Shown here piece after piece: positions 1 through 64,000 of a stretch of 64,000 nucleotides of DNA. Both the position numbers and the translations under genes were made by a program. Source of the stretch: Aerococcus kribbianus (GTDB taxonomy: Bacteria > Bacillota > Bacilli > Lactobacillales > Aerococcaceae); contig NZ_JAPRFR010000001.1 in the NCBI RefSeq assembly GCF_026805545.1, positions 434,001-498,000 on the forward strand, in the 5' to 3' direction. The notes below the pieces were generated by a model that saw nothing but the letters and a program-made list of their open reading frames with translations, had not been told where the DNA came from and made no database searches. The first letter of the stretch is position 1, and every line of letters starts with the position of its first letter.

Positions 1-760
1 TCGCGTGATAAATACGCGCTGAGGCTAGGACTGCCAACCGACAATTGGGATGAAAATAATGACTATTTTCTTCGATCGTCGCGTAATAATCTGATGACCA
101 TGACATGATTTCTTCTATTAGAGCTTGATAATTGCTGGAAATTTGTTTGGGATTATTTTGCATCTTTCGAAGGCTAATGGCATCCAAATCGTAGTCAGAC
201 AATAAGTCTTTTGGCAAGTATATCCGATTTAGTTTAGCTAAATCCTCACCCACATCCCGCAAGATATTAGTGAGCTGCATACCGATTCCTAAATCAATCA
301 CGGCTTGATGAAATTTGGGGTCCTGGTTATCATGATTTTCGGCAATTAAGATTGGCCCTAGCATCTCACCTACAGAGCCCGCTACATAACGACAATAGTT
401 AATCAAATCTTCACGACTTTTCATAGCGGAAAAGCCTAAATCTAAGCGTTGACCATGACACTGGTTAAGGAAGGCTTGGTTAGGAATCTGAAAACGGCGC
501 CGACTATCCTCAAAGGCAGCTTGCCAATCTTCATTAATTTCATTTTCCCCTATAATATAGGCTTCCAAATGACTGATATTCTCTTCTGCTTCTTGATCAT
601 TACTTGCTTCATCGACACTATCATCAGCCCAACGACAAAAGGCATAAACAGCGGCCACTGCATAAAAGCGTTCCTGGGGTAATTGCTTAAACGCGGCATA
701 AAAACTTTTGGAAGCAGATTTCATGATGCTAATCGCTGCCTGATAAGACTCCTCCAACAT
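1..760 (-). CDS. crtM: Dehydrosqualene (4,4'-diapophytoene) synthase, 3' part outside the window
   Basis: Prenyl synthase of the squalene/phytoene synthase family, expected to join two farnesyl diphosphates head to head into the C30 carotenoid precursor. The ATG at 760 follows an AAAGGTG-like ribosome site and opens MLEESYQAAISIMKSASKSF. The frame then stays open to the window edge for about 253 residues. Both aspartate-rich motifs are visible: DDSVDE near residue 40 and NILRDVGED near residue 150. The C-terminus is outside the window. The desaturase crtN lies about 1.8 kb away on the same strand, with a transporter gene between them. Product chain length (C30 rather than C40) is inferred from the CrtN-like partner and the Firmicute setting, not from sequence alone. 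Confidence 0.88.
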   Translation of the reverse strand, partial: MLEESYQAAISIMKSASKSFYAAFKQLPQERFYAVAAVYAFCRWADDSVDEASNDQEAEENISHLEAYIIGENEINEDWQAAFEDSRRRFQIPNQAFLNQCHGQRLDLGFSAMKSREDLINYCRYVAGSVGEMLGPILIAENHDNQDPKFHQAVIDLGIGMQLTNILRDVGEDLAKLNRIYLPKDLLSDYDLDAISLRKMQNNPKQISSNYQALIEEIMSWSSDYYATIEENSHYFHPNCRLAVLASARIYHA

Positions 761-975
761 AAGACACCTTTCCTTTGCTCAAATGCCTTAGCCTATTAAT
801 TATTAGCTAAGGCTTCTTCATATTTCGCTAAGATTATCATAGTCAGAATTAAATGACAATTATTTGCCATTCTTATCTCTAATTGACTGGTGCACTTAGC
901 ATGAATGAAAAATCATTTAGCCATTTTGGTTAAAGTGTTAGGCGACGAAATTGTCCGAAAATTGCATATTTTTTA

Positions 976-984
976 TGATATAAT
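976..984 (+). promoter_or_regulatory. Extended -10 promoter of the alanine symporter gene
   Basis: TGATATAAT is a perfect extended -10 element (TGnTATAAT). No good -35 hexamer sits at 17 bp, which fits an extended -10 promoter. It lies about 28 bp before the symporter start codon. Confidence 0.6.
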
Positions 985-1011
985 CAATGTAAAATTTTCA
1001 CAAGGAGTCTT

Positions 1012-2430
1012 ATGATGTTTACAGTAATTATTGATTTTTTATCAAAAATAAATGATTTTATCTATTTTCCTGTCTTGGTTCTCTTACTTATTGGCGTCGG
1101 TTTATATTTCACCTTTAAAACCGGATTTGTGCAAATTGCTAATTTCAAAGATGCCTTGCATACCATCTTCGAAAAGCCAGAAGGTGAAGACTCTGTTTCT
1201 TCCTTCCAAGCTTTAATGATTTCGACGGCTTCTCGTGTGGGAACAGGAAATATTGTGGGTATTTCCACAGCTATTTGTTTAGGAGGTTATGGTGCCGTTT
1301 TTTGGATGTGGTTAGTCGCCATTATCGGTGGGGCATCAGCCTTTATTGAATCAACTTTGGCACAGATTTATAAGAAAGGCTCCCAAGCTGGTGATAGTTA
1401 CGGAGGACCTTCTTATTATATTGAAAATGCCCTACACAACCGCAAACTGGGTCTAATTTTTGCCATCTGCTTAATCTTAACCTATGCTGTTGGATTTAAT
1501 ATGCTGGCCTCATTTAACTTACGTGATAGTTTTGAAGTCTATTCCTTTTTCGATGCTAGCGTCACCCCATATATTGTTGGTTTAATTTTAGCAGTAGTCA
1601 CTGGCTACTGTTTGTTTGGGGGAAACCAACGTATTATCCAATTTACCTCCTTCTTAGTGCCCTTTATGGGAATTATTTATATCGCTGTGGCCTTATTTAT
1701 GACCCTAACGAATATCACTATCTTGCCTGAAATCATAAAACATATCGTAGCAGATGCCTTTAATTTCACTGCGATTTCAGGAGGAATTGCTGGCTCTAGT
1801 CTTGTCTATGGGATTAAACGTGGACTCTTCTCTAACGAGGCAGGGATTGGATCAGCACCCAATGCTGCCGCTGCTGCAGATGTTTCCCATCCTGTAAAAC
1901 AAGGTTTAGTACAAATGATGTCCGTCTTTATTGATACCCTCATCATTTGTTCAGCCACTGCCTTTATGTGTCTAAGTTCTGGTATTGCACCAGATCCTAG
2001 CTTGGCCGGTGCGCCTTACGTCCAAGCTGCCTTATCCACTGTTTTAGGCCAATACGGCAACTTATTTATTACAATTTCGCTTGTATTATTTGGTTTTACC
2101 ACTATTATCGGTAATCTTTATTACGTTGATAACAATCTTTATTATATTTTTGGTAAGATGCCAAGTAGACGCTTTATGATCATTTTTAGATCTTTTTGCG
2201 TTTTGCTTATCTTCTTAGGGGCTATCCAAGAAGCGAGTGCAGCTTGGTTAATCGCTGACCTCTTAATGGCAATCATGGCATTAATTAACTTACCAACTAT
2301 TTTAATCTTATCCAAAACTGCCTTGGCTGCCTTAAAAGACTATAAGCAACAAAGACAACGCAAACAAAATCCTACTTTCTACGCCAAGAATATTGGTTTA
2401 GATGATAGCACTTTAGATTATTGGAAATAA
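1012..2430 (+). CDS. alsT: Sodium:alanine symporter, AGCS family
   Basis: Membrane carrier of 472 residues importing alanine or glycine with sodium. The protein is almost wholly hydrophobic with about 11 membrane spans. It carries AGCS hallmarks: SRVGTGNIVGIS near residue 80, GGPSYYIENAL near 137, and GLFSNEAGIGSAPNAAAAA near 277. The ATG at 1012 follows AAGGAG at a normal distance; a second ATG comes right after it. It is transcribed alone, with an extended -10 promoter before it and a hairpin terminator after it. It sits between the two carotenoid genes on the opposite strand, an unusual place for it. The alanine substrate is assigned from family membership only. Confidence 0.92.
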   Translation: MMFTVIIDFLSKINDFIYFPVLVLLLIGVGLYFTFKTGFVQIANFKDALHTIFEKPEGEDSVSSFQALMISTASRVGTGNIVGISTAICLGGYGAVFWMWLVAIIGGASAFIESTLAQIYKKGSQAGDSYGGPSYYIENALHNRKLGLIFAICLILTYAVGFNMLASFNLRDSFEVYSFFDASVTPYIVGLILAVVTGYCLFGGNQRIIQFTSFLVPFMGIIYIAVALFMTLTNITILPEIIKHIVADAFNFTAISGGIAGSSLVYGIKRGLFSNEAGIGSAPNAAAAADVSHPVKQGLVQMMSVFIDTLIICSATAFMCLSSGIAPDPSLAGAPYVQAALSTVLGQYGNLFITISLVLFGFTTIIGNLYYVDNNLYYIFGKMPSRRFMIIFRSFCVLLIFLGAIQEASAAWLIADLLMAIMALINLPTILILSKTALAALKDYKQQRQRKQNPTFYAKNIGLDDSTLDYWK

Positions 2431-2435
2431 GCAAT

Positions 2436-2468
2436 TGAGGTTGGGACAAAAAAGTCCCAGCCTCTTTC
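2436..2468 (+). terminator. Hairpin terminator after alsT
   Basis: Inverted arms GAGGTTGGGAC and GTCCCAGCCTC enclose a short A-rich loop and are followed by TTT. This is one of several GAGGCTGGGA-type hairpins in the window. Confidence 0.8.
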
Positions 2469-2545
2469 ACTTGACTTGTGGGATTATGCGCACAATCTAC
2501 CCTACCACGCACTATAACCAGGTCATTATGCACAGAAAGCGAAAA

Positions 2546-2577
2546 AAGAAGTTAGACACAAGGTCTAGCTTCTTTTT
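2546..2577. terminator. Bidirectional terminator between alsT and crtN
   Basis: Arms AAGAAGTTAGAC and GTCTAGCTTCTT close on a 5-base loop, with T-runs on both strands. It can end alsT transcripts from the left and crtN transcripts from the right. Confidence 0.8.
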
Positions 2578-2592
2578 ATTAATAATTAAGTT

Positions 2593-4116
2593 TTATTCTA
2601 AATCGCGCATGACCTCTTTAGCACAAATACGACCACTTTCAATAACAATTGGTACACCTGCTCCCGGGTGAGTTGATGACCCAGTAAAGTATAAACCCTG
2701 ACATGCTAAGGACTTAGCTTGGGGACGAAAATGATTAGACTGTAATAATGTCGGTTGCAGGCCAAAAGTCGCCCCATAATAAGCACCAAACTGTGCTTCG
2801 AAGTCATTGGGTGCCATTATCGTCTCACTCACAATTTGTGAAGCAATATTCTCAAGTCCTGGTAAAGCACTCAAGGCTTGCAGGGCCTTGTCTCGGTAAT
2901 AAGCTAAGGTCGCTGACTGTCGATAATCATCTTCAGCGACATCTAAGGCGGGAACTGGAATCAAGGTGTAAAATGCATGGTGTCCTTGAGGGGCCAAACT
3001 TGAATCCGCCAGTGATGGAATATGTAGGTAAATAGAAGGATCCTTAAGTCGCTGACCTGAAAAAATTTCCGTAATATTTGTATCTAAGTCATCAGAAATA
3101 ATAAAATTATGGACTTCTAACGGTAAATCTTCTGCCTTAATCCCCCAATAAAAAATTAAGCAAGAACAAGAATAGTCCATTTTATTTATTTTTTCTGGTG
3201 TGTATTTCCCACGTGCCTTAGGATTTTTAATTAAGTGCGCCATCGTCGTTGGAAAATCTACATTAGAAATAACACAATCACCGGCAATAAATTGATCGTT
3301 GGCAATAATGCCAGTGACTTTATCATCATCAGTAACAATTTCACTTACTTTTTGGCCATAATGAATGGTACCACCTAACTCTATCAATAATTTTGCCATC
3401 GCCTGAGCCATTTCATGCATACCACCCTTGATAAAGTGTACCCCATAAAGTAACTCAATCATGGGAATCATACTATACAGAGAAGGTCCCTTTTTAGGTG
3501 AAATTCCAATATACAAGGTTTGAAAAGCCAGCATATCTCGCAAGTCAGAATCAGGAATATAATCTGCCAACATATTGGCTGCAGAATCAAATGTTTTTAA
3601 CTTCAGTGCTTGTTTTATCATATAAGGATTATAAAAATCACGCTTATGGCGGAAAGGCCGACGAATGAAATCGTCCTTAGCAATTTGATAACGATCATAT
3701 ATATCCGCTAAATAGTGGAGAAACCCTTGAGCCGAGTCGTACCCTCTTGACTCCACCAAGGCCATCATATCTTGCAAACGACTAGGAATAGAGTAATGAC
3801 GACTAGAATCTGTCGATCCAGGTGAAAAATATACATCATACAATGGGTCTAGCGCTTGTATGTCCACATAATCTGCTGGGTCACGGCCAACCATTTGGAA
3901 TACTTCTTCAAAGACTTCCGGCATCATAACAATTGTAGGCCCCACATCAAAAGTAAAGCCATCTTTTTCAATTCGAGCCATTTTACCGCCAGGCTGCATA
4001 TTTTGTTCATAAATCGTTACTTGGTAGCCTGAATGCTGCAATACAATAGCCGCTGACAGCCCAGCAATTCCTGCCCCGACTACAATAATTTCCTCTTTAT
4101 CCCCAATATTACACAT
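2593..4116 (-). CDS. crtN: Dehydrosqualene desaturase (phytoene desaturase family)
   Basis: FAD-dependent desaturase of about 507 residues, expected to introduce conjugated double bonds into 4,4'-diapophytoene to give yellow C30 carotenoids. The N-terminal dinucleotide-binding motif VVGAGIAGLSAA is followed by GGKMARIEKDGFTFDVGP, typical of CrtI/CrtN enzymes. The family C-terminal signature FTGSSTHPGAGVPIVIESG is also present. An in-frame GTG at 4128 would add four residues, but the ATG at 4116 is better placed behind TTAGGTGA and is chosen here. It acts after CrtM. CrtN is favoured over the oxygenase CrtP because of the crtM neighbour, but paralogues are hard to separate by eye. Confidence 0.86.
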   Translation of the reverse strand: MCNIGDKEEIIVVGAGIAGLSAAIVLQHSGYQVTIYEQNMQPGGKMARIEKDGFTFDVGPTIVMMPEVFEEVFQMVGRDPADYVDIQALDPLYDVYFSPGSTDSSRHYSIPSRLQDMMALVESRGYDSAQGFLHYLADIYDRYQIAKDDFIRRPFRHKRDFYNPYMIKQALKLKTFDSAANMLADYIPDSDLRDMLAFQTLYIGISPKKGPSLYSMIPMIELLYGVHFIKGGMHEMAQAMAKLLIELGGTIHYGQKVSEIVTDDDKVTGIIANDQFIAGDCVISNVDFPTTMAHLIKNPKARGKYTPEKINKMDYSCSCLIFYWGIKAEDLPLEVHNFIISDDLDTNITEIFSGQRLKDPSIYLHIPSLADSSLAPQGHHAFYTLIPVPALDVAEDDYRQSATLAYYRDKALQALSALPGLENIASQIVSETIMAPNDFEAQFGAYYGATFGLQPTLLQSNHFRPQAKSLACQGLYFTGSSTHPGAGVPIVIESGRICAKEVMRDLE

Positions 4117-4300
4117 TTTCTTAGTCACCTAACTATATAAGATTTTGAATTACTCTATCATAGTATAGGCAAGTTAACAATTATTGTCTAGAGACAGACT
4201 ATTCCGCTTGTAAGGGCTAGCGAAATCCCAATAAAAATAAGCTATCTTGCCAATCGATATTAATGACATAATGCCTAATTACTTACTCTCAGACAATGAA

Positions 4301-4333
4301 AAAAACAGGAAGCTGTTCACTTCCTGTGTAATT
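4301..4333 (-). terminator. Strong minus-strand terminator with no gene ending just before it
   Basis: On the minus strand, arms ACAGGAAG and CTTCCTGT are followed by seven Ts. The nearest minus-strand gene reading toward it is guaA, which ends 1.37 kb upstream at 5707 and has no terminator of its own. The simplest reading is that this is guaA's original terminator, displaced by an insertion. Confidence 0.7.
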
Positions 4334-4353
4334 ATTTGAGAACTTATTGAATT

Positions 4354-4367
4354 TTTCCATTCAATTG
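4354..4367 (+). repeat. Candidate left attachment site of the guaA-linked element
   Basis: TTTCCATTCAATTG matches 12 of 14 bases of TTCCCACTCAATTG at 5710-5723, the 3' end of guaA. It lies about 20 bp from the displaced terminator. The match is imperfect and short, so chance cannot be excluded. Confidence 0.4.
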
Positions 4368-4579
4368 AATTAAAGTGACACCAAGTTATGAATGATGAGA
4401 TATCAACGATTTTATTATCAAAAAATCTTTAATTCCACCTATTACTGTAACTTAAATAATTAAATAAGTGGAGTCCAAATCAAAAGCATAAGATTCCTGT
4501 CTTTTTTATAAAAAAGTTCTTAAATTTTATCGACTTATAACACAATTGTGGTATAACAAGTATATAGGAAGATGAGGAA

Positions 4580-4694
4580 ATGAAGTAGGAAAGACAAAAA
4601 GCAGTCTGACAGAAGAGAACGTGTTTTACTGGTAACGGCAATTATCAACGTAATAAAAACTATTCTCGAAATCGTCAAACTGCCAATACAATAA
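4580..4694 (+). pseudogene. Frameshifted small hydrophobic peptide gene
   Basis: ATG AAG at 4580-4585 lies behind AGGAAG with good spacing. One extra T at 4586 then shifts the frame. Removing it gives a 37-residue peptide: a charged head (MKRKDKKQSDRRER) followed by the hydrophobic helix VLLVTAIINVIKTILEIVKL. TAA is at 4692. A promoter-like TATAAC upstream and a hairpin directly after make it look like a stand-alone transcription unit. Size and layout resemble small toxin-like or holin-like peptides, but I do not recognise the family. Without the frameshift correction no start codon serves this frame. Confidence 0.45.
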
Positions 4695-4725
4695 GGGCAA
4701 AGGGGTTCGCACCTTACCCTTTATA
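4693..4725 (+). terminator. Terminator of the small peptide unit
   Basis: Arms AAGGG-C-AAGG and CCTT-A-CCCTT enclose a GGTTCGCA loop and are followed by TTATATCTT. The loop recalls a tRNA T-arm, but no tRNA can be folded around it. Confidence 0.55.
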
Positions 4726-4839
4726 TCTTACTTGTATAATACTATGAAACGAGATAAAACACAAATTTACATTATTATTATTTTGATATGTATGATTATT
4801 GACTTTTTGATTTTGCTATTTACTATAGGAGGGGCATTT

Positions 4840-4920
4840 ATGAAAAAATTAAAACCCTATTATTTTTGGATTAGTATAATCGGGTTATTATCTTCTGTTT
4901 TTTTGATACTAGAAAAGTAG
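4840..4920 (+). CDS. 26-residue membrane peptide
   Basis: ATG at 4840 lies 5 bases behind a very strong AGGAGGGG site (4827-4834). The peptide opens MKKLKPYYFWISIIGLLSS and ends LEK: a basic head, one predicted membrane helix and a charged tail. A longer in-frame start at 4732 or 4744 has no ribosome site, so the short form is preferred. A bidirectional terminator follows. Function is unknown. Small single-helix peptides like this occur as type I toxins and as membrane regulators, but no antisense RNA can be shown here. Confidence 0.5.
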   Translation: MKKLKPYYFWISIIGLLSSVFLILEK

Positions 4921-4978
4921 AAATATTCTTTTCAATTTTATTAATTATATATTTTGTAAACGAAATAATAGAAAATAT

Positions 4979-5011
4979 AAAAAGGAAGAGATGACATCAT
5001 CTCTTTCTTTT
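4979..5011. terminator. Bidirectional terminator inside the guaA-linked element
   Basis: The arms of AGAGATGACATCATCTCT are perfectly complementary. A T-run follows on the plus strand and an A-run precedes it (T-run on the minus strand). It separates the small peptide gene from the broken minus-strand ORF. Confidence 0.7.
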
Positions 5012-5014
5012 TAA

Positions 5015-5440
5015 TTATCCCCTCCAAATAACAGTATTTTTTTGATCAATCAAATTATTTCTTTTTGCATCACTATAATATTTAATCTTAACTTCTTGAC
5101 CTATAACCACCTCTTAGCCAGAAGAAGCTTTTACTAAGATATTACGTGTTGTATTTGAAGCCCATACTTCTGCTTCAGGAGGCAAAATACTTTCTGCAAT
5201 ATCAATAACAGTTATTAAATGACCGATATTTGCACCTCCAAAAGTAGCAATAATGGCAGACGCTACCTCCGCTGAAACTCTCTTTGCTCTCGTAGGAGAA
5301 TAATTGAATATATTCCATTTACTATAACTAATATCTGTATACCCTAAATCTTTATAATCTTGGATAATATTCGGGTTAGATGCACTGCGCAAAGCAGTCC
5401 CTTCTCCATAAATATCTCTTTGGATATAATAACTAAGCAT
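5015..5440 (-). pseudogene. Broken gene of unknown function with an in-frame stop codon
   Basis: From ATG at 5440 the frame reads 108 residues (beginning MLSYYIQRDIYGEG) to TAA at 5114-5116. The same frame then continues for 32 sensible residues, including GQEVKIKYYSDAKRNN, to a second TAA at 5015. The intact protein would be about 141 residues. A hydrophobic stretch (EVASAIIATFGGANIGHLI) lies in the middle. No ribosome site precedes 5440, and an upstream in-frame TAA sits right at the boundary with the integrase fragment, so the 5' end also looks truncated. I do not recognise the family. Confidence 0.45.
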
Positions 5441-5641
5441 ACAAATTTACCTAAAATTCGTGTGCATGATTTTAAGCACAGTCATGCCAGCTTACTAATA
5501 AAAGAGGGAGTGCAGCCTAAAGCCATCCAAAAAAAACTAGGACATAAAGATATCCAAACAATACTCAATACTTATAGCCATTTGTGGAACACAGCAGACA
5601 AAGAAGTTGCAGACCTTTTAAATAAATTAAGCCCATTTTAA
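5441..5641 (+). pseudogene. C-terminal fragment of a tyrosine recombinase (integrase)
   Basis: The reading frame contains KIRVHDFKHSHASLLIKEGV, then KKLGHKDIQTILNTYSHL. This is the HxxR...H/K...Y end of phage/ICE integrases of the Int-Tn916 type. The tyrosine (in NTYSHL) is present. The HxxR position reads HDFK, with lysine in place of the catalytic arginine. Everything upstream of this block is missing: the sequence before about 5441 belongs to an unrelated minus-strand ORF. The fragment ends 66 bp from the guaA stop codon, where an integrase gene of a guaA-integrated island would be expected. Confidence 0.75.
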
Positions 5642-5706
5642 GCCCAATCTACTATTTACCTCGTACTAAAACCTTGACACATCAATATTTATAGCCATTT
5701 TTGCAA

Positions 5707-7266
5707 TTATTCCCACTCAATTGTTGCAGGTGGTTTGCTCGTAACATCTAAGACGACGCGGTTTATGTGTTGAACTTCATTAACAATACGTTGACTAATC
5801 TTATTAAGAACGTCATATGGGATACGAGCCCATTCTGAAGTCATCCCATCAACTGAAGTCACGGCACGAATACCGATTGTATAGTCATAAGTACGTACAT
5901 CCCCCATAACACCAACTGATTTAAAACCAGGTAAGACAGTGAAGTATTGCCAGATATCACGTTCCAAGCCGCCTGCCTTGATTTCTTCACGCAAGATAGC
6001 GTCAGATTCACGTACAATGGCTAATTTTTCTTCGGTGACTTCACCAATCACTCGAATGGCAAGTCCTGGTCCTGGGAAAGGTTGACGCCAAACAATAGAA
6101 TCAGGCATGCCTAATTCAGTACCTACTGCTCGAACTTCATCTTTGAACAGGGTATTCAAAGGCTCTAGCAGATCGAACTGCATGTCTTCTGGTAGTCCCC
6201 CAACATTGTGATGGGATTTAATAGTTTGGGCAGTATCGGTTCCTGATTCGATGACATCAGTATATAAGGTACCTTGGGCTAGAAAATCAATACCATCTAA
6301 CTTAGTGGCTTCGTCGTCAAAAACGCGAACAAATTCGTTCCCAATTATCTTCCGTTTTTGTTCTGGGTCAGAAACGCCAGCTAATTTATTTAAGAAACGC
6401 TCAGAGGCATCCACTGGGATAATGTTCAAACCAAACTTACCGCCTAATGAATCCATAACTTGTTGCGCTTCTCCTTTGCGGAGTAAACCATGGTCTACAA
6501 AGATACAAACTAATTGGTCGCCAATCGCCTTTTGCAGTAGGACACCGACTACTGAGGAATCCACCCCACCTGACAAGCCTAGTAAAACTTTACGGTCGCC
6601 TACTAATTCGCGAACTTCAGCAATTTTTAAATCGATAAAGGAAGCAATCGACCAGTCACCTTGGGCACCACAAATATTGAAGACAAAGTTTTTCAGCATA
6701 TCATTACCATGAACAGAGGCACGGACTTCTGGGTGGAATTGGAAACCAAAGAACTGTTGGTCCTCACTCTCAAAGGCCGCAGCAGGCGAATTAGGTGCAG
6801 TTGCGGTAATTTTGAAGTTACCAGGAATTTCAGTGATGCGGTCAGAATGACTCATTAAAACCAATTCTTCCGATTCTAAACCAGCAAAAATTGGTGATTG
6901 CGATTCAGTAATGGTTAAGGCTTGTTGGCCATATTCTCGTTTATCAGAAGCCTCAACGCAACCACCAAATTTCTTAGTCATTAATTGCATCCCATAGCAA
7001 ACTCCTAAAACAGGAATGCCAAGATCAAAGATTTTCTCGTCAATATCAAAGGATCCTTCATTGTAAACAGAATTAGGTCCACCAGATAAAATAATTCCCT
7101 TAACATTTCCTTGGGCCATAATTTCATCAGCTGTCAATTTATGAGACAAAAGTTCAGAATACACGCCAAATTCCCGAATCCGACGAGTAATCAATTGGTT
7201 GTACTGACTCCCATAATCTAGAACAATTATTTTTTCTAATTGTTCCATTTGTTCCAATGGTTTCAT
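5707..7266 (-). CDS. guaA: GMP synthase (glutamine-hydrolysing)
   Basis: Converts XMP to GMP with ATP and glutamine in purine synthesis; cytoplasmic dimer. The 519 residues are full length. The N-terminal class I amidotransferase domain has the nucleophile Cys90 in LGVCYGMQ and the FHPEV His/Glu pair. The ATP pyrophosphatase domain has the P-loop [11 protein letters not shown], and the C-terminal dimerisation domain ends in the highly conserved KPPATIEWE. The ATG at 7266 follows AAGGGAG. Downstream of the stop codon lies the remnant of an integrated element, and no terminator is seen before 4333. A purine riboswitch was looked for in the upstream 190 bp and not recognised. Confidence 0.97.
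5710..5723 (+). repeat. Candidate right attachment site within the guaA 3' end
   Basis: TTCCCACTCAATTG encodes the last residues of GuaA on the minus strand (IEWE). It is partly repeated (12 of 14) at 4354-4367. This segment is the usual core of guaA-targeted integration. Confidence 0.4.
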
Positions 7267-7393
7267 TTCATCGCTCCCTTTTCTAATAATAGTGAAATTT
7301 TAACAAAGAAGTGGCAAAAATACTAGTCTCATTCCTATGAAAGCGTCACCTCAGACTATAATCTAAAAATTTGCAAAGAATAAGTACTTTCTA

Positions 7394-7422
7394 ATGCCAG
7401 ATGGCGGTAATTTCGTTATAAT
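7394..7422 (+). promoter_or_regulatory. Promoter of the mevalonate operon
   Basis: ATGCCA (-35-like) is separated by 17 bp from a perfect TATAAT at 7417-7422, 33 bp before the mvaK1 start. Confidence 0.5.
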
Positions 7423-7455
7423 TAAAGGGATGCAATAGAGAGGGGAAAGACACTA

Positions 7456-8412
7456 ATGACTGGAATTGGAAAAGCTTATGGAAAGATTATACTCATGGGA
7501 GAACATAGTGTGGTCTATGGCTATCCCTCAATCGCTCTTCCCTTTAAAGGGGCTGAGATTACCGCAAAAATTAATAGTTCTGATGGCGAACATTGGTTGG
7601 ACAGCCAACTCTATGTTGGCCCACTAGCCAAAGTGCCTAGTAATTTAGCCAATGTCAGCCAACTTATTGCTAAATTATTAAGTGACCATCAGCTAGACCA
7701 GAATCTAGGTCTCCATATTGAAGTCATGAGCTCGATTCCTGCTGAACGTGGCATGGGGTCTTCGGCCGCCGTGGCTTGCGCTATTATTCGGGCCTTCTAT
7801 GATTTCATCGAAGCAAACTTGGACACAGACACCCTGCTGGCTTATGCTGATTTCGCCGAAACTATTTGTCACGGTAATCCATCTGGCCTAGATGCTAGAC
7901 TAGCCGCCCTTGCTAAGCCTTTACTCTATACCAAGGGACAAGCCCTTAAAGCCTTTCATTTTACCACGGATTATTGGTTGGTTGTCGCTGATACCGGCAT
8001 TATTGGTAACACCAAGCAAGCAGTAGCGGATCTGCAAAGTCAACACGACTCCCCGCATCCGACCCGCTCGCAAGCTGTTAATTACTATTTGCACCATTTG
8101 GGCGACTTGGTAGACCAATTCAAAGACCAATTAATTCTAGATAAAGCCCAACAACGTTTTGAATCTATGGCCCAACTTGTTTCCCAAGCTCATCATGACT
8201 TGCAAGCTTTGCAAGTTTCATCAGCAGAACTGGACTATGGAGTCAGCATGGCCTGTCAATTAGGTGCGGGTGGCGCTAAGATGACTGGTGGCGGACGTGG
8301 AGGTTGCTACTACGCCTTAGCCAAAAGCCAAGAACAAGCCCTTAGCCTGGGCCAAAAACTTGTTGAGAAGGGCCTAGCCATCAAAACTTGGCAAGTTCCC
8401 TTTTCCTCTTAA
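7456..8412 (+). CDS. mvaK1: Mevalonate kinase
   Basis: GHMP-family kinase phosphorylating mevalonate to 5-phosphomevalonate, the first of three consecutive phosphorylation/decarboxylation steps encoded here. The 318 residues carry the GHMP motifs in order: GEHSVVYGYPSIALPF near the N-terminus, the ATP-binding loop IPAERGMGSSAAVA near residue 98, and the C-terminal KMTGGGRGGC. The ATG at 7456 is spaced nine bases from GAGGGGA. It opens a four-gene operon with mvaD, mvaK2 and fni. HMG-CoA synthase and reductase genes are not in the window and must lie elsewhere. Confidence 0.95.
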   Translation: MTGIGKAYGKIILMGEHSVVYGYPSIALPFKGAEITAKINSSDGEHWLDSQLYVGPLAKVPSNLANVSQLIAKLLSDHQLDQNLGLHIEVMSSIPAERGMGSSAAVACAIIRAFYDFIEANLDTDTLLAYADFAETICHGNPSGLDARLAALAKPLLYTKGQALKAFHFTTDYWLVVADTGIIGNTKQAVADLQSQHDSPHPTRSQAVNYYLHHLGDLVDQFKDQLILDKAQQRFESMAQLVSQAHHDLQALQVSSAELDYGVSMACQLGAGGAKMTGGGRGGCYYALAKSQEQALSLGQKLVEKGLAIKTWQVPFSS

Positions 8413-8438
8413 TAATTACGCCAACAAAGGAGATGCTT

Positions 8439-9440
8439 ATGTCAATTAAGGAAGCTTATTGTCGTGCTCATACCAACATTGCCTTAATCAAATATTGGGG
8501 AAAAAGTGATCCCGTCAATATTGTGCCTACATCATCTAGCCTGTCTTTGACCCTAGATCGCTTTTATACTGACACTCGGGTGTCCTTTCAAGCACAACTT
8601 GACCAAGATCAGTTCTTTCTCAACGGACAGGAACAAGAGAAGGCGGAAAGGGATAAAATCTCCCGTTTCTTGGACCATTTCCGTCAGTTAAGTGGTGTCA
8701 ATTATCGGGCCCAAGTGTCCTCTTATAACCATGTTCCTACTGCTGCTGGTTTAGCTAGCTCGGCTTCAGCCTATGCTGCCTTAGCTGGTGCCTGCCGTGA
8801 AGCCCTTGACTTAGACCTTACAGACAGCCAATTATCACGTTTTGCTAGACGAGGGTCGGGTTCAGCCACACGGTCAATTTTTGGTGGCTTTGTCGAATGG
8901 TCACAAGGTTCTAGTCCAGAAAACTCTATGGCCATTCCCATTGATGCTGCTAATTGGGATATCGGCATGGTAGTTATCGCCGTCAACAAAGGCGCCAAGA
9001 AAATTTCTTCACGCCAAGGGATGGCCCATACACTGGCAACTTCCCCATTTTATGAGGAATGGGTCAAACAATCCCGGCAAGATTTAGATGAGATAAAAAC
9101 TGCCATTGCCCAACGCGACTTTACAACAGTAGGACAAATTGCTGAAGCCAATGCGATGCGGATGCACGCCACTACTTTGGCAGCTAACCCTCCCTTTACT
9201 TATTTTGAAGAAGAAACCCTAACGGCTATTCGAGCTGTACAGGACTTACGAGCAGCAGGTTATGATGTTTACTACACTATTGATGCCGGCCCTAATGTCA
9301 AGATTTTGTGTCCGGCTTCCCAAATGACGGCTATCGAAGAGGCGCTTGGCCAATATTTTGCTAGTGAGAAAATTATTTCAACTTTACCTGGTGGCCCAAT
9401 CCAAATACTTTCCGAATGGACGTATGATAATAATGACTAA
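8439..9440 (+). CDS. mvaD: Diphosphomevalonate decarboxylase
   Basis: ATP-dependent decarboxylation of 5-diphosphomevalonate to isopentenyl diphosphate. The 333-residue protein opens MSIKEAYCRAHTNIALIKYW, matching the family N-terminus that contacts substrate. The GHMP loop reads AAGLASSASAYAALA and GSGSATRSIFGG follows. The ATG at 8439 has AAAGGAG seven bases upstream, whereas the frame-compatible start at 8388 lies inside mvaK1 with no ribosome site. It is 26 bp downstream of mvaK1 and overlaps mvaK2 by 8 bp, which suggests translational coupling. Confidence 0.95.
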   Translation: MSIKEAYCRAHTNIALIKYWGKSDPVNIVPTSSSLSLTLDRFYTDTRVSFQAQLDQDQFFLNGQEQEKAERDKISRFLDHFRQLSGVNYRAQVSSYNHVPTAAGLASSASAYAALAGACREALDLDLTDSQLSRFARRGSGSATRSIFGGFVEWSQGSSPENSMAIPIDAANWDIGMVVIAVNKGAKKISSRQGMAHTLATSPFYEEWVKQSRQDLDEIKTAIAQRDFTTVGQIAEANAMRMHATTLAANPPFTYFEEETLTAIRAVQDLRAAGYDVYYTIDAGPNVKILCPASQMTAIEEALGQYFASEKIISTLPGGPIQILSEWTYDNND

Positions 9441-10557
9441 AATCATCTCACAAGCTCCGGGCAAACTCTTTATAGCTGGTGAGTATGCTGTTGTCTCTCC
9501 CTACCAGCCTGCTGTTCTTATGGCGGTCTCAAGTCATTTGACCGCCCAATTAGAATGCCAATTGCAAGGGCCCTACCAGTTCATTACTAACCAATGCCAG
9601 CATCCCATTCATTGGAGCTTCAACGACCAAGGCCAAGTAATCAGTTCAGACCCAGCTGCTGACAAATTTAAACTCATTTGGTCAGTCATAGAAACCATAA
9701 CTAACTATGCCCAAAGTAAAAATAGGCTAAATCACCAAGCCTTCAAGTTAACTATCAGCTCCCGACTCGATGATCAATCTGGTCGCAAAATTGGATTAGG
9801 GTCATCTGGCGCAGTATCGGTTGCGGTAGCTGACTGTTTGGCTCAACACAACGGATTAAAAGCATACTTGTCAGAAAAAGACTACCAAAACTTATTGTTT
9901 AAGATCATAGCAATCAGTCAAAGCAAATTAGGAATGCGAGGGTCCTTGGGGGATGTGGCTTGTCAAATCACCGGTAGCCTGACCCACTACCAAAATTTTG
10001 ATCGTAATTGGTTTAATCAGCATTTGGCCAAAATTGAAAGTAAAGATGATCTGGCTAGGTTAATAGAGCAGGACTGGCCGGGGCTAATCATTAAAAAACT
10101 CAGCTGGCCAGAAAATTGGCAAGTCAGTATTGTTTGGTCACAAAGTCCAGCTGACACTGAATCGTTACTTGCCCAATCTACAAACAGCCAATCAGCAATC
10201 AGTGATACAGGCTTTAAGAAAGACTCCCAACGGCAGGTCAATAAAATCGTCCAAGCGATAAATGAAAAAGACTGGTCTAACTTTAAAAGCACCCTAGCAG
10301 CCAATTACCAAAACATTTCGCACTACCGAGCAAATCAACAACAAATCTACCATACCTCTAGCTTTGACCTTGCTCAGCGTCTGTGTCAAGGCAAGGATAC
10401 CGTCTTTAAAATTTCTGGGGCCGGAGCAGGCGATTGTGCATTAGCCTTTAGCCCCGACCTGCAAAGCAAGTTTCAAGTTGAAAAAGATTGGCAAGAAGCT
10501 GGACTTACTGTTTTAAAATTAAAACCTAACGAAAGAGAGGAAGCATACTATGACTAG
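9433..10557 (+). CDS. mvaK2: Phosphomevalonate kinase
   Basis: Phosphorylates 5-phosphomevalonate to the diphosphate used by MvaD. The 374-residue GHMP kinase opens MTKIISQAPGKLFIAGEYAV, the standard start of this family, then has IGLGSSGAVSVAVA and a C-terminal KISGAGAGDCALAF. The ATG at 9433 overlaps the mvaD stop. An ATG at 9424 would add three residues. The ribosome site is weak (GGA only), so re-initiation after mvaD is likely. The gene order K1-D-K2 with fni next is the standard one in streptococci and enterococci. Confidence 0.93.
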   Translation: MTKIISQAPGKLFIAGEYAVVSPYQPAVLMAVSSHLTAQLECQLQGPYQFITNQCQHPIHWSFNDQGQVISSDPAADKFKLIWSVIETITNYAQSKNRLNHQAFKLTISSRLDDQSGRKIGLGSSGAVSVAVADCLAQHNGLKAYLSEKDYQNLLFKIIAISQSKLGMRGSLGDVACQITGSLTHYQNFDRNWFNQHLAKIESKDDLARLIEQDWPGLIIKKLSWPENWQVSIVWSQSPADTESLLAQSTNSQSAISDTGFKKDSQRQVNKIVQAINEKDWSNFKSTLAANYQNISHYRANQQQIYHTSSFDLAQRLCQGKDTVFKISGAGAGDCALAFSPDLQSKFQVEKDWQEAGLTVLKLKPNEREEAYYD

Positions 10558-11614
10558 TAACCGTAAAGATGATCATGTGAATGAAGCTGCCAAACAATTT
10601 GACCGCCAGGAAAACGGACTTGATCAAATCCGTTTTGTCCATCACTCCCTCTCTCACAAAGATATTGAAGCTATTGATACACAGACACAAATTTTAGGCC
10701 ATAAGTTACGCCTTCCCTTCTACATCAATGCGATGACTGGAGGAAGTGAATGGACCAAACAAGTCAATAAACAATTAGCCATGGTAGCCAAAGAAACGGG
10801 ACTCATGATGGCACCCGGCTCCATCTCTGCGGCTTTAAAGGATCCTAATGTTGCTGATTCCTTCAAGATTGTACGAGAAGTTAACCCGGATGGTTTTGTT
10901 TTAGCTAATTTAGGTGCCAACCATGGTTTAGAAAATGCTAAGCGAGCAGTGGATTTAATCCAGGCCAACGCCTTTCAAATCCATCTCAATATCCCACAAG
11001 AAATCGTGATGCCTGAAGGAGATCGCCACTTTTCAGAATTTCTTGACCATGTTGATGAAATCGTTAATGGACTTGACGTCCCTGTTATGGTTAAAGAAGT
11101 GGGCTTTGGGATGAGTCAAGAAAGTTTAGCCTTACTCTATGATATCGGGGTAAAAACGGTGGATATTTCTGGCTATGGGGGGACCAATTTTGCGACTATT
11201 GAAAATAGCCGCCGACCTGGGAAAAACTATGCTTTCATGGAAGACTGGGGACAGTCAACCGCCATTTCTCTATTAGAATCCCTAACCTATCAAGATTGTT
11301 TAGATATTGTTGCATCCGGTGGTATTAAAAACCCACTCCATATGGTTAAAGCCCTGGCTCTAGGAGCAAAAGCGGTGGCCATGTCAGGCGAATTTCTTCG
11401 TCAAATCCTCTATCTAGGGGTTGACCAAGCAATTGAACAGGTTGCTGAATGGGAAGAGCAAATTAAATTGCTCATGCTAATGTTAGATGCCAGCCAAATC
11501 GCTGACTTACAGAACACTGACCTAGTCATCAGTCCTGAACTCTATAATTGGACCCAACAAAGACATATCGACATCAGCCAACTCAGCCAGCGGTCACACA
11601 AAAAATCAATTTAA
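10550..11614 (+). CDS. fni: Isopentenyl-diphosphate delta-isomerase, type 2 (FMN-dependent)
   Basis: Interconverts isopentenyl and dimethylallyl diphosphate using reduced FMN and NADPH. The 354-residue TIM-barrel protein has the N-terminal RKDDHV motif, the MTGGSEWTKQVN segment, and the flavin/phosphate-binding glycine motifs SGYGGTNFATIE and ASGGIKNPLHMVKA. Its ATG overlaps the mvaK2 stop codon by 8 bp and has GAGAGGAAG upstream. It completes the operon: its two products feed undecaprenyl phosphate synthesis and, through farnesyl diphosphate, the CrtM/CrtN pair at the start of the window. Confidence 0.96.
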   Translation: MTSNRKDDHVNEAAKQFDRQENGLDQIRFVHHSLSHKDIEAIDTQTQILGHKLRLPFYINAMTGGSEWTKQVNKQLAMVAKETGLMMAPGSISAALKDPNVADSFKIVREVNPDGFVLANLGANHGLENAKRAVDLIQANAFQIHLNIPQEIVMPEGDRHFSEFLDHVDEIVNGLDVPVMVKEVGFGMSQESLALLYDIGVKTVDISGYGGTNFATIENSRRPGKNYAFMEDWGQSTAISLLESLTYQDCLDIVASGGIKNPLHMVKALALGAKAVAMSGEFLRQILYLGVDQAIEQVAEWEEQIKLLMLMLDASQIADLQNTDLVISPELYNWTQQRHIDISQLSQRSHKKSI

Positions 11615-11621
11615 AAAAATG

Positions 11622-11666
11622 AACCCATCCTTGGTTGCTCTCACCGGCGAACTGAGGATGGGTTTT
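11622..11666 (+). terminator. Terminator of the mevalonate operon
   Basis: Arms AACCCATCCT and AGGATGGGTT enclose a 23-base loop and are followed by a T-run. A T-run on the minus strand suggests it can also end azlD transcripts. Confidence 0.85.
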
Positions 11667-11676
11667 TACTATATAA

Positions 11677-11997
11677 TTAAACAAAAACGACATACATTAT
11701 AGTAATCAAAGCTAGACCAGCCAAAACTGTTTTAGTGATATCACCTGTCTTATAGGCCATCCAGGCAGCCAATACACTAGGCAAAAGCTTAATATTTGTC
11801 AAAATATTTAGGGAAAAATTCCCCTGCCAAAAGAATATATCTGTCGCAATCATCGCAGTAAAGATAATAATCGGTAAGTAATGAAAAGCATTTAATACTT
11901 GCGGAGATAATTGCAAGCGGCGCATAAATAAAATTGGCAAGACTCGCATTAAAATACAAACACTCCCCGCCAATAAAATTAAAAGGCCAATAGTCAT
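11677..11997 (-). CDS. azlD: Branched-chain amino acid exporter, small subunit (AzlD family)
   Basis: Small membrane protein of 106 residues with about four helices; partner of AzlC in a two-subunit exporter of branched-chain amino acids or related compounds. The ATG at 11997 overlaps the azlC stop codon by one base (TAATG) and follows AAGGGGGGTGG. An in-frame GTG at 12006 is less well placed. AzlD proteins are recognised mostly by size, hydrophobicity and adjacency to azlC. The motif RVLPILFMRR, with a conserved arginine-proline near the N-terminus, supports the call. The substrate is inferred from the family. Confidence 0.85.
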   Translation of the reverse strand: MTIGLLILLAGSVCILMRVLPILFMRRLQLSPQVLNAFHYLPIIIFTAMIATDIFFWQGNFSLNILTNIKLLPSVLAAWMAYKTGDITKTVLAGLALITIMYVVFV

Positions 11998-12713
11998 TAA
12001 GACCACCCCCCTTTATCATGACGGGTGGTGCGATAGTAATCTTGGTAAAAAACCAAGGCTAGGCTTAAGAGTGAAGCGACAATAATCACCAAGCTATGAT
12101 GAAAGATAATCATTAATACAATTGATAAAAAAAGCGACAAAGTGGCCACCTTTATTGTCTCTCTATTTTGTAGTTCTGGCACCAATAAGGCGATAAATAA
12201 GGCAATCAGCACAAAATTAGTCACCACATCAGGTAGCATCACCCATTGGCCAATAAAGGCACCTAAGACAGTAAAAATCAGCCATGATAAATAAGTTAGT
12301 GCGGCTAATGTTAACGCCTGGTCAATCGTCCAGTGCCGTTTACCTGCTTGTGCCTCTTTAAAACGAACCACATTCAAGGCATAGTTTTCATCGGAAGTCA
12401 GCATACCTAAGCTTGCTAGCTTGCTTAGCTTATCTGTGCGAACATAAGTTGATAAAGACGAGGTCAATAAAATATGCCGGGAATTTAAGAGGATAATAAT
12501 TAAAAATACTTCCAAAAATTTGGCACCTGACAAAAGTAAAGAGGCCGCCATAAATTGGGCTGAACCCCCATAGACCGTGGCAGATACCAAAGCAATCTGC
12601 CACCAAGTCATACCAGCCTTAGCAGATAAGAGTCCACAGGCTAAGCCAATAGGAAGGTATCCTGCGATTATTGGCCAAGCATCCTTGAGACCATTGCGAA
12701 TTAAATCAGTCAT
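11997..12713 (-). CDS. azlC: Branched-chain amino acid exporter, large subunit (AzlC family)
   Basis: Membrane protein of 238 residues with about six helices. AzlC hallmarks include GYLPIGLACGLLSAKAG near residue 17, VYGGSAQFMAAS near 47 and LNSRHILLTSSL near 76. It forms an exporter with AzlD, whose start overlaps its stop. The ATG at 12713 follows AGAGGTGGT. It lies 17 bp after the two-domain ATPase gene on the same strand and is probably co-transcribed with it, although AzlCD transporters are not known to use ATPases. Confidence 0.92.
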   Translation of the reverse strand: MTDLIRNGLKDAWPIIAGYLPIGLACGLLSAKAGMTWWQIALVSATVYGGSAQFMAASLLLSGAKFLEVFLIIILLNSRHILLTSSLSTYVRTDKLSKLASLGMLTSDENYALNVVRFKEAQAGKRHWTIDQALTLAALTYLSWLIFTVLGAFIGQWVMLPDVVTNFVLIALFIALLVPELQNRETIKVATLSLFLSIVLMIIFHHSLVIIVASLLSLALVFYQDYYRTTRHDKGGWS

Positions 12714-12730
12714 CAGCCACCACCTCTACA

Positions 12731-14365
12731 TTATTGATTAACTGCACGGTTATAATTGGTAAATTTCTTAACAAAATTATAGGGATCTAGTAAATGGATT
12801 TGTTTGGCAAAGGTATATAAGCTAGATTCGCGTAGACCTCCTGCTTTTATCAAAAGGGGATCCACTGCCACACGAATAGGCGTCGTATCGGCTAGCAATT
12901 GCCCATCCCTTAAAACCAAACTACGGTGGCTAAACTCTAACGCTAAATCGATATCATGGGTATTAATAATGACCAAAATATGATGTTCATGGGCAATCGT
13001 ATAAATATATTGCATTAATTCATTGTAATGATAATAATCTTGCCCTTCTGTGGGTTCATCTATAATTAATATCTCAGAGTCAAACATTAGCGCCTGGGCC
13101 AACAAGACTCGCTTCTGCTGGCCAAAACTCAAATATTCAATTGGAAAATCGATGGCATATTGTAAACCAAGAGCGGTTAAACTACGCATCATTGATTCTT
13201 GAACTTGATCTTCAGACATGCCAAATGCTAAACCCGACGCTTGTAGTTGCTGAGCTACCGTAGTTGGAGCTAATTTTTCCCATGGGTCATGGGGAATATA
13301 AGAAACTCGTCTACGAAAGGCTGAAAGATTATCGTGATTTAATGTTTCCTTCTTCCAAGAGATTTGACCTTGGTTGGGAATGAATTGGCCACTTAATAAG
13401 CGAGATAAGGTCGTTTTCCCTGCCCCATTACCGCCAAGAACACTAACAATCTCTCCTTTATTGAGCGTTAAATCAAAGCCTTTAATCGTGGCCTGTTCAC
13501 GTTCTGGATACTGATAGGATACCCCGGAAAAGGATATTAACTCTGTATCATTTTCTGGATAGAGAAAATTAGGTACTGATAGCATCCATTTTTCGATACT
13601 GGTCTTTAAACCTGGGGCATAAATGTGATTGACATTACCGATATTAGCCACCTGATTAAGAGGATAGCCAGCATAACGCATGGCGGTTACATATAAGGGT
13701 TCTCGAATAAAGAAAGTATGGAGGATCTCGCTCTTGAGTAAGGCCTCCACTTGACCATCAAACACTACCCAACCTTCATTTAGTACAATCACTCGATCAA
13801 TTGGTCGGTATAGCATCTGTTCCAGGCGGTATTCGACAAAGACAATGGAGGCCTGCTTGGCATGGGCCACATCATCCATCAAGTCCAAAAATTTTTCGCC
13901 AGTTTGTGGGGATAAGTTGGCTAAGGGTTCATCAAAGATAAAAACAGAATCATCATAGTTAGCCTGACTAATTAGCCGATAAATCTCTGTTTGGCTAATA
14001 CTTAGATTAGTGTTTTGTGCTGTCGGATCTTTACCCTGTAATAAAGTTTGCCAATCTATCTTATCCATGACAGTGGCTTCCTTTTCTTCTGCTTGATCAA
14101 CAGCAGAAACGAGGGGGTCTCCGTCAATTGTTGTCATGTCTTTACCAAACCGGATGATTTTACCATCTGAGTGGCCTTGAAAGGCACCTTGTCCTAGCTG
14201 ATTGCTTAATGCTCGTACAAAGGTTGACTTACCTGAGGCATTGGCCCCTAATATTAACACTTTTTCTCCACGGTACAGTGTGAGGTTGATATCACGTAGA
14301 GCAGGGGCATACCCATTTTCATAGATGAAGGACCAATTTTTAAATTGTATCCACGGCTCAGCCAT
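12731..14365 (-). CDS. ECF-type ABC transporter ATPase with two fused nucleotide-binding domains
   Basis: A 544-residue protein with two tandem ABC ATPase domains, as in the fused energising subunits of some ECF vitamin/metal transporters. Domain 1 has Walker A GANASGKST near residue 40, but its signature reads NLSISQTE instead of LSGGQ, followed by Walker B FIFDEPLANLSP. Domain 2 has GGNGAGKTT, the signature YLSFGQQKR and ILIIDEPTEGQD. The ATG at 14365 follows AAGGTG; a GTG one codon earlier is too close to it. No S-component or T-component gene is adjacent, so the substrate cannot be named. Co-directional azlCD follow within 20 bp. Confidence 0.85.
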   Translation of the reverse strand: MAEPWIQFKNWSFIYENGYAPALRDINLTLYRGEKVLILGANASGKSTFVRALSNQLGQGAFQGHSDGKIIRFGKDMTTIDGDPLVSAVDQAEEKEATVMDKIDWQTLLQGKDPTAQNTNLSISQTEIYRLISQANYDDSVFIFDEPLANLSPQTGEKFLDLMDDVAHAKQASIVFVEYRLEQMLYRPIDRVIVLNEGWVVFDGQVEALLKSEILHTFFIREPLYVTAMRYAGYPLNQVANIGNVNHIYAPGLKTSIEKWMLSVPNFLYPENDTELISFSGVSYQYPEREQATIKGFDLTLNKGEIVSVLGGNGAGKTTLSRLLSGQFIPNQGQISWKKETLNHDNLSAFRRRVSYIPHDPWEKLAPTTVAQQLQASGLAFGMSEDQVQESMMRSLTALGLQYAIDFPIEYLSFGQQKRVLLAQALMFDSEILIIDEPTEGQDYYHYNELMQYIYTIAHEHHILVIINTHDIDLALEFSHRSLVLRDGQLLADTTPIRVAVDPLLIKAGGLRESSLYTFAKQIHLLDPYNFVKKFTNYNRAVNQ

Positions 14366-14500
14366 CACAACACCTTCTTTCTCCCCAAGATTTTTGCATC
14401 AAATAAACGATAAATACACTAAGTGTTTTTCTTAATTATAACTAAAATTCAAAATTTTTAAAGTCAAGATTGCTCAATAAAGCTCAATAAATTTCCATAA

Positions 14501-14528
14501 GAAAAAGTCGTAACCGTAGTCACAACTT
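14501..14528 (-). terminator. Terminator of murB
   Basis: On the minus strand AAGTTGTGAC and GTTACGACTT pair (with G-T pairs) around a TACG loop, followed by five Ts. Confidence 0.75.
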
Positions 14529-14532
14529 AATC

Positions 14533-15447
14533 CTAGACAGACGATGTATCATCTCGACCGATAATACGCACTTCGCGTTCAAGTTGAACACCATTTTTGT
14601 GCCAAATTACTTCTTGAACATGGTGAATAACCGCTAAATAATCACTAGCAGTTGCCTGACCAATGTTCACTATAAAACCGGCATGCTTAGTAGACACTTG
14701 TGCGCCTCCTACAGTGTAGCCTTGTAGACCCGCTTCTTGGATTAATTTGCCCGTAAAATGCCCTTCTGGCCGTTTGAATACTGAGCCACATGAAGGTAAG
14801 TCGAGGGGTTGTTTAGACTCGCGCAAATAAGTCAATTCAGCCATCTTTTGGCGAATGGCTTCTTGGTCACCATTCTCTAGTGAAAATACTACTGATACAA
14901 TAATGTCTCCGCTCGCTTGAATTTCACTATGCCGATAAGCAAAGTCTAATTCTTCCGGAGTATAAACTGCTTTCCGACCGGCTAATGTCACTACATGGAC
15001 TTCTTTGACTACGGTAGAAATTTCACCACCATAGGCTCCTGCATTCATGTAGATAGCGCCACCCACAGAACCAGGAATGCCACAAGCAAATTCCAAACCA
15101 GTTAAACCGGCATCAGCTGCTAAACGCGACACATCAATGATTCGAGCCCCAGATTGAGCAGTTAATTCTTGATCAGAAACTGACATCGCTGTCATAGCTG
15201 TCAACATGATGACAATCCCAGCAATTCCTTGGTCTTGAATAATCAAGTTAGAAGCATTACCTAGGGCCATAACAGGAATGTGTTCTCGGTTAGCGTAGCG
15301 GATAATAGCCATAATTTCTTCTGCACTTTCAGGAAAAATTAAGGCATCCGCTGGCCCTCCTGTTTTAGTGTAGGAGTAATTGGCCATTGCTTCATTATAT
15401 TTTATTGTGGATTCGGGAAATATCTCGCTTAAATACTTTAAATTCAT
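14533..15447 (-). CDS. murB: UDP-N-acetylenolpyruvoylglucosamine reductase
   Basis: FAD enzyme reducing UDP-GlcNAc-enolpyruvate to UDP-MurNAc with NADPH, an early cytoplasmic step of peptidoglycan synthesis. The 304 residues begin with the FAD-binding part (NYSYTKTGGPADALIFPES, then LGNASNLIIQDQGI). CGIPGSVGGAIYMNAGAYGG lies near residue 122, and the catalytic serine is in SCGSVFKRPEG. Length fits the shorter type II MurB of Gram-positives. The ATG at 15447 follows TTAGGAAAG at normal spacing. It has its own terminator, so it is probably monocistronic. Confidence 0.96.
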   Translation of the reverse strand: MNLKYLSEIFPESTIKYNEAMANYSYTKTGGPADALIFPESAEEIMAIIRYANREHIPVMALGNASNLIIQDQGIAGIVIMLTAMTAMSVSDQELTAQSGARIIDVSRLAADAGLTGLEFACGIPGSVGGAIYMNAGAYGGEISTVVKEVHVVTLAGRKAVYTPEELDFAYRHSEIQASGDIIVSVVFSLENGDQEAIRQKMAELTYLRESKQPLDLPSCGSVFKRPEGHFTGKLIQEAGLQGYTVGGAQVSTKHAGFIVNIGQATASDYLAVIHHVQEVIWHKNGVQLEREVRIIGRDDTSSV

Positions 15448-15605
15448 TGGTCATCTTTCCTAACTTTGTTGAATCGTCAATTACTAAGTATAATGGTTTT
15501 TTGGGGCAAAAGCAATGTTTGCACATAGACATAAAGTTTTTCATCAAGCCTTTAAGCAGGCTTTGTGCTAAAATTAAATTATTATGATTTAGAAAGGATA
15601 TTTCC

Positions 15606-15848
15606 ATGAGCAAAATAAGACGTAATGCTTTAATGATGGTGGCCTTGACCCTCGTTTATTCTGGTTTACAGTTCTCTCGACCGATTGATCATGTCACCGT
15701 CTATAATACTATCTTATCCCTTGTTATTCCCGTAATCGGGATTATCTTCGCCTTAAACGAAAAAAACAACGCTTGGCGTTGGTCCTTAATTAGTATCAAC
15801 TTTATTTTATGGCTTTTGATGGTATACCTAGCCTTCTTCAAAGCCTAA
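15606..15848 (+). CDS. Small membrane protein of unknown function
   Basis: An 80-residue protein with a basic head (MSKIRRNALMM) and two or three predicted membrane helices, the last ending WLLMVYLAFFKA. The ATG at 15606 follows AGAAAGGATA at good spacing. It is divergent from murB, which starts 158 bp away, and is followed directly by a copy of the dispersed repeat. No family is recognised. The good ribosome site and clean reading frame support a real gene. Confidence 0.7.
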   Translation: MSKIRRNALMMVALTLVYSGLQFSRPIDHVTVYNTILSLVIPVIGIIFALNEKNNAWRWSLISINFILWLLMVYLAFFKA

Positions 15849-15856
15849 GTCAAGCA

Positions 15857-16004
15857 GGGTGCGACAAAAGTCGTTAAGAACAGAAGCTTTCGCTTGGTAC
15901 TTAATTAAGACATAAATGTTCCGATAATAACAATAAGGTTGGGAATTTTGTGAACCGCCCCCTGTCTATTTGACAGGGGGCCTTTCATTATCCCAGCCTC
16001 TTTT
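15857..16004 (+). repeat. Dispersed intergenic repeat, copy A
   Basis: The head GGGTGCGACAAAAGTCG, then TTAAGAACAGAAGC, is identical to copy B at 60309. The tail is a GGTTGGGA...TCCCAGCC stem whose loop carries a second perfect hairpin, CCCCCTGTC/GACAGGGGG. It fills the space between the small membrane protein and the GNAT gene. Confidence 0.65.
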
Positions 16005-16006
16005 GG

Positions 16007-16535
16007 TTAATCTTCAAGACTTTTAAACATAATAAGCGTATCCGCATAATCATGGCCAAGTTTGATGGCTTTAGGCAACTTTCCTAATCTTTCAAAGTCG
16101 TATTTCTCATAGAGTTTGATGGCCCGGATATTATCTGCAGCCACTTCTAAACGGATCAGGGTTAAAGGACTTTCTTCTTTGGCCCAATCAAAGAGGTCAT
16201 CCAACAAAACTTGGGCCAAACCAAAACCCCAAAAACGTTGCAGGATGCATATACCTACCTCTCCCACATGTTTAACCTTTTCCTTGGATTCAGCCCCTAT
16301 TGAAGCCACTCCAATAATTTCGTCTCCCAAGCGGGCAATTAATAGACGATTATTATCAGAAGTCTCTAAACTCTTAAGATATCGTGTTTCTTGCTCTTGA
16401 TTAATCCCTAGACCTTCTGAGCCAAAATCAAGAAAATCTGTTTCTGCACCTACTTGTTTATAGAAGTCTAAGAGCGCCTTAGCATCACGAGGCCGCCCAT
16501 CCATCACAGTTATTTCAATTTGTTCTTTTTTTCAT
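16007..16535 (-). CDS. GNAT-family N-acetyltransferase with a frameshift at a poly-A tract near its start
   Basis: Acetyl-CoA-dependent N-acetyltransferase, acceptor unknown. The main frame covers 165 residues from ATG at 16504, with the GNAT core in VGICILQRFWGFGLAQVLLD and NIRAIKLYEKYDFERLG. The usual start is probably ATG at 16535. It overlaps the tsaE stop (TAATG) and has AAGGAG eight bases upstream, but the following seven As (16526-16532) put it out of frame. With six As it would read MKKEQIEITVMDGRPRDA and run straight into the main frame. The in-frame GTG/ATG at 16507/16504 has no ribosome site. So the gene is either frameshifted, expressed by slippage on the A-tract, or weakly started internally. 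Confidence 0.8.
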
Positions 16536-16999
16536 TAATAGCGCTCCTTCACTGCTGCTAATAATTCTTCTCCACGCAGGCCAAAAGCTTTTATAGTGAC
16601 TTCACGGCTAGTACTAGTTGTTTTACTAATACTTAACCATAAATAATCATCAGGTAAATCTTCAGCAATAAATTGTGGCCATTCAATTACACTAACACCT
16701 GGCCTAGATAAATATTCAATTAGAGCTAAATCGTCAGCTCCAGTTTCTTCTAAACGATAAGCATCCATATGATAGAAAGCTAATGGGCCTTCAGTATATT
16801 CTCGAACTATCGTATAGGTTGGGCTCTTAATAGGCCGTTTGATCCCTAAAGCCTGGGCGAAATAACGAGTGAAGGTTGTTTTCCCAGCACCTAAGCCCCC
16901 TTCTAAACAAATAATATCACCCGCTTGAACACAAGCGGCTAATAATTGTGCGAATCCTTGGGTTGACTCTTCATCTTGCCATAATACTTTAAATTCCAT
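16535..16999 (-). CDS. tsaE: tRNA threonylcarbamoyladenosine biosynthesis ATPase TsaE
   Basis: P-loop ATPase that works with TsaB/TsaD to make t6A at position 37 of ANN-reading tRNAs. The 154-residue protein has Walker A GGLGAGKTTFTRYFAQALG near residue 36, then SPTYTIVREY and FYHMDAYRL, both typical of TsaE. The ATG at 16999 follows AAGGAGAAAGG; the longer frame back to 17041 has no ribosome site. Its stop overlaps the presumed GNAT start by one base. A strong terminator separates it from pta upstream, so it needs its own promoter or read-through. Confidence 0.93.
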   Translation of the reverse strand: MEFKVLWQDEESTQGFAQLLAACVQAGDIICLEGGLGAGKTTFTRYFAQALGIKRPIKSPTYTIVREYTEGPLAFYHMDAYRLEETGADDLALIEYLSRPGVSVIEWPQFIAEDLPDDYLWLSISKTTSTSREVTIKAFGLRGEELLAAVKERY

Positions 17000-17023
17000 A
17001 GCCTTTCTCCTTTTTACTTCGTT

Positions 17024-17066
17024 AAAAAAGTCTGCAAGCAAGCACCCCTTGCCTACAGACTTTTAC
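17024..17066 (-). terminator. Terminator between pta and tsaE
   Basis: On the minus strand AAAAGTCTG and CAGACTTTT form the outer stem and GGCAAG/CTTGC the inner one, ending in a T-run. Confidence 0.8.
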
Positions 17067-17085
17067 AAGAAAATTGAGTGAAAAA

Positions 17086-18063
17086 TTAATCAAGCAAGCT
17101 TTGGTTAGCAGTAATAATTGCTAACTTGTAAACATCTTCTTCCACACAACCACGGGAAAGGTCAGAAACTGGTTTATTCATCCCTTGAAGAACCGGACCA
17201 ATGGCTTCAAAACCACCCAAACGTTGAGCAATCTTGTAACCAATGTTACCTGATTGGATTTCTGGGAAGACAAATACCTTGGCATTTCCAGCTACGTCAG
17301 ATTCTGGGGCTTTCTTTTGCGCTACATCTTGAGCAAAGGCTGCATCAAATTGTAGTTCCCCATCAATTTGGTAATTAGGGGCCAATTCTTTGGCAATTTT
17401 CGTGGCTTCCTCAACTTTTTCTTGTTCAGGAGAATGTGCAGAACCCTTAGATGAGAAGCTTAGCAAGGCAACTGTTGGATCAATATCAAACATTTCTGCT
17501 GTCTTAGCTGATTCCACAGCGATCTCAGCTAATTGTTGTGAGTTAGGATTGATGTTGATTGCACAGTCAGAGAAAACATATTTTTCTGCTTCATTACGAA
17601 TCATAATAAAAGCACCGGAAGTTAATGATACCCCTGGTTTAGTTTTGATAATTTGTAAGGCTGGACGTACAGTGTCTCCAGTAGAGTGAACTGCGCCAGA
17701 TACAAGACCATCTACTTTGTCTTGGTAAACAAGCATGGTACCGAAATAGTTTTCGTCTGTTAAGATTTCGCGGGCTTGTTCTTCACTAGCTTTACCGCGA
17801 CGACGTTCCACAAAATCAGCTACCATTTGGTCGAAATCAGGATAGTTATTAGGGTCAACAATTTCGATTCCTTCTAGGTTAAATCCTCTATCTTTAGCTT
17901 TCTGATTTAAGTCATCAGGGTTACCAAGCAATACAGGTTCCACTAAGCCTTCTGACTTCAAACGTACAACTGCACCTTGAATACGTTCATCATAACCTTC
18001 TGGGAAGACAATTCGAAGATTCTTGCCTTTAATCTTATCAGATAAATCGCTAAACATTGTCAT
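17086..18063 (-). CDS. pta: Phosphate acetyltransferase
   Basis: Interconverts acetyl-CoA and acetyl phosphate in fermentative acetate metabolism, next to acetate kinase (gene not in the window). The 325 residues match the short Pta of Gram-positives. Conserved parts include IVFPEGYDERIQGA near the N-terminus, GTMLVYQDKVDGLVSGAVHSTGDTVRPAL in the middle (shown as family-typical, not copied from a search), and PVSDLSRGC near the end. The ATG at 18063 follows TAGGAGG. It lies 69 bp after the gluconokinase gene on the same strand and may be read from that transcript as well as its own promoter. Confidence 0.95.
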   Translation of the reverse strand: MTMFSDLSDKIKGKNLRIVFPEGYDERIQGAVVRLKSEGLVEPVLLGNPDDLNQKAKDRGFNLEGIEIVDPNNYPDFDQMVADFVERRRGKASEEQAREILTDENYFGTMLVYQDKVDGLVSGAVHSTGDTVRPALQIIKTKPGVSLTSGAFIMIRNEAEKYVFSDCAININPNSQQLAEIAVESAKTAEMFDIDPTVALLSFSSKGSAHSPEQEKVEEATKIAKELAPNYQIDGELQFDAAFAQDVAQKKAPESDVAGNAKVFVFPEIQSGNIGYKIAQRLGGFEAIGPVLQGMNKPVSDLSRGCVEEDVYKLAIITANQSLLD

Positions 18064-18132
18064 ACAATAAATTCCTCCTAAACTTGTTATATTTATGATA
18101 CTACAAAAAATTACATTTGTCTCATCAAGCCC

Positions 18133-19581
18133 TCAAATAATGTCACTTAAACTATTTTCATGGCAGGCTTGCGCTAGTTCGGCAAAACGGTGAAATTTTT
18201 TATCATAAGCCTGGGCACTAATTGGATGAGGACAATATTGTGGGCCACTAGAGACATCTGCTTTGACACCAGTTATTAAACGATTTGCGCCCAAGAGACT
18301 AGCATCACCCACATCAAGAACTTCAATGGTCCAGCCACTAATATCAGCCAACCACTGCCCCATACCAGGGTGAGTAAAAATTCGTCCATTAACCAGTAAT
18401 TTCTTATCTTTTAACTTGATTTCCCTTTCCAATCCTGTTAAAACCAAGCGCAGCTGAAGAAAGATACCTTCTATTACTGCACGATGCTTGTCTTTAGGAC
18501 GTGTTGTGGGCCGTATATCATAGAAGCCAGGCTTTAATCGCGCATTCCAAAACGGCGCGCGTTCACCGTGACAATAGGGCAGAAAAATTTCTGGTCCTGG
18601 TTGTTGGCTCGTTTGTGCTAAAAGCTGGTCTAGCATGGTGGAAAAACTGTATTGGCTATAAGCTTCTTGGTGAAGTCTAGCTAATACATTTCCCATATTA
18701 TTTAATGGCGCTCCACGTAAATAATGACCATCATCATCTAAGATATAGGTAAAATATTGTCCAAGCTCATCCACGACAAAATTTCCTTGACTCAAACGAA
18801 CAGCGCCTGAAGTCCCAAAGGATAACAAAGGATAAGATGTGGTTTGTTCTAAATAAGCAAAATTAGCTAAAGTACCGTCTGCCCCACCTAAGACAATTTC
18901 TAGTGATTCTTTTACTCCGAGTTCCTGAGCTACTTTTGAGCTAATAGGATAACTGCTAGCTAATTTTTTAACTGTGGGAAGCTGACTTTCACTAATACCT
19001 AAATCAGTTAGAATACTTGCTGCCCAGTGCCCAGTTTCACTAGCGTATAAACCTGTAGTTGACGCCAGAGATTGGTCACAAACATATTCACGAGTGAGAG
19101 AATAAATGATATAACTTTTAATCCCCATAATGTAATTGCTTGTTTGTAAAAGTTCAGCTTGGTGTAAGCGAAAATAGGCTAACTTTGCTAAGGGGGACAT
19201 AGCATGCAGAGGAGTACCAGTTAATTTTTGATAATTTTGGCCCTTCTGACTGTGCCGCCAGCGTAAAGCCAAATCACCAGCTCGTTGATCAGCCCAAGTC
19301 AGTAATCTAGTCAAAGGGGTAAATGTCGAATCTGTAATCATCAAACTATGCATCTGACTAGAAAAGACAATTTTATTTACAGGATAGGATGACTTGGTCT
19401 TGGCGATTAGTACCTTAATTTGTTCTAAGATAAAATCTGGATTTTGCTCATGACGACCTGGCACTTGGGAAAAGGATTGATTATCACGATGGTAGGTAAC
19501 TAATGGCCCCTGACCTTGACTCGTAAAAACGCCTAGTTTGATAGAAGTCGTCCCGATATCAATGACATAATGATAGGTCAA
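18133..19581 (-). CDS. gntK: FGGY-family carbohydrate kinase, probably gluconokinase
   Basis: Phosphorylates a sugar or sugar acid, most likely gluconate to 6-phosphogluconate. The 482-residue protein starts with the FGGY phosphate-binding motif YVIDIGTTSIKLGVF, has SSQMHSLM and TWADQRAGDLALRW (typical of gluconokinases), and ATP-site motifs GTSGAVR and a C-terminal GDASLLGANRL. The TTG at 19581 lies seven bases behind AAAGGAG; upstream in-frame ATGs have no ribosome site. Two TTGTACA palindromes upstream suggest a repressor. zwf at the window end supplies the same product, but the two genes are far apart. The exact substrate is inferred. Confidence 0.82.
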   Translation of the reverse strand: MTYHYVIDIGTTSIKLGVFTSQGQGPLVTYHRDNQSFSQVPGRHEQNPDFILEQIKVLIAKTKSSYPVNKIVFSSQMHSLMITDSTFTPLTRLLTWADQRAGDLALRWRHSQKGQNYQKLTGTPLHAMSPLAKLAYFRLHQAELLQTSNYIMGIKSYIIYSLTREYVCDQSLASTTGLYASETGHWAASILTDLGISESQLPTVKKLASSYPISSKVAQELGVKESLEIVLGGADGTLANFAYLEQTTSYPLLSFGTSGAVRLSQGNFVVDELGQYFTYILDDDGHYLRGAPLNNMGNVLARLHQEAYSQYSFSTMLDQLLAQTSQQPGPEIFLPYCHGERAPFWNARLKPGFYDIRPTTRPKDKHRAVIEGIFLQLRLVLTGLEREIKLKDKKLLVNGRIFTHPGMGQWLADISGWTIEVLDVGDASLLGANRLITGVKADVSSGPQYCPHPISAQAYDKKFHRFAELAQACHENSLSDII

Positions 19582-19621
19582 AAATCTGCTCCTTTCTGTG
19601 TTTTGGCTGGATGGTTTTATC

Positions 19622-19657
19622 AAATTGTACAGTAAATAGTGAGTTCTTGTACAATTT
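19622..19657 (-). promoter_or_regulatory. Paired TTGTACA operators over the gluconokinase promoter
   Basis: AAATTGTACA (19622-19631) and TGTACAATTT (19648-19657) form a perfect 10-bp inverted repeat with a 16-bp spacer. Each arm contains the palindrome TGTACA. On the minus strand the arms can overlap a -35 (TTGTAC) and a -10 (TACAAT), 41-76 bp before the TTG start. This fits repression by a GntR- or LacI-like regulator encoded elsewhere. Confidence 0.55.
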
Positions 19658-19706
19658 TTCCGCTAAAACTAGGACATAGTGATGATTGTGAGCACTAAGA
19701 CACTTT

Positions 19707-19730
19707 ATTGTGTGCGCATTCTCACAAAAT
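19707..19730 (-). repeat. Short motif shared with 2476-2496
   Basis: The minus strand reads TTGTGAGAATGCGCACACAA. It resembles TTGTGGGATTATGCGCACAA at 2476-2496. Both follow a GAGGYTRGGA-type terminator hairpin, so they may be parts of one composite repeat. Confidence 0.35.
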
Positions 19731-19750
19731 AGAACTTCTCTCTAGAAAAA

Positions 19751-19777
19751 TGAGGCTAGGACAAAATCCTAGCCTCA
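19751..19777 (-). terminator. Terminator of pheST
   Basis: GAGGCTAGGA and TCCTAGCCTC enclose a 6-base loop and are followed on the minus strand by ATTTTT. It lies about 85 bp after the pheT stop. Confidence 0.8.
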
Positions 19778-19862
19778 TAATAATATATGAACTTTATCTC
19801 TTAATTGATTTTCAGAAGTCTTTGCTAGTTTGTCGCTATCTTCTAGTCTAGTTCACATTTCA

Positions 19863-22292
19863 TTAACGAATTTCCGCATTGAGTTGATTTTCAAGCGCTT
19901 GAGTTACCTTATCAACATCTTCAGCAAGGCGGTCATCAGTCAAGGTCGCTTCTGGGTCTAAGTAATCAAGACGGTAAGCCATGGATTTCTTACCAGAACC
20001 AATATTTTCACCACGGTAAAGGTCGAAGAGATAGATAGCGTGCAAGTGATCTTGACTGGCTTCTTCAATCGTTGCAATGATATCTGCATGAGTCACCTCT
20101 TCAGCAACTACCATAGCAATATCTCGACTTGAACCAGGATATTTAGGTAGTGGCGATTGGGTGACGACTTTTTCTTCTAATCCAAAGAGAGTTTCTAAGG
20201 AAATTTCGAAAAGGAAAGTATCCTTCAAATCATAATCATCAGCTGTACTAGGATGAAGTTTGCCTAGGTAACCAAGGTAAAAGTCTTGATTGTCCTGATG
20301 CGCCCAAACTTCTGCTGTTTGCCCCGGATGCATGTCCTTTAAATCTTCCTTAGCACGGAAAAAATAAGTCGCTTTGCGGTTTGACTTATCTAGGATAGTA
20401 GTCAATACGGCCTTCATATCGTAGAAGTCTAAACTTTGCGCTGGACTATCCCAGGTTTTATCCGCTTTATTTCCTGTCCAAACTGCTGCCAAATGAGTTT
20501 CATCTTCTGGTAATTCACTATCTTGCCGCCATGAAAAAACACGACTCACTTCGTAAATAGCTACATTTTTATTTTGCCGAGCAGTATTGTATTGGGCCAC
20601 ATCTAAAAGAGCTTGGGCAAGATTAGTCCGCATATAACGTCGGTCATCTGACATGGGGAAGTCTAATTCAACCGCTTGTCGGTCGCCACTAGGCAGGTGG
20701 TCCTTCTTGTCAGCACTAGTCAATGAATAAGCAATCACTTGGTCAAATCCTAAGGCTTGCATTTGACGGTTATTTTGCCGTTTAAAACTTTGCCATGGAG
20801 TTAAACCAATGTGGTTGGCTTTTACTGCAGGAAGACTAGCAGGAATTTTGTCATAGCCATAAATACGAGCCACTTCTTCCACTAAATCGGCAGGGATACT
20901 GATGTCCCAACGACGACTAGGAACTTCCACAACAAATTGTTCAGCATTCCCGGTCATCGGGAAATCCAATTGTGCAAAAACTTGTTCAATTTCAGAGAAA
21001 GTTAAGTGAGTTCCTAATTGGCCATTGATATAGTCAAGAGAAGCTGTCACTGTTATGGGTGTTAAATCCAAGTGGTCTTCACTAGCACGTCCTGGATTAA
21101 CTTGCCCACCTGCGTATTCAGCCATTAATTGTGCAGCGTAAGCACCGGCTTCAGCAATAGTGGCCTGGTTAATTCCTCGTTCGTTACGTAGACTTGATTC
21201 TGATCGTAAACCGAACTTACGAGCAGTTTTCCGAATATTGGAAGGATTAAAGCAAGCAGCTTCAATAAGTACATTATGGCTATCATTAGAAATTTCTGTA
21301 TCGAAACCACCCATTACTCCGGCTAAGGCCACAGGATTTTCGCCATCAGTGATAACAATGTCATCGCTAGATAGTTTACGTTCAACCTCATCTAAAGTTT
21401 TAAGAATTTCGCCATCCTTAGCCATTCGTGTGTGAATTGCTTTATTGGCTAACTTATCATAGTCAAAGGCATGGAGGGGTTGACCATATTCAAGTAAAAC
21501 ATAGTTAGTAATATCAACAATATTATTTAGTGGTCGGATACCAGCCTTCATTAAACGGACTTGCATCCACAATGGGCTCTCTTTGACTTGGACATTTTCA
21601 ACTAAGTAAGCATAATAAGCAGGCACTTGATTGGTTGATTCAATACTTAGTCTTAAAGCATCACCTAAATCACTATCCGCAAAATCGTTAGTAGGAACAT
21701 GGTCCATAGATACTTGTTTATCATAAACAGCGGCTAACTCATAAGCGGTTCCTCGCATCGATAAGGCGTCTGCTCGATTTGGGGTGATATCTAATTCAAT
21801 TATAGGATCATCCAAAGCCAAATAATCAATAACAGAATCTCCAACTGGTGCGTCTTGTGGTAAGACATATATCCCATCGGCGTAGGCTTTGGGAACAACA
21901 TTTTCAGAAAATCCTAACTCCCCTAATGAGCAGACCATTCCTTTTGATTCCACGCCTCGCAATTTACCTTTTTTGATTTTGACATTGTCCTTGATACGCG
22001 ATCCAGGTAGAGCCACGATGACCTTTTGACCAATAGCAATATTAGGCGCACCACAAACAATTTGGTAGGGTTCACCGAGCCCCACATCAATTTGGCAAAC
22101 ATGAAGCTTATCGGCATCAGGATGTTGGTCAACACTCTCAACATGACCAACTACAATTTTCTTGAGGCCAGCACCAATATTTTCAACGCCATCGACTTCA
22201 ATCCCTGTTCGTGACATTTTCTCTGCCAATTCATCCGCAGAAATATCGCCAACCGGTACTAATTCATCAATCCATTGTTGTGAAATTTTCAT
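19863..22292 (-). CDS. pheT: Phenylalanine--tRNA ligase, beta subunit
   Basis: Subunit of the heterotetrameric PheRS that carries tRNA-binding and editing parts. At 809 residues it is full length. An N-terminal OB-fold tRNA-binding domain (VGHVESVDQHPDADKLHVCQ region) comes first, then the B3/B4 editing and B5 domains (the latter around LPAVKANH), and a C-terminal ferredoxin-like anticodon-binding domain containing KYPGSSRDIAMVV. The ATG at 22292 lies 8 bp after the pheS stop. It is controlled together with pheS by the T-box leader upstream and ended by the hairpin at 19751-19777. Confidence 0.97.
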   Translation of the reverse strand: MKISQQWIDELVPVGDISADELAEKMSRTGIEVDGVENIGAGLKKIVVGHVESVDQHPDADKLHVCQIDVGLGEPYQIVCGAPNIAIGQKVIVALPGSRIKDNVKIKKGKLRGVESKGMVCSLGELGFSENVVPKAYADGIYVLPQDAPVGDSVIDYLALDDPIIELDITPNRADALSMRGTAYELAAVYDKQVSMDHVPTNDFADSDLGDALRLSIESTNQVPAYYAYLVENVQVKESPLWMQVRLMKAGIRPLNNIVDITNYVLLEYGQPLHAFDYDKLANKAIHTRMAKDGEILKTLDEVERKLSSDDIVITDGENPVALAGVMGGFDTEISNDSHNVLIEAACFNPSNIRKTARKFGLRSESSLRNERGINQATIAEAGAYAAQLMAEYAGGQVNPGRASEDHLDLTPITVTASLDYINGQLGTHLTFSEIEQVFAQLDFPMTGNAEQFVVEVPSRRWDISIPADLVEEVARIYGYDKIPASLPAVKANHIGLTPWQSFKRQNNRQMQALGFDQVIAYSLTSADKKDHLPSGDRQAVELDFPMSDDRRYMRTNLAQALLDVAQYNTARQNKNVAIYEVSRVFSWRQDSELPEDETHLAAVWTGNKADKTWDSPAQSLDFYDMKAVLTTILDKSNRKATYFFRAKEDLKDMHPGQTAEVWAHQDNQDFYLGYLGKLHPSTADDYDLKDTFLFEISLETLFGLEEKVVTQSPLPKYPGSSRDIAMVVAEEVTHADIIATIEEASQDHLHAIYLFDLYRGENIGSGKKSMAYRLDYLDPEATLTDDRLAEDVDKVTQALENQLNAEIR

Positions 22293-22299
22293 TTAGTCA

Positions 22300-23346
22300 T
22301 TATCCTTTCTCAGTAAATTGTTCGAGGAAACGGAGATCATTTTGATAAAAATGTCGAATATCATCAATACCATATTTCAACATAGCGACTCGGTCTGGTC
22401 CTAATCCAAAGGCAAATCCAGAATAGACTTGACTATCGATACCCGACATTTCGAGAACATTAGGATGGACCATTCCGCCACCTAAAATTTCAATCCAACC
22501 GGTTCCCTTACAAATATTGCAACCTTGTCCCCCACATTTAAAACAAGAAATATCAATTTCCACAGACGGTTCAGTAAAAGGGAAATAAGAAGGACGTAAT
22601 CGAATTTCACGGTCTTCACCAAACATTTGCTTGGCAAATAATTCCAAGGTTCCTTTAAGATCAGAAAGTTTAATATCTTTGTCAACCACTAAGCCTTCAA
22701 TTTGGTGGAATTGATGGGAATGGGTGGCATCATCGTCATCGCGTCGGTAAACCTTACCAGGACTAATCATTTTTAATGGTCCAGAAGAAAAATCATGCTG
22801 ATCCATGGTCCGTGCTTGAACAGGTGAAGTATGGGTTCTCAAAAGTACATCTGGATTAATATAGAAGGTATCTTGCATATCGCGAGCGGGATGGTCTTTG
22901 GGTAAATTCATCCGTTCAAAGTTATAATAATCAGATTCAATTTCTGGCCCTTCAACCACTTCATATCCCATTGCTATAAAGAGGTCTTCAATATCTTCCA
23001 TTACTTGGTTTAAAACATGGGGACGACCTAATTGTATTTCTTCAGCGGGCAGGGTTACATCAATGGCTTCGACTGCTAATTGCGCTTGCATAGCTGCGGC
23101 CGCCAACTCCTCTTCCTTAACCGTTAATTGATCCGCAAGGGCTGCCTTCATTTTGTTGGCGTAGGCTCCTACCTTAGGACGGTCTTCTACTGGCAGGTTT
23201 TTAACTTCTCGTAAGGCTTCTGTAATCGGCCCTTTTTTACCCAAGTAGCTTACCCGAATTTTTTTGACATCCTCTAAATCATTAATGCTAGCAATCTCTT
23301 GATCAATTTGCGCCTTAATGGCTTCTAAATCTGCAATAATATCCAT
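22300..23346 (-). CDS. pheS: Phenylalanine--tRNA ligase, alpha subunit
   Basis: Catalytic subunit of PheRS, a class II synthetase of 348 residues. An N-terminal coiled coil (roughly residues 1-90) precedes the catalytic core. Motif 2 lies around [20 protein letters not shown] and motif 3 around [14 protein letters not shown]. Cysteines in [17 protein letters not shown] form a zinc-knuckle-like insertion commonly seen in Firmicute PheS. The ATG at 23346 follows AAAGGAGCG. A T-box leader and its own promoter precede it, and pheT follows 8 bp later. Confidence 0.97.
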
Positions 23347-23429
23347 AATACGCTCCTTTATCTACTCTACATGCAGACATTGTCTACAAGACGAGTTACA
23401 GCTCTTCTATTGTTATCTAACTAATTTCA

Positions 23430-23678
23430 CTAAACAAAAAACACGACAAAACGTCCCAAGGGACGAAATTGTCGTGTTACCACCCTAGTTCTAAACCCTA
23501 AAATGGGTCTAGCACTCTCCTAGTTGTAACGGAACCACCGGAACATCTTTTGAGCGAACTCTCCCGATGTCGACTCGAGAAGTGAAAAATAATTGTCAGA
23601 TTAGGTGGTACTTGCAGTTGGTAATACCACTCCCTAAACCAATCCTTAACAATTATCCGTTTCTGTTAGCGTCATTTA
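23430..23678 (-). promoter_or_regulatory. T-box leader of pheST
   Basis: The minus-strand leader carries the T-box AGGGTGGTAACACG (23473-23486). It is directly followed by a terminator with arms ACACGACAA-TTTCGTCCC and GGGACGTTTTGTCGTGT (23440-23477) and a T-run. The T-box sequence overlaps the 5' arm, so pairing with uncharged tRNA-Phe would form the antiterminator. Identity as Phe-responsive follows from the genes it controls; I did not resolve the specifier codon. Confidence 0.9.
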
Positions 23679-23684
23679 TTCACT

Positions 23685-23713
23685 ATTTTAACCATTTTTC
23701 TCTAAAGGGTCAA
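23685..23713 (-). promoter_or_regulatory. Promoter of the pheST T-box transcript
   Basis: On the minus strand TTGACC, a 17-bp spacer, then TAAAAT, just before the T-box leader. Confidence 0.7.
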
Positions 23714-23726
23714 CTTTTTTTAAAAA

Positions 23727-24062
23727 TTATTGGCTAGCAGGATCCACCCATTGGTCTGCCCATGTATGTAAACTAGAAAAGACCTGTTTCAGATCTTGCC
23801 CTTTATCAGTGAGTTGATAAGTAACCAATTGATGACCGTCTGCATCAACACTCGTTTTGACTACCACTCCCGCAGCAATCAAATCACGCAAACGATCAAT
23901 GAGGAGACGGTCTGAAATGCCATTGATAGAATCCCGTAATTCACAAAAACGCAAATCACGTTCCAACAAGGCTTCAATGATTAAGCCATTCCACTTCTTA
24001 CCAATTAACTGAAAGGCTGCTTCAAAGCGTGGACACATCGCCACTAAGGTATGATCACTCAT
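23727..24062 (-). CDS. HxlR-family winged-helix regulator
   Basis: DNA-binding regulator of 111 residues. MCPRFEAAFQLIGKKWNGLI at the N-terminus and the helix-turn-helix/wing region ISDRLLIDRLRDLIAAGVV are typical of HxlR/YodB/HypR proteins. A conserved cysteine at residue 10, which senses thiol-reactive compounds in YodB and HypR, is present, and a second lies in LRFCELRD. The ATG at 24062 follows GAGGAG and overlaps the end of the HD-domain gene by 8 bp, so the two are probably co-expressed. The target gene is not evident in the neighbourhood. Confidence 0.9.
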   Translation of the reverse strand: MSDHTLVAMCPRFEAAFQLIGKKWNGLIIEALLERDLRFCELRDSINGISDRLLIDRLRDLIAAGVVVKTSVDADGHQLVTYQLTDKGQDLKQVFSSLHTWADQWVDPASQ

Positions 24063-24651
24063 TCTTATCTAACTCCTCTAATGATTCTTCAAATGCATCT
24101 TCTAATTGCTGGTTATTGCTTTGCTTGTTGTTCAATTTCAAAGCTGGAAGTACTAAAGTTTTCACAAAGACACGAAATGCCTTCATCATTCGGCTAAAAG
24201 ATGGTCGCACGAAATCATCAACGGCGATATACTTATCAACAAAGGTCACAACGAATGATTCCTTATACTTAGGCATAGCAGCAGTAGCCAGCCACATATG
24301 CTTAATAATAATGTCTTCTTCCATTGCGGACAAATCAGTTACTAAGCGGGCATTAATTAAGGCGATTTTAGGATGGTTGCGTAAATGATTGCCATGCGAA
24401 AAATCTAAATCACCCGGTTTATAATAAAACAAATCATGCAATAAACCGGCACGTGCTACCGCCCGATAATTCCATCCTAAGCTCTTAGCAATACGATAAG
24501 AATAGTAGGACACCATATAAGAATGGGTCTGGCGGTTACCATTCACGTGTTGGGGAAATAGGCTAAGATCAACAACAAAAGGATGATCCTTAATATCGTC
24601 AATAATTGCCATATACTCAGGATCTCGTTCCCAGATTTTACTTTCAACCAT
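24055..24651 (-). CDS. HD-domain protein, probable phosphohydrolase
   Basis: A 198-residue protein with metal-binding histidines in QTHSYMVSYYSYRIAKSLGW near residue 42 and the HD pair in ARAGLLHDLFYY near 69. Additional histidines (HGNHLRNHP, IIIKHMWL) complete the HD-superfamily site. The C-terminal tail is charged and glutamine/asparagine-rich. Similar proteins in lactic acid bacteria are annotated only as HD-domain phosphohydrolases, and the substrate is unknown. The ATG at 24651 follows AAGGTGG. It overlaps the HxlR regulator gene downstream, and the TrmH-like gene lies 54 bp upstream. Confidence 0.85.
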   Translation of the reverse strand: MVESKIWERDPEYMAIIDDIKDHPFVVDLSLFPQHVNGNRQTHSYMVSYYSYRIAKSLGWNYRAVARAGLLHDLFYYKPGDLDFSHGNHLRNHPKIALINARLVTDLSAMEEDIIIKHMWLATAAMPKYKESFVVTFVDKYIAVDDFVRPSFSRMMKAFRVFVKTLVLPALKLNNKQSNNQQLEDAFEESLEELDKNE

Positions 24652-24705
24652 TATAAGACCACCTTACTTAATAAGCTTACTAAAAATAAGTTCAATAGTC
24701 CAATC

Positions 24706-25455
24706 TTATGCCAAGGCATACAACAAAATTCCTGCCGCTACAGCCACATTAAAGGACTCCGCTTGACCTGCCATCGGAATATAAAGCTTTTGATCGGCTA
24801 GGGCTAAGATTGACTCACTAACTCCTTGGCCTTCATTACCTAAAACCAAAACCCACTGATTATCACTGGGTTGATAGTCAGTTAAGGACTGGGCTTGGTC
24901 ATCTAAGGCAGAAGCAAGCACATAATAGCCCCGCTCTTGCAACTTCCTAAGACTCGTTTTTAAATCAGCTTGGACGACTTCAAGATGAAAATGACTGCCT
25001 TGCATGGATCGCAAAACTTTGTCATTGTATAAGTCTACCGTTCCGCTACCCAATAAAATCTGTTGGTAGCCTAAAGCGTCCGCTGTCCGAATAATCGTGC
25101 CTAGGTTACCAGGGTCCTGAACACTATCTAAGGCAATTACGGGGCCTTGTAAGTCCTCAATTGGAAAATCAGTTTGAACTGACAAATCAATCCAAGCAAA
25201 AACCCCTTGGGACTGACCTGTTTCACTGATATAAGCGGCTAGTTCTTCAGTAATTTCCTCATTATCATAAGCATCATAAGCTGGTTGGTAGGCATCAGGA
25301 CGGTAATAAATTCCCTTAATTGGGGCCTGACTCTTAATGGCCTCCTCCACCAAATGGGGGCCTTCGATCAGATAGGCCCCTATTTTTTTTCGTCCTTTAC
25401 GACTTTGTAATTTTTTTAAGGTCTTAATTTGTTCATTTTGTTTTGACTGAATCAT
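24706..25455 (-). CDS. TrmH/SpoU-family RNA 2'-O-methyltransferase
   Basis: SPOUT-class methyltransferase of 249 residues acting on 23S rRNA or tRNA ribose. The N-terminal substrate-binding part includes GAYLIEGPHLVEEA. The knotted catalytic domain carries the three SpoU motifs: ALDSVQDPGNLGTIIRTADA, LVLGNEGQGVS and IPMAGQAESFNVAVAAGIL. The ATG at 25455 overlaps the pepV stop by one base, pointing to translational coupling. It resembles YsgA-type proteins; the exact nucleotide modified cannot be told from sequence. Confidence 0.92.
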   Translation of the reverse strand: MIQSKQNEQIKTLKKLQSRKGRKKIGAYLIEGPHLVEEAIKSQAPIKGIYYRPDAYQPAYDAYDNEEITEELAAYISETGQSQGVFAWIDLSVQTDFPIEDLQGPVIALDSVQDPGNLGTIIRTADALGYQQILLGSGTVDLYNDKVLRSMQGSHFHLEVVQADLKTSLRKLQERGYYVLASALDDQAQSLTDYQPSDNQWVLVLGNEGQGVSESILALADQKLYIPMAGQAESFNVAVAAGILLYALA

Positions 25456-26861
25456 TAAGCAATCGATCCTGGTTTAACTAATTCATAAATGGCTTCACAG
25501 TAAATAGCTGTTGCTCTAAACAAGTCATCCAAGGCAATAAATTCATTGGCTTGGTGCATAGTATCTTGGCTATCAGGGAACAAAGCGCCATAAGCGACTC
25601 CGCGTTCTAACAAACGACCATACGTTCCGCCCCCAATTGATTTTTCATGTGCTTCTAAACCAGTTTGTTTATGGTAAACATCGAGTAGAACTTTTACTAG
25701 CGGATCATCAGCAGGGACATAATGCGGTTGTTTATTCGTTTTTTGCGCAGACCCTAGACTAAAGTGCTTTTCAGCAGCTAACTCAGCGAAACGCGCATCC
25801 AACTCAGCGTAATCTTTTCCTTTTGGCACACGAATATTTAGAGCAATTGATTGACCTAAACCTTCCCGTCTTACCACACCAGGGTTAACAGTTAAAACAC
25901 CCATAATATCGTCATTATGGTCAATACCTAGAGCCTTACCGTAATAATCTTCATGGAGTGTTTGACCCAAGAAGTCAATAAATGGATCATTAGCAAGATC
26001 AGCATCAATCATAGTTAAGAATTTAGCTAAATGAGTTGCAGCATTGATCCCATTAGCTGGTGCCATGGCATGAGAAGCCTTACCAGTGACAGAAATAGCG
26101 AATGACCCAGTTCCTTGGTCAATTACCGTCAAATCAATACCTTCATAAGCATTAAAGGATTGTTCAATCTCGCTGAAATCATCTTTAATATCACGAACAA
26201 CAGCAGTAGCTTGGCCAGGAACCATATTTTCCCGCTGACCAGCTTCAAAGGATACTAATTTGTCAGTAACATCATCAAATGTTAGTTTCACTGAGTACAT
26301 TCCCTTTTCACCATTGATAATTGGAAAATCTGCATCAGGAGAAAAACCAAAATCAGGTTTTGCTTCATTAGCAAAATAGCGATCCATACATTCCCAACCG
26401 CTCTCTTCATCAGTACCCACAATAAAACGAATTTTTTTATCAATAGGAAGTTCCAACTCTTTAATAATCTTTAGGGCGTAATAGGCAGCTAAAGTCGGTC
26501 CTTTATCATCGCTAGCACCACGCGCATATAATTTGCCATCTTTGATTTCTGGTTGGAAAGGATTGGTATCCCAGAAGTCATCAACAGGAACAACGTCAAC
26601 GTGACCAAGAACCCCTAATGTTTGATCCCCTTGGCCATATTCCACGTGACCTGCTATATTTTCCACATTTTTTGTAGTGAAGCCATCCCGCTCAGCCATA
26701 TCTAAAAAGGCTTCCAATGCTTCCTTAGGTCCTGGACCAACTGGTGCATCTGGTGACGCTTGGTCGTCGTCACGGACACTCGGTATTTTCAATAATTCAA
26801 ATAAATCAGTTAAAAGATCATCTTTACGTTTTTCTACTTCTTCTTTCCAAGCAATTGCCAT
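25455..26861 (-). CDS. pepV: Dipeptidase PepV (M20 family)
   Basis: Cytoplasmic zinc dipeptidase of 468 residues that releases amino acids from dipeptides. Metal ligands lie in GVLGHVDVVPV, RGASDDKGP and VGTDEESGWECM, and the C-terminal ligand region in ERGVAYGALFPDSQDTMHQ. A lid domain occupies the middle part. Length matches lactobacillar PepV. The ATG at 26861 follows AAAGGAGG. It is the first gene of a unit with the TrmH-like methyltransferase, whose start it overlaps. Confidence 0.94.
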   Translation of the reverse strand: MAIAWKEEVEKRKDDLLTDLFELLKIPSVRDDDQASPDAPVGPGPKEALEAFLDMAERDGFTTKNVENIAGHVEYGQGDQTLGVLGHVDVVPVDDFWDTNPFQPEIKDGKLYARGASDDKGPTLAAYYALKIIKELELPIDKKIRFIVGTDEESGWECMDRYFANEAKPDFGFSPDADFPIINGEKGMYSVKLTFDDVTDKLVSFEAGQRENMVPGQATAVVRDIKDDFSEIEQSFNAYEGIDLTVIDQGTGSFAISVTGKASHAMAPANGINAATHLAKFLTMIDADLANDPFIDFLGQTLHEDYYGKALGIDHNDDIMGVLTVNPGVVRREGLGQSIALNIRVPKGKDYAELDARFAELAAEKHFSLGSAQKTNKQPHYVPADDPLVKVLLDVYHKQTGLEAHEKSIGGGTYGRLLERGVAYGALFPDSQDTMHQANEFIALDDLFRATAIYCEAIYELVKPGSIA

Positions 26862-26965
26862 GGGGCATTCCTCCTTTGAAATCTCTTACTTCTATTTTAT
26901 CATAACTTCGCTAAAATCCAGATGAATAATCATTGAAGTCCTTCTTAAGTAATCTTAAAATTCAA

Positions 26966-26994
26966 TTGACAAAGGCTTTCCATAAGCGTAAAAT
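26966..26994 (+). promoter_or_regulatory. Promoter of the fluoride riboswitch transcript
   Basis: TTGACA, a 17-bp spacer and TAAAAT form a near-consensus vegetative promoter. The predicted start lies about 12 bases before the aptamer. Confidence 0.8.
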
Positions 26995-27011
26995 CATAAG
27001 CAGCTAAATTA

Positions 27012-27101
27012 TCGGGAATGAAGATCTCCCCTAGTTCAACACTAAAACTGCCCTAGCGCTGATGACTTCTCCAATAATATGGGGAAGTTGTCAGCTTTTT
27101 T
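27012..27101 (+). promoter_or_regulatory. Fluoride riboswitch (crcB motif) with transcription terminator
   Basis: GGGAATGAAGATCTCCC (27014-27030) forms the first stem, with loop bases GAAG. AAACTGCCCTAGCGCTGATG, then ACTTC (27044-27068), matches the conserved second half of fluoride aptamers. GAAG can pair with CTTC to make the expected pseudoknot. GCTGATGACTTCTCC (27058-27072) is also the 5' arm of a strong terminator with GGGGAAGTTGTCAGC and six Ts. Aptamer and terminator therefore exclude each other, so fluoride should allow read-through into the antiporter gene. Confidence 0.85.
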
Positions 27102-27211
27102 ATTTTAAAATGTGAGTCAATCGCATATAGAGATGAAAAAATTAAGACCATCTCTTACATCACCCGTAATTAACCCATCCTAATCGTAAATAAACTTATA
27201 AGGAGGAACTT

Positions 27212-28405
27212 ATGTTAATTAATCTTGTTATTATATTGATCGGTGGGGCTATTTTTGCCTCATTATTTGAGAAAATAAAAATGCCGGGACTAGTGGGAAT
27301 GATTCTCTTTGGCTTGCTGATTTCTCCAGGTCTCTTAGATACCTTATCAGCTGATTTTTATGTCTGGTCGGGTGAGTTGCGACAGTTGGCCCTAATCATT
27401 ATTTTGCTGCGCGCCGGTCTGACTCTTAATATTGCTAGCTTACGAAAAAATGGCTTACCTGCTATGCTCTTATGTTTTGTTCCAGCTTCATTTGAAATTG
27501 CTGCGGTGGCGGTTTTAGGGCCTTATTTGTTTGGTCTATCACTTGCAGATGCTCTTATTTTAGGTGCCGTTTTAGCTGCTGTATCTCCAGCCGTCATTGT
27601 GCCGCGAATGATTGACCTCATCAAATTAGGATATGGCCAATCAAAAGGCATTCCACAAATGCTTATAGCTGGTTCTTCTGCGGATGATATTTTTGTTATT
27701 ATTCTTTTCTCAGCTTTTATGACTATGGCTCAGGGGGGCGGCTTTAATTTCAGCCTTTTATGGAACATCCCCATTTCAATCATTACCGGGTTAAGTGTTG
27801 GTTACTTATTAGGGAAATTAGTGGCCTTAATATTAAAATATTGGCAACCATCCCTAGCGATTACCACTGTTTTTATTTTAGGCATTTTAATTATTATGGT
27901 TAATTCCGAAGATTGGATAAATCGTTTCCTTCCTTTCTCTGCTCTATTAGCTGTTATGAGTTGTGGTTTAGCCTTACAAGTTGACCTTCCAGAAATCCAA
28001 ACTGCTCTCAAGCAAAGCTATCAGCATTGTTGGAATGTAGCTCAGATTGTACTCTTTGTTTTGGTAGGAACTAGCTTAGACCTAGCTTATATCGGTGCAG
28101 CTGGCTTTGCTGCCTTGATATTAATTACGTTAGCTCTAATAGTTCGATCCTTAGGCGTTTGGCTATGCTTATTACCAAGTAACCTCTCCAAACAGGAAAA
28201 AACTTTTTCAACTTTCGCTTATCTACCTAAGGCCACTGTCCAAGCAGCAATTGGGGGAATCCCCTTGAGTGCCGGTTTAGCTTCAGGACCCATTATTTTA
28301 GCGGTTGCTATTATTGCTATCCTGACAACCGCTCCTATCGGTGCCTTTCTTATCGATCATACTTATGCTAAGCTTCTTGATCAATCTCACCAAACAAATA
28401 CATAA
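27212..28405 (+). CDS. Cation:proton antiporter (CPA family) under fluoride riboswitch control
   Basis: Membrane antiporter of 397 residues with about 12 helices. It resembles NhaP/Kef-type exchangers: KMPGLVGMILFGLLISPGLL early, LRAGLTLNIASLRKNG near residue 67, LGAVLAAVSPAVIVPRMIDL near 116 and a middle GSSADDIFVIILFSAF with acidic residues in the membrane. The ATG at 27212 follows AAGGAGG at good spacing. A fluoride riboswitch and terminator lie 110 bp upstream with no other gene between. Antiporters of this kind are among the known gene classes behind fluoride riboswitches, so a role in fluoride tolerance is likely. The transported ion is not proven. Confidence 0.88.
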   Translation: MLINLVIILIGGAIFASLFEKIKMPGLVGMILFGLLISPGLLDTLSADFYVWSGELRQLALIIILLRAGLTLNIASLRKNGLPAMLLCFVPASFEIAAVAVLGPYLFGLSLADALILGAVLAAVSPAVIVPRMIDLIKLGYGQSKGIPQMLIAGSSADDIFVIILFSAFMTMAQGGGFNFSLLWNIPISIITGLSVGYLLGKLVALILKYWQPSLAITTVFILGILIIMVNSEDWINRFLPFSALLAVMSCGLALQVDLPEIQTALKQSYQHCWNVAQIVLFVLVGTSLDLAYIGAAGFAALILITLALIVRSLGVWLCLLPSNLSKQEKTFSTFAYLPKATVQAAIGGIPLSAGLASGPIILAVAIIAILTTAPIGAFLIDHTYAKLLDQSHQTNT

Positions 28406-28413
28406 TCAAAATT

Positions 28414-28446
28414 AAAAAGGTGATTGGATTATCGTCCAATCACCTT
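28414..28446. terminator. Bidirectional terminator after the antiporter gene
   Basis: AAAAGGTGATTGGA and TCCAATCACCTTTT pair around a short loop. It serves both the antiporter gene and the convergent pseudouridine synthase gene, whose stop codon is at 28451. Confidence 0.85.
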
Positions 28447-28450
28447 TTCT

Positions 28451-29182
28451 CTAGTATATTTCTTTTTCCAAGTCCGCCTTGCTAAGTTTGATATATTCAC
28501 CAAGACCTAAATCTTCTGGTAAATAAAACTTGCCAATTCGAATGCGCTTCAAGGCTGTAACCTGGCATCCAATTGCAGCAAACATGCGTTTCACCTGATG
28601 ATATTTTCCTTCGCGGATGGTCACTCGAGCATGACTCATTTCACGATCCTTATCACGGTTAATGATTGTTAGTTTAGCAGGTAAGCATTGATCACCTTGG
28701 TCAATTTTTAAACCAGCTTGGAAATCATCAATAGCGGAATCAGGAATGAGCTCTGAAACTTCAACGGTGTATTCTTTTTCTACGTGACGTTTAGGGGACA
28801 CAATTTGATGGTTAAACTGACCATCATTAGTGATAATAAGTAAGCCTTCTGTGTCCTTATCCAGACGTCCAACGGGAGCAGGTTCATAGATTGCCATATC
28901 CTCTTGGGGTAGGCAATCTAAGACAGTCGGCCACTGGGCATCCCAAGTCGCTGACACCACACCCTGGGGTTTGTTAAGGATATAATAGATAAAAGGCTCA
29001 TAAGCGATAGAAATACCATCCAAGTTAACCTGATCTTGGTCAGGATTCACTTTGCTATCAGCTTTTTTAATGACTTGGCCATTAACTTGAACTCGCTTAG
29101 CTTTAACTAATTGTTTAATTTCTTTTCGGCTATAGAGAGTGTTTTCAGAAAGATATTTATCTAGACGAATTGTTTTAGCCAC
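28451..29182 (-). CDS. rsuA: RsuA-type 16S rRNA pseudouridine synthase
   Basis: Makes pseudouridine in small-subunit rRNA (position 516 in the E. coli enzyme). The protein has about 243 residues. An S4 RNA-binding domain (LDKYLSENTLYSRKEIKQLV) precedes the catalytic domain with the aspartate in VGRLDKDTEGLLI and the KEYTVEV and GKYHQVKRMFAAIG motifs. The GTG at 29182 lies nine bases behind GGAG; a TTG at 29191 would leave no spacing. It overlaps the end of the flippase gene by 8 bp, as is common for this pair in Firmicutes. Confidence 0.92.
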   Translation of the reverse strand: MAKTIRLDKYLSENTLYSRKEIKQLVKAKRVQVNGQVIKKADSKVNPDQDQVNLDGISIAYEPFIYYILNKPQGVVSATWDAQWPTVLDCLPQEDMAIYEPAPVGRLDKDTEGLLIITNDGQFNHQIVSPKRHVEKEYTVEVSELIPDSAIDDFQAGLKIDQGDQCLPAKLTIINRDKDREMSHARVTIREGKYHQVKRMFAAIGCQVTALKRIRIGKFYLPEDLGLGEYIKLSKADLEKEIY

Positions 29183-30863
29183 GGGCCTCAACTCCGAATA
29201 ACTGACGTAAACGATCAGCCTTTTCTCCTAAAACCAAGTCAATAAAACGGAAGCGTAAGCCAAGCAATAAGTAAGTCCACGCACCGATAATTCCTACTAT
29301 AGCAACAGCCAATAAGCTACCCAAACGATTTGGCTGTGGTAGTACCAAGGAAACTCCTAGGTTAGCAATAAAAGCTACGATTGCCATAACCAGCGTCGAC
29401 AAGACGATAGGCCGTAATTTAGTCAACAACTGCCGATAAGGGAAATTTAGAATTTGCTTGATTCGGAAGAGGTAATAAGTACTCATGACGGCGAAGCCAA
29501 TAATTGTGGCATACATGGCTCCTGGCGTTTGGAAAACTGCCAAGAGTGGGTATTGTAAGAGCAGTTTTACTCCCATACCAATTAACATGCCAAATATGGC
29601 ATCTTTTTGATAATCCATGGCTTGCATATTATTAACCATGACACTAAACAAGCCCATTGCAATAGCCATGATGCTAGAAATCTGTAAAAACCACGCACCG
29701 TGCGGATCATAAGGGTAAATCATCGTATAAAGTGGGCCTGCGACAGCTGCCATCCCAGTCGCTGCTGGTAACATAATTAAGGCAAAGAGTTGTATATTAT
29801 GGTTAACTAAAGCAATCGTATCAGGCCAAGATTTTGCTTCTACAGTGAGTTGCTGGTTCATTTCACTGGTATAAGTGGAACTTAAAATTGGAATGGATAC
29901 CGATGAAATCGAAATAGCTAGGGATACCACTACGGTTACCAATTTATTGGCATTGGCAGAAAATACCGCATATTGGTTGATTAATTCTGCTTGAGATAAA
30001 TTAGACACCTGTTCCATAATCGGCATAAAGGTGTTTGTATCAATCAGTTGACTCACTTCAATAGCTGCTCCGGCAATAATAAATGGAATAGCTACTCGAA
30101 TGATTTCCCACAGTAATGACTTTGACGACACCGCAATGGTATCTTGATGACCTTCAGGAATCTGATAACGGCTTTTATTTTTAAATAAATAGTAGAGCAA
30201 ACTTGCAATTGCCACAATCGCACCGATAAAAGCAGCAAAAGTGGAATGGGCAACTGCTGTAACCATGGTACCATTAGAAACAACCCTTAACAGATAAACC
30301 ACAATCAACATATAAATCACTCGAAAAAGTTGCTCCATAATTTGCGAAACCGCAGAGGGCTTCATATCTTGATACCCTTGGAAGAACCCCCGGAATATTG
30401 ACAGAATAGGTATAATTGCCAAGGCGGGAACCAAGGAACGAATCACAGTGATAGCGTACTCAGGACTTCTAGCTGGTGTATTAGCTGCTAACTGTGGCGC
30501 TAAGGTCCATAAAAGCACGGCTGATACCACCCCTGATATCGCCATCAAAACAAATCCACTTTTAAATAAACGTTGGGCCGTGTGGTATTGGCCCCTAGCA
30601 TTGTAATTCGCAATTTGTTTGGATATCGCTCCCGGCACCCCTGCAATCGCAATGGCAATAAAAATGGAATACCATTTATAGCCAATATTGAATAGAGCAT
30701 TAGCTTCATTAGCGATTTGTGGATCCCCCATCCACGACATCCAAGGAATAATATAGAGCACTCCTAAGACACGTGAAATAATAGAAGCTGCCGACATCCA
30801 TGCCGACCCTGCATTCATTCGTTCCTGGGCCGATTTCACTTGTTCCTCATTATGACTTGCCAT
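29175..30863 (-). CDS. Lipid II flippase-like MOP-superfamily protein (MurJ/YtgP type)
   Basis: Polytopic membrane protein of 562 residues with about 14 helices, of the polysaccharide transporter/MurJ branch. The N-terminus has GSAWMSAASIISRVLGVLYI, the region conserved in MurJ/SpoVB proteins; AGVPGAISKQIANYNARGQ and SIFRGFFQGYQDMKPSA follow. YtgP of Bacillus and its streptococcal homologue flip lipid II across the membrane, so peptidoglycan precursor export is the likely role. The ATG at 30863 follows TAGGAG. The rsuA-like gene overlaps its 3' end. Confidence 0.87.
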   Translation of the reverse strand: MASHNEEQVKSAQERMNAGSAWMSAASIISRVLGVLYIIPWMSWMGDPQIANEANALFNIGYKWYSIFIAIAIAGVPGAISKQIANYNARGQYHTAQRLFKSGFVLMAISGVVSAVLLWTLAPQLAANTPARSPEYAITVIRSLVPALAIIPILSIFRGFFQGYQDMKPSAVSQIMEQLFRVIYMLIVVYLLRVVSNGTMVTAVAHSTFAAFIGAIVAIASLLYYLFKNKSRYQIPEGHQDTIAVSSKSLLWEIIRVAIPFIIAGAAIEVSQLIDTNTFMPIMEQVSNLSQAELINQYAVFSANANKLVTVVVSLAISISSVSIPILSSTYTSEMNQQLTVEAKSWPDTIALVNHNIQLFALIMLPAATGMAAVAGPLYTMIYPYDPHGAWFLQISSIMAIAMGLFSVMVNNMQAMDYQKDAIFGMLIGMGVKLLLQYPLLAVFQTPGAMYATIIGFAVMSTYYLFRIKQILNFPYRQLLTKLRPIVLSTLVMAIVAFIANLGVSLVLPQPNRLGSLLAVAIVGIIGAWTYLLLGLRFRFIDLVLGEKADRLRQLFGVEARG

Positions 30864-31302
30864 AATCAAACTCCTATTTCTAAACTTAGTATTCTAATCC
30901 GTTTCATTTTACTTAATAAATGCCATGAAAGCAAACTCCTCAACCTAATAAAAGCTAAGAAATCAATTAAAACTTTATTAAATTATATCACTATTGAAAA
31001 TAGCAATATTTTAAAACGTTTCATATGTTTATTTCAAACTCAGAAATTGCTTTAACTTTTTTGAATAAACAGCCAATCTCATGTTGTTTCACCGAATGGC
31101 TTAAGAAAAAGCAATTTCTTGAAGTATTTGAACGGATTCCTTGTGAGCCCTGACTTCCTTTGGCTTTAACTATGCCATCCATGCGAAAACCATCTTCCTC
31201 TTACTTCAACAGCACCACCATAAGTATTTTGCTTTGTCTATACACAAGGAAAAGACCGCGATATCGCGGTCTTCATTCTTTATTATTTTTATTAGATTAG
31301 GT
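30864..31302. other. 439-bp AT-rich intergenic region without a recognised gene
   Basis: No ORF with a ribosome binding site is present. A minus-strand frame around 31166-31225 reads NTYGGAVEVRGRWFSHGWHS before a stop, and another holds about 60 open codons. Neither has a start or a known match, so decayed coding sequence is possible but unproven. The end of the region holds the pdxK-like gene's terminator. Confidence 0.4.
31252..31275 (-). terminator. Terminator after the pyridoxamine kinase gene
   Basis: AAGACCGCGATATCGCGGTC is a perfect palindrome (the arms continue into TT), with T-rich sequence on the minus strand. Confidence 0.8.
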
Positions 31303-32157
31303 TCATTTCTTCAACTCACGAACGTATTGTGACAAATCGCCAAGGAAGCGTTCAAACTGCAAACCATTTTGTTCCATATTTGGGTCATCGAGTGAGATTT
31401 TAATAATCTTGGGTAAAGTTTCAACGGCAATACGAGTTGCTTCAGCTAAGTCAGCTCCGTTAACACTAGCGCCAACTAGAATAGAACCAAAAATATCACC
31501 CGTTCCATGGAAGCTACCACCAACAAAGTCAGCTTGCACTAAGCCAGATTGGTCGCTTACAGGGTCCTTGAAATAGGCACCAGTCTTCCCTTGTTCATCG
31601 AAACCTGCTCCGGTTAAGACTAAAGCCGCTTCAGTATATTGACCCAGAGCATGCTCTAATTCTTGAATTTTTTCTTCCGGCCACAAGCCTTCCTTATAAT
31701 CCAAGTCAAAAAGATAAGCCGCCTCGGTCTGATTAGGCATCACGACATCTGCAATACGACACAAGTCTCGCATGGCATGGGCATAATTTTGATCAAAGCC
31801 TGGATAAAATTGGCCATTATCTGCCATGACTGGATCCAGATAAATCTTACCATTATCCGCCAATAATGCTGGTAATTCTTGACTTAAGAACTCAATTTGG
31901 GCAACATGACCTAGATAACCAATATAAATGGCATCAAACTTTAAACCAAATGACTTCCAATGGTCAGTAATTTTAGGCATTTCATCCTTTAAATCAAGGA
32001 AAGTAAATCCTTCGAAACCAGGACCGGTGTGAGTAGACAATAGTGCACTTGGAAGTAGAGTTCCGGTCAATTCCATACTAGATAAAATTGGTAATGCCAC
32101 TGTTGTTGAGCACTTGCCATAACCAGAAATGTCGTGAATAATTAAAACGTTTTTCAC
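31303..32157 (-). CDS. Pyridoxamine/pyridoxine kinase (PfkB-like family)
   Basis: Phosphorylates vitamin B6 vitamers in the salvage route to pyridoxal phosphate. The 284 residues open with VLIIHDISGYGKCSTTVALP, typical of PdxK/PdxY proteins. STHTGPGFEGF, the ribokinase-fold DPVMADNG and the catalytic GTGDIFGSILVG (Asp as base) follow. The start is GTG at 32157, seven bases after AAGGAGG. It lies 12 bp after leuS on the same strand, so it can be read from the leuS transcript. No B6 synthesis genes are in the window. Confidence 0.9.
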   Translation of the reverse strand: MKNVLIIHDISGYGKCSTTVALPILSSMELTGTLLPSALLSTHTGPGFEGFTFLDLKDEMPKITDHWKSFGLKFDAIYIGYLGHVAQIEFLSQELPALLADNGKIYLDPVMADNGQFYPGFDQNYAHAMRDLCRIADVVMPNQTEAAYLFDLDYKEGLWPEEKIQELEHALGQYTEAALVLTGAGFDEQGKTGAYFKDPVSDQSGLVQADFVGGSFHGTGDIFGSILVGASVNGADLAEATRIAVETLPKIIKISLDDPNMEQNGLQFERFLGDLSQYVRELKK

Positions 32158-32168
32158 GCTTAACCTCC

Positions 32169-34586
32169 TTAATTTGCTACAATATTAACTAATTTATTTG
32201 GTACCGCAATGACTTTACGGACCGTTTTACCTGCAATGGCTTCCTGAACAGCGTCATTTTCTTGGGCCACTTGGGCAAGTGTCTCTTTGTCCATATCAAG
32301 GGCTATCATGGCTTTGGCTTTGATCTTACCATTGACTTGGAAAACGACTTCAATTTCATCGTCAACTAAGAGGTTTTCATCATAAGTTGGCCATGGGACA
32401 TAAGAAATACCAGCATCATTTCCAACGATAGTCCATAGCTCTTCTCCCAAGTGAGGCGCAATCGGTGCCAACAATTGAATAAAGCCTTTAACATATTCAT
32501 AGTAGAGGGTCTCGGCTTTATTGGCTTCGTTAACAAAAACCATTAATTGTGAAATAGCAGTGTTAAAGTGCAAAGCCTCAAAGTCTTCAGTAACTTTCTT
32601 CACGGTTTGATGATAAACCTTATCAAGCTCTCCGGTGTTGATAGTAGTAATCCGGTCCCGCATATGGCCTTCCTCATCAACTAGTAGGCGCCAAACTCTA
32701 TCTAGGAATTTACGTGAGCCTTCTAAACCATTTTCAGACCAAGCAATTGATGCATCCAAAGGTCCCATAAACATTTCATAAAGGCGAAGTGTATCCGCTC
32801 CATAATCTTTAACCACATCGTCTGGGTTAACCACATTGCCTTTTGACTTAGACATTTTTTCATGGCCTTCTCCTAAAATCATTCCTTGGTTGAACAATTT
32901 TTGGAAAGGTTCTTTAGTAGGAACAACACCCAAATCATAAAGTACTTTATGCCAGAAGCGAGCATAGAGCAAGTGCAATACAGCATGTTCAGCACCACCA
33001 ATGTAAAGGTCAACATTCATCCAGTAGTCAGCGGCTTCTTTACTAATCACTTCATTATGATTATGCGGATCCGCGTAACGGATAAAGTACCAAGAAGAAC
33101 CGGCCCATTGTGGCATAGTGTTGGTTTCACGACGCCCTTTCATTCCAGTTTTGGGATCAGTGACATTCAACCACTCGGTCATATTAGCTAAAGGTGATTC
33201 TCCCGTACCAGATGGTTTGATGTTTTCAGCCTTAGGAAGACGTACTGGTAATTCAGATTCCGGAACAGCCGTGGTACTACCATCTTCCCAATGAATAACA
33301 GGAATTGGTTCTCCCCAGTAACGTTGCCGTGAGAAAACCCAGTCACGGAGCCGATAAGATGTTACCGGACGACCGGCACCTTTTTCTTCCAAGTAGGCAA
33401 TTGCCTTAGCAATGGCCTCTTCCTTGTTTAGACCATCAAGCATACCAGAATTAATGTGGTCGCCATCGCCAGTATAGGCCTCCTTAGAAATATCGCCACC
33501 TGCTAGCACTTGACGAATAGGGAGGTCATATTTCTTGGCAAATTCATAGTCGCGTTGGTCATGAGCTGGAACAGACATTACGGCACCAGTTCCATAAGAA
33601 GAAAGAACATAGTCACCTACCCAAATTGGTAATTCTTCTCCGTTAATTGGGTTGATCGCATAGGCACCCGTGAAAACACCGGATTTATCTTTGGCAAGGT
33701 CTGTCCGTTCTAAATCTGATTTCAACGCGGCAGCCTCAACATAGGCAGCTACGTCTTCTTGATGGGCATTATCAGTGATTTTTTGGACTAAATCGTGCTC
33801 AGGTGACAAGACGATAAAGCTCGCACCATATAAGGTATCGACCCGGGTAGTGAACACGTCAAAAGACAGGTCCTCTTGACCAGCAATGGTAAAGTGAACT
33901 TCGGCTCCTTCAGATTTACCAATCCAGTTTCTTTGCATGTCTTTAATGCTTTCAGGCCAATCCAAATCATCTAGATCTTCCAATAGACGATCAGCATAAG
34001 CAGTAATTTTAAGTACCCATTGTTTCATGGGTTTACGAACGACTGGGTATCCACCACGTTCTGACTTACCATCAATGACTTCTTCATTGGCTAGAACCGT
34101 TCCTAATTCCTCACACCAATTTACTGCAATTTCATCTTCATAGGCCAAGCCCATTTCATAGAGTTTTGTGAAAATCCATTGGGTCCATTTATAATATTTA
34201 GGATCTGTAGTAGCCAGCTCGCGGTCCCAATCATAAGAAAAACCAAGCGATTTAATTTGTTTCTTAAAGGTTGCAATATTTTTCTTAGTAAAGTCTGCAG
34301 GGTCATTACCAGTATCTAAGGCGTATTGCTCAGCAGGTAAACCAAAGGCATCCCAGCCCATAGGATGCAAGACATTATAGCCTTGCGCCCGTTTGAAACG
34401 AGACATAATGTCGGTTGCTGTATACCCCTCAGGATGACCAACATGAAGGCCTGCGCCAGAGGGATAAGGGAACATATCTAAGGCATAATATTTAGGCAAG
34501 GACATGTCCTCTTTGGTCTTAAATTCTTTGTGTTCATCCCAATATTTTTGCCATTTTTTCTCAATCACATGATGATTAAAAACCAT
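32169..34586 (-). CDS. leuS: Leucine--tRNA ligase
   Basis: Class Ia synthetase of 805 residues that charges tRNA-Leu. The HIGH-type motif [20 protein letters not shown] lies near residue 40, a large CP1 editing domain occupies about residues 220-420, [14 protein letters not shown] lies near 578, and the anticodon-binding domain is at the C-terminus. The ATG at 34586 follows AAAGGAGAG. A T-box leader with its own promoter precedes it, and the pyridoxamine kinase gene follows 12 bp after the stop. Confidence 0.98.
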
Positions 34587-34612
34587 AATTACTCTCTCCT
34601 TTATTTATAGAT

Positions 34613-34836
34613 AAAAAAAGCCCTAAGCAGACTAAAAGCCTGCTTAGGACGCCTTGCGTGGTACCACCTAAAGTATTACTCTTCTTACCGATAACGCTGG
34701 CGGGGCGGTGTGACTTTATCATTAATCATCACACAATCCTTAGACAAGTTCGCTTAGTTAATCATTACGTGTTCACACCACCCACACGCTCGCTGAAAAT
34801 TTTGGCTAAGTTAATAACTCTAATTTTAATTAATAT
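34613..34836 (-). promoter_or_regulatory. T-box leader of leuS
   Basis: The minus strand carries the T-box AGGTGGTACCACGC (34659-34672) and, downstream, a terminator with arms CCTAAGCAGGC and GTCTGCTTAGG followed by seven Ts (34613-34649). Leu specificity is inferred from the gene controlled. Confidence 0.9.
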
Positions 34837-34843
34837 TGCACTT

Positions 34844-34872
34844 ATTCTAGCACTGGCTAAGCATAAATTCAA
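34844..34872 (-). promoter_or_regulatory. Promoter of the leuS T-box transcript
   Basis: TTGAAT, a 17-bp spacer, then TAGAAT on the minus strand. Confidence 0.65.
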
Positions 34873-34897
34873 GTTTACTTACTAGCTATTAATCATT

Positions 34898-37048
34898 TTA
34901 ATTAGGAATTACCAGATTTTGTCCCACATGAATGGCGTTAGAAGTCAATCCGTTGGCCGCTTTCAAGGTAGATAATTCAACCCCATGATTTAAGGCAATA
35001 CGATAAAGGTTATCGCCCGCTTTAACGGTGTAGGCAGACGCTTGATTACTTGTTTGGGCAGCTACTTGTTTAGGTTGACTTTGTGGATTTGTTTGCTTAG
35101 TTGGTGTTTCTTTGACTTGACTTTGCGTTTGGCTACTTGCTGGTGCTTGGCCACTCACCCGTAAGTTTTGTCCAATGTAAAGATTAGCATTACTTAAACC
35201 ATTCATTTGTAGTAATTGATCAACACTTAACCCATTAGCTTTAGCAATTCGCCAAGCTGTTTCGCCAGCCTTAACAGTATGGGTACCATTTGATGAACGA
35301 CTTGTACTTTGACTGCTTGTCCCTTGTTGGATTGGCCCATTAGCGGAAGTAGCATTTGCTCCTGCTGTAAATTGTTGACCTGGATAGATAAAGTCTTTAC
35401 CACCGTTCATTTGTCGGGCTTCAGACACTGAAATACCTAAGGCACGAGCGACTGAATACAAACCATCGCCTGATTTGACCGTGTAAGTCTTACCAGAAGC
35501 GTTTGAACTTGTCGCTGGTTTAGCTGAACTTTGCCCACTAGCAGAAGACTTAGCGCCGGCTGTGAATTGTTGACCTGGGAAAATTAAATCCTTGCCACCG
35601 TTCATTTGCCGGGCTTCAGATACAGAAATACCTAAGGCACGAGCAACTGAGTACAAGCCATCGCCTGATTTGACCGTGTAAGTCTTACCAGAAGCATTTG
35701 AACTTGTCGCTGGTTTAGCTGAACTTTGCCCACTAGCAGAAGTCTTGGCACCGGCTGTGAATTGTTGACCTGGGAAAATCAAATCCTTGCCACCGTTCAT
35801 TTGCCGGGCTTCAGATACAGAAATACCTAAAGCACGAGCGACTGAATACAAACCATTGCCTGATTTAACCGTGTAAGTCTTACCAGAAGCATTTGAACTT
35901 GTCGCTGGTTTAGCTGAACTTTGCCCACTAGCAGAAGTCTTGGCACCGGTTGTGAATTGTTGACCTGGGAAAATCAAATCCTTGCCACCGTTCATTTGCC
36001 GGGCTTCAGATACAGAAATACCTAAAGCACGAGCGACTGAATACAAACCATCGCCTGATTTGACCGTGTAGGTCTTGGCTGAACCGCTTGTATTTTGACT
36101 TGAACCAGTCTCTTTCTGGCTAGTAGGTGCAGAAGGCTGACTGGATGATTTGGCTTTGCTAGTATATAGAACTTGGCCTGGGAAGATCAGGTTAGAGCTT
36201 AAACCATTAGTTGCTTTTAATTCAGCAACACTCGTTCCCAACGCACGAGCTGCAGAGTACAAGCCGTCACCTGCACGAACTGTATAACTTGCATTACTAG
36301 TTGTCACCTTTTGTTTAGGACGAGAGCTACTTTGTTCGAATTGAACATCTTGGTAGGACTCTTGGCCATCAGAAGTTAAAACGGCTTTGACATCACCGCT
36401 TGCACCTTTTGGCGTATCATATTTAGTTAAATTATTATTTTCAATAATTTGATTGAGCTTACCAGCATAACGTGTATCTGTAGCATAACGTCCTGTTAAG
36501 TACTGTGTAGCGTCACGATAAGAATTAGTGTTGGACTTCCAAACACCAGCATAGAAATTAGGTGAATAAGTTAACCCATTTCTAATCTTATCTGCATAGT
36601 CATATAAAGATTCACGATAAGACGGATAGACACGGAAACCATCTTGGATTTGATAGTAGTTTCCAGAGCCATCATCTTCGAGGGTATTGAATTGAGCAGA
36701 TTGGCCATTATAAGACCCTTTGATTCCGAATAAGTTATTATAAGGTTGTTGTGATAAGCCTGAACTTCCCCAACCGGTCTCTAATACGGCTTGGGCCATC
36801 ATTACAGAGGCATATAAGTCATTCTCATGCGCAATTTCATAGGCATAAGGAATTAAGGTGTTAAGAAAGTTATTTTGAGTAGCAGCAAAATGTACAGTTT
36901 TTTCTTCGGCTTTAACGGTTTCTACATTATCCCATGCATTAAATGCAGACACCGCTAAGGCTGAACCGAGTACAATCGATCCTACCGTTAAAGACTGCTT
37001 ACTTAGATGATTTAAATAATCAATTTGTGATTGTCGTTTATCAGTCAT
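34898..37048 (-). CDS. Secreted N-acetylglucosaminidase with seven LysM repeats
   Basis: Cell wall hydrolase of 716 residues. A signal-peptide-like segment (TVGSIVLGSALAVSAFNAW, then VKAEE) comes first. The glucosaminidase domain (about 60-210) has the conserved MMAQAVLETGWGSSGLSQ and NNLFGIKGSYNG. Seven LysM modules then begin near residues 253, 326, 391, 456, 521, 588 and 672, joined by Ser/Gln/Thr-rich linkers. Modules 2-5 with their linkers are near-identical 65-residue units. LysM binds peptidoglycan GlcNAc, so the enzyme should act at the wall, probably in daughter-cell separation. The ATG at 37048 follows AGGAGG. A WalR-type box lies about 100 bp upstream. Confidence 0.92.
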   Translation of the reverse strand: MTDKRQSQIDYLNHLSKQSLTVGSIVLGSALAVSAFNAWDNVETVKAEEKTVHFAATQNNFLNTLIPYAYEIAHENDLYASVMMAQAVLETGWGSSGLSQQPYNNLFGIKGSYNGQSAQFNTLEDDGSGNYYQIQDGFRVYPSYRESLYDYADKIRNGLTYSPNFYAGVWKSNTNSYRDATQYLTGRYATDTRYAGKLNQIIENNNLTKYDTPKGASGDVKAVLTSDGQESYQDVQFEQSSSRPKQKVTTSNASYTVRAGDGLYSAARALGTSVAELKATNGLSSNLIFPGQVLYTSKAKSSSQPSAPTSQKETGSSQNTSGSAKTYTVKSGDGLYSVARALGISVSEARQMNGGKDLIFPGQQFTTGAKTSASGQSSAKPATSSNASGKTYTVKSGNGLYSVARALGISVSEARQMNGGKDLIFPGQQFTAGAKTSASGQSSAKPATSSNASGKTYTVKSGDGLYSVARALGISVSEARQMNGGKDLIFPGQQFTAGAKSSASGQSSAKPATSSNASGKTYTVKSGDGLYSVARALGISVSEARQMNGGKDFIYPGQQFTAGANATSANGPIQQGTSSQSTSRSSNGTHTVKAGETAWRIAKANGLSVDQLLQMNGLSNANLYIGQNLRVSGQAPASSQTQSQVKETPTKQTNPQSQPKQVAAQTSNQASAYTVKAGDNLYRIALNHGVELSTLKAANGLTSNAIHVGQNLVIPN
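35290..36110 (-). repeat. Tandem 195-bp repeats within the LysM gene
   Basis: Four consecutive units of 195 bp encode TYTVKSG(D/N)GLYSVARA, GISVSEARQMNGGKD and a linker ending SSNASGK. The units are nearly identical at DNA level; the last is more diverged. Copy number is likely to vary by recombination and is prone to assembly collapse. Confidence 0.9.
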
Positions 37049-37147
37049 TGTTGGCCTCCTAAATCCCTGAATAGTCTCCAGTTTATTATAGATTATTTAA
37101 TAAATTCTTGCCTTTAAATTTATCCCTTTTTAGCTAGAATTAATATC

Positions 37148-37164
37148 TGTAACCTAAATGTAAT
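37148..37164 (+). promoter_or_regulatory. WalR (YycF)-type binding box
   Basis: TGTAAC-CTAAA-TGTAAT matches the WalR consensus, two TGTWAH hexamers separated by five bases. It lies between the divergent wall hydrolase and MnmM-like genes. WalKR classically controls wall hydrolases, so the LysM gene is the likely target, although the box is oriented toward the other gene. Confidence 0.5.
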
Positions 37165-37211
37165 ATTGTAGGTGTTATACTTTGAATAAATTAATAGAGG
37201 AGAGACACATT

Positions 37212-37775
37212 TTGGGAAATATAGTCAGTATCAGCCATCGATTATTGGCTGAAATTGTAAAATCTGGTGACACTGTTTTAGACGCTACCTTAGGCAAGGG
37301 AAATGATAGTATATTCCTAGCAGAATTAGTGGGTCCTAATGGCCATGTTTATGCTTTTGATATTCAAGAAGAGGCCATTACCATTAGCAAACAACGGTTG
37401 CAAGAAAGAAATCTAGCTAAGCAAACTCGCCTTATTCAAGCCAATCACCAAGAAATTGACCATTACTTACCAGCAAAATGTCAACTCTCCGCTGCTATTT
37501 TTAATCTGGGATACTTACCAGGGGGCAATAAAACGATTACTACCCAATTCCAATCCACCTTAAGAGCTATTGACCAATGCCTAGAGCGGCTAGTAGCTGG
37601 AGGACGGCTAATCATCGCTTGTTATATCGGTCATCCTGGTGGCTTAGAAGAATATCAATCCGTTTATCATCAGCTTGAAAACTTGCCCCAAGAGTGTTAT
37701 TCTGTGGGCCATTTTCAGTTTATCAACCAGAAAAATAATCCCCCTCGTCTTTTAATTGTCGAAAGGAGATCTTAG
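37212..37775 (+). CDS. mnmM: Class I SAM methyltransferase, MnmM/YtqB family
   Basis: Predicted tRNA wobble-uridine methyltransferase of 187 residues. Motif I reads VLDATLGKGNDSIFLAEL, followed by GHVYAFDIQEEAI and the characteristic FNLGYLPGGNK. B. subtilis YtqB has been identified as MnmM, completing mnm5s2U34 in tRNA. The TTG at 37212 is eight bases behind GAGGAGA and matches the family N-terminus (LGNIVSISHRLL); the TTG at 37182 has no ribosome site. It overlaps the next membrane protein gene by one base. Confidence 0.85.
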   Translation: MGNIVSISHRLLAEIVKSGDTVLDATLGKGNDSIFLAELVGPNGHVYAFDIQEEAITISKQRLQERNLAKQTRLIQANHQEIDHYLPAKCQLSAAIFNLGYLPGGNKTITTQFQSTLRAIDQCLERLVAGGRLIIACYIGHPGGLEEYQSVYHQLENLPQECYSVGHFQFINQKNNPPRLLIVERRS

Positions 37776-38482
37776 TGAAAATCAACTTAAAAAATTCCCA
37801 ACAGCTGATTCCCCTACTGATTAATTTCTTAATTACCCTGCTCATTTTTACTCCAGGATTTATCTTTGCGTTAACCAACCACTTAATTAATTGGTGGCCA
37901 TCCTTAGCAATGTGGATTTTACAAGTCTTATTTAGTCAAATGTATTATTTGTTTACCAAGCATAAAGCAATAACTTTCTTGCATAACGGTCTCTTATTAA
38001 TGGGTGTTGAAATTTTAAGCTTGGTCATTATTATCGCCCTGTGGCCACAACTTGGTGGCTTATCTTTTTCCATGTTACTTATCCAGTGGCTCCTAGTCCA
38101 TCTGGTAATCATTGCGAAACCTTTAATATCGACTGTCCCGATAATTACTTACGCCAGTCAAATTTTATTGGCGCAAAATGTTTTTGATCAATTACAAAGC
38201 AATCTTTTCCTCACTCAATTTGGCATTATACCTATTGTATTTAACCTATCACTAGCCTTCTTGATTGCCGGATTATTCAAAAGCGAAAACGAAAAAGCCA
38301 TAAGTCATCGTCAAATCCTGTGTGCTTTTATCCTATTTATATTTTGGCTATTACTGGCCTTCTTCTTCGCTAAGATTCCTGTCACAAGCAGTCTAATAAT
38401 GCTGGTTATTTATTTACTGATTTTGGGATTAGCTATTTATTATTTCAGAAAAGTAAACAAGTTAGGCCCTAAAGAAAGATAA
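37775..38482 (+). CDS. Polytopic membrane protein of unknown function
   Basis: A 235-residue protein with about seven predicted membrane helices, for example LIPLLINFLITLLIFTPGF near the N-terminus and SSLIMLVIYLLILGLAIYYF near the end, then a basic tail (FRKVNKLGPKER). The GTG at 37775 follows AAAGGAG and overlaps the mnmM stop codon by one base, so the two genes are translationally coupled. No family is recognised. A strong bidirectional hairpin follows. Confidence 0.75.
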   Translation: MKINLKNSQQLIPLLINFLITLLIFTPGFIFALTNHLINWWPSLAMWILQVLFSQMYYLFTKHKAITFLHNGLLLMGVEILSLVIIIALWPQLGGLSFSMLLIQWLLVHLVIIAKPLISTVPIITYASQILLAQNVFDQLQSNLFLTQFGIIPIVFNLSLAFLIAGLFKSENEKAISHRQILCAFILFIFWLLLAFFFAKIPVTSSLIMLVIYLLILGLAIYYFRKVNKLGPKER

Positions 38483-38485
38483 AAA

Positions 38486-38516
38486 GAAGAGGCTGGGACA
38501 AAAGTCCCAGCCTCTT
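38486..38516. terminator. Bidirectional terminator
   Basis: AAGAGGCTGGGAC and GTCCCAGCCTCTT form a perfect 13-bp stem with a short AAAA loop. It separates the mnmM operon from the convergent csp gene. Confidence 0.88.
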
Positions 38517-38531
38517 CTATATATACTTTAA

Positions 38532-38732
38532 TTAGTCTTTTACAACGTTAGCAGCTTGTGGGCCACGTTCGCCTTCTTCAATATCGAAGCTTACTGCTTG
38601 ACCTTCTTCAAGTGTTTTGAAACCTTCACCTTGAATTGCTGAGAAGTGAACGAAAACATCATCTTGTCCTTCACGTTCGATGAAGCCGAAGCCTTTGTCT
38701 GCGTTAAACCATTTCACTGTACCTTGTTCCAT
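38532..38732 (-). CDS. Cold shock protein (CspA family)
   Basis: RNA chaperone of 66 residues, a single cold-shock OB fold. RNP1 (KGFGFIE) and RNP2 (VFVHFSAI) are intact, and the protein opens [20 protein letters not shown]. The ATG at 38732 lies behind AAGGAGG; an upstream in-frame ATG at 38756 would add eight atypical residues. The 120-bp region upstream is long enough for the structured 5' leader usual for csp genes, but I could not define a thermosensor. Confidence 0.95.
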
Positions 38733-38922
38733 AAATAAAAATCCTCCTTGTGCCAATGCACATAATAATTAGTAATTCTTGCATGGCTCAAGCGAATAGA
38801 TGTTGCTTTATTACTAGAGCAAATGTATAACTCGTTACCGATCCAAAAATACTACTAAGAGCATACCATTCCTAACTTATGAATGCAAACCTTTTCCTCT
38901 CTTTTTGCCTAAAAGCGATGTT

Positions 38923-39618
38923 TTATGACAAAAAAGCCCCATATTCCCGTAAACTTAAAAAGCGTTCCTGTCCCACAATAATATGGTCAAGGACATCGAT
39001 ACCGATGAGTTCACCACAGGCTATCAAACGTTTAGTGAAATCAATATCAGCTTGTGAAGGTTGCGGATTACCTGAGGGATGGTTGTGACCAATGATTAAT
39101 GAAACTGCTGAACATCGTACTGCTGCTTTAAAAATTTCACGAGGATGAGCAACACTTGTATTAATTGAGCCAATAAAAACTGTCTCTTGTTTGATGATTT
39201 CATTTTTGGTGTTCAAAAAATAAACCAAGACATGTTCTTGTTGGAAGTCTTGCAAAGCTTCAGTAAAAAACTGACCAGCATCTTCTGAAGAGGTAATCAA
39301 CCCCTTCTTAGCAATAAAAGTTGAATTCAAACGGTTACCAAACTCTATAGCCGCTTGAATTTCCACCGCCTTGGCAGGACCAATCCCTTCGATTTGTAGA
39401 AAGTCAGTATGAGAAGCGGTTTTAAGCTCATAAAGACTATCAAAATGATGAAGAACTTTCATTCCTAACTGGAGCGCATTCAGTTTCTGTGTCCCTGTTC
39501 GCAACAAAATAGCCAATAATTCATAAGTAGCTAAACTCTTAGGTCCATTCATCAACAGACGCTCTCGGGGGCGAATTTCCTCTGGTAATTCATGAATTGT
39601 CATCGTTTGTGTTTTCAT
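38923..39618 (-). CDS. radC: RadC-family JAB/MPN-domain protein
   Basis: A 231-residue member of the RadC family. An N-terminal helix-hairpin-helix-like part (LLRTGTQKLNALQLG, IEGIGPAKAVEIQAA) precedes the JAMM metal-binding motif GHNHPSGNPQPSQADIDF. Despite the name, a role in repair is doubtful, and the biochemical function is unsettled. The ATG at 39618 follows AAAGGAG. The gene stands alone between csp and a HAD phosphatase gene, with a divergent copy of the dispersed repeat upstream. Confidence 0.93.
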   Translation of the reverse strand: MKTQTMTIHELPEEIRPRERLLMNGPKSLATYELLAILLRTGTQKLNALQLGMKVLHHFDSLYELKTASHTDFLQIEGIGPAKAVEIQAAIEFGNRLNSTFIAKKGLITSSEDAGQFFTEALQDFQQEHVLVYFLNTKNEIIKQETVFIGSINTSVAHPREIFKAAVRCSAVSLIIGHNHPSGNPQPSQADIDFTKRLIACGELIGIDVLDHIIVGQERFLSLREYGAFLS

Positions 39619-39720
39619 AGCAAAACTCCTTTCATTTATAATTACGAGAAAAGGAGTTCAAATGTCCCAATGATTAAGCAAAATTTTATTCTCTTTATGT
39701 TAGGGCATAGCTATAAACAA

Positions 39721-39828
39721 AAAAGGCTGCGACAAAGCTTAGTATTGATAAGCCTCTGTCAAATCCTACGATATCATTCGCATTTTGGTCTAAGACTTCA
39801 ACACTAAACGACTTATGTCACACCCTCA
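39721..39828 (-). repeat. Dispersed intergenic repeat, diverged copy D
   Basis: On the minus strand the head GGGTGTGACATAAGTCG is followed by TTTAGTGTTGAAG, resembling copies A-C. The tail CTTTGTCGCAGCCTTTTTT can pair with the head, so the whole copy folds as one long stem-loop ending in Ts. Confidence 0.4.
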
Positions 39829-39870
39829 TTTAATGCTTATTAATTTTTTATTAATTCAATCCTTTATTGA

Positions 39871-40518
39871 TTAATCGAGAAAAGGAACAATATCATCAAT
39901 TCTTGGCACAACGGCTAAACACTTGTCCAAGACCTCGTCATCTGGAGCGATGAGATCAGGCACCATAATCACATCAATATAAGCAGAGTAAGATGCCCGT
40001 ACCCCATTAAGTGAGTCTTCTACAACCAAGGCCTCTTCGACTGTATAGCCAGTTAAGTCCAATGCTTTCAAAAAAATTTCAGGATCAGGTTTGGCTTCGC
40101 TGACCTGATCACCACCAATATATCCTTTAAAATATTTGGCTATTCCTGCCCGGTCGGTGAAATCAACAATTGTAGCATAGGCCGATGAGGAGGCCACATA
40201 GCAAGCAATCCCTTGATTATTTAAATGCTCTAACAAATCCATTACACCCACTTTTAAAGGAGGTACCTGGTGGTTCACCATTTCATTGAATAAAAAATCA
40301 GCTCGATCAAAAACCTTACTACCAAGTTCCACATCACCTAATAATTCACCAAAACCACGGCGAGAATAATCACTACCTACACCAATAAAGGGCTGGTAGT
40401 CCTCAGCAGTCAGGTCATAATCTACCTCAGCAAAGGCTTCTTTGTTAGACTTATAATAAATCGGCTCCGTATCAAAAAGAGTCCCATCCATATCAAAAAT
40501 CACAGCTTTTTTCATCAT
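39871..40518 (-). CDS. HAD-family hydrolase, beta-phosphoglucomutase-like subgroup
   Basis: Phosphatase or phosphomutase of 215 residues. Motif I is FDMDGTLFDTEPIYY, motif II VASSSAY, motif III EAKPDPEIFLKALD and motif IV VVEDSLNGVRA. The cap between motifs I and II is helical, as in subfamily IA. Substrates of such proteins are usually small sugar phosphates or nucleotides and cannot be read from sequence. The ATG at 40518 follows TAAGGAGA. No metabolic partner gene is adjacent. Confidence 0.9.
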   Translation of the reverse strand: MMKKAVIFDMDGTLFDTEPIYYKSNKEAFAEVDYDLTAEDYQPFIGVGSDYSRRGFGELLGDVELGSKVFDRADFLFNEMVNHQVPPLKVGVMDLLEHLNNQGIACYVASSSAYATIVDFTDRAGIAKYFKGYIGGDQVSEAKPDPEIFLKALDLTGYTVEEALVVEDSLNGVRASYSAYIDVIMVPDLIAPDDEVLDKCLAVVPRIDDIVPFLD

Positions 40519-40734
40519 CTGTCTCCTTACTGTCGTCTTTTACCCTATCATAACAATTTTTATGGCCTGAATATAGACAAAAGTCTAGTCAATTTAAATA
40601 AATTTACTTAAAGAAGGTCGTTTAGCTTCTCATTAGAAGAAAAAGTCGTTCTCTGAAAACGATGACCAAGACTATTCTGATTTTTCAAACGCACATACTA
40701 CAAAAGAACCCCTTTCCTCAAAAGTTTTTACGAA

Positions 40735-40772
40735 AAAAGCCAGACCCTCTAAATACTAGGGATCTGGCTCTA
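40735..40772 (-). terminator. Terminator of valS
   Basis: On the minus strand AGCCAGATCCCTAGT and AGAGGGTCTGGCT (one G-T pair) are followed by six Ts, 33 bp after the valS stop. Confidence 0.8.
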
Positions 40773-40804
40773 CATCTAGATCAATGATCTAGAGTCGAAC
40801 TAGC

Positions 40805-43444
40805 TTACAGTCCTTTAATTTCACTTAAACGTTCTTGGCTGGCAGCGAGTTTTTGTCGATAGTCAACACCTTTGTCACGTTCAGCTTGGACAACAGCTTC
40901 TGGAGCGTTAGCCACAAATTTTTCATTGGCTAATTTCTTGTCAACACGGTCCACTTCACTTTGCCACTTAGCCACTTCGTCTTCTAAACGCTTAATTTCG
41001 TCTTCAATGTTGATGAATCCTTTTAGCGGCAAATAAATTTCACCCTTATCGAAGAAGCTCGTCAAGGCTTGATCGGGGGCTTCCATATCGATACTTAATT
41101 CGATGCTTTCTGGATTACAGAAGCGTTCGATGTAGGCCATATTGGCTTGTAAAATATCGAAACTTTCTTGATCATTTACCTTAACTAAGATATTAATGGC
41201 TTTAGATAAAGGCACATTTTGCTCGTTACGGGTATTACGGATAGCTCGAATAAAGCTGATCAATACCTGCATAGCATTAGAAGCTTGTGGGTTAGAATAT
41301 GCTTCTACTTCTTCAGGATAAGCAGCTGTCACAATTGATTCGCCTTGGTGTGGTACATGTTGCCAGATTTCTTCTGTCACGAAAGGCATAATTGGGTGCA
41401 ATAGACGTAAGGTATTATCTAAAACATAAGCCAAGACAGACCGAGTAGTCAACTTAGCGTCTTCATCATCACCAGATAGGACTTCCTTAGACATTTCAAT
41501 ATACCAGTTACAGAAATCATCCCAGATAAAGTGGTAGAGGTGACGACCAGCTTCACCAAACTCGAACTTATCAAAGTTACGGGTCACAGCAGCAATAGTT
41601 TCATTGAGACGAGTTAAAATCCATTGGTCAGTAATGGAATGAACATTAGATAGGTCGATATCTTCATAGGCTAGGTCATCTAAATTCATCAAAGCATAAC
41701 GAGAAGCGTTCCAAATCTTATTAATAAAGTTCCAAGCTGCTTCTAATTTTTCGGTATTATAACGAATATCTTGACCAGGAGTAGAACCAGTGGCTAAGAA
41801 CCAACGTAGAGCGTCAGCACCATATTGGTTGACCACATCCATAGGGTCAACCCCATTACCTAATGACTTAGACATCTTACGTCCTTGAGCATCACGGATC
41901 AAACCGTGAATTAACACATTTTTGAACGGTCGTTTACCGGTAAATTCAAGTGATTGGAAAATCATCCGGCTTACCCAGAAGAAGATAATATCATAACCAG
42001 TGACTAGTGTATTGGTTGGGAAGTAACGTTGGTAGTCAGCGGCATCTTCATTTGGCCAACCCATAGTAGAAAATGGCCATAAAGCACTAGAGAACCAAGT
42101 ATCTAAGACATCTGGGTCTTGACGCCAATTTTCTTCATCTTCAGGTGCTTCCATGCCCACATACATTTCACCGGTTTCTTTATGGTACCAAGCTGGAATT
42201 TGGTGACCCCACCATAATTGCCGAGAAATCACCCAATCATGAACATTTTCCATCCAAGTGAGATAAGTATTCTCAAAACGTGGGGGATAGAAGTCCACCC
42301 GGTCTTCGGAATCTTGATTAGCAATCGCTTGTTTAGACAAGTGATCCATAGAAACAAACCATTGTGTTGATAGTCGTGGTTCTACAACCACGCCAGTCCG
42401 CTCTGAATGACCTACACTATGAACTTTGTCTTCAATTTCGACTAAGACCCCTTCTGTTTCTAGGTCTTTAACCACCGCTTTACGCGCTTCTTCGCGAGTT
42501 AAGCCAGCATATTTACCCGCATTATCATTCATAGTAGCGTCATCATTCATAATATTGATGCGTTCAAGGTCATGACGGTTTCCCACCGCGAAGTCATTAG
42601 GATCGTGGGCAGGCGTAATTTTAACCACACCCGTTCCAAAATCGCGGTCAACATAATCATCAGCTACAATTGGGATTTCACGTCCCACTAAGGGTAGGGT
42701 CACCGTTCTTCCAATCAAATCTTGGTAACGGTCATCTTCAGGATGAACGGCAACGGCAGTATCTCCGAGCATGGTCTCAGGACGAGTAGTTGCTAAACGA
42801 ACTGACCCTGAACCATCAGTTAGAGGATATTCTAAATGATAGAAGGCCCCTGGATCATCTTGGTAGATGACTTCCATATCAGACAAGGCCGTTTGAGCTT
42901 TAGGGTCCCAGTTGATAATATATTCGCCCCGGTAGATAATCCCTTTTTCGTAGAGATCAACAAAAACCTTACGTACAGCTTCTGATAAGCCATCATCCAA
43001 AGTAAATCGTTCTCGGTCATAGTCAACAGAAATCCCCATTTTACCCCATTGTTGACGGATGGTTTGGGCATATTCTTCCTTCCATTCCCAAGTTTTATCG
43101 ATAAACTTGTCTCGACCTAAATCATGACGAGAGACGCCTTCCTCAGCTAGTTTAGCCTCAACTTTAGCCTGGGTTGCAATACCAGCATGGTCCATACCAG
43201 GTAACCATAAAGTATCATAGCCCTGCATCCGTTTAAAACGAATCAACATGTCTTGTAGGGTGACATCCCAAGCATGTCCCAAATGCAATTTACCTGTAAC
43301 ATTAGGAGGTGGAATAACGATTGAATAAGCTTCTACTTCTTTATTTTCATTGGGAGCAAAGAGTCCCTTGTTCACCCAATCCTCATAACGCCCTTCTTCA
43401 ACAGCATTAGGATTATATTTGCTAGGCATATTAATTTCTTGCAT
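40805..43444 (-). CDS. valS: Valine--tRNA ligase
   Basis: Class Ia synthetase of 879 residues charging tRNA-Val. The HIGH-type motif [20 protein letters not shown] lies near residue 47, the CP1 editing domain in the middle, [15 protein letters not shown] near 520, the anticodon domain after it, and a C-terminal coiled coil (about 810-879) typical of ValRS. The ATG at 43444 follows AAAGGGG. A T-box leader and promoter precede it, and it has its own terminator. Confidence 0.98.
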
Positions 43445-43462
43445 CGAAAAACCCCTTTCTGA

Positions 43463-43680
43463 TAAAAAAAGCCCTATGTCAGCCTAAACTAACATAGGGC
43501 GCAAAATTCATTGACACGGTACCACCTAATCATTTCTACTCAACATGATAAGGGTATGTACCCGAGTAATTACCATTGAGCAACTATAACCCAGACCGAT
43601 CGTGAATTTTCACCTGACATTCACTCGCTAAGCATCCTTCTGTGATTAACCTCTCAACCATTACTCAATATATTTAAGTT
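43463..43680 (-). promoter_or_regulatory. T-box leader of valS
   Basis: The minus strand contains the T-box AGGTGGTACCGTG (43514-43526) and a downstream terminator with arms GCCCTATGT and ACATAGGGC and a run of seven Ts (43463-43500). Val specificity is inferred from the gene controlled. Confidence 0.9.
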
Positions 43681-43687
43681 TCACTAT

Positions 43688-43716
43688 ATTTTAGCATGAG
43701 GTCGATTTTTTTTCAA
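43688..43716 (-). promoter_or_regulatory. Promoter of the valS T-box transcript
   Basis: TTGAAA, a 17-bp spacer, then TAAAAT on the minus strand. Confidence 0.7.
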
Positions 43717-43732
43717 GAATCAGAATAGTTTC

Positions 43733-44143
43733 TCAATCTTCTTCACGACGTTTGGTTTTACCCGTCCAATCGGCAAAACCACCTTTAAGAATATAGATAT
43801 CATCATAACCTGCTTCTTTTAACTGACTTGCCACCCGTCCCGCAATCGAAACGCCATTTTCATAGAGGTAAATGGGTTGGCTTTTATTAAGTCCTGGTAA
43901 ACCAGATTGTTGGATAGTAGAATAAGGGATATTTCGAGCTCCCACAATATGAGCAGAGCGAAAATCATTACTCTCACGCACATCAATGACTTGTGCTTGC
44001 CGTTTATTGGCATCAAATTCTTCAGCTGACAGCATTGTCGCTGCTTGCCGACGACGATTCCAATTAATCAACCAATAAATAGCGTAGGCCAAAATGATTA
44101 TGATTAAAACTAGCCATAAAAGCATTCCAAATGTTATTTGCAT
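43733..44143 (-). CDS. Membrane-anchored rhodanese-like protein lacking the catalytic cysteine
   Basis: A 136-residue protein. An N-terminal membrane helix (LLWLVLIIIILAYAIYWLI) is followed by a rhodanese domain with IDVRESNDFRSAHIVGARNI and GYDDIYILKGGFADW. At the active-site loop it reads YLYENGVSIAGRVA, with no cysteine where sulfurtransferases have one, so persulfide transfer is unlikely. The domain may bind a partner or anion instead. It follows glcK by 15 bp on the same strand, a pairing also seen in Bacillus (glcK-yqhL), and has an AAAGG ribosome site. Confidence 0.88.
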   Translation of the reverse strand: MQITFGMLLWLVLIIIILAYAIYWLINWNRRRQAATMLSAEEFDANKRQAQVIDVRESNDFRSAHIVGARNIPYSTIQQSGLPGLNKSQPIYLYENGVSIAGRVASQLKEAGYDDIYILKGGFADWTGKTKRREED

Positions 44144-44158
44144 TACGAAAAAACCTTT

Positions 44159-45124
44159 CTATTCCATTAAATTCTTAATTACTAAGGAACCTGCTCCAAT
44201 AACGCCGGCAGTATTACCTAAAGAAGCAATTTTTAAGTCCGTCGTTGTACGTACACTAGGGTAGACATGAGGGAGGTAATGTGCCTTTACCTTATCTAAT
44301 AAGTAGTCCCCAGCATTAGCAACTCCGCCACCAATAACAATGGTATCCGGATTTAATACTGAAGCGATTTGACCGAGAGCATGCCCCAAGTATCCCATAC
44401 ATTCTTCAACGACACTTTCTGCAAAAATATCACCAGCTTCTGCTGCTTGGAAAATGTCTTTGGTAGTCACTGCTTGGCCATTTTTTATTTGTTCACGAAG
44501 AGAACTATTGGCATCAGCAGTTTTGGCCCTAGCTTGGGCAGTCTGTACGATACCAGAAGCAGAAGCAACTGTTTCCAAACAACCTTGGTTACCACAAGTA
44601 CATTGGAAGCCATCCGGATTAGCAACCATATGACCAATTTCACCAGCCGCTCCAGAGCCTACCACCAGCTGGTCATTAACGATGACACCACCACCGACAC
44701 CAGTTCCCAGGGTCACTAAAACCATATTAGGATTTTTATCTCCGGCACCTAGCCATTGTTCACCTAGGGCAGCCACATTAGCATCATTTTCTAAATAAAC
44801 TGGAATCCCAGGAAAATGAGCTTGGAAACTTTGCCGAATAGGCTGTACCTTTTTCCAATTCAAGTTATAAGCACCCACTACAGTACCCTGGTCACGATCA
44901 ATGGTACCTGGTGTCCCAATGCCAATACCCAGGAAATCATCAATACTAAAGTCGTTTTTAGCCAAAAAATCATCAATACTAGCTAAAATATCTGGCACAA
45001 TAGCTTGTCCTTCATCCTGACCACGAGTTAGAATATCCCATTGATGGAATATTTCCCCATTTTCACGAATAGCAGCTAGTTTAACCGATGTGCCTCCAAT
45101 ATCAATTCCCAATACTTTCTTCAT
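44159..45124 (-). CDS. glcK: Glucokinase, ROK family
   Basis: Phosphorylates free glucose with ATP. The 321-residue ROK kinase starts with GIDIGGTSVKLAAI (phosphate-binding loop) and has ENDANVAALGE with the catalytic aspartate and TLGTGVGGGVIV. The ROK zinc motif CTCGNQGCLE and the helix that follows the cysteine cluster are intact. The ATG at 45124 is eight bases behind AGGAG; a GTG at 45133 overlaps that site. The rhodanese-like gene follows closely. Confidence 0.95.
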   Translation of the reverse strand: MKKVLGIDIGGTSVKLAAIRENGEIFHQWDILTRGQDEGQAIVPDILASIDDFLAKNDFSIDDFLGIGIGTPGTIDRDQGTVVGAYNLNWKKVQPIRQSFQAHFPGIPVYLENDANVAALGEQWLGAGDKNPNMVLVTLGTGVGGGVIVNDQLVVGSGAAGEIGHMVANPDGFQCTCGNQGCLETVASASGIVQTAQARAKTADANSSLREQIKNGQAVTTKDIFQAAEAGDIFAESVVEECMGYLGHALGQIASVLNPDTIVIGGGVANAGDYLLDKVKAHYLPHVYPSVRTTTDLKIASLGNTAGVIGAGSLVIKNLME

Positions 45125-45216
45125 TATTGTCACTCCTATTGTTTAACATAGCCCTATGATAACATTTTCATCACTTTGATGCACCGTCACTTCACTAGTA
45201 GTTATGATTTTAACCA

Positions 45217-45768
45217 CTACTTGGCAACGACTAATTTCTGAACAGGAATATCATATGGGCCTACTTCCCAGAGTGGGGCTTCGACATGCATTTTGGGAAA
45301 AGCCAAACTTAGCGTTTGACCAGGAAAATCAGCTAAGAAACGATCATAATAGCCACCACCAAAACCGAGACGTTGCCCATTATCAGCAAACATTAAACCA
45401 GGAACAATAATTAAATCAATATTTTCCTTATCAACAAAATTAGCCGTTGATCGTGGTTCCATCACCCCAAAGGCTGACTCTAGTAAATCATCATCCTTTT
45501 CAAAGGGAGCAAAGGCCATTCGTCTTTTGGGTAAAGTTTTGGGAATCACAACTTGCTTACCTTGTCGCCAAGCTTCTTCAATAATGGGTTGGGTGTTAAT
45601 TTCTCCTGCCATTGAGAGTGTAATCGCTAGAGTCTTTGCTTGAGAAAACACCTCGTCAGTAAAAACTTGTTGATACAAATTATTTTCCATCACTAAGCGT
45701 GTTTGCTTATCTAACTCTTGCCAGTAAGATTTAATATTTTGCCGTAAACGATGTTTAGATTCTTTCAT
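45217..45768 (-). CDS. 5-formyltetrahydrofolate cyclo-ligase
   Basis: Converts 5-formyl-THF to 5,10-methenyl-THF with ATP, recycling an inhibitory folate. The 183 residues show the N-terminal basic substrate-binding part and the family signature LGFGGGYYDRFL near residue 137, preceded by DLIIVPGLMFA. The ATG at 45768 follows GAGGAGG. It lies 14 bp after the rhomboid gene on the same strand and is likely co-transcribed with it, an arrangement shared with Bacillus (yqgN-yqgP). Confidence 0.93.
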   Translation of the reverse strand: MKESKHRLRQNIKSYWQELDKQTRLVMENNLYQQVFTDEVFSQAKTLAITLSMAGEINTQPIIEEAWRQGKQVVIPKTLPKRRMAFAPFEKDDDLLESAFGVMEPRSTANFVDKENIDLIIVPGLMFADNGQRLGFGGGYYDRFLADFPGQTLSLAFPKMHVEAPLWEVGPYDIPVQKLVVAK

Positions 45769-45782
45769 TTCACTATCCTCCT

Positions 45783-46445
45783 CTAAATCAAGAGATTATA
45801 AATACCATGGTTCATTAGTATAAAGGCAAGAATTGCCCCATATCCTAATAAGGCTAAAGCTCGATGTCCCCAATTAAAGCTGTCCCTTTGACCTGCCATT
45901 ATAACAAAGGTGAAGAGCATTCCACCTAGCATACCGCCGACATGGCCCCAAAGATCAACACCAGAAGAAAAAACGTTCAAGATAATATTAACAATAATTA
46001 AGGTACGATATTGCTTGCCTAGCACTTGAAAATAGTGGTTTTTGGGATAAAGGATTGCCAAAGCAATAAAAACAGCGAATAGACCAAAAAGAGAAGTCGA
46101 AGCCCCTGCTGATACACTCGGACTGAATTGGTAGCTCAAGGCATTTCCCATAACCCCAGCAGCTAGGTAAATCAATAAGAATTTGAAGTGCCCCGTAATC
46201 CTTTCCACCATGGGTCCTAAGAAAAATAAAGTCAAGGAGTTAATGATTAGATGGGACAAACCAATATGAATAAAGATTGGTAGGATTAAGCGCCACCACT
46301 GTCCTAGAGCAAGCAAGGGCGCATACTTGGCACCAAATAATATTAATGTTTGTGTATCACTAGTAGAGCCAACAGATTCCATAACCACAAACACTAGCAG
46401 CTGAATAGCTAATAATAACCATGAAACAAATGGACGTTTATTCAC
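45783..46445 (-). CDS. Rhomboid-family intramembrane serine protease
   Basis: A 220-residue membrane protease with about six or seven helices. The catalytic serine lies in SAGASTSLFGLFAV and the histidine in DLWGHVGGMLGGMLF; FIHIGLSHLIINSLTLFFLG carries the conserved histidine/asparagine segment of helix 2. It has no large soluble N-terminal or TPR domain, so it is a minimal rhomboid, shorter than B. subtilis GluP. The start is GTG at 46445 behind AGGAGGG. Substrates are unknown. Confidence 0.93.
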   Translation of the reverse strand: MNKRPFVSWLLLAIQLLVFVVMESVGSTSDTQTLILFGAKYAPLLALGQWWRLILPIFIHIGLSHLIINSLTLFFLGPMVERITGHFKFLLIYLAAGVMGNALSYQFSPSVSAGASTSLFGLFAVFIALAILYPKNHYFQVLGKQYRTLIIVNIILNVFSSGVDLWGHVGGMLGGMLFTFVIMAGQRDSFNWGHRALALLGYGAILAFILMNHGIYNLLI

Positions 46446-46520
46446 AATAGGGCCCTCCTAATTAAGCACATTCTCTGCTCAAAGTGCTTTAGTTGCTCTC
46501 TCCTAATACCGAAAGATAGT

Positions 46521-46569
46521 AAAAACGGCCAGTCGGTCAACAAGAAAACTTGCGACCAAACTGACCGGT
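46521..46569 (-). terminator. Terminator after rpmG
   Basis: On the minus strand CCGGTCAGTTTGGTC and GACCGACTGGCCG pair (with G-T pairs) around a 15-base loop and are followed by five Ts. Confidence 0.8.
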
Positions 46570-46584
46570 AGATGGCTGCACCGA

Positions 46585-46737
46585 TTATTTTACTTCGCGG
46601 AACAAGCACACTTTTTTCAATTTAGGACTGTATTTTTTCAATTCTAAACGGTCCGGGTTATTACGACGATTCTTTTCAGTCAAGTAAACGCGTTCCCCTT
46701 TTAATTCTGTGTTTTCTAAAATGATGTTTACACGCAT
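46585..46737 (-). CDS. rpmG: 50S ribosomal protein L33
   Basis: A 50-residue ribosomal protein reading [20 protein letters not shown] and later [17 protein letters not shown], the usual L33 tail. Only one cysteine remains (KVCLF), so this is the zinc-free form of L33, often expressed instead of the CXXC form under zinc limitation. The ATG at 46737 follows TGGAGGG. It lies between the class B PBP gene and the rhomboid gene, with a strong terminator after it. The PBP-rpmG adjacency is common in lactobacilli and relatives. Confidence 0.92.
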
Positions 46738-46833
46738 CTTATTCCCTCCAATGCTTTAAGCTATCGTTGATTAAAAATCATACTCAAATAGTATAGCATA
46801 TCCTACCGACAATATGCAAAATAAATTCCGTTT

Positions 46834-48861
46834 TTAATCCTCTTGATTAAAGTACATATCTAAGACTTCTCGACTCATTTCTTGGACATTAGTGCTTTGA
46901 CCACTAATTTCGACCCCTGGAATGGCAATGGATACAGCTACTTCCGGATTTTCGTACGGCGCATAACCTACCCATGTGACATTCTCAATACCTTCACCAG
47001 CCTCGGCTGTCCCTGACTTACCAGCTACAGGAATATTAAAGCCTTCAAAGGCAGAATGACCTAAACCATAATCGGCATTCACCTGGTCATAAAAGCCTTC
47101 CTGGATTGCTGCTAATTCCTCGTTAGAAATTTGTACTGTATTTAAAATTTTTGGTTGGCTATCATAAACCACTGAGCCATTTTGATAATCATCTTGGCCT
47201 TGACGGATTTCCTTCATGACATGAGGAGCTATCCGTTTCCCTCCGTTAGCAATAGTTGAAACATATTGATTTAATGCCATAGGGGTATAAGTATCAAACT
47301 GTCCAAACGATAAGTCGAGTGAATTACCTGGGTTATCAGGAATCCCCCCATTGATACCAGCTGACTCATTTTGTAAGTCAATACCAGTGGGTACCCCTAA
47401 ACCGAATTGTTGGTAAACCGCCCGTAACTTTTCAGGAGTTGACGGGTCAAGGTTCATTAGGGACATACCGTCATAATAGTCAGTAATACCACCAATAGCC
47501 ATGGCTAATTTAATCATATAAACATTAGATGATCGGGCTAGAGCCATTTTTTCATCCAATTGTACTGGCTCTGAGTCGCGATTGTATGTATACCACCAAG
47601 AAGCCTTGGTTGGCGTGCCAGCAAAGTTCATTGGTTGGTCGGTCATGACATTGTCTTGGTCAGTGCCAATAATATCATAATGGAAACCAGCAGCAACGGT
47701 CGCCCCTTTAACCGCTGATCCCATTACAAAGGATGAGGAAATCGTTCCCAAAGCGTTGTCAACAATTTCGCCGTCTTCATTACGTTGCTTACCAACCATG
47801 GCTAAGACTTCGCCATTATTAGGGTTAGTCAAAACAATATAAATCTGATTGTTGCTTGGAGCGCTTCGATTTTGTAAATACTCCTCAGCAAATTTTTCTA
47901 ACTTTTCTTGGAGCTTAGAATCGATAGTTAAGACTAAAGTGTCCCCCATTTCACCAGCATAGGTTTGTTCTTGGCGAACCACTTCACCATTTTGGTTGAC
48001 TTCTGTTTCATTAATTGCCTTGGAGCCCCGTAAGGAATCTTCATACTCCAATTCTAAATAAGAATTCCCTACTCGGTCGTTACGAGCATAACCCTTAGCT
48101 AAATAATAGTCTGCCATTTCGGCTGGTAAGCCTTCTTCTGAAGTCGTAACATTTCCTAGAACAGAGCGCAAGAGATGGTCTTTAGGGTAAACACGTCGCC
48201 AATCCATGCCTGCTGCCACGCCTGGTAACTCATCACTATGCTCACTCACCAAGGCTACCTCCGTAGACGTCACTTCCTCATTCTTAATAAAAGTTGGCGT
48301 AAAAGCATAGGCCGCATTCATTTTTTTAAAAATAGCTGCTGCTTCCATTTCTTGGTCAGAAAAGTCTAAATCTTCCGCTTCAATCTTATCAATTTGTGCT
48401 TCATAAATATCATCATCCGATAAACTTTTCTCCTCATCAGAGAGTCGTTCAGTTAAGCGATCAATGTTTTTAGCGGCAAAGTAATCTTGTTTATCACGGT
48501 CGGTTAAATTATCCGCGTCCACATCAATATATTTGGCCAAGTTATCAGCGGTTCTAGCCATGTCCTCAGCCGACACATCTTGTCCACGAGTATAGGAAAT
48601 TGCTTGTAATCCTTCATTATCAACTAACTTCTCACCATTACGGTCGACAATAAACCCCCGGGGGACTCCTACCCTAGCCACATTAGTATCAGTTTTTTGG
48701 ACTAAGTGGGTAAACATATCCCCTTCAACCAATTGGATATAAGTTAAACGCAAAATTAATACCGCAAACATGGCAAAAACGGCAATCAAAATCACATTGA
48801 GGCGATTTAAAAACTTTCCCCAATGTGGCGCCTGTCTATTTTTACGATTAGCATCTGCCAT
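46834..48861 (-). CDS. Class B penicillin-binding protein (transpeptidase, PBP2b/PbpA type)
   Basis: Membrane-anchored D,D-transpeptidase of 675 residues cross-linking peptidoglycan. A short cytoplasmic tail and one helix (VILIAVFAMFAVLILRLTYI) precede the dimerisation domain, which has an acidic insertion (SDEEKSLSDDDIYEAQIDKI). The transpeptidase domain has SxxK in VMGSAVKGATV, SxN in RSSNVYM and KSGT in AGKSGTAEAG. It lacks a glycosyltransferase domain. The N-terminus agrees with the elongation-type PBP2b of streptococci/lactobacilli. The ATG at 48861 has GGAG some distance upstream. Confidence 0.92.
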   Translation of the reverse strand: MADANRKNRQAPHWGKFLNRLNVILIAVFAMFAVLILRLTYIQLVEGDMFTHLVQKTDTNVARVGVPRGFIVDRNGEKLVDNEGLQAISYTRGQDVSAEDMARTADNLAKYIDVDADNLTDRDKQDYFAAKNIDRLTERLSDEEKSLSDDDIYEAQIDKIEAEDLDFSDQEMEAAAIFKKMNAAYAFTPTFIKNEEVTSTEVALVSEHSDELPGVAAGMDWRRVYPKDHLLRSVLGNVTTSEEGLPAEMADYYLAKGYARNDRVGNSYLELEYEDSLRGSKAINETEVNQNGEVVRQEQTYAGEMGDTLVLTIDSKLQEKLEKFAEEYLQNRSAPSNNQIYIVLTNPNNGEVLAMVGKQRNEDGEIVDNALGTISSSFVMGSAVKGATVAAGFHYDIIGTDQDNVMTDQPMNFAGTPTKASWWYTYNRDSEPVQLDEKMALARSSNVYMIKLAMAIGGITDYYDGMSLMNLDPSTPEKLRAVYQQFGLGVPTGIDLQNESAGINGGIPDNPGNSLDLSFGQFDTYTPMALNQYVSTIANGGKRIAPHVMKEIRQGQDDYQNGSVVYDSQPKILNTVQISNEELAAIQEGFYDQVNADYGLGHSAFEGFNIPVAGKSGTAEAGEGIENVTWVGYAPYENPEVAVSIAIPGVEISGQSTNVQEMSREVLDMYFNQED

Positions 48862-49180
48862 GCCAACACCAACTCCCTACTCAATTCAAACTTAATGGTG
48901 ACACTTATCATATCATACTATATTAGTATAACCTAAAGCCCAAGACCTAGACCATAGGAAAATATTAAGAATTTTATTAAGGACTAGCAACCAAAGAAGG
49001 TGAGTCAAAGCGATATGAATGAATAGAAGCCTATTTCTACAAAACAAAAAATCTAAGACTTTTGTTTCTAGCTCTTTATGCTCTTAAGAAAAAACACCAA
49101 CAGCAATTTCACTACGCCCAGGCTAAGCATTTATGTTAAGCTAGGAACAAATTACATCACACATTAAGGACGGCTTTATT
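48862..49180. other. 319-bp intergenic region between the divergent PBP and YfhO-like genes
   Basis: No ORF with a ribosome site was seen. A minus-strand promoter candidate (TTGGGC, 17 bp, TAGTAT) lies about 50-80 bp before the PBP start. The rest is AT-rich with no clear structure. Confidence 0.4.
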
Positions 49181-51874
49181 ATGACTTTTAAATCCTTGTG
49201 TCAATCCTTTTGGAAACATCATCCCTTAGCTTGCCTTTTGCTGATAGCTTTTTTCTTGCCAATTATTTTAATGGCAGGGCTTTTTATTGCTATGGGAGTT
49301 TATCCTTTTGGCGACAACACACTTTTTACCGTTGACTTAGGCCAACAATACATCGATTTCTACCAATATTATCGCCAAGAATTTTTCCAAGGTTTTCCCC
49401 AATTCTTTTATTCTTTTGAAAAAGGGATAGGTGGAGAAATGTTAGGTACTTGGGCTTATTACTTATCAAGTCCATTTTTATTGGTTCTCCTCTTATTTCC
49501 ACAATCGTTAATGTCTCTAGCTGTAGCCCTGATTATCTTACTCAAACTAGGCACAGCTAGTGCCAGTTTTCAATACTTATTGAGTAAAAAATATGGCGAT
49601 CGAGGAATTAAATCACTGACCTTTTCCTTAGCCTACGCCTTTATTGGCTACTTATCAGCCAACCAACTCAATATTATGTGGTTAGATGGCGTAATCTTCT
49701 TGCCTCTTGTCTTATGGGGAATAGAGAAATTATTTAAAAAGGGGAGTCTAGGGACCTATGCTTTCAGTTTAGCTCTTATTCTAGTCACAAATTATTATAT
49801 TGGCTATATGATCTGCTTATTTGTTGTCTTATTTTTTATTTACCGGTTAATAAGTGCAGATTTCTGGACTTTGAAAAAAACATGGCGTGGTAAAGCTAGA
49901 ATTGCTAGTAAATTGATTGGTCACTTTACCTTGGCTTCTCTACTGGCTGGTGGCTTAGCAGCCTTTTCCTTACTCCCTACCTACCATTCTTTAATGGCTT
50001 CCAAAGGCGCCTACCAAGCAGATGCCTTGGATTGGTCCTTTGCCTATCCTATTACAGATATCTTATCTAAGTTTGTCATCGGCCCTTTTAACTTTGACCA
50101 GATGCCTGAGGGTTTACCAAATATTTTCGTTGGTTCACTTGCTCTAATCTTATTTTTGGCTTACTTCACCAATCGGCATTTCCCAATTCGTGAACGACTG
50201 GCTGCCTTTGCCTTGAGTCTTATTCTCATTTTATCCATGAATAACCAAGCTCTGAATACGATTTGGCATGGTTGGCAAAATCCCATTTGGTATCCCTATC
50301 GCTTTTCTTTTGTTTTTTCAGCCTTTATATTATACATCGGTTATCGTCACTACCGGTCCATAAGCCACTTTTCCTTAAAAGCTGCAATCATTTCCTTGAG
50401 CTTGATCGCTCTCTCTGTGATTTATCTCTTTCATAATATGAACGATATGACCTATCTGAGTCCCCGGACAATTTGGTTGACTTTCACCTTGATGATTTTA
50501 ATTTTGCTGGCATTGTTAGTGATGGAAGATTACCCAAAGTACAGTATCATTTTTCTGCTGATTTTAAGCCTAGGCGAAGGCTTCACTAATTCTGCCTTGA
50601 CCTTAACAAGTTTAGCTTATCTAAAAGCCGATGATGTAGCAGTACCCATTGAACTTAGTCAAGGAGTGATAGACCAGTATAAACCTAAAAATAATAACTT
50701 TTACCGTATGGCCAAAACCTTCCAACGCACCAAAAATGATAGCCTACAACTCTCTTATTATGGATTAAACCAATTTAATTCAACTCTAGAGGTAAACACT
50801 AGCCAGCTATTTAAGGCTTTAGGTCAACCTTCTAGCGAAGTCTTTATTAATTATGGTACTGGTACCCTAATTACTGATGCTCTATTCGACATTCGTTACT
50901 ATCATCGCATGTCACCAGGATTGAATTTAGAGAACCGACCCAAGACTTATACCTATCGTCCAGATTTACGTAACTACCCTATCCAAAGTAATAACGGCCA
51001 AATTATTAGTCATGAAAATCCCAATGCTTTGGGTTTAGGCTTTGTCGCTAATGCTGATATTAAAGAGATTGATAGTCAGGATGTCTATCCTATTTACTTG
51101 CAAGATGATATTCTCAAGAGTTTGGATCAGCAGCAAAGAGCTGATAACGACCAGAAAATCACTCAGTATTTTCAGTTAGAAAACTTCCAAGGCATTGATT
51201 TAGTCAATGTCAGTAAAGATGAAGGTAATGGTGTCAGCGGGACCTATCGGCGTATTGATCCTGACCAAGAGGCCTATATTAATTTAGAAATGACGATTCC
51301 TGATGACCGTTCTTATTATCTGACCCTTCCAGGTTATCTCAATGAAAATGAGGTAAGTTTTTATCTCAACGGTCAAGAATTTCCATACGATAGCAGTTTC
51401 CGGTCTACCCAAATTTATAACTTAGCGAGTCAAAATCAAAATAAAAATATCGTCTTTCAAATCAAATTATTAACCGATGAAGTTCACCTACAAGACACTA
51501 ATCTTTATTCATTAGATCCCAAAAAAGTCAGTAACTTGATGCAATCCGTTCAAAGTTTAGCTTTAGAACACTTTGATAATAATTCTTTTTCCGGAACCGT
51601 CACATCGCTAACCGACAAGCAAAAGCTGGTCCTCAGCTTTCCTTATTCAGAGGGTTGGCATTTTACTGTAAATGATCAAAAGGTAACCGCTCAACCTATC
51701 TTAGAAGGAGGAATGACAGCAATTGATTTAGATCAAGCTGGCACTTATAGGGTCAGTGCCTACTACCTGCCTCCCGGTCTCATTACTGGCATCGGTATTT
51801 CTTTAGCCTCCCTGCTACTCTATGGGTTAGTCATTCACCCAAAAGGAAAAACTTGGACTAAAAGGATGAGATGA
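49181..51874 (+). CDS. YfhO-family multispanning membrane protein
   Basis: A large membrane protein of 897 residues. The N-terminal two thirds has about 12-14 helices in a GT-C-like arrangement: FTVDLGQQYIDFYQYYRQEF near residue 48, with its acidic/polar first loop, and NQLNIMWLDGVIFLPLVLWG near 160. The C-terminal third is an extracellular domain (about 490-860) with a last helix at 870-890. YfhO of Bacillus and Listeria relatives are linked to glycosylation of lipoteichoic or wall teichoic acids, so an envelope glycosyltransferase is likely; sugar and target are unknown. The ATG at 49181 follows AAGGACG. Confidence 0.85.
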   Translation: MTFKSLCQSFWKHHPLACLLLIAFFLPIILMAGLFIAMGVYPFGDNTLFTVDLGQQYIDFYQYYRQEFFQGFPQFFYSFEKGIGGEMLGTWAYYLSSPFLLVLLLFPQSLMSLAVALIILLKLGTASASFQYLLSKKYGDRGIKSLTFSLAYAFIGYLSANQLNIMWLDGVIFLPLVLWGIEKLFKKGSLGTYAFSLALILVTNYYIGYMICLFVVLFFIYRLISADFWTLKKTWRGKARIASKLIGHFTLASLLAGGLAAFSLLPTYHSLMASKGAYQADALDWSFAYPITDILSKFVIGPFNFDQMPEGLPNIFVGSLALILFLAYFTNRHFPIRERLAAFALSLILILSMNNQALNTIWHGWQNPIWYPYRFSFVFSAFILYIGYRHYRSISHFSLKAAIISLSLIALSVIYLFHNMNDMTYLSPRTIWLTFTLMILILLALLVMEDYPKYSIIFLLILSLGEGFTNSALTLTSLAYLKADDVAVPIELSQGVIDQYKPKNNNFYRMAKTFQRTKNDSLQLSYYGLNQFNSTLEVNTSQLFKALGQPSSEVFINYGTGTLITDALFDIRYYHRMSPGLNLENRPKTYTYRPDLRNYPIQSNNGQIISHENPNALGLGFVANADIKEIDSQDVYPIYLQDDILKSLDQQQRADNDQKITQYFQLENFQGIDLVNVSKDEGNGVSGTYRRIDPDQEAYINLEMTIPDDRSYYLTLPGYLNENEVSFYLNGQEFPYDSSFRSTQIYNLASQNQNKNIVFQIKLLTDEVHLQDTNLYSLDPKKVSNLMQSVQSLALEHFDNNSFSGTVTSLTDKQKLVLSFPYSEGWHFTVNDQKVTAQPILEGGMTAIDLDQAGTYRVSAYYLPPGLITGIGISLASLLLYGLVIHPKGKTWTKRMR

Positions 51875-51920
51875 AAAGCTGTAAGAGCTTAATTAGGAGA
51901 TAAATAGTCGTCTATTATAA

Positions 51921-51949
51921 AAGGGCTGGGAATAATTCCCAGCCCTTTT
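51921..51949 (+). terminator. Terminator after the YfhO-like gene
   Basis: AAGGGCTGGGAAT and ATTCCCAGCCCTT form a perfect stem followed by TTATT, of the same type as the other GGCTGGGA hairpins here. Confidence 0.85.
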
Positions 51950-52058
51950 ATTATCTATTAATTTAGAAATTCTAGACATGATACTTGCTTTTCGGCCTTG
52001 TAAGCTACTAATAAACGAACGCTATCTCCGTCATTATAGCAAAAACCATGACAAATTA

Positions 52059-53255
52059 TTACGCTTCTCCTAATAAATCAAAACTTACTGTTAAGAAAGC
52101 AGCCACACCTAAGTAGAAATATTTTTCTTCCATATCGAATTTTTCATGGTGGTGACCATTGAAGATACCATCGATTTCACGCGGATTGTTCAAGAATAGG
52201 AAGGTGCCAGGAACTTCTTGTAGATAGTAGGCAAAATCTTCTCCACCCATGCGTGGTTCCAAGCTTTCGTATAGTTGATCTGATGAGAAGACCTTAGCTA
52301 AAGCATCGACTACTCGCTGAGTAAAATCAGAATCATTAATCACAGCTGGATATTTATAATCGTAAGTCACTTCGGCATCAGCACCCATGGCTTGAGCGAT
52401 ATTTTTAGCCATAGTTTCTAATTCTTGGTGAACAAATTTCCGTTGGTCATCGTTAAAGGTCCGAACGGTTCCTTCTAATTCTACTTTATCAGGGATAATA
52501 TTTTGGTTATACCCACCAGACACTCGAGTGATAGATACAACGACTGGTTCAGTGGCCTTAATCATACGACTCTTAATCATTTGGATACCGTTAATCATTA
52601 AACCAGCTGTCGCAATAGGGTCATGGGCAGTTTCAGGATATGCACCATGAGACCCCTTACCTAAAATATCAATTTGGAAGCGATCCATTGAGGCCATAAA
52701 ATTTTCAGCTTTATAAGCAATAACGCCTTGAGGTGCCATTGGATCTAAGGAACCCGCATGAAGACCAATAACATGGTCTACATCAGGATTTTTAAACGCT
52801 CCCTCGTCTAACATAGGTTTGGCACCACCAGGGTATTCTTCCCCCGGTTGGAAAATCAGCTTAATGCTACCATGCAGTTGGTTTTTCATGTTTTGAAGTA
52901 GTTTCGCAGTTCCTAAAAGGATAGCAGTGTGGCCATCATGTCCACATGCATGCATATTGCCATTCGTTGAAGCAAAGTCTAGGCCAGTATTTTCAGCAAT
53001 TGGCAAGCCATCCATATCGGCACGAATAGCTAAGACTGGTCCTGGATGACCACCTTCGATCAAACCGACAATAGCATTGCCATTAACTAAGGTATGGTAA
53101 GGAATACCCAATTCATCTAAAACTTTTTGTACATAGGCAGAAGTTTGCGGAATTTCCAACCCTAGTTCTGGGAATTGGTGAAGATCACGCCGCCAGCTGA
53201 CCATATCATCTGCTACAGATTGTGCTAAAGCCATAATATCTACTTGTCCCATCAT
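52059..53255 (-). CDS. M20-family amidohydrolase (N-acyl amino acid hydrolase type)
   Basis: Metal-dependent amidohydrolase of 398 residues of the HipO/IAA-amino acid hydrolase branch. Ligands lie in IRADMDGLPI, NMHACGHDGHTAIL and IFQPGEEYPGGAKPML; the dimerisation domain starts near residue 185 (GKGSHGAYPETAHDP) and the final ligand is in GHHHEKFD. It probably removes an acyl group from an amino acid or dipeptide; DapE-like acetyl-diaminopimelate deacetylation is an alternative. It follows two co-directional membrane proteins, which may import or export its substrate. The ATG at 53255 has GAGGG just upstream. Confidence 0.9.
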   Translation of the reverse strand: MMGQVDIMALAQSVADDMVSWRRDLHQFPELGLEIPQTSAYVQKVLDELGIPYHTLVNGNAIVGLIEGGHPGPVLAIRADMDGLPIAENTGLDFASTNGNMHACGHDGHTAILLGTAKLLQNMKNQLHGSIKLIFQPGEEYPGGAKPMLDEGAFKNPDVDHVIGLHAGSLDPMAPQGVIAYKAENFMASMDRFQIDILGKGSHGAYPETAHDPIATAGLMINGIQMIKSRMIKATEPVVVSITRVSGGYNQNIIPDKVELEGTVRTFNDDQRKFVHQELETMAKNIAQAMGADAEVTYDYKYPAVINDSDFTQRVVDALAKVFSSDQLYESLEPRMGGEDFAYYLQEVPGTFLFLNNPREIDGIFNGHHHEKFDMEEKYFYLGVAAFLTVSFDLLGEA

Positions 53256-53289
53256 AGTCCCTCTTTTCTACATTCCATAAGTAACCAAT

Positions 53290-53751
53290 TTACATAAATC
53301 GTGCCATTAATTCAGCAATTCCTCCTGATACTAGGAAAGTTCCCACAATAACTAAAAGAGAAACCACTAAACCACGCCAGCCCACCTTAGCAAAATCACG
53401 CCAGTCGCGGCCCACAACCACCCCTGCATATGCCAATACCGGAGTTGATAAGGCTGACAGGGAAATCTTATTCACCGAATCAATGACAAAATCTGAAACA
53501 GGCGAAAATGGTAAGGCTAACAAGAGCCCAATAACTGACACATAAATAACGGTTGGCATTTTAAAGGGCAAATCCTCAGATAATAGTAAACTCAGTAAAG
53601 CAATAATACCTAAAATAATCATGCCCGGAATCGATTCAATCATGCCAGCTGTCCCACTAATCCGATTACCAACAAGAGCAATTGCAATGACTATAATTAG
53701 TGCTAAACACCAATCTTGAATCTGAGCTGAAAGCTTTTTATTTGCTGACAT
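53290..53751 (-). CDS. Small membrane protein, partner of the upstream DUF3100-like protein
   Basis: A 153-residue protein with four or five membrane helices, for example LALIIVIAIALVGNRISGTA and SLLLSEDLPFKMPTVIYVSV. The ATG at 53751 is eight bases behind AAGGAGG and overlaps the end of the upstream membrane protein gene by 14 bp, so the two products probably form one complex. An M20 amidohydrolase gene follows after 34 bp. No function is known to me for this protein. A two-part transporter for an acylated amino acid is a guess from context. Confidence 0.72.
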   Translation of the reverse strand: MSANKKLSAQIQDWCLALIIVIAIALVGNRISGTAGMIESIPGMIILGIIALLSLLLSEDLPFKMPTVIYVSVIGLLLALPFSPVSDFVIDSVNKISLSALSTPVLAYAGVVVGRDWRDFAKVGWRGLVVSLLVIVGTFLVSGGIAELMARFM

Positions 53752-54544
53752 GCTCGTCACCTCCTTGACGTCCTTTACCGGCTAAACGCATCATCCATTC
53801 CCCAATTGGCAAGGCAATGAAGATTGATAGATAAACAGAAATAGCGGACGAAATCACATTGGAAATACTAGCAAAGGCGGAAATTGTAGCATAATCGGCG
53901 TCAGGAACAGCCTCTTGGATAGCACCCAGACCGGCTGTCATCATGGAAGCTGATCCTGCTCCTACTGCCATAGCAGCCGACTCTGGTGAAAAGATACCTA
54001 AATCAATAAAAATAGGGGGTAAGAAAGACATCAAAATGGTTCCAAACAAAGTCCCCACAATATAACATGTCATGACCCCTTTGAATTCCATGGAACTAGG
54101 CCCATAGACATCTGAAATCAAAGCCACATTAGCTTCTCGGCCTAAGGAGTGAGTCATTCCAATAGCTTCCCGACCTAAGCCCAAAAGTAAAGCAATAGGT
54201 AAGGCTACCAAAAGGGTCCCCACATTCCCTAAGTTTTGTAATAAAAGTACCGGACCAGCGGAAATTACTGCGTCAATTGACTCACCACTAGCAACACCCA
54301 GTTTAGCTAATAACAAAAGTACCCCAATCGAAAGCATTTGCGAGGCCCCTTCTGCTTGTTTTTCTCCTAACCATTTAAAAGATTTAAATAAATAGGCAAT
54401 AATTGTAAAAATCATTGCAAATAACATTGGTAAAATAGCAACAGCCACTTGTCCTATTTGGATTGTCTTAGCTCCAATGAGTTCAGCAAGTAAACAAGCC
54501 AAAAAGACAGACAAGTGCAGTCGATAATCCCGCCATAGTTTCAT
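53738..54544 (-). CDS. DUF3100-like membrane protein
   Basis: A 268-residue protein with about eight membrane helices, starting MKLWRDYRLHLSVFLACLLA. The ATG at 54544 follows GGAGGAATTAGG; the longer frame from 54613 has no ribosome site. Two glycine-rich segments (GMTHSLGREANVALISDVYG and AMAVGAGSASMMTAGLGAIQ) look like pore or substrate-binding re-entrant loops. Overall appearance and position before an M20 peptidase gene recall the DUF3100 family, from memory rather than from a search. It probably works with the next membrane protein. Confidence 0.72.
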   Translation of the reverse strand: MKLWRDYRLHLSVFLACLLAELIGAKTIQIGQVAVAILPMLFAMIFTIIAYLFKSFKWLGEKQAEGASQMLSIGVLLLLAKLGVASGESIDAVISAGPVLLLQNLGNVGTLLVALPIALLLGLGREAIGMTHSLGREANVALISDVYGPSSMEFKGVMTCYIVGTLFGTILMSFLPPIFIDLGIFSPESAAMAVGAGSASMMTAGLGAIQEAVPDADYATISAFASISNVISSAISVYLSIFIALPIGEWMMRLAGKGRQGGDEHVSK

Positions 54545-54654
54545 CCTAATTCCTCCATTCGTCTTCTTCAAGCACATATAATTACTTCCATTATAGACAA
54601 TGCCTGAAAGCACTTCAATACGAATTAATAATAACCTACAATTGACTAAAAAAG

Positions 54655-54696
54655 CAGCAAATGTTACTCACCTTTTAAAGTATCATTTGCTGCATG
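54655..54696 (-). terminator. Terminator of the SirTM operon
   Basis: GCAGCAAATG and CATTTGCTGC form a 10-bp stem around a 20-base loop. On the minus strand it is followed by six Ts, just after the last gene of the operon. Confidence 0.82.
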
Positions 54697-54719
54697 ATCT
54701 GAAGCTGATTTATATTGAA

Positions 54720-55724
54720 TTAGAATACCTGTGCCAACAAGCTTACTGCCTCTTTACGGGCATCAATTCCTGGCATCAAAGGAATCAACAAGAGTTCATC
54801 TGCTTGGGTCTCATCAGCAATAGCATACATTTCATTAGCTACGGACTTAGCTCCACCCACTAACATCCGACTCCGGTTCTTAGCAATCTGCTCACGATCT
54901 TGGTCAGAATAATCATAGGTTTGGGCTGTTTCTAGAGAAGGAAAGGCAGAAAACTCAGCAAAATTATCCTTGCCTAGTAACCATAAATCCAAAACTTGAC
55001 CATAAGCCTGAGCTAACTCTTCGTCATCAGCCACTGCGACAAAAGGCGCCACAGACACATAAGGCTTATCTAGAAAAGCTGAGGCTTGGAATTCTTCTCG
55101 GTAAACCCGGCAAGCTTCCTTAGCTACCTGGCGTTTATTGGCTGATGCATAAGGAAAAAGCCCAAAGGTATAAGCCATCCCTAGGCGAGCTGCCATGCGA
55201 GCGGACCGGACACTAGAAGATAAGGCCCACATAAGTGGTAGACTTTTGCTCGCAGGATTCGCCTTAGCTTGAGGCTGTTCAATAGATCCTACTGCTTGAT
55301 CGAGTAGGTAAGCTTGTAGGGTTTGGATACTTTCTTCATAATCGAAGTCTGCTTTGCCCTTAGTCTCCATGGCTTTGCGCACTGCTAGGGTACCTGCTGT
55401 ATTACCTAGGCCTAAGTCTATGCGATCAGGATGAAAGGCTAACATCATCTTAAAGTTTTCTGCAACCTTCATAGGAGCATAATGCGGTAACATAACGCCT
55501 CCTGAACCAATACGAATATTTTGCGTTTGGTTGAGTAATTGGGTCATGAAAACCTCTGGACTAGAAGAAGAAAAGGCTGGCACATCATGGTGTTCAGCCA
55601 CCCAAAAACGTTGGTAGCCTAATTGGTCACAAAGTTGAGCCAGTTCAACACTATGGGCTAAAGCAGTTTCTGGGCTTTCCCCTTCATCACGTTGACCATA
55701 GTCTAATATCCCTAATTTAACCAT
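54720..55724 (-). CDS. LLM-class flavin-dependent oxidoreductase
   Basis: Luciferase-like monooxygenase or reductase of 334 residues using FMN. It starts MVKLGILDYGQRDEGES, with FWVAEHHDVPAFSSSSPEV near residue 40 and RIGSGGVMLPHYAPMKVAEN near 72, both standard for the bacterial luciferase-like (MsnO8-like) group. The ATG at 55724 follows GAAGGAGA and overlaps the lplA stop by 8 bp. Such a gene is a recurrent last member of SirTM/macrodomain operons in Staphylococcus and Streptococcus, where redox defence is the proposed context. Its substrate is unknown. Confidence 0.9.
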   Translation of the reverse strand: MVKLGILDYGQRDEGESPETALAHSVELAQLCDQLGYQRFWVAEHHDVPAFSSSSPEVFMTQLLNQTQNIRIGSGGVMLPHYAPMKVAENFKMMLAFHPDRIDLGLGNTAGTLAVRKAMETKGKADFDYEESIQTLQAYLLDQAVGSIEQPQAKANPASKSLPLMWALSSSVRSARMAARLGMAYTFGLFPYASANKRQVAKEACRVYREEFQASAFLDKPYVSVAPFVAVADDEELAQAYGQVLDLWLLGKDNFAEFSAFPSLETAQTYDYSDQDREQIAKNRSRMLVGGAKSVANEMYAIADETQADELLLIPLMPGIDARKEAVSLLAQVF

Positions 55725-56778
55725 TATTATCGTCTCCTTCATCAGGAATTTCTAATATAAAAGCGACAAATGCTTCATTGTCCATATTAGAAATATAGTC
55801 ATTGACATTATAAGGAGCAAGAGCCTCTGCAATGGCTGACTTATCCAAGGCAACTCCCAATAATGCTTCTTCTAATTTATGGACATCTTCAATACCGAAG
55901 AAATCACCCCGAATTTCTATCGCTTGAATATAGGCTTTATGAATATTTAAGCCAACATGCAAGGTACCCACACCAGAAAAACGCTGGTCAACCTGGTACT
56001 CGAAATCGCGGAAACGTCCATAATTCCAATCCCAATTATTGAAGCGCTCTGCCGCAATTTGGTCAATAGTTTGCCAGTCTTCAGGAGTAAAAATATAGCG
56101 TTTAGCTTGGTCTAAATGATCGACTTCTAACAATTCCTTGAGAATCAAATCAGAAAACTCTTCCACTGTAATGTCTTGATATTCTGGAGCTAGAGCATCA
56201 CGTAAGGTACCCACTCGTGCACGAACAGATTGAACACCATGGGAAGCAATTTTTTTCTGGTTGGGATTAAGCGCCTTTTCCATTACCTCATAATTAGGAT
56301 CGAGAAGTAGTGAAAAACCAGCATAAACCCGACCTTTAACCACACTCATAGCAGCTCCAGAAATTTTATGGCCATTAAGAGTGAGGTCGTTACGCCCTTC
56401 TTGAGTTAAGCCATCAACACCCAACTTTTCCAAAACTTTTATTATTGGTTGGTAGAGTTTTCCATAATTGCCGTATATATCGGTTTGTGACGCATTATTA
56501 AATAAGAAACAATAAGACATATTACGATCATCCAAATACAAGGCGCCACCACCAGTTTCTCGGCGCACCAAGCCAATATTATGGGCATCCATATAGGGTT
56601 GGTTGACCTCTTCGTAAGCATTTTGGTTTAAGCCAATTTGTATGGACGGATTCACCATATAAGGAAAAATAATATCATCATCTAAAAATAAAGTATCACG
56701 GACATAGGCTTGAATCGCCATCGAAGTCCCTTGATCGTAAACCCATTGGCCATCACGTATTGGTTCAATTAAATACAT
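55717..56778 (-). CDS. lplA: Lipoate--protein ligase
   Basis: Attaches lipoate (or octanoate) to lipoyl domains via lipoyl-AMP. The 353 residues contain the large catalytic domain with NPSIQIGLNQNAYEEVN, the lipoate-binding loop RRETGGGALYLDD near residue 73, and the lysine region NDLTLNGHKISGAA near 134. A smaller C-terminal accessory domain follows (about 250-340). Because it sits in the SirTM operon it is expected to act on the GcvH-L protein encoded upstream, as LplA2 does in S. aureus. The ATG at 56778 has AAAGAG upstream. Confidence 0.94.
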   Translation of the reverse strand: MYLIEPIRDGQWVYDQGTSMAIQAYVRDTLFLDDDIIFPYMVNPSIQIGLNQNAYEEVNQPYMDAHNIGLVRRETGGGALYLDDRNMSYCFLFNNASQTDIYGNYGKLYQPIIKVLEKLGVDGLTQEGRNDLTLNGHKISGAAMSVVKGRVYAGFSLLLDPNYEVMEKALNPNQKKIASHGVQSVRARVGTLRDALAPEYQDITVEEFSDLILKELLEVDHLDQAKRYIFTPEDWQTIDQIAAERFNNWDWNYGRFRDFEYQVDQRFSGVGTLHVGLNIHKAYIQAIEIRGDFFGIEDVHKLEEALLGVALDKSAIAEALAPYNVNDYISNMDNEAFVAFILEIPDEGDDNNG

Positions 56779-56799
56779 TTTTATCGCTCTTTTCTATCA

Positions 56800-57672
56800 T
56801 TAGACTATCGCATGCAAACATTGAGCAATATCATCAGTCAGCCGTAATGACTGGTCTTGAATATCGCTAGCAATTCGATAAGGTTTCTGATTCATAGTGA
56901 TATACAGGGCATTGGGATTTTCTGCGGTCCATTTTTGGAAAGGATGACGAATAAATTGTGGGGTCGTCATTCCCACACCTATTTCTAAGTATAAGATTTT
57001 CTTACCCGCATTTTCTTTTAAGAAGACTTGGTAACGATCGTTTTGATCATGCCAATCCTTATCTTCAACCATACCTTTTTGAGCATCACGTTTATTGATT
57101 TCGAAAACAGCGCCACAGTGTGGACAATGCGGAACGAGCTCAGCAGGGATACGCATATTTTCTTGTTGAGCAACCATTTTCCGAATCAAATCTTCATCTT
57201 GATAAGTTTCTTGATGGCACATGGCTGAACATTGCCACAAGCCGTACTCCCCTTGAATACGAAAAACCTTGTCCATATCAAAATCAGCCGCATAAAAGGC
57301 ATTATCTGCGTTGGTCGTTATCACATGATAGTTTTTGTCTGCTAAAATTTCTTTTAAGTCCACATAGGCTTGCCCTTGTGGCTGGTCAAAATAATTTAAG
57401 AGAGAAAAACGCGACTGAAAAGCCCAATATTCTTGAGCATCCTCAAAGTCAGCGAGGAAAGCTTGCAACATATCATAAAAATTATATTTTTCAATAAAAT
57501 CAGGAAAGGCATTCTTAAAGCGCGGACCCACATAGGTAAAGCCTGTTGCGGCTGACATTCCAGCCCCCACACCTACTACGATAGCTTCAGCTTCGGCGAT
57601 GGCTTTGGCTAATTGTTGGCTTTGAGACTCTGCATTTTGATTCAATACCATCCATGGCTTACTTTCTTGCAT
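56800..57672 (-). CDS. SirTM-class sirtuin, protein ADP-ribosyltransferase
   Basis: NAD-dependent class M sirtuin of 290 residues, expected to mono-ADP-ribosylate lipoylated GcvH-L. The NAD-binding start reads [19 protein letters not shown]. The segment that is TQNID in deacylases reads TTNADNAF here. The catalytic HG of deacylases is replaced by QG (Gln140 in FRIQGEYG), as in known SirTMs. The zinc cysteines are in WQCSAMC and PHCPHCG. These changes argue for ADP-ribosylation rather than deacylation. The ATG at 57672 follows AGAAGGAG. The macrodomain gene ends 15 bp upstream and lplA starts 22 bp downstream. Confidence 0.93.
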
Positions 57673-57686
57673 TCTCTAAACTCCTT

Positions 57687-58484
57687 CTATTGTTCCAATA
57701 AGTCTTGATAGATTTCCAGGTCCTTATCCAAGAAAACATTGAAAATAACTTTCAGTGAACTATTATTTTCATTTAGATACGTTTTGACCGTTTCAATGGC
57801 AACCTGGGCAGCTTGATCGTTAGGATAATGAAATTCACCAGTTGAAATACAACAAAAAGCCAGTGATTCCAAACCTTCTTGGTCAGCTAACTGTAAACAA
57901 GACCGATAAGAAGAGGCGAGTAAGTTTTCCTTAAGCGGGGAAACGCCACCCTCATCAATATAAGGACCTACTGTATGTAGGACATATTGAGCAGGTAAAT
58001 TATAGGCTGGTGTTATTTTAGCCTTACCCATCGCTTCTTTGCGTCCTTGATTCTTAATGATCTGATGACAATCCAAACGCAATTGCATACCAGCTCGCGT
58101 ATGGATAGCATTATCAATACAATTATGATTGGCTTGGGTACAACCTAGTAAGGCAGAATTAGCCGCATTAACAATTCCATCCACTGCTAGACAAGTGATA
58201 TCTCCTTGCCAGAGATAGATTTGTTCTTGAATCGCTGTCAAATCGTCTAGGGAAACAATGTCTCGTTTGCTTAAAAGCGCTTGGAGGAGCTCATCTTGTA
58301 AACTTAAAATGTGGTTAGGAACGGCTTGAGGTGGGCGAATATTACAATAGCCACGGAAAATTTCATACTTATCTTCCCAAGTTTCATTCGGATAGCGGGA
58401 AAAATGTGATTCTACTTTAGGGTTTTCGCTGGCCAAATAGGCTATCAGCTGGTTCAATTTATCTGACAATTCTTGGTCAGTCAT
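57687..58484 (-). CDS. Zinc-dependent macrodomain ADP-ribosylglycohydrolase
   Basis: Expected to remove ADP-ribose from GcvH-L, opposing SirTM. The 265-residue protein has an N-terminal extension (about 1-85) and a macrodomain starting LWQGDITCLAVDGIVNAANS near residue 91. It carries the zinc-type insertion GCTQANHNCIDNAIH with Cys115, His120 and Cys122 as probable ligands, then YVLHTVGPYIDEGG and CISTGEFHYPNDQAAQVA. The ATG at 58484 lies behind GGGAGG; the longer frame from 58550 runs over two hairpins and has no ribosome site. It is the second gene of the operon, after gcvH-L. Confidence 0.93.
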   Translation of the reverse strand: MTDQELSDKLNQLIAYLASENPKVESHFSRYPNETWEDKYEIFRGYCNIRPPQAVPNHILSLQDELLQALLSKRDIVSLDDLTAIQEQIYLWQGDITCLAVDGIVNAANSALLGCTQANHNCIDNAIHTRAGMQLRLDCHQIIKNQGRKEAMGKAKITPAYNLPAQYVLHTVGPYIDEGGVSPLKENLLASSYRSCLQLADQEGLESLAFCCISTGEFHYPNDQAAQVAIETVKTYLNENNSSLKVIFNVFLDKDLEIYQDLLEQ

Positions 58485-58519
58485 GCTAGTCCTCCCTCTC
58501 TTAATCTCATCGACAATAC

Positions 58520-58576
58520 GAATTGAGACTGGAAAAACTTCCAGTCTCAATCCGAAATATTCCTATCCAAATAGGA
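58520..58576 (-). other. Two hairpins between gcvH-L and the macrodomain gene
   Basis: TTGAGACTGGAA pairs with TTCCAGTCTCAA, and GAGTATTCCTAT partly with ATAGGAATATT. Neither is followed by a T-run on the minus strand. They may be a weak attenuator or an mRNA-stabilising element that sets GcvH-L levels above those of the downstream enzymes. Confidence 0.5.
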
Positions 58577-58591
58577 ATACTCAGTCACATA

Positions 58592-58924
58592 TTAAGCTTC
58601 TTCTAAAGCAGAAAATTCTTCTGGATCCACATCTGTTAATTTTACCAACCAGTTTTCTTCTGCCTTGGCAGAATTTAATAAACTTGGCTCTGATACAGCC
58701 GCTTCATTTTTAGCCACAACTGTACCAGTTAAAGGACTTTGGATTTCCATAACTGTTTTAGAAGCTTCTAAGCTAGCTAAGGCATCATCTTTGTTAACAT
58801 GGTCCACTTCCATGAATTCTAAGAAACCAACTGTACCAATATCGTCTTGTAATTCAGGGGTCATTGCTACAGTGTACTCGTCGCCATTTTGGCTAACAAA
58901 TAAAAAGTTTCCACGTTTAGTCAT
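58592..58924 (-). CDS. GcvH-like lipoyl carrier protein (GcvH-L)
   Basis: Lipoyl-domain protein of 110 residues, shorter than the glycine-cleavage H protein. The lipoylated lysine is Lys56 in LEASKTVMEI. Asp27-Asp28 in MTPELQDDIGTVGFLEFM sit in the region reported to be ADP-ribosylated in homologous systems (from memory). No other glycine-cleavage genes (gcvP, gcvT) are nearby, so a stand-alone signalling or redox carrier is more likely than glycine breakdown. The ATG at 58924 follows AGGAGG, and the promoter upstream overlaps a perfect palindrome. Confidence 0.92.
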   Translation of the reverse strand: MTKRGNFLFVSQNGDEYTVAMTPELQDDIGTVGFLEFMEVDHVNKDDALASLEASKTVMEIQSPLTGTVVAKNEAAVSEPSLLNSAKAEENWLVKLTDVDPEEFSALEEA

Positions 58925-58978
58925 CTAAAATTCCTCCTATTTAATTGCGTCTGATTTGCTCTTTTTATTCTAACAGAT

Positions 58979-59007
58979 ATTATAGTAAATTACTACTGTA
59001 TCAGTAA
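58979..59007 (-). promoter_or_regulatory. Promoter of the gcvH-L/SirTM operon
   Basis: TTACTG, a 17-bp spacer and a perfect TATAAT on the minus strand, about 50 bp before the gcvH-L start. Confidence 0.7.
58994..59006. promoter_or_regulatory. Palindromic operator candidate TACTGTATCAGTA
   Basis: Perfect 5-3-5 inverted repeat TACTG-TAT-CAGTA overlapping the -35 of the operon promoter and lying in the 167-bp region shared with the divergent flavin oxidoreductase gene. A repressor bound here could control both directions. Confidence 0.5.
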
Positions 59008-59091
59008 CCAACAAAATGTGTTATAGTGAAAGAGATTAATTTAAACTATTGTAAATTGTCTTTAACTCGATACATATAGATAGGAGCGCTT

Positions 59092-60306
59092 ATGACAACA
59101 AAAAAATACCAAAGTTTATTCCAGCCAATTTCTCTTCCAAACGGCATTGAACTTGCTAACCGTTTTACCTTAAACCCTTTGACAACTAACGCCTCATCAC
59201 GAGAAGGCTATGTCACTGAAGAAGAAACGCGCTATGCTGAACGCCGTAGCCAATCTGCACCCTTACAAGTGACAACTGCTGCCTATATTGAAGACTATGC
59301 CCAATTGTTTGAGTTCGGTCCTAGTGTCCGCGATGATTCCTTTATCTATGGCTTGTCTAAATTAGCCCAAGCCATGAAAAAAGACGGTGCCAAGGCGATT
59401 CTGCAACTTACCCATGCTGGACGTTTTGCTAAAATTGCCTTAAAAGATTATGGCGTGGTATACGGACCTAGTCCTATGCACCTCAACACTCCTGTCGAAC
59501 ACGATGTCCTAGCTATGTCCAAACGAAAAATTGACCATGTTATTGAACAATACGCCCAAGCAACCCGCCGTGCAATCGAAGCCGGATTTGATGGGGTGGA
59601 GATTTCTAATGCACAACGCTTATTACCTCAACAATTCTTCTCCCCATTCTCTAACCAACGTGACGATGAATACGGTAGCCAATCCCTTGAAAACCGGGCC
59701 CGTTTCGGTGTTGAAATAATGGCTGCTGTGCAAAAAGTAATCAATGAATCAGACAAGAAAGACTTTATTCTTGGTTTCCGGGGTACCCCAGAAGAAACCC
59801 GTGGCTCTGATGTAGGCTATACCGTTGAAGAATTCAATCAGTATTTCGATTGGATGATGGAAGTTTCTAATATCCAATACTATGCCATCGCTTCATGGGG
59901 CCACGATATTTACAAAGAAAAAGCTCGCGCTGGACAAGGTAAAGGTGAATATGTCAATAAATTAGTCCACGATCACATTGCTGGTCGTGTCCCTGTCATC
60001 GCAACTGGTGGAATCAATAGTCCTGACAAGGCTTTAGAAGCGCTAGAAAACGCCGACATGGTTGGAATGTCTTCTATATTCGTCACTGAGCCAGACTTTG
60101 TTTCTAAACTCGAAGCTGGACAAGAAGAAACTATCGATCTCTCAGTCGACCTTGAAACCCTAGACGACCTGGCCATCCCGCAACGCGCCTTCAAAGACCT
60201 CGTCGAATTTATGGACTTCGGAGGCTCCCTTCCCCAAGAAAGCCGCGACGAACTTCGCCGCCTCGCCCAACAAGACACCAGCTCCTACTTCAAAGAATTT
60301 AAATGA
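59092..60306 (+). CDS. NAD(P)H-dependent flavin oxidoreductase, old yellow enzyme family
   Basis: FMN-containing TIM-barrel reductase of 404 residues. Family parts include FTLNPLTTNAS near residue 26, AKAILQLTHAGRFAK near 98, DGVEISNAQRLLPQQFFSPF near 162, and VIATGGINSPDKALEAL near 302. The usual H-G-A-H-G-Y-L motif after DGVEI reads SNAQRLL, so substrate binding must differ from classical OYEs. It is divergent from gcvH-L and shares its regulatory region. OYE-like genes accompany SirTM operons elsewhere, which supports one functional unit. The ATG at 59092 follows AGGAGCG. Confidence 0.9.
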   Translation: MTTKKYQSLFQPISLPNGIELANRFTLNPLTTNASSREGYVTEEETRYAERRSQSAPLQVTTAAYIEDYAQLFEFGPSVRDDSFIYGLSKLAQAMKKDGAKAILQLTHAGRFAKIALKDYGVVYGPSPMHLNTPVEHDVLAMSKRKIDHVIEQYAQATRRAIEAGFDGVEISNAQRLLPQQFFSPFSNQRDDEYGSQSLENRARFGVEIMAAVQKVINESDKKDFILGFRGTPEETRGSDVGYTVEEFNQYFDWMMEVSNIQYYAIASWGHDIYKEKARAGQGKGEYVNKLVHDHIAGRVPVIATGGINSPDKALEALENADMVGMSSIFVTEPDFVSKLEAGQEETIDLSVDLETLDDLAIPQRAFKDLVEFMDFGGSLPQESRDELRRLAQQDTSSYFKEFK

Positions 60307-60308
60307 TA

Positions 60309-60408
60309 GGGTGCGACAAAAGTCGTTAAGAACAGAAGCCTTGGATCAAAAGACTGTGGATAGCTATTCATATAATGCAAAAAAGGCTGGGAGAAAACTC
60401 CCAGCCTC
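60309..60408 (+). repeat. Dispersed intergenic repeat, copy B
   Basis: The head GGGTGCGACAAAAGTCG, then TTAAGAACAGAAGC, is identical to copy A. The tail AGGCTGGGAG-AAAA-CTCCCAGCCT (60384-60407) is a terminator hairpin with T-runs on the minus strand, between the oxidoreductase gene and sodA. Confidence 0.65.
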
Positions 60409-60422
60409 TGATTTTTTCACTA

Positions 60423-61024
60423 TTATTTAGCCGCTTGATAAAATTCGGCAATCTTGTCCCAGTTTACCACATCCCAAATTGCTTTAAGATAGTCTGGGCG
60501 AACGTTACGATAAGTTAAGTAATAAGCATGTTCCCAAACATCCACTCCAAAGATAGGTGTTGCACCATCCATCAAAGGATTGTCTTGGTTTGGCGTTGAA
60601 GTCAATTCCAATTCACCATCACGAACCGACAACCAGGCCCATCCTGAGCCAAATTGTCCCGCCGCTTGCGCTTGGAAATCTTCTTTGAATTGGTCTAGCT
60701 ACCAAATTTAGCTTCAATAGCAGCCAATAAATCACCACTAGGTTCAGTTTTTTCTGGACTTAAGATTTCCCAGAAGAGCGAATGGTTGTAATGGCCACCT
60801 ACATTATTACGGACTGGTGTTTGTAAGTCAGTTGGTAAGTTGTTGAAGTCTTTTAGTAAGTCTTCGGCACTTCTATCAGCGTATTCAGTACCTTCTAGAG
60901 CTTTATTCGCATTAGTGACATAAGTATTGTGGTGCTTATCATGGTGTAGGGTCATTGTTTCCTTGTCAATTGTTGGTTCTAAGGCATCGTATGCATATGG
61001 CAAATCAGGTAATGTAAAAGTCAT
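60423..61024 (-). pseudogene. sodA: Superoxide dismutase (Mn/Fe), split by a one-base deletion
   Basis: The first frame (61024 to 60695) starts [19 protein letters not shown], holds the ligands His27 ([10 protein letters not shown]) and the second His (GHYNHSLFW), and ends AKFGS at TAG. The second frame resumes at GAC (60695) with DQFKEDF, then GSGWAWL and the ligands in [10 protein letters not shown], and ends at 60423. Between AGC (60698-60700) and GAC only two bases (TA) remain where homologues have one leucine codon, so one base is missing. Both halves are otherwise fully conserved. This is either a very recent loss or a sequencing error. The ribosome site AAGGAGG is intact. Confidence 0.93.
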
Positions 61025-61176
61025 TAAGCATTCCTCCTTAAGTTGTTGTCTTTATCTTAGCAAGGGCTTACATGAGATGCAATTTATCCGCTCGATACAA
61101 GTGAGTTTTTTTCCTGACCACTTATAATTCTGTTATAATGATATTTAATAAAAATTCAATGTGGAAAGAGGATTAT

Positions 61177-61935
61177 ATGCAGATTTTTCGTATCTTTAAA
61201 AATGCCCTAATTTATTTCGAAAGAAGTACCGAAATATTTTTCTTAAATGCTAAGAAAATTTTTCTCTATATGCTATTATTGTCTGCTATTATGGCTATCC
61301 CTCCTACTATTGCAGCTAGCAATATGATGCAGACCTTTACCAATAATTTCGCCACTGTTGCGGAACGGATGCCTGATTTTCAGCTGAAAAACCAGGAAAT
61401 TCAAAATGATGATATTGACCCCTTTATTGTTAATACTGATTATGTGACCTATGCTTATGATCCTAACAATGAAAACAGCCAAAATCAGTTAAATGCTATC
61501 AATGCAAATGCCTTCAAGATTATAAATACAAAAGATCGCCTCATTCTTGATTTTGCTGACCAGAGTTATGGTTTAAACTATACTGATGATTTCACTGCTC
61601 AGCAACAAAAAGACTTATTTACAAGTATGGGGCATTTTCAGTGGGCTTATATCCCCATTGCCTTTCTAATTGTTACTTTTGGACAATTGGTCTTAGTCGC
61701 ATTCATTGCCTTACTAGCAACTATGTTCACCGCCCTGTCTAAACACAGTCGACGCCTTAAGTTAAAATTTTCTAATCGTTTCCGTTTGGTTGTCGTCCAA
61801 CTTACCGTCCCTGCAGTGGTAGTAACTATTATTAATCTATTTACCTTCTTTCCTTACCATTTTGAAATCATGCTCTTATATGCTACTATCCAAACCATTC
61901 GCCTAATGAAGCGAATTAAAGTGACTATACTATAA
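61177..61935 (+). CDS. DUF1189-like membrane protein
   Basis: A 252-residue protein with a first helix (KIFLYMLLLSAIMAIPPTIA), an extracellular loop of about 110 residues (FDDF-type segment with DQSYGLNYTDDFTAQQQK), then three more helices including FLIVTFGQLVLVAFIALLAT. This layout fits the DUF1189 family, whose function is unknown. The ATG at 61177 follows AGAGG; an in-frame ATG at 61138 has no ribosome site. It stands alone between the sodA pseudogene and dispersed repeat copy C. Confidence 0.78.
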   Translation: MQIFRIFKNALIYFERSTEIFFLNAKKIFLYMLLLSAIMAIPPTIAASNMMQTFTNNFATVAERMPDFQLKNQEIQNDDIDPFIVNTDYVTYAYDPNNENSQNQLNAINANAFKIINTKDRLILDFADQSYGLNYTDDFTAQQQKDLFTSMGHFQWAYIPIAFLIVTFGQLVLVAFIALLATMFTALSKHSRRLKLKFSNRFRLVVVQLTVPAVVVTIINLFTFFPYHFEIMLLYATIQTIRLMKRIKVTIL

Positions 61936-61956
61936 ATAAAATGCTAAATCTTATAA

Positions 61957-62111
61957 AGAGGCTGGGATAATAAATCCCAGCCTCTTTGTAAGATTTAAAG
62001 GCTCCAAAAGTCAAAACAGACTGCCTTTTCCAAAATACGAAAGATGGCTGTTTGCCATATTTCGTATTTCGGGTCCAATCCTTCTGTTCTTAACAACTTT
62101 TGCCACACCTT
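61957..62111 (-). repeat. Dispersed intergenic repeat, copy C
   Basis: On the minus strand the head AGGTGTGGCAAAAGTTG, then TTAAGAACAGAAGG, matches copies A and B with a few changes. An inner hairpin, AAATACGAAA-ATGGC with GCCAT-TTTCGTATTT, follows. The tail AAGAGGCTGGGAT-ATCCCAGCCTCTTT (61956-61986) is a bidirectional terminator for the flanking genes. Confidence 0.65.
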
Positions 62112-62117
62112 AATTAT

Positions 62118-63470
62118 TTAGTAGTCTACTCGATTACGTTCTTTATTCGCTTGTCGTTTTTGTTTACGATTTTGACGTTGAGCTTGCAGACGTTGTTTTT
62201 TCTTATGCTCTTTAATATTGCGTTTTAATTTTTGTTTATAGCCGGGTTTTACCTTACTTTTCTTAGTGCGGTTAATCATTCCCTTGACAGTATGGTCCAC
62301 TTCTTGAGGTTTGCGCCGATTTTGACGTTGGGCGTGGTCTTTGGCATCTATCCATTGACCATCCTTAATATCCTTATTTTCGAAGCGAATCCCCTTGTCT
62401 TCTAACCAGGCAATATCTTTTTCTTGATCAGGCGTATAGAAAGTTACCGCAATTCCTGGCATCCCTTGGCGACCAGTTCGTCCCACACGGTGGACAAAGA
62501 ATTCCAGCTCATTAGGCACTTCATAGTTGAAGACATGAGAAACCCCTTCAATATCAATACCTCGAGCGGCTAAATCTGTCGCTACTACATATTGGTAATC
62601 AAGATTTTGAATTTGCTTCATCACCCGACGCCGTTCTCTAGAATCAAGGTCCCCATGAATCATGGCAACTGACAAGCCCTTATCTTTAAGAAATTGATAG
62701 AGTTCACGAACGGTATCAATAGTATTGGCAAAAATCAAAGCCAAGTAAGGTTGACCAATCGTCAAAGACTCAAAAAGTAACTCAGGACGGGACCGCCCCC
62801 GCACAGACACCAAGTAATTATCAATAGTGTCAGCAATGTGGTGCTGATTATTGAGTTGAATCCATTCTGGCGCTTCCATATACTTACGCAAGAAGGGTTG
62901 CAACTTACTTGGAATGGTGGCTGAAAAGACATACATCCGTAATTCCTTGGGCATGCGGCTAGCAATTTGATCGACTTGTGCCAAAAAGCCCATGTCCAAA
63001 GTCATATCTGCTTCGTCAACAACAAAGTTCTCCACTTGATGAACAGAAATAACTTGCCGTTCAATTAGATCCAATAAGCGGCCTGGTGTTCCTACTACAA
63101 TCTGAGGGACATGATTATCTAAACGGTCAGCTTGCCGGTGGGTATCGGTCCCACCAAAGGCCCGTTCCACAAAAATTGTTTCAGGATGGTGGTCAGTAAT
63201 TTGCTTAGTGGCTTGGTATAATTGCTCACCCAGCTCCCGACTCGGTGCTGTAATCACCAACTGAGTGACTGCTTGACTAGTGATTTGGTCTAATAAGGGG
63301 AGAAGAAAAGCATGACTTTTTCCAGAACCCGTTTGGCTTTGGGCCACTAAACTTTTCCCTGTTTGAATGACGGGAATAACTTGTGCTTGAATTTCTGAAG
63401 GTTGGCTAAATTGTAGTTCTGCTAAGGCTTCGTAGATAAAGGGTTGAAATTGATAGTCTTTAAATGACAT
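62118..63470 (-). CDS. cshB: DEAD-box ATP-dependent RNA helicase (CshB type)
   Basis: RNA helicase of 450 residues for rRNA or mRNA remodelling, often needed in the cold. In order: Q-motif region (FQPFIYEALAELQFSQPSEIQ), Walker A SQTGSGKSHAF, PSRELGEQ, GTPGRLLD, DEAD in NFVVDEADMTLDMGF, SAT in VFSATIP, then DLAARGIDIEGVSHV and HRVGRTGRQG. The last 80 residues are strongly basic, as in CshB/DeaD-like proteins. The ATG at 63470 follows AAAGGTGG. It is transcribed divergently from zwf. Confidence 0.93.
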   Translation of the reverse strand: MSFKDYQFQPFIYEALAELQFSQPSEIQAQVIPVIQTGKSLVAQSQTGSGKSHAFLLPLLDQITSQAVTQLVITAPSRELGEQLYQATKQITDHHPETIFVERAFGGTDTHRQADRLDNHVPQIVVGTPGRLLDLIERQVISVHQVENFVVDEADMTLDMGFLAQVDQIASRMPKELRMYVFSATIPSKLQPFLRKYMEAPEWIQLNNQHHIADTIDNYLVSVRGRSRPELLFESLTIGQPYLALIFANTIDTVRELYQFLKDKGLSVAMIHGDLDSRERRRVMKQIQNLDYQYVVATDLAARGIDIEGVSHVFNYEVPNELEFFVHRVGRTGRQGMPGIAVTFYTPDQEKDIAWLEDKGIRFENKDIKDGQWIDAKDHAQRQNRRKPQEVDHTVKGMINRTKKSKVKPGYKQKLKRNIKEHKKKQRLQAQRQNRKQKRQANKERNRVDY

Positions 63471-63551
63471 GATAAACCACCTTTCTTAGTCTCATCATAT
63501 AGAATACCATGATTATTCCTATAAAATAAAGAATAAGCCAAAATAAATGAA

Positions 63552-63580
63552 TTGTCAGAATTTAGAATTCCCTATATAAT
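63552..63580 (+). promoter_or_regulatory. Promoter of zwf
   Basis: TTGTCA, a 17-bp spacer and a perfect TATAAT, 26 bp before the start codon of zwf. Confidence 0.75.
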
Positions 63581-63606
63581 AAAGTTTAGACGAAAGGATG
63601 AGCAAA

Positions 63607-64000
63607 ATGACCAGACAAAAGGTAGGCGGCTTAATCGTGCTCTTTGGAGCCACGGGAGACTTGGCCAGCCGTAAATTATATCCCGCCCTCTATCGCTTAT
63701 ATAAACGCCAACTCTTAACCCAGCATTTTGCTGTCATCGGTACTGCGCGCAGACAATGGGATGATGATCATTACCGTCAAGTTGTTAGCCAAGCCATTAG
63801 CGATTTAGTAGATGATCAAGATCTGTGTGATCGCTTTGTGAGTCATTTTCACTATGTTCCCCACGATGCTACTGACTTAGATCACTATCAAGTCCTCAAA
63901 AACAAAATGGATGGTCTGCGTCAAGACTATGAAACGGGGCCTTCAACGCTTTATTATCTATCTACTGCACCAGCTATCTTCCCTAGTATTACCCAATACT
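63607..64000 (+). CDS. zwf: Glucose-6-phosphate 1-dehydrogenase, 5' part only
   Basis: First enzyme of the oxidative pentose phosphate route, oxidising glucose 6-phosphate with NADP. Only the first 131 residues are in the window. They contain the coenzyme-binding motif VLFGATGDLASRKLYPALYR, then FAVIGTARRQW and LYYLSTAP, all typical of G6PDH. The ATG at 63607 follows AAAGGATG and a near-consensus promoter. The gene runs off the right edge. Confidence 0.95.
   Translation, partial: MTRQKVGGLIVLFGATGDLASRKLYPALYRLYKRQLLTQHFAVIGTARRQWDDDHYRQVVSQAISDLVDDQDLCDRFVSHFHYVPHDATDLDHYQVLKNKMDGLRQDYETGPSTLYYLSTAPAIFPSITQY

Follow-up and report, generated by a model that had tools for sequence, protein, structure and literature searches.

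The DNA analysed here, a 64,000-nt stretch of the Aerococcus kribbianus genome (the window), carries six genes and two intergenic features of interest, listed below with the functions predicted for them.

58592..58924, minus strand: gcvH-L, with lipoyl site K56, ADP-ribose site D27, and E24
58485..58591, minus strand: gcvH-L/macrodomain spacer of 107 nt with two tandem predicted stem-loops
57687..58484, minus strand: zinc macrodomain (Zn-macro) protein-ADP-ribose hydrolase, 265 aa, with Zn-loop C115, H120, C122 and D124/H128
56800..57672, minus strand: SirTM, a class M sirtuin ADP-ribosyltransferase, 290 aa, with N121, Q140, R195 and GVGMTTP at 232
55717..56778, minus strand: LplA2-type lipoate-protein ligase, 353 aa, over the TIGR00545 cut-off
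54720..55724, minus strand: LLM flavin oxidoreductase of the MsnO8 family, 334 aa from an internal ATG, over the TIGR03558 cut-off
58925..59091, no strand: divergent OYE/gcvH-L intergenic region, presumed promoters, without a demonstrated conserved motif
59092..60306, plus strand: divergent old-yellow-enzyme (OYE) oxidoreductase, 404 aa, matching PDB 3l5a at E 2e-148

All six genes were found at the positions given in the original prediction, and family matches were obtained in Pfam and NCBIfam, with SirTM reaching no curated cut-off in either library. A longer LLM gene starting at 55742 is possible. The gene gaps are 107 nt between gcvH-L and the macrodomain gene, 14 nt between the macrodomain gene and SirTM, 21 nt between SirTM and lplA2, and 167 nt between the divergent OYE and gcvH-L genes; lplA2 and the LLM gene overlap by 8 nt. 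The original prediction had taken tight spacing as support for one machine. Its figures are right within 1 base from the macrodomain gene to the LLM gene, but it omitted the 107-nt spacer after gcvH-L, and the argument is valid for the macrodomain-to-LLM part only. Because the hairpin spacer intervenes, gcvH-L stands apart from the tight unit, and the spacer could split the transcript unit. The sodA gene next to the operon is broken by a frameshift, so sequence errors in the assembly are possible; within the operon itself no frame is interrupted.

The residues on which the original prediction relied are present in all three proteins concerned. In SirTM, Gln140-Gly (QG) replaces the catalytic HG, and the partners N121 and R195 and the sequence GVGMTTP (class motif GVGx[NT]TP) accompany it; N121, Q140 and R195 are kept in all 38 SirTMs compared. 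The macrodomain has the zinc insertion C115, H120, C122 (Cx4HxC Zn-loop) together with NAAN at 106 and Asp124-x3-His128 (Dx3H), and NAAN and the C/H/C ligands are kept in 33/33 separate macrodomains. Its Pfam Macro match begins only at residue 105 of 265, which leaves the N-terminal extension that belongs to a Zn-Macro. GcvH-L contains Lys56 and Asp27 as well as E24 and E36, and E24, D27 and K56 are kept in 34/34 operon GcvH-Ls. Structural matches were found for SirTM (PDB 5a3a, E 2.7e-126), GcvH-L (5a35, 4e-38) and the macrodomain (5kiv and 8rsl, 1.2e-83 and 1.5e-83). The best solved relatives of SirTM and GcvH-L, 5a3a and 5a35, are S. pyogenes proteins, judging by Rack 2015's structure account. 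LplA2 belongs to the lipoate-protein ligase family with 333 bits against a cut-off of 280 (TIGR00545). Residue 7 of GcvH-L is Phe, as in 17 of the 34 operon GcvH-Ls (window included), and not Tyr, which Ariza 2024 (PMC11490716) gives as a conserved interface residue. Tyr7 is not among the residues that define GcvH-L in the first description.

Rack 2015 (PMC4518038) and Ariza 2024 (PMC11490716) have already described this kind of gene set as the extended SirTM operon, and the present one is ordinary in kind. Since the published operon already has both oxidoreductases, including the OYE on the opposite strand (PMC4518038; PMC11490716), the completeness of the operon adds no novelty. The Staphylococcus aureus operon (SAUSA300_0322-0328; sav0322-0327) is made up of the same six genes, OYE again being divergent (L119), and the S. 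aureus Zn-macro (5kiv/8rsl) is the closest among solved Zn-macros to that of the window. However, in L119, whose S. aureus origin was inferred, the order is LLM-gcvH-L-macro-SirTM-lplA2, with LLM first rather than last, and the macrodomain gene starts directly after the gcvH-L stop, whereas the window has 107 nt and two hairpins there. According to Rack 2015 (PMC4518038), S. aureus possesses a glycine cleavage system too, whereas the window genome has no GcvP match. The Streptococcus pyogenes operon encodes the same enzymes, and neither that organism nor the window genome has a glycine cleavage system; S. pyogenes has the SirTM-type GcvH only (Rack 2015, PMC4518038), whereas the window genome has a second GcvH. 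The minimal SirTM/Zn-macro pair and the fungal Mfs1 fusion contain the same two kinds of enzyme but lack GcvH-L and LplA2, and the tested macrodomains of this kind were inactive on GcvH-L (Ariza 2024, PMC11490716).

Taken from sequence, the locus is very probably an extended SirTM operon in which lipoyl-GcvH-L would serve as a redox carrier switched by reversible ADP-ribosylation. LplA2 would put lipoate on Lys56 of GcvH-L, and SirTM, predicted to be a lipoylation-dependent ADP-ribosyltransferase, would use NAD+ to add one ADP-ribose to lipoyl-GcvH-L at Asp27, which the zinc macrodomain would take off. Under oxidative or electrophilic stress, lipoyl-GcvH-L would work as a protective carrier together with OYE and probably with the LLM flavoenzyme; ADP-ribose would hold it off until needed. 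Lipoylation-dependent, reversible ADP-ribosylation was also the reading of the original prediction, and it is supported by homology, by the checked catalytic residues and by gene linkage in relatives. In vitro work on proteins from S. aureus and S. pyogenes has demonstrated lipoylation, ADP-ribosylation and its reversal as well as OYE binding to lipoylated GcvH-L, and the off-switch and the stress role are proposals only in that published work (PMC4518038; PMC11490716). For the organism of the window, we infer each of these steps, as well as any LLM role, from homology.

GcvP and LipA had no match in the window genome, so GcvH-L does not belong to a glycine cleavage system here. The genome encodes a second GcvH, LplA1, two E2 proteins and a LipL/octanoyl-transferase-like protein. 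With the second GcvH and the LipL-like transferase present and GcvP and LipA unmatched, GcvH-L looks like a dedicated carrier. The same inventory admits another reading, in which GcvH-L would store lipoate or relay it to the 2-oxoacid dehydrogenases via the LipL-like amidotransferase, SirTM and the macrodomain would gate the flow, and redox would be secondary. A possibility of this kind has been raised for S. aureus (PMC5049849), and the lack of a LipA match, the two E2 proteins, LplA1 and the LipL-like protein are in agreement with it. However, the second GcvH could already be the relay, the LipL-like protein scores under both curated cut-offs (191.8 vs 400 and 143.2 vs 450 bits), and OYE and LLM are usual neighbours, at least one of them being present at 40/44 loci. 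We therefore regard this reading as improbable. A small genome such as this one, with the whole operon but neither a GcvP nor a LipA match, gives a cleaner background than S. aureus for studying what GcvH-L does.

It is very unlikely that SirTM also acts on the second GcvH and thereby controls all lipoylation. Glu24 and Asp27 do have aligned counterparts in the second GcvH of the window genome, but the Glu is absent from all five further SirTM-bearing genus members examined in which the second GcvH lies away from GcvP (three have Y, one has Q and one has A), and SirTMs are described as strictly selective for GcvH-L (Rack 2015, PMC4518038). An ordinary deacylase, or a delipoylase removing lipoyl from GcvH-L, is just as hard to credit: the only NCBIfam matches of SirTM are three deacylase models, but these lie far under cut-off (best 30.3 vs 243 bits), the catalytic H is replaced by Q, the SirTM clade is separate from 14 genus SIR2 proteins, and two SirTMs lacked deacylase and delipoylase activity (Rack 2015, PMC4518038). 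The original prediction had named a grouping of the sirtuin with deacylases as what would refute it, and the tree behind this separation did not show that grouping. Built from 13 SirTMs (out of 38) and 14 genus SIR2 matches (out of 16), with deacylases from the genus only, it splits SirTMs from SIR2 with support of 100/100; its catalytic column holds Q in SirTMs and H in SIR2 (HG in 14/14). The pairing of the window with G009 is supported in a larger tree and is weaker (85/61) in this smaller one. Long-branch warnings were raised for the SirTM, macrodomain and OYE trees.

The spacer after gcvH-L sets the window apart from the published description. The Fig. 1 legend of Ariza 2024 (PMC11490716) gives "only coding nucleotides", with some overlaps, from gcvH-L to lplA, as a description rather than a definition, and the 107 nt after gcvH-L do not match it; gcvH-L spacing with hairpins is absent from the operon description in the available parts of Rack 2015 and Ariza 2024. 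The two strong predicted hairpins (58582-58555 and 58554-58519) have z about -5, and no U-tract follows downstream. Among 44 junctions examined, 23 had at least 30 nt and 21 had fewer, and 19 of the 23 longer spacers contained stem-loops with z < -2, the failures being L044, L067, L069 and L108; gene starts were set by script, and the controls, which include inter-operon terminators, are an approximation based on long ATG ORFs. In family f4 the genes overlap at this junction at each of the seven loci (L099-L105), and the feature is not universal among relatives. Hairpin arms are common to L040-L042 and likewise to L045-L047.

Nineteen spacers were compared with controls after the near-duplicates L046, L047 and L051 and the spacer of L108 (<45 nt) were left out; nine near-duplicate loci were left out of the controls, and other relatedness was uncorrected. 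By script, a U-tract stands at the end of 8 of the 19, among them L044 with its failed z < -2, vs 6 of 37 structured controls. Because no U-tract follows the window's own hairpins, a terminator is not a general answer for the spacer hairpins; the terminator scan found 13 vs 7.7 expected, with none in the gcvH-L/macrodomain spacer. We tentatively suggest, as possible though somewhat short of probable, a two-dose build of the operon in Aerococcus and related bacteria: a stem-loop after gcvH-L, conserved in position though mostly not in sequence, and followed in some relatives by a U-tract as in a leaky terminator, would yield carrier in excess over the enzymes that write and erase ADP-ribose. 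The mark could then reach no more than part of the carrier pool. A dispersed repeat was rejected as the nature of the spacer, which matches nothing else in the genome besides its own inverted arm. An operator motif, [AG]ATACAG, spotted by eye in the divergent promoter region, was rejected as well: across 24 upstream regions no 6-9-mer recurred above regions shuffled in two-base pieces. The promoter scan found 25 vs 23.6 expected, and none of the three Rfam matches, all sub-threshold, falls within the operon.

Relatives of SirTM were found in 25 of 72,556 plasmid records and 2 of 50,697 phage records. Distant SirTM relatives do occur on plasmids, 12 of the 25 records being typed as mobilizable and 1 as conjugative. 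A 592-kb Aerococcus tenax 'plasmid' gave the best plasmid match; over 7.3 kb it shares 94.7% identity with a locus of the same-genus genome G010 that lies on a 1.97-Mb contig. The better phage match, an unverified 5.5-kb contig carrying the S. aureus operon, was read as bacterial contamination. No sign of movement of the six-gene set was seen in the one plasmid and one phage record inspected.

Both gcvH-L and SirTM occur in 13/15 genus genomes, and they stand together at 34 loci, the window included. Across 44 loci with both genes, the macrodomain is present at 44, lplA2 at 34, LLM at 38 and OYE at 35. The redox partners are not constant, because OYE is missing from 9 of these loci, LLM from 6 and both from 4. 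Relatives also include a bacterial macrodomain-SirTM fusion, SirTM genes without a macrodomain, some of them beside an lplA, and one operon without gcvH-L. A SirTM fused to its eraser, SirTMs with no adjacent eraser and an operon lacking gcvH-L are natural experiments on this system.

All six genes of the extended SirTM operon were found in the window, on the minus and plus strands as originally predicted, with family or structure matches.

58592-58924, minus strand: gcvH-L, encoding the lipoyl carrier (structure match 5a35)
57687-58484, minus strand: zinc macrodomain gene, macro (matches the solved Zn-macrodomains 5kiv and 8rsl)
56800-57672, minus strand: sirTM (best solved relative 5a3a, E 2.7e-126)
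55717-56778, minus strand: lplA2 (matches lipoate ligases)
54720-55724, minus strand: LLM flavoenzyme gene (family searches)
59092-60306, plus strand: old-yellow-enzyme gene, OYE (matches 3l5a)

The OYE gene is divergent from the minus-strand unit and separated from it by 167 nt. Family searches confirmed five of the six genes, the exception being SirTM, which fell under every curated cut-off; its best solved relative, 5a3a, is presumably the Streptococcus pyogenes SirTM. The make-up of the operon, including the two oxidoreductases and the placement of OYE on the opposite strand, is already described in the consulted portions of the literature (Rack 2015, PMC4518038; Ariza 2024, PMC11490716; PMC5049849; PMC11257911; PMC9152700), so the SirTM system is known, and the window locus is a well-formed further member of it. 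A search of one literature library on Aerococcus and sirtuins gave, among the papers listed, no report of a SirTM operon in this organism.

The residues singled out in the original prediction are all present in the window proteins: K56 and D27 in GcvH-L, together with E24; C115, H120 and C122 in the macrodomain; and Q140, followed by Gly, in SirTM. Alignment of the gathered copies showed that E24, D27 and K56 are kept in 34/34 operon GcvH-Ls, the NAAN motif and the three zinc ligands in 33/33 separate macrodomains, and N121, Q140 and R195 in 38/38 SirTMs. According to the consulted part of Rack 2015 (PMC4518038), modification of GcvH-L is abolished by D27A and nearly abolished by E24A, and mutants of the matching SirTM residues N118, Q137 and R192 have greatly lowered activity. 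Residue 7 of GcvH-L, however, is Phe instead of Tyr in the window and in 17 of the 34 copies, which counts against a full match. The His of the macrodomain Dx3H motif aligns as Gln in 6/33 Zn-macrodomains (L061, L062, L065, L066, L067 and L069).

SIR2-family matches over the cut-off were detected in 14 of the 15 genus genomes (16 matches in total), and a tree was built from 14 of these and 13 of the 38 SirTMs. The two groups split at a support of 100/100, and the catalytic column of the same sequences holds Q in the SirTMs versus H in the SIR2 proteins. Therefore, the grouping with deacylases that had been named beforehand as speaking against the original prediction was not seen, the comparison being with the genus deacylases alone. 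Homology, the conserved residues, gene linkage in relatives and this tree support the function proposed for the operon, reversible ADP-ribosylation of lipoylated GcvH-L.

The occurrence of SirTM is patchy. Counting the window's genome each time, a relative was found in 13/15 genus genomes, 32/76 family genomes, 27/398 sampled phylum genomes and 71/395 sampled order genomes, where many weaker matches of about 22-37% identity may lie outside class M. Among 44 loci with gcvH-L and SirTM, six share the gene arrangement of the window, in which OYE is divergent and LLM comes last (the window itself, L003, L040, L043, L044 and L042, the latter with macro fused), and two have this arrangement without OYE in the fetched stretch (L041 and L107). 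LLM precedes gcvH-L in 25 loci, including the presumed Staphylococcus aureus copy (L119), unlike in the window; a further 11 either lack LLM or are arranged differently. The source of L119, OR849908.1, is labelled Staphylococcus phage and is an unverified 5.5-kb contig with a presumed S. aureus SirTM operon. The window pairs with G009, a genome of the same genus, in the SirTM (97/87), macrodomain (99/93) and OYE (97/86) trees; the pairing is weakly supported in the smaller SirTM/SIR2 tree (85/61) and left unsettled by the small GcvH-L tree.

The consulted part of Ariza 2024 (PMC11490716) describes the stretch from gcvH-L to lplA as only coding nucleotides, whereas the window has 107 nt after gcvH-L. 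Two tandem hairpins are predicted in this spacer (-37.2 kcal/mol, z -5.0, with 0/200 shuffles as good). A gcvH-L/macro spacer of at least 30 nt is present at 23/44 junctions, in 10/13 genus loci and in 0/7 loci of family f4, and 19 of the 23 fold with z < -2; at the LLM/gcvH-L junction this holds for 1/12 spacers of 30-300 nt. After removal of three spacers as near-duplicates and a fourth for being shorter than 45 nt, structured spacers were commoner at gcvH-L/macro (16/19) than among other same-strand spacers of 45-200 nt (37/94; Fisher p 3.7e-4). Three closely related genomes with a gcvH-L/macro gap of 3-4 nt carry a spacer one gene further on, between macro and SirTM; it folds with z < -2 in 2/3. 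The gcvH-L/macro spacer is constant in position and different in sequence between most lineages. Its plainest reading is a putative dose control that would yield many carriers and few enzymes. Since no U-tract was found behind the window's spacer hairpins, a role in stability or processing would fit better there than termination.

Several relatives carry variants of the system, which together with the spacer are modest additions to Rack 2015 and Ariza 2024 as consulted. In G024, macro and SirTM form a single 573-aa protein (L042, 7403-9124) within an extended operon; the consulted part of Rack 2015 (PMC4518038) describes the two as fused in fungi but as separate genes in bacteria. The linker contains no Met, and no other SirTM open frame longer than 500 aa was found among the matches listed for family, order and phylum; the fusion may be an assembly error. 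Four genomes, G001, G002, G003 and G012, each have a second SirTM-like gene (L070 7083-7946, L071 7617-9585, L072 525-2493 and L074 7073-7981), with no macrodomain or gcvH-L nearby in the fetched 9-16 kb. These proteins retain Q, have GCGYMAP instead of GVGxTTP and form their own clade (100/100, with a long-branch warning on the tree); lplA follows the gene in G002 and G003 (L071 and L072). G204 (L098, 4505-4840) has the divergent OYE, macro, SirTM, lplA2 and LLM in the window's order without gcvH-L, and a six-frame search of the fetched 12 kb revealed neither this gene nor a remnant of it. In G022, lplA2 is split over two separate open frames (L065, 5248-6278). Two adjacent head-to-tail SirTM-like genes, far from class M, occur in f9, another family of the order (L115, L116 and L117).

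G010, a genome of the same genus as the window's, shares 94.7% DNA identity with an Aerococcus tenax record over 7.3 kb and 93.8% over another 5.7 kb, which points to Aerococcus as the genus. The window's genome (1.58 Mb, 99.6% complete) gave zero matches to GcvP and to the lipoyl synthase LipA. It encodes two 2-oxoacid dehydrogenase E2s, LplA1 as a further lipoate ligase and a protein that resembles GcvH-to-E2 octanoyl/lipoyl transferases but scores below the cut-offs of those families. Beside a putative FtsW/RodA gene lies the gene for a second GcvH, which is 98 aa long from the chosen ATG and scores under the gcvH equivalog cut-off. The organism likely scavenges lipoate; the second GcvH would serve as the relay, and GcvH-L would be a carrier of its own.

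Adjoining the OYE gene, sodA (60423-61024, minus strand) has a frameshift leading to an early stop, which may be an assembly fault; sodA is intact at the equivalent position in G009 (L040). Downstream of LLM, 52059-54544 on the minus strand encodes a DUF3100 membrane protein, a 156-aa protein and an M20 amidohydrolase. In L040, LLM directly adjoins an 897-aa gene resembling that at 49181-51874 in the window, so the 52059-54544 block reflects an insertion or a loss.
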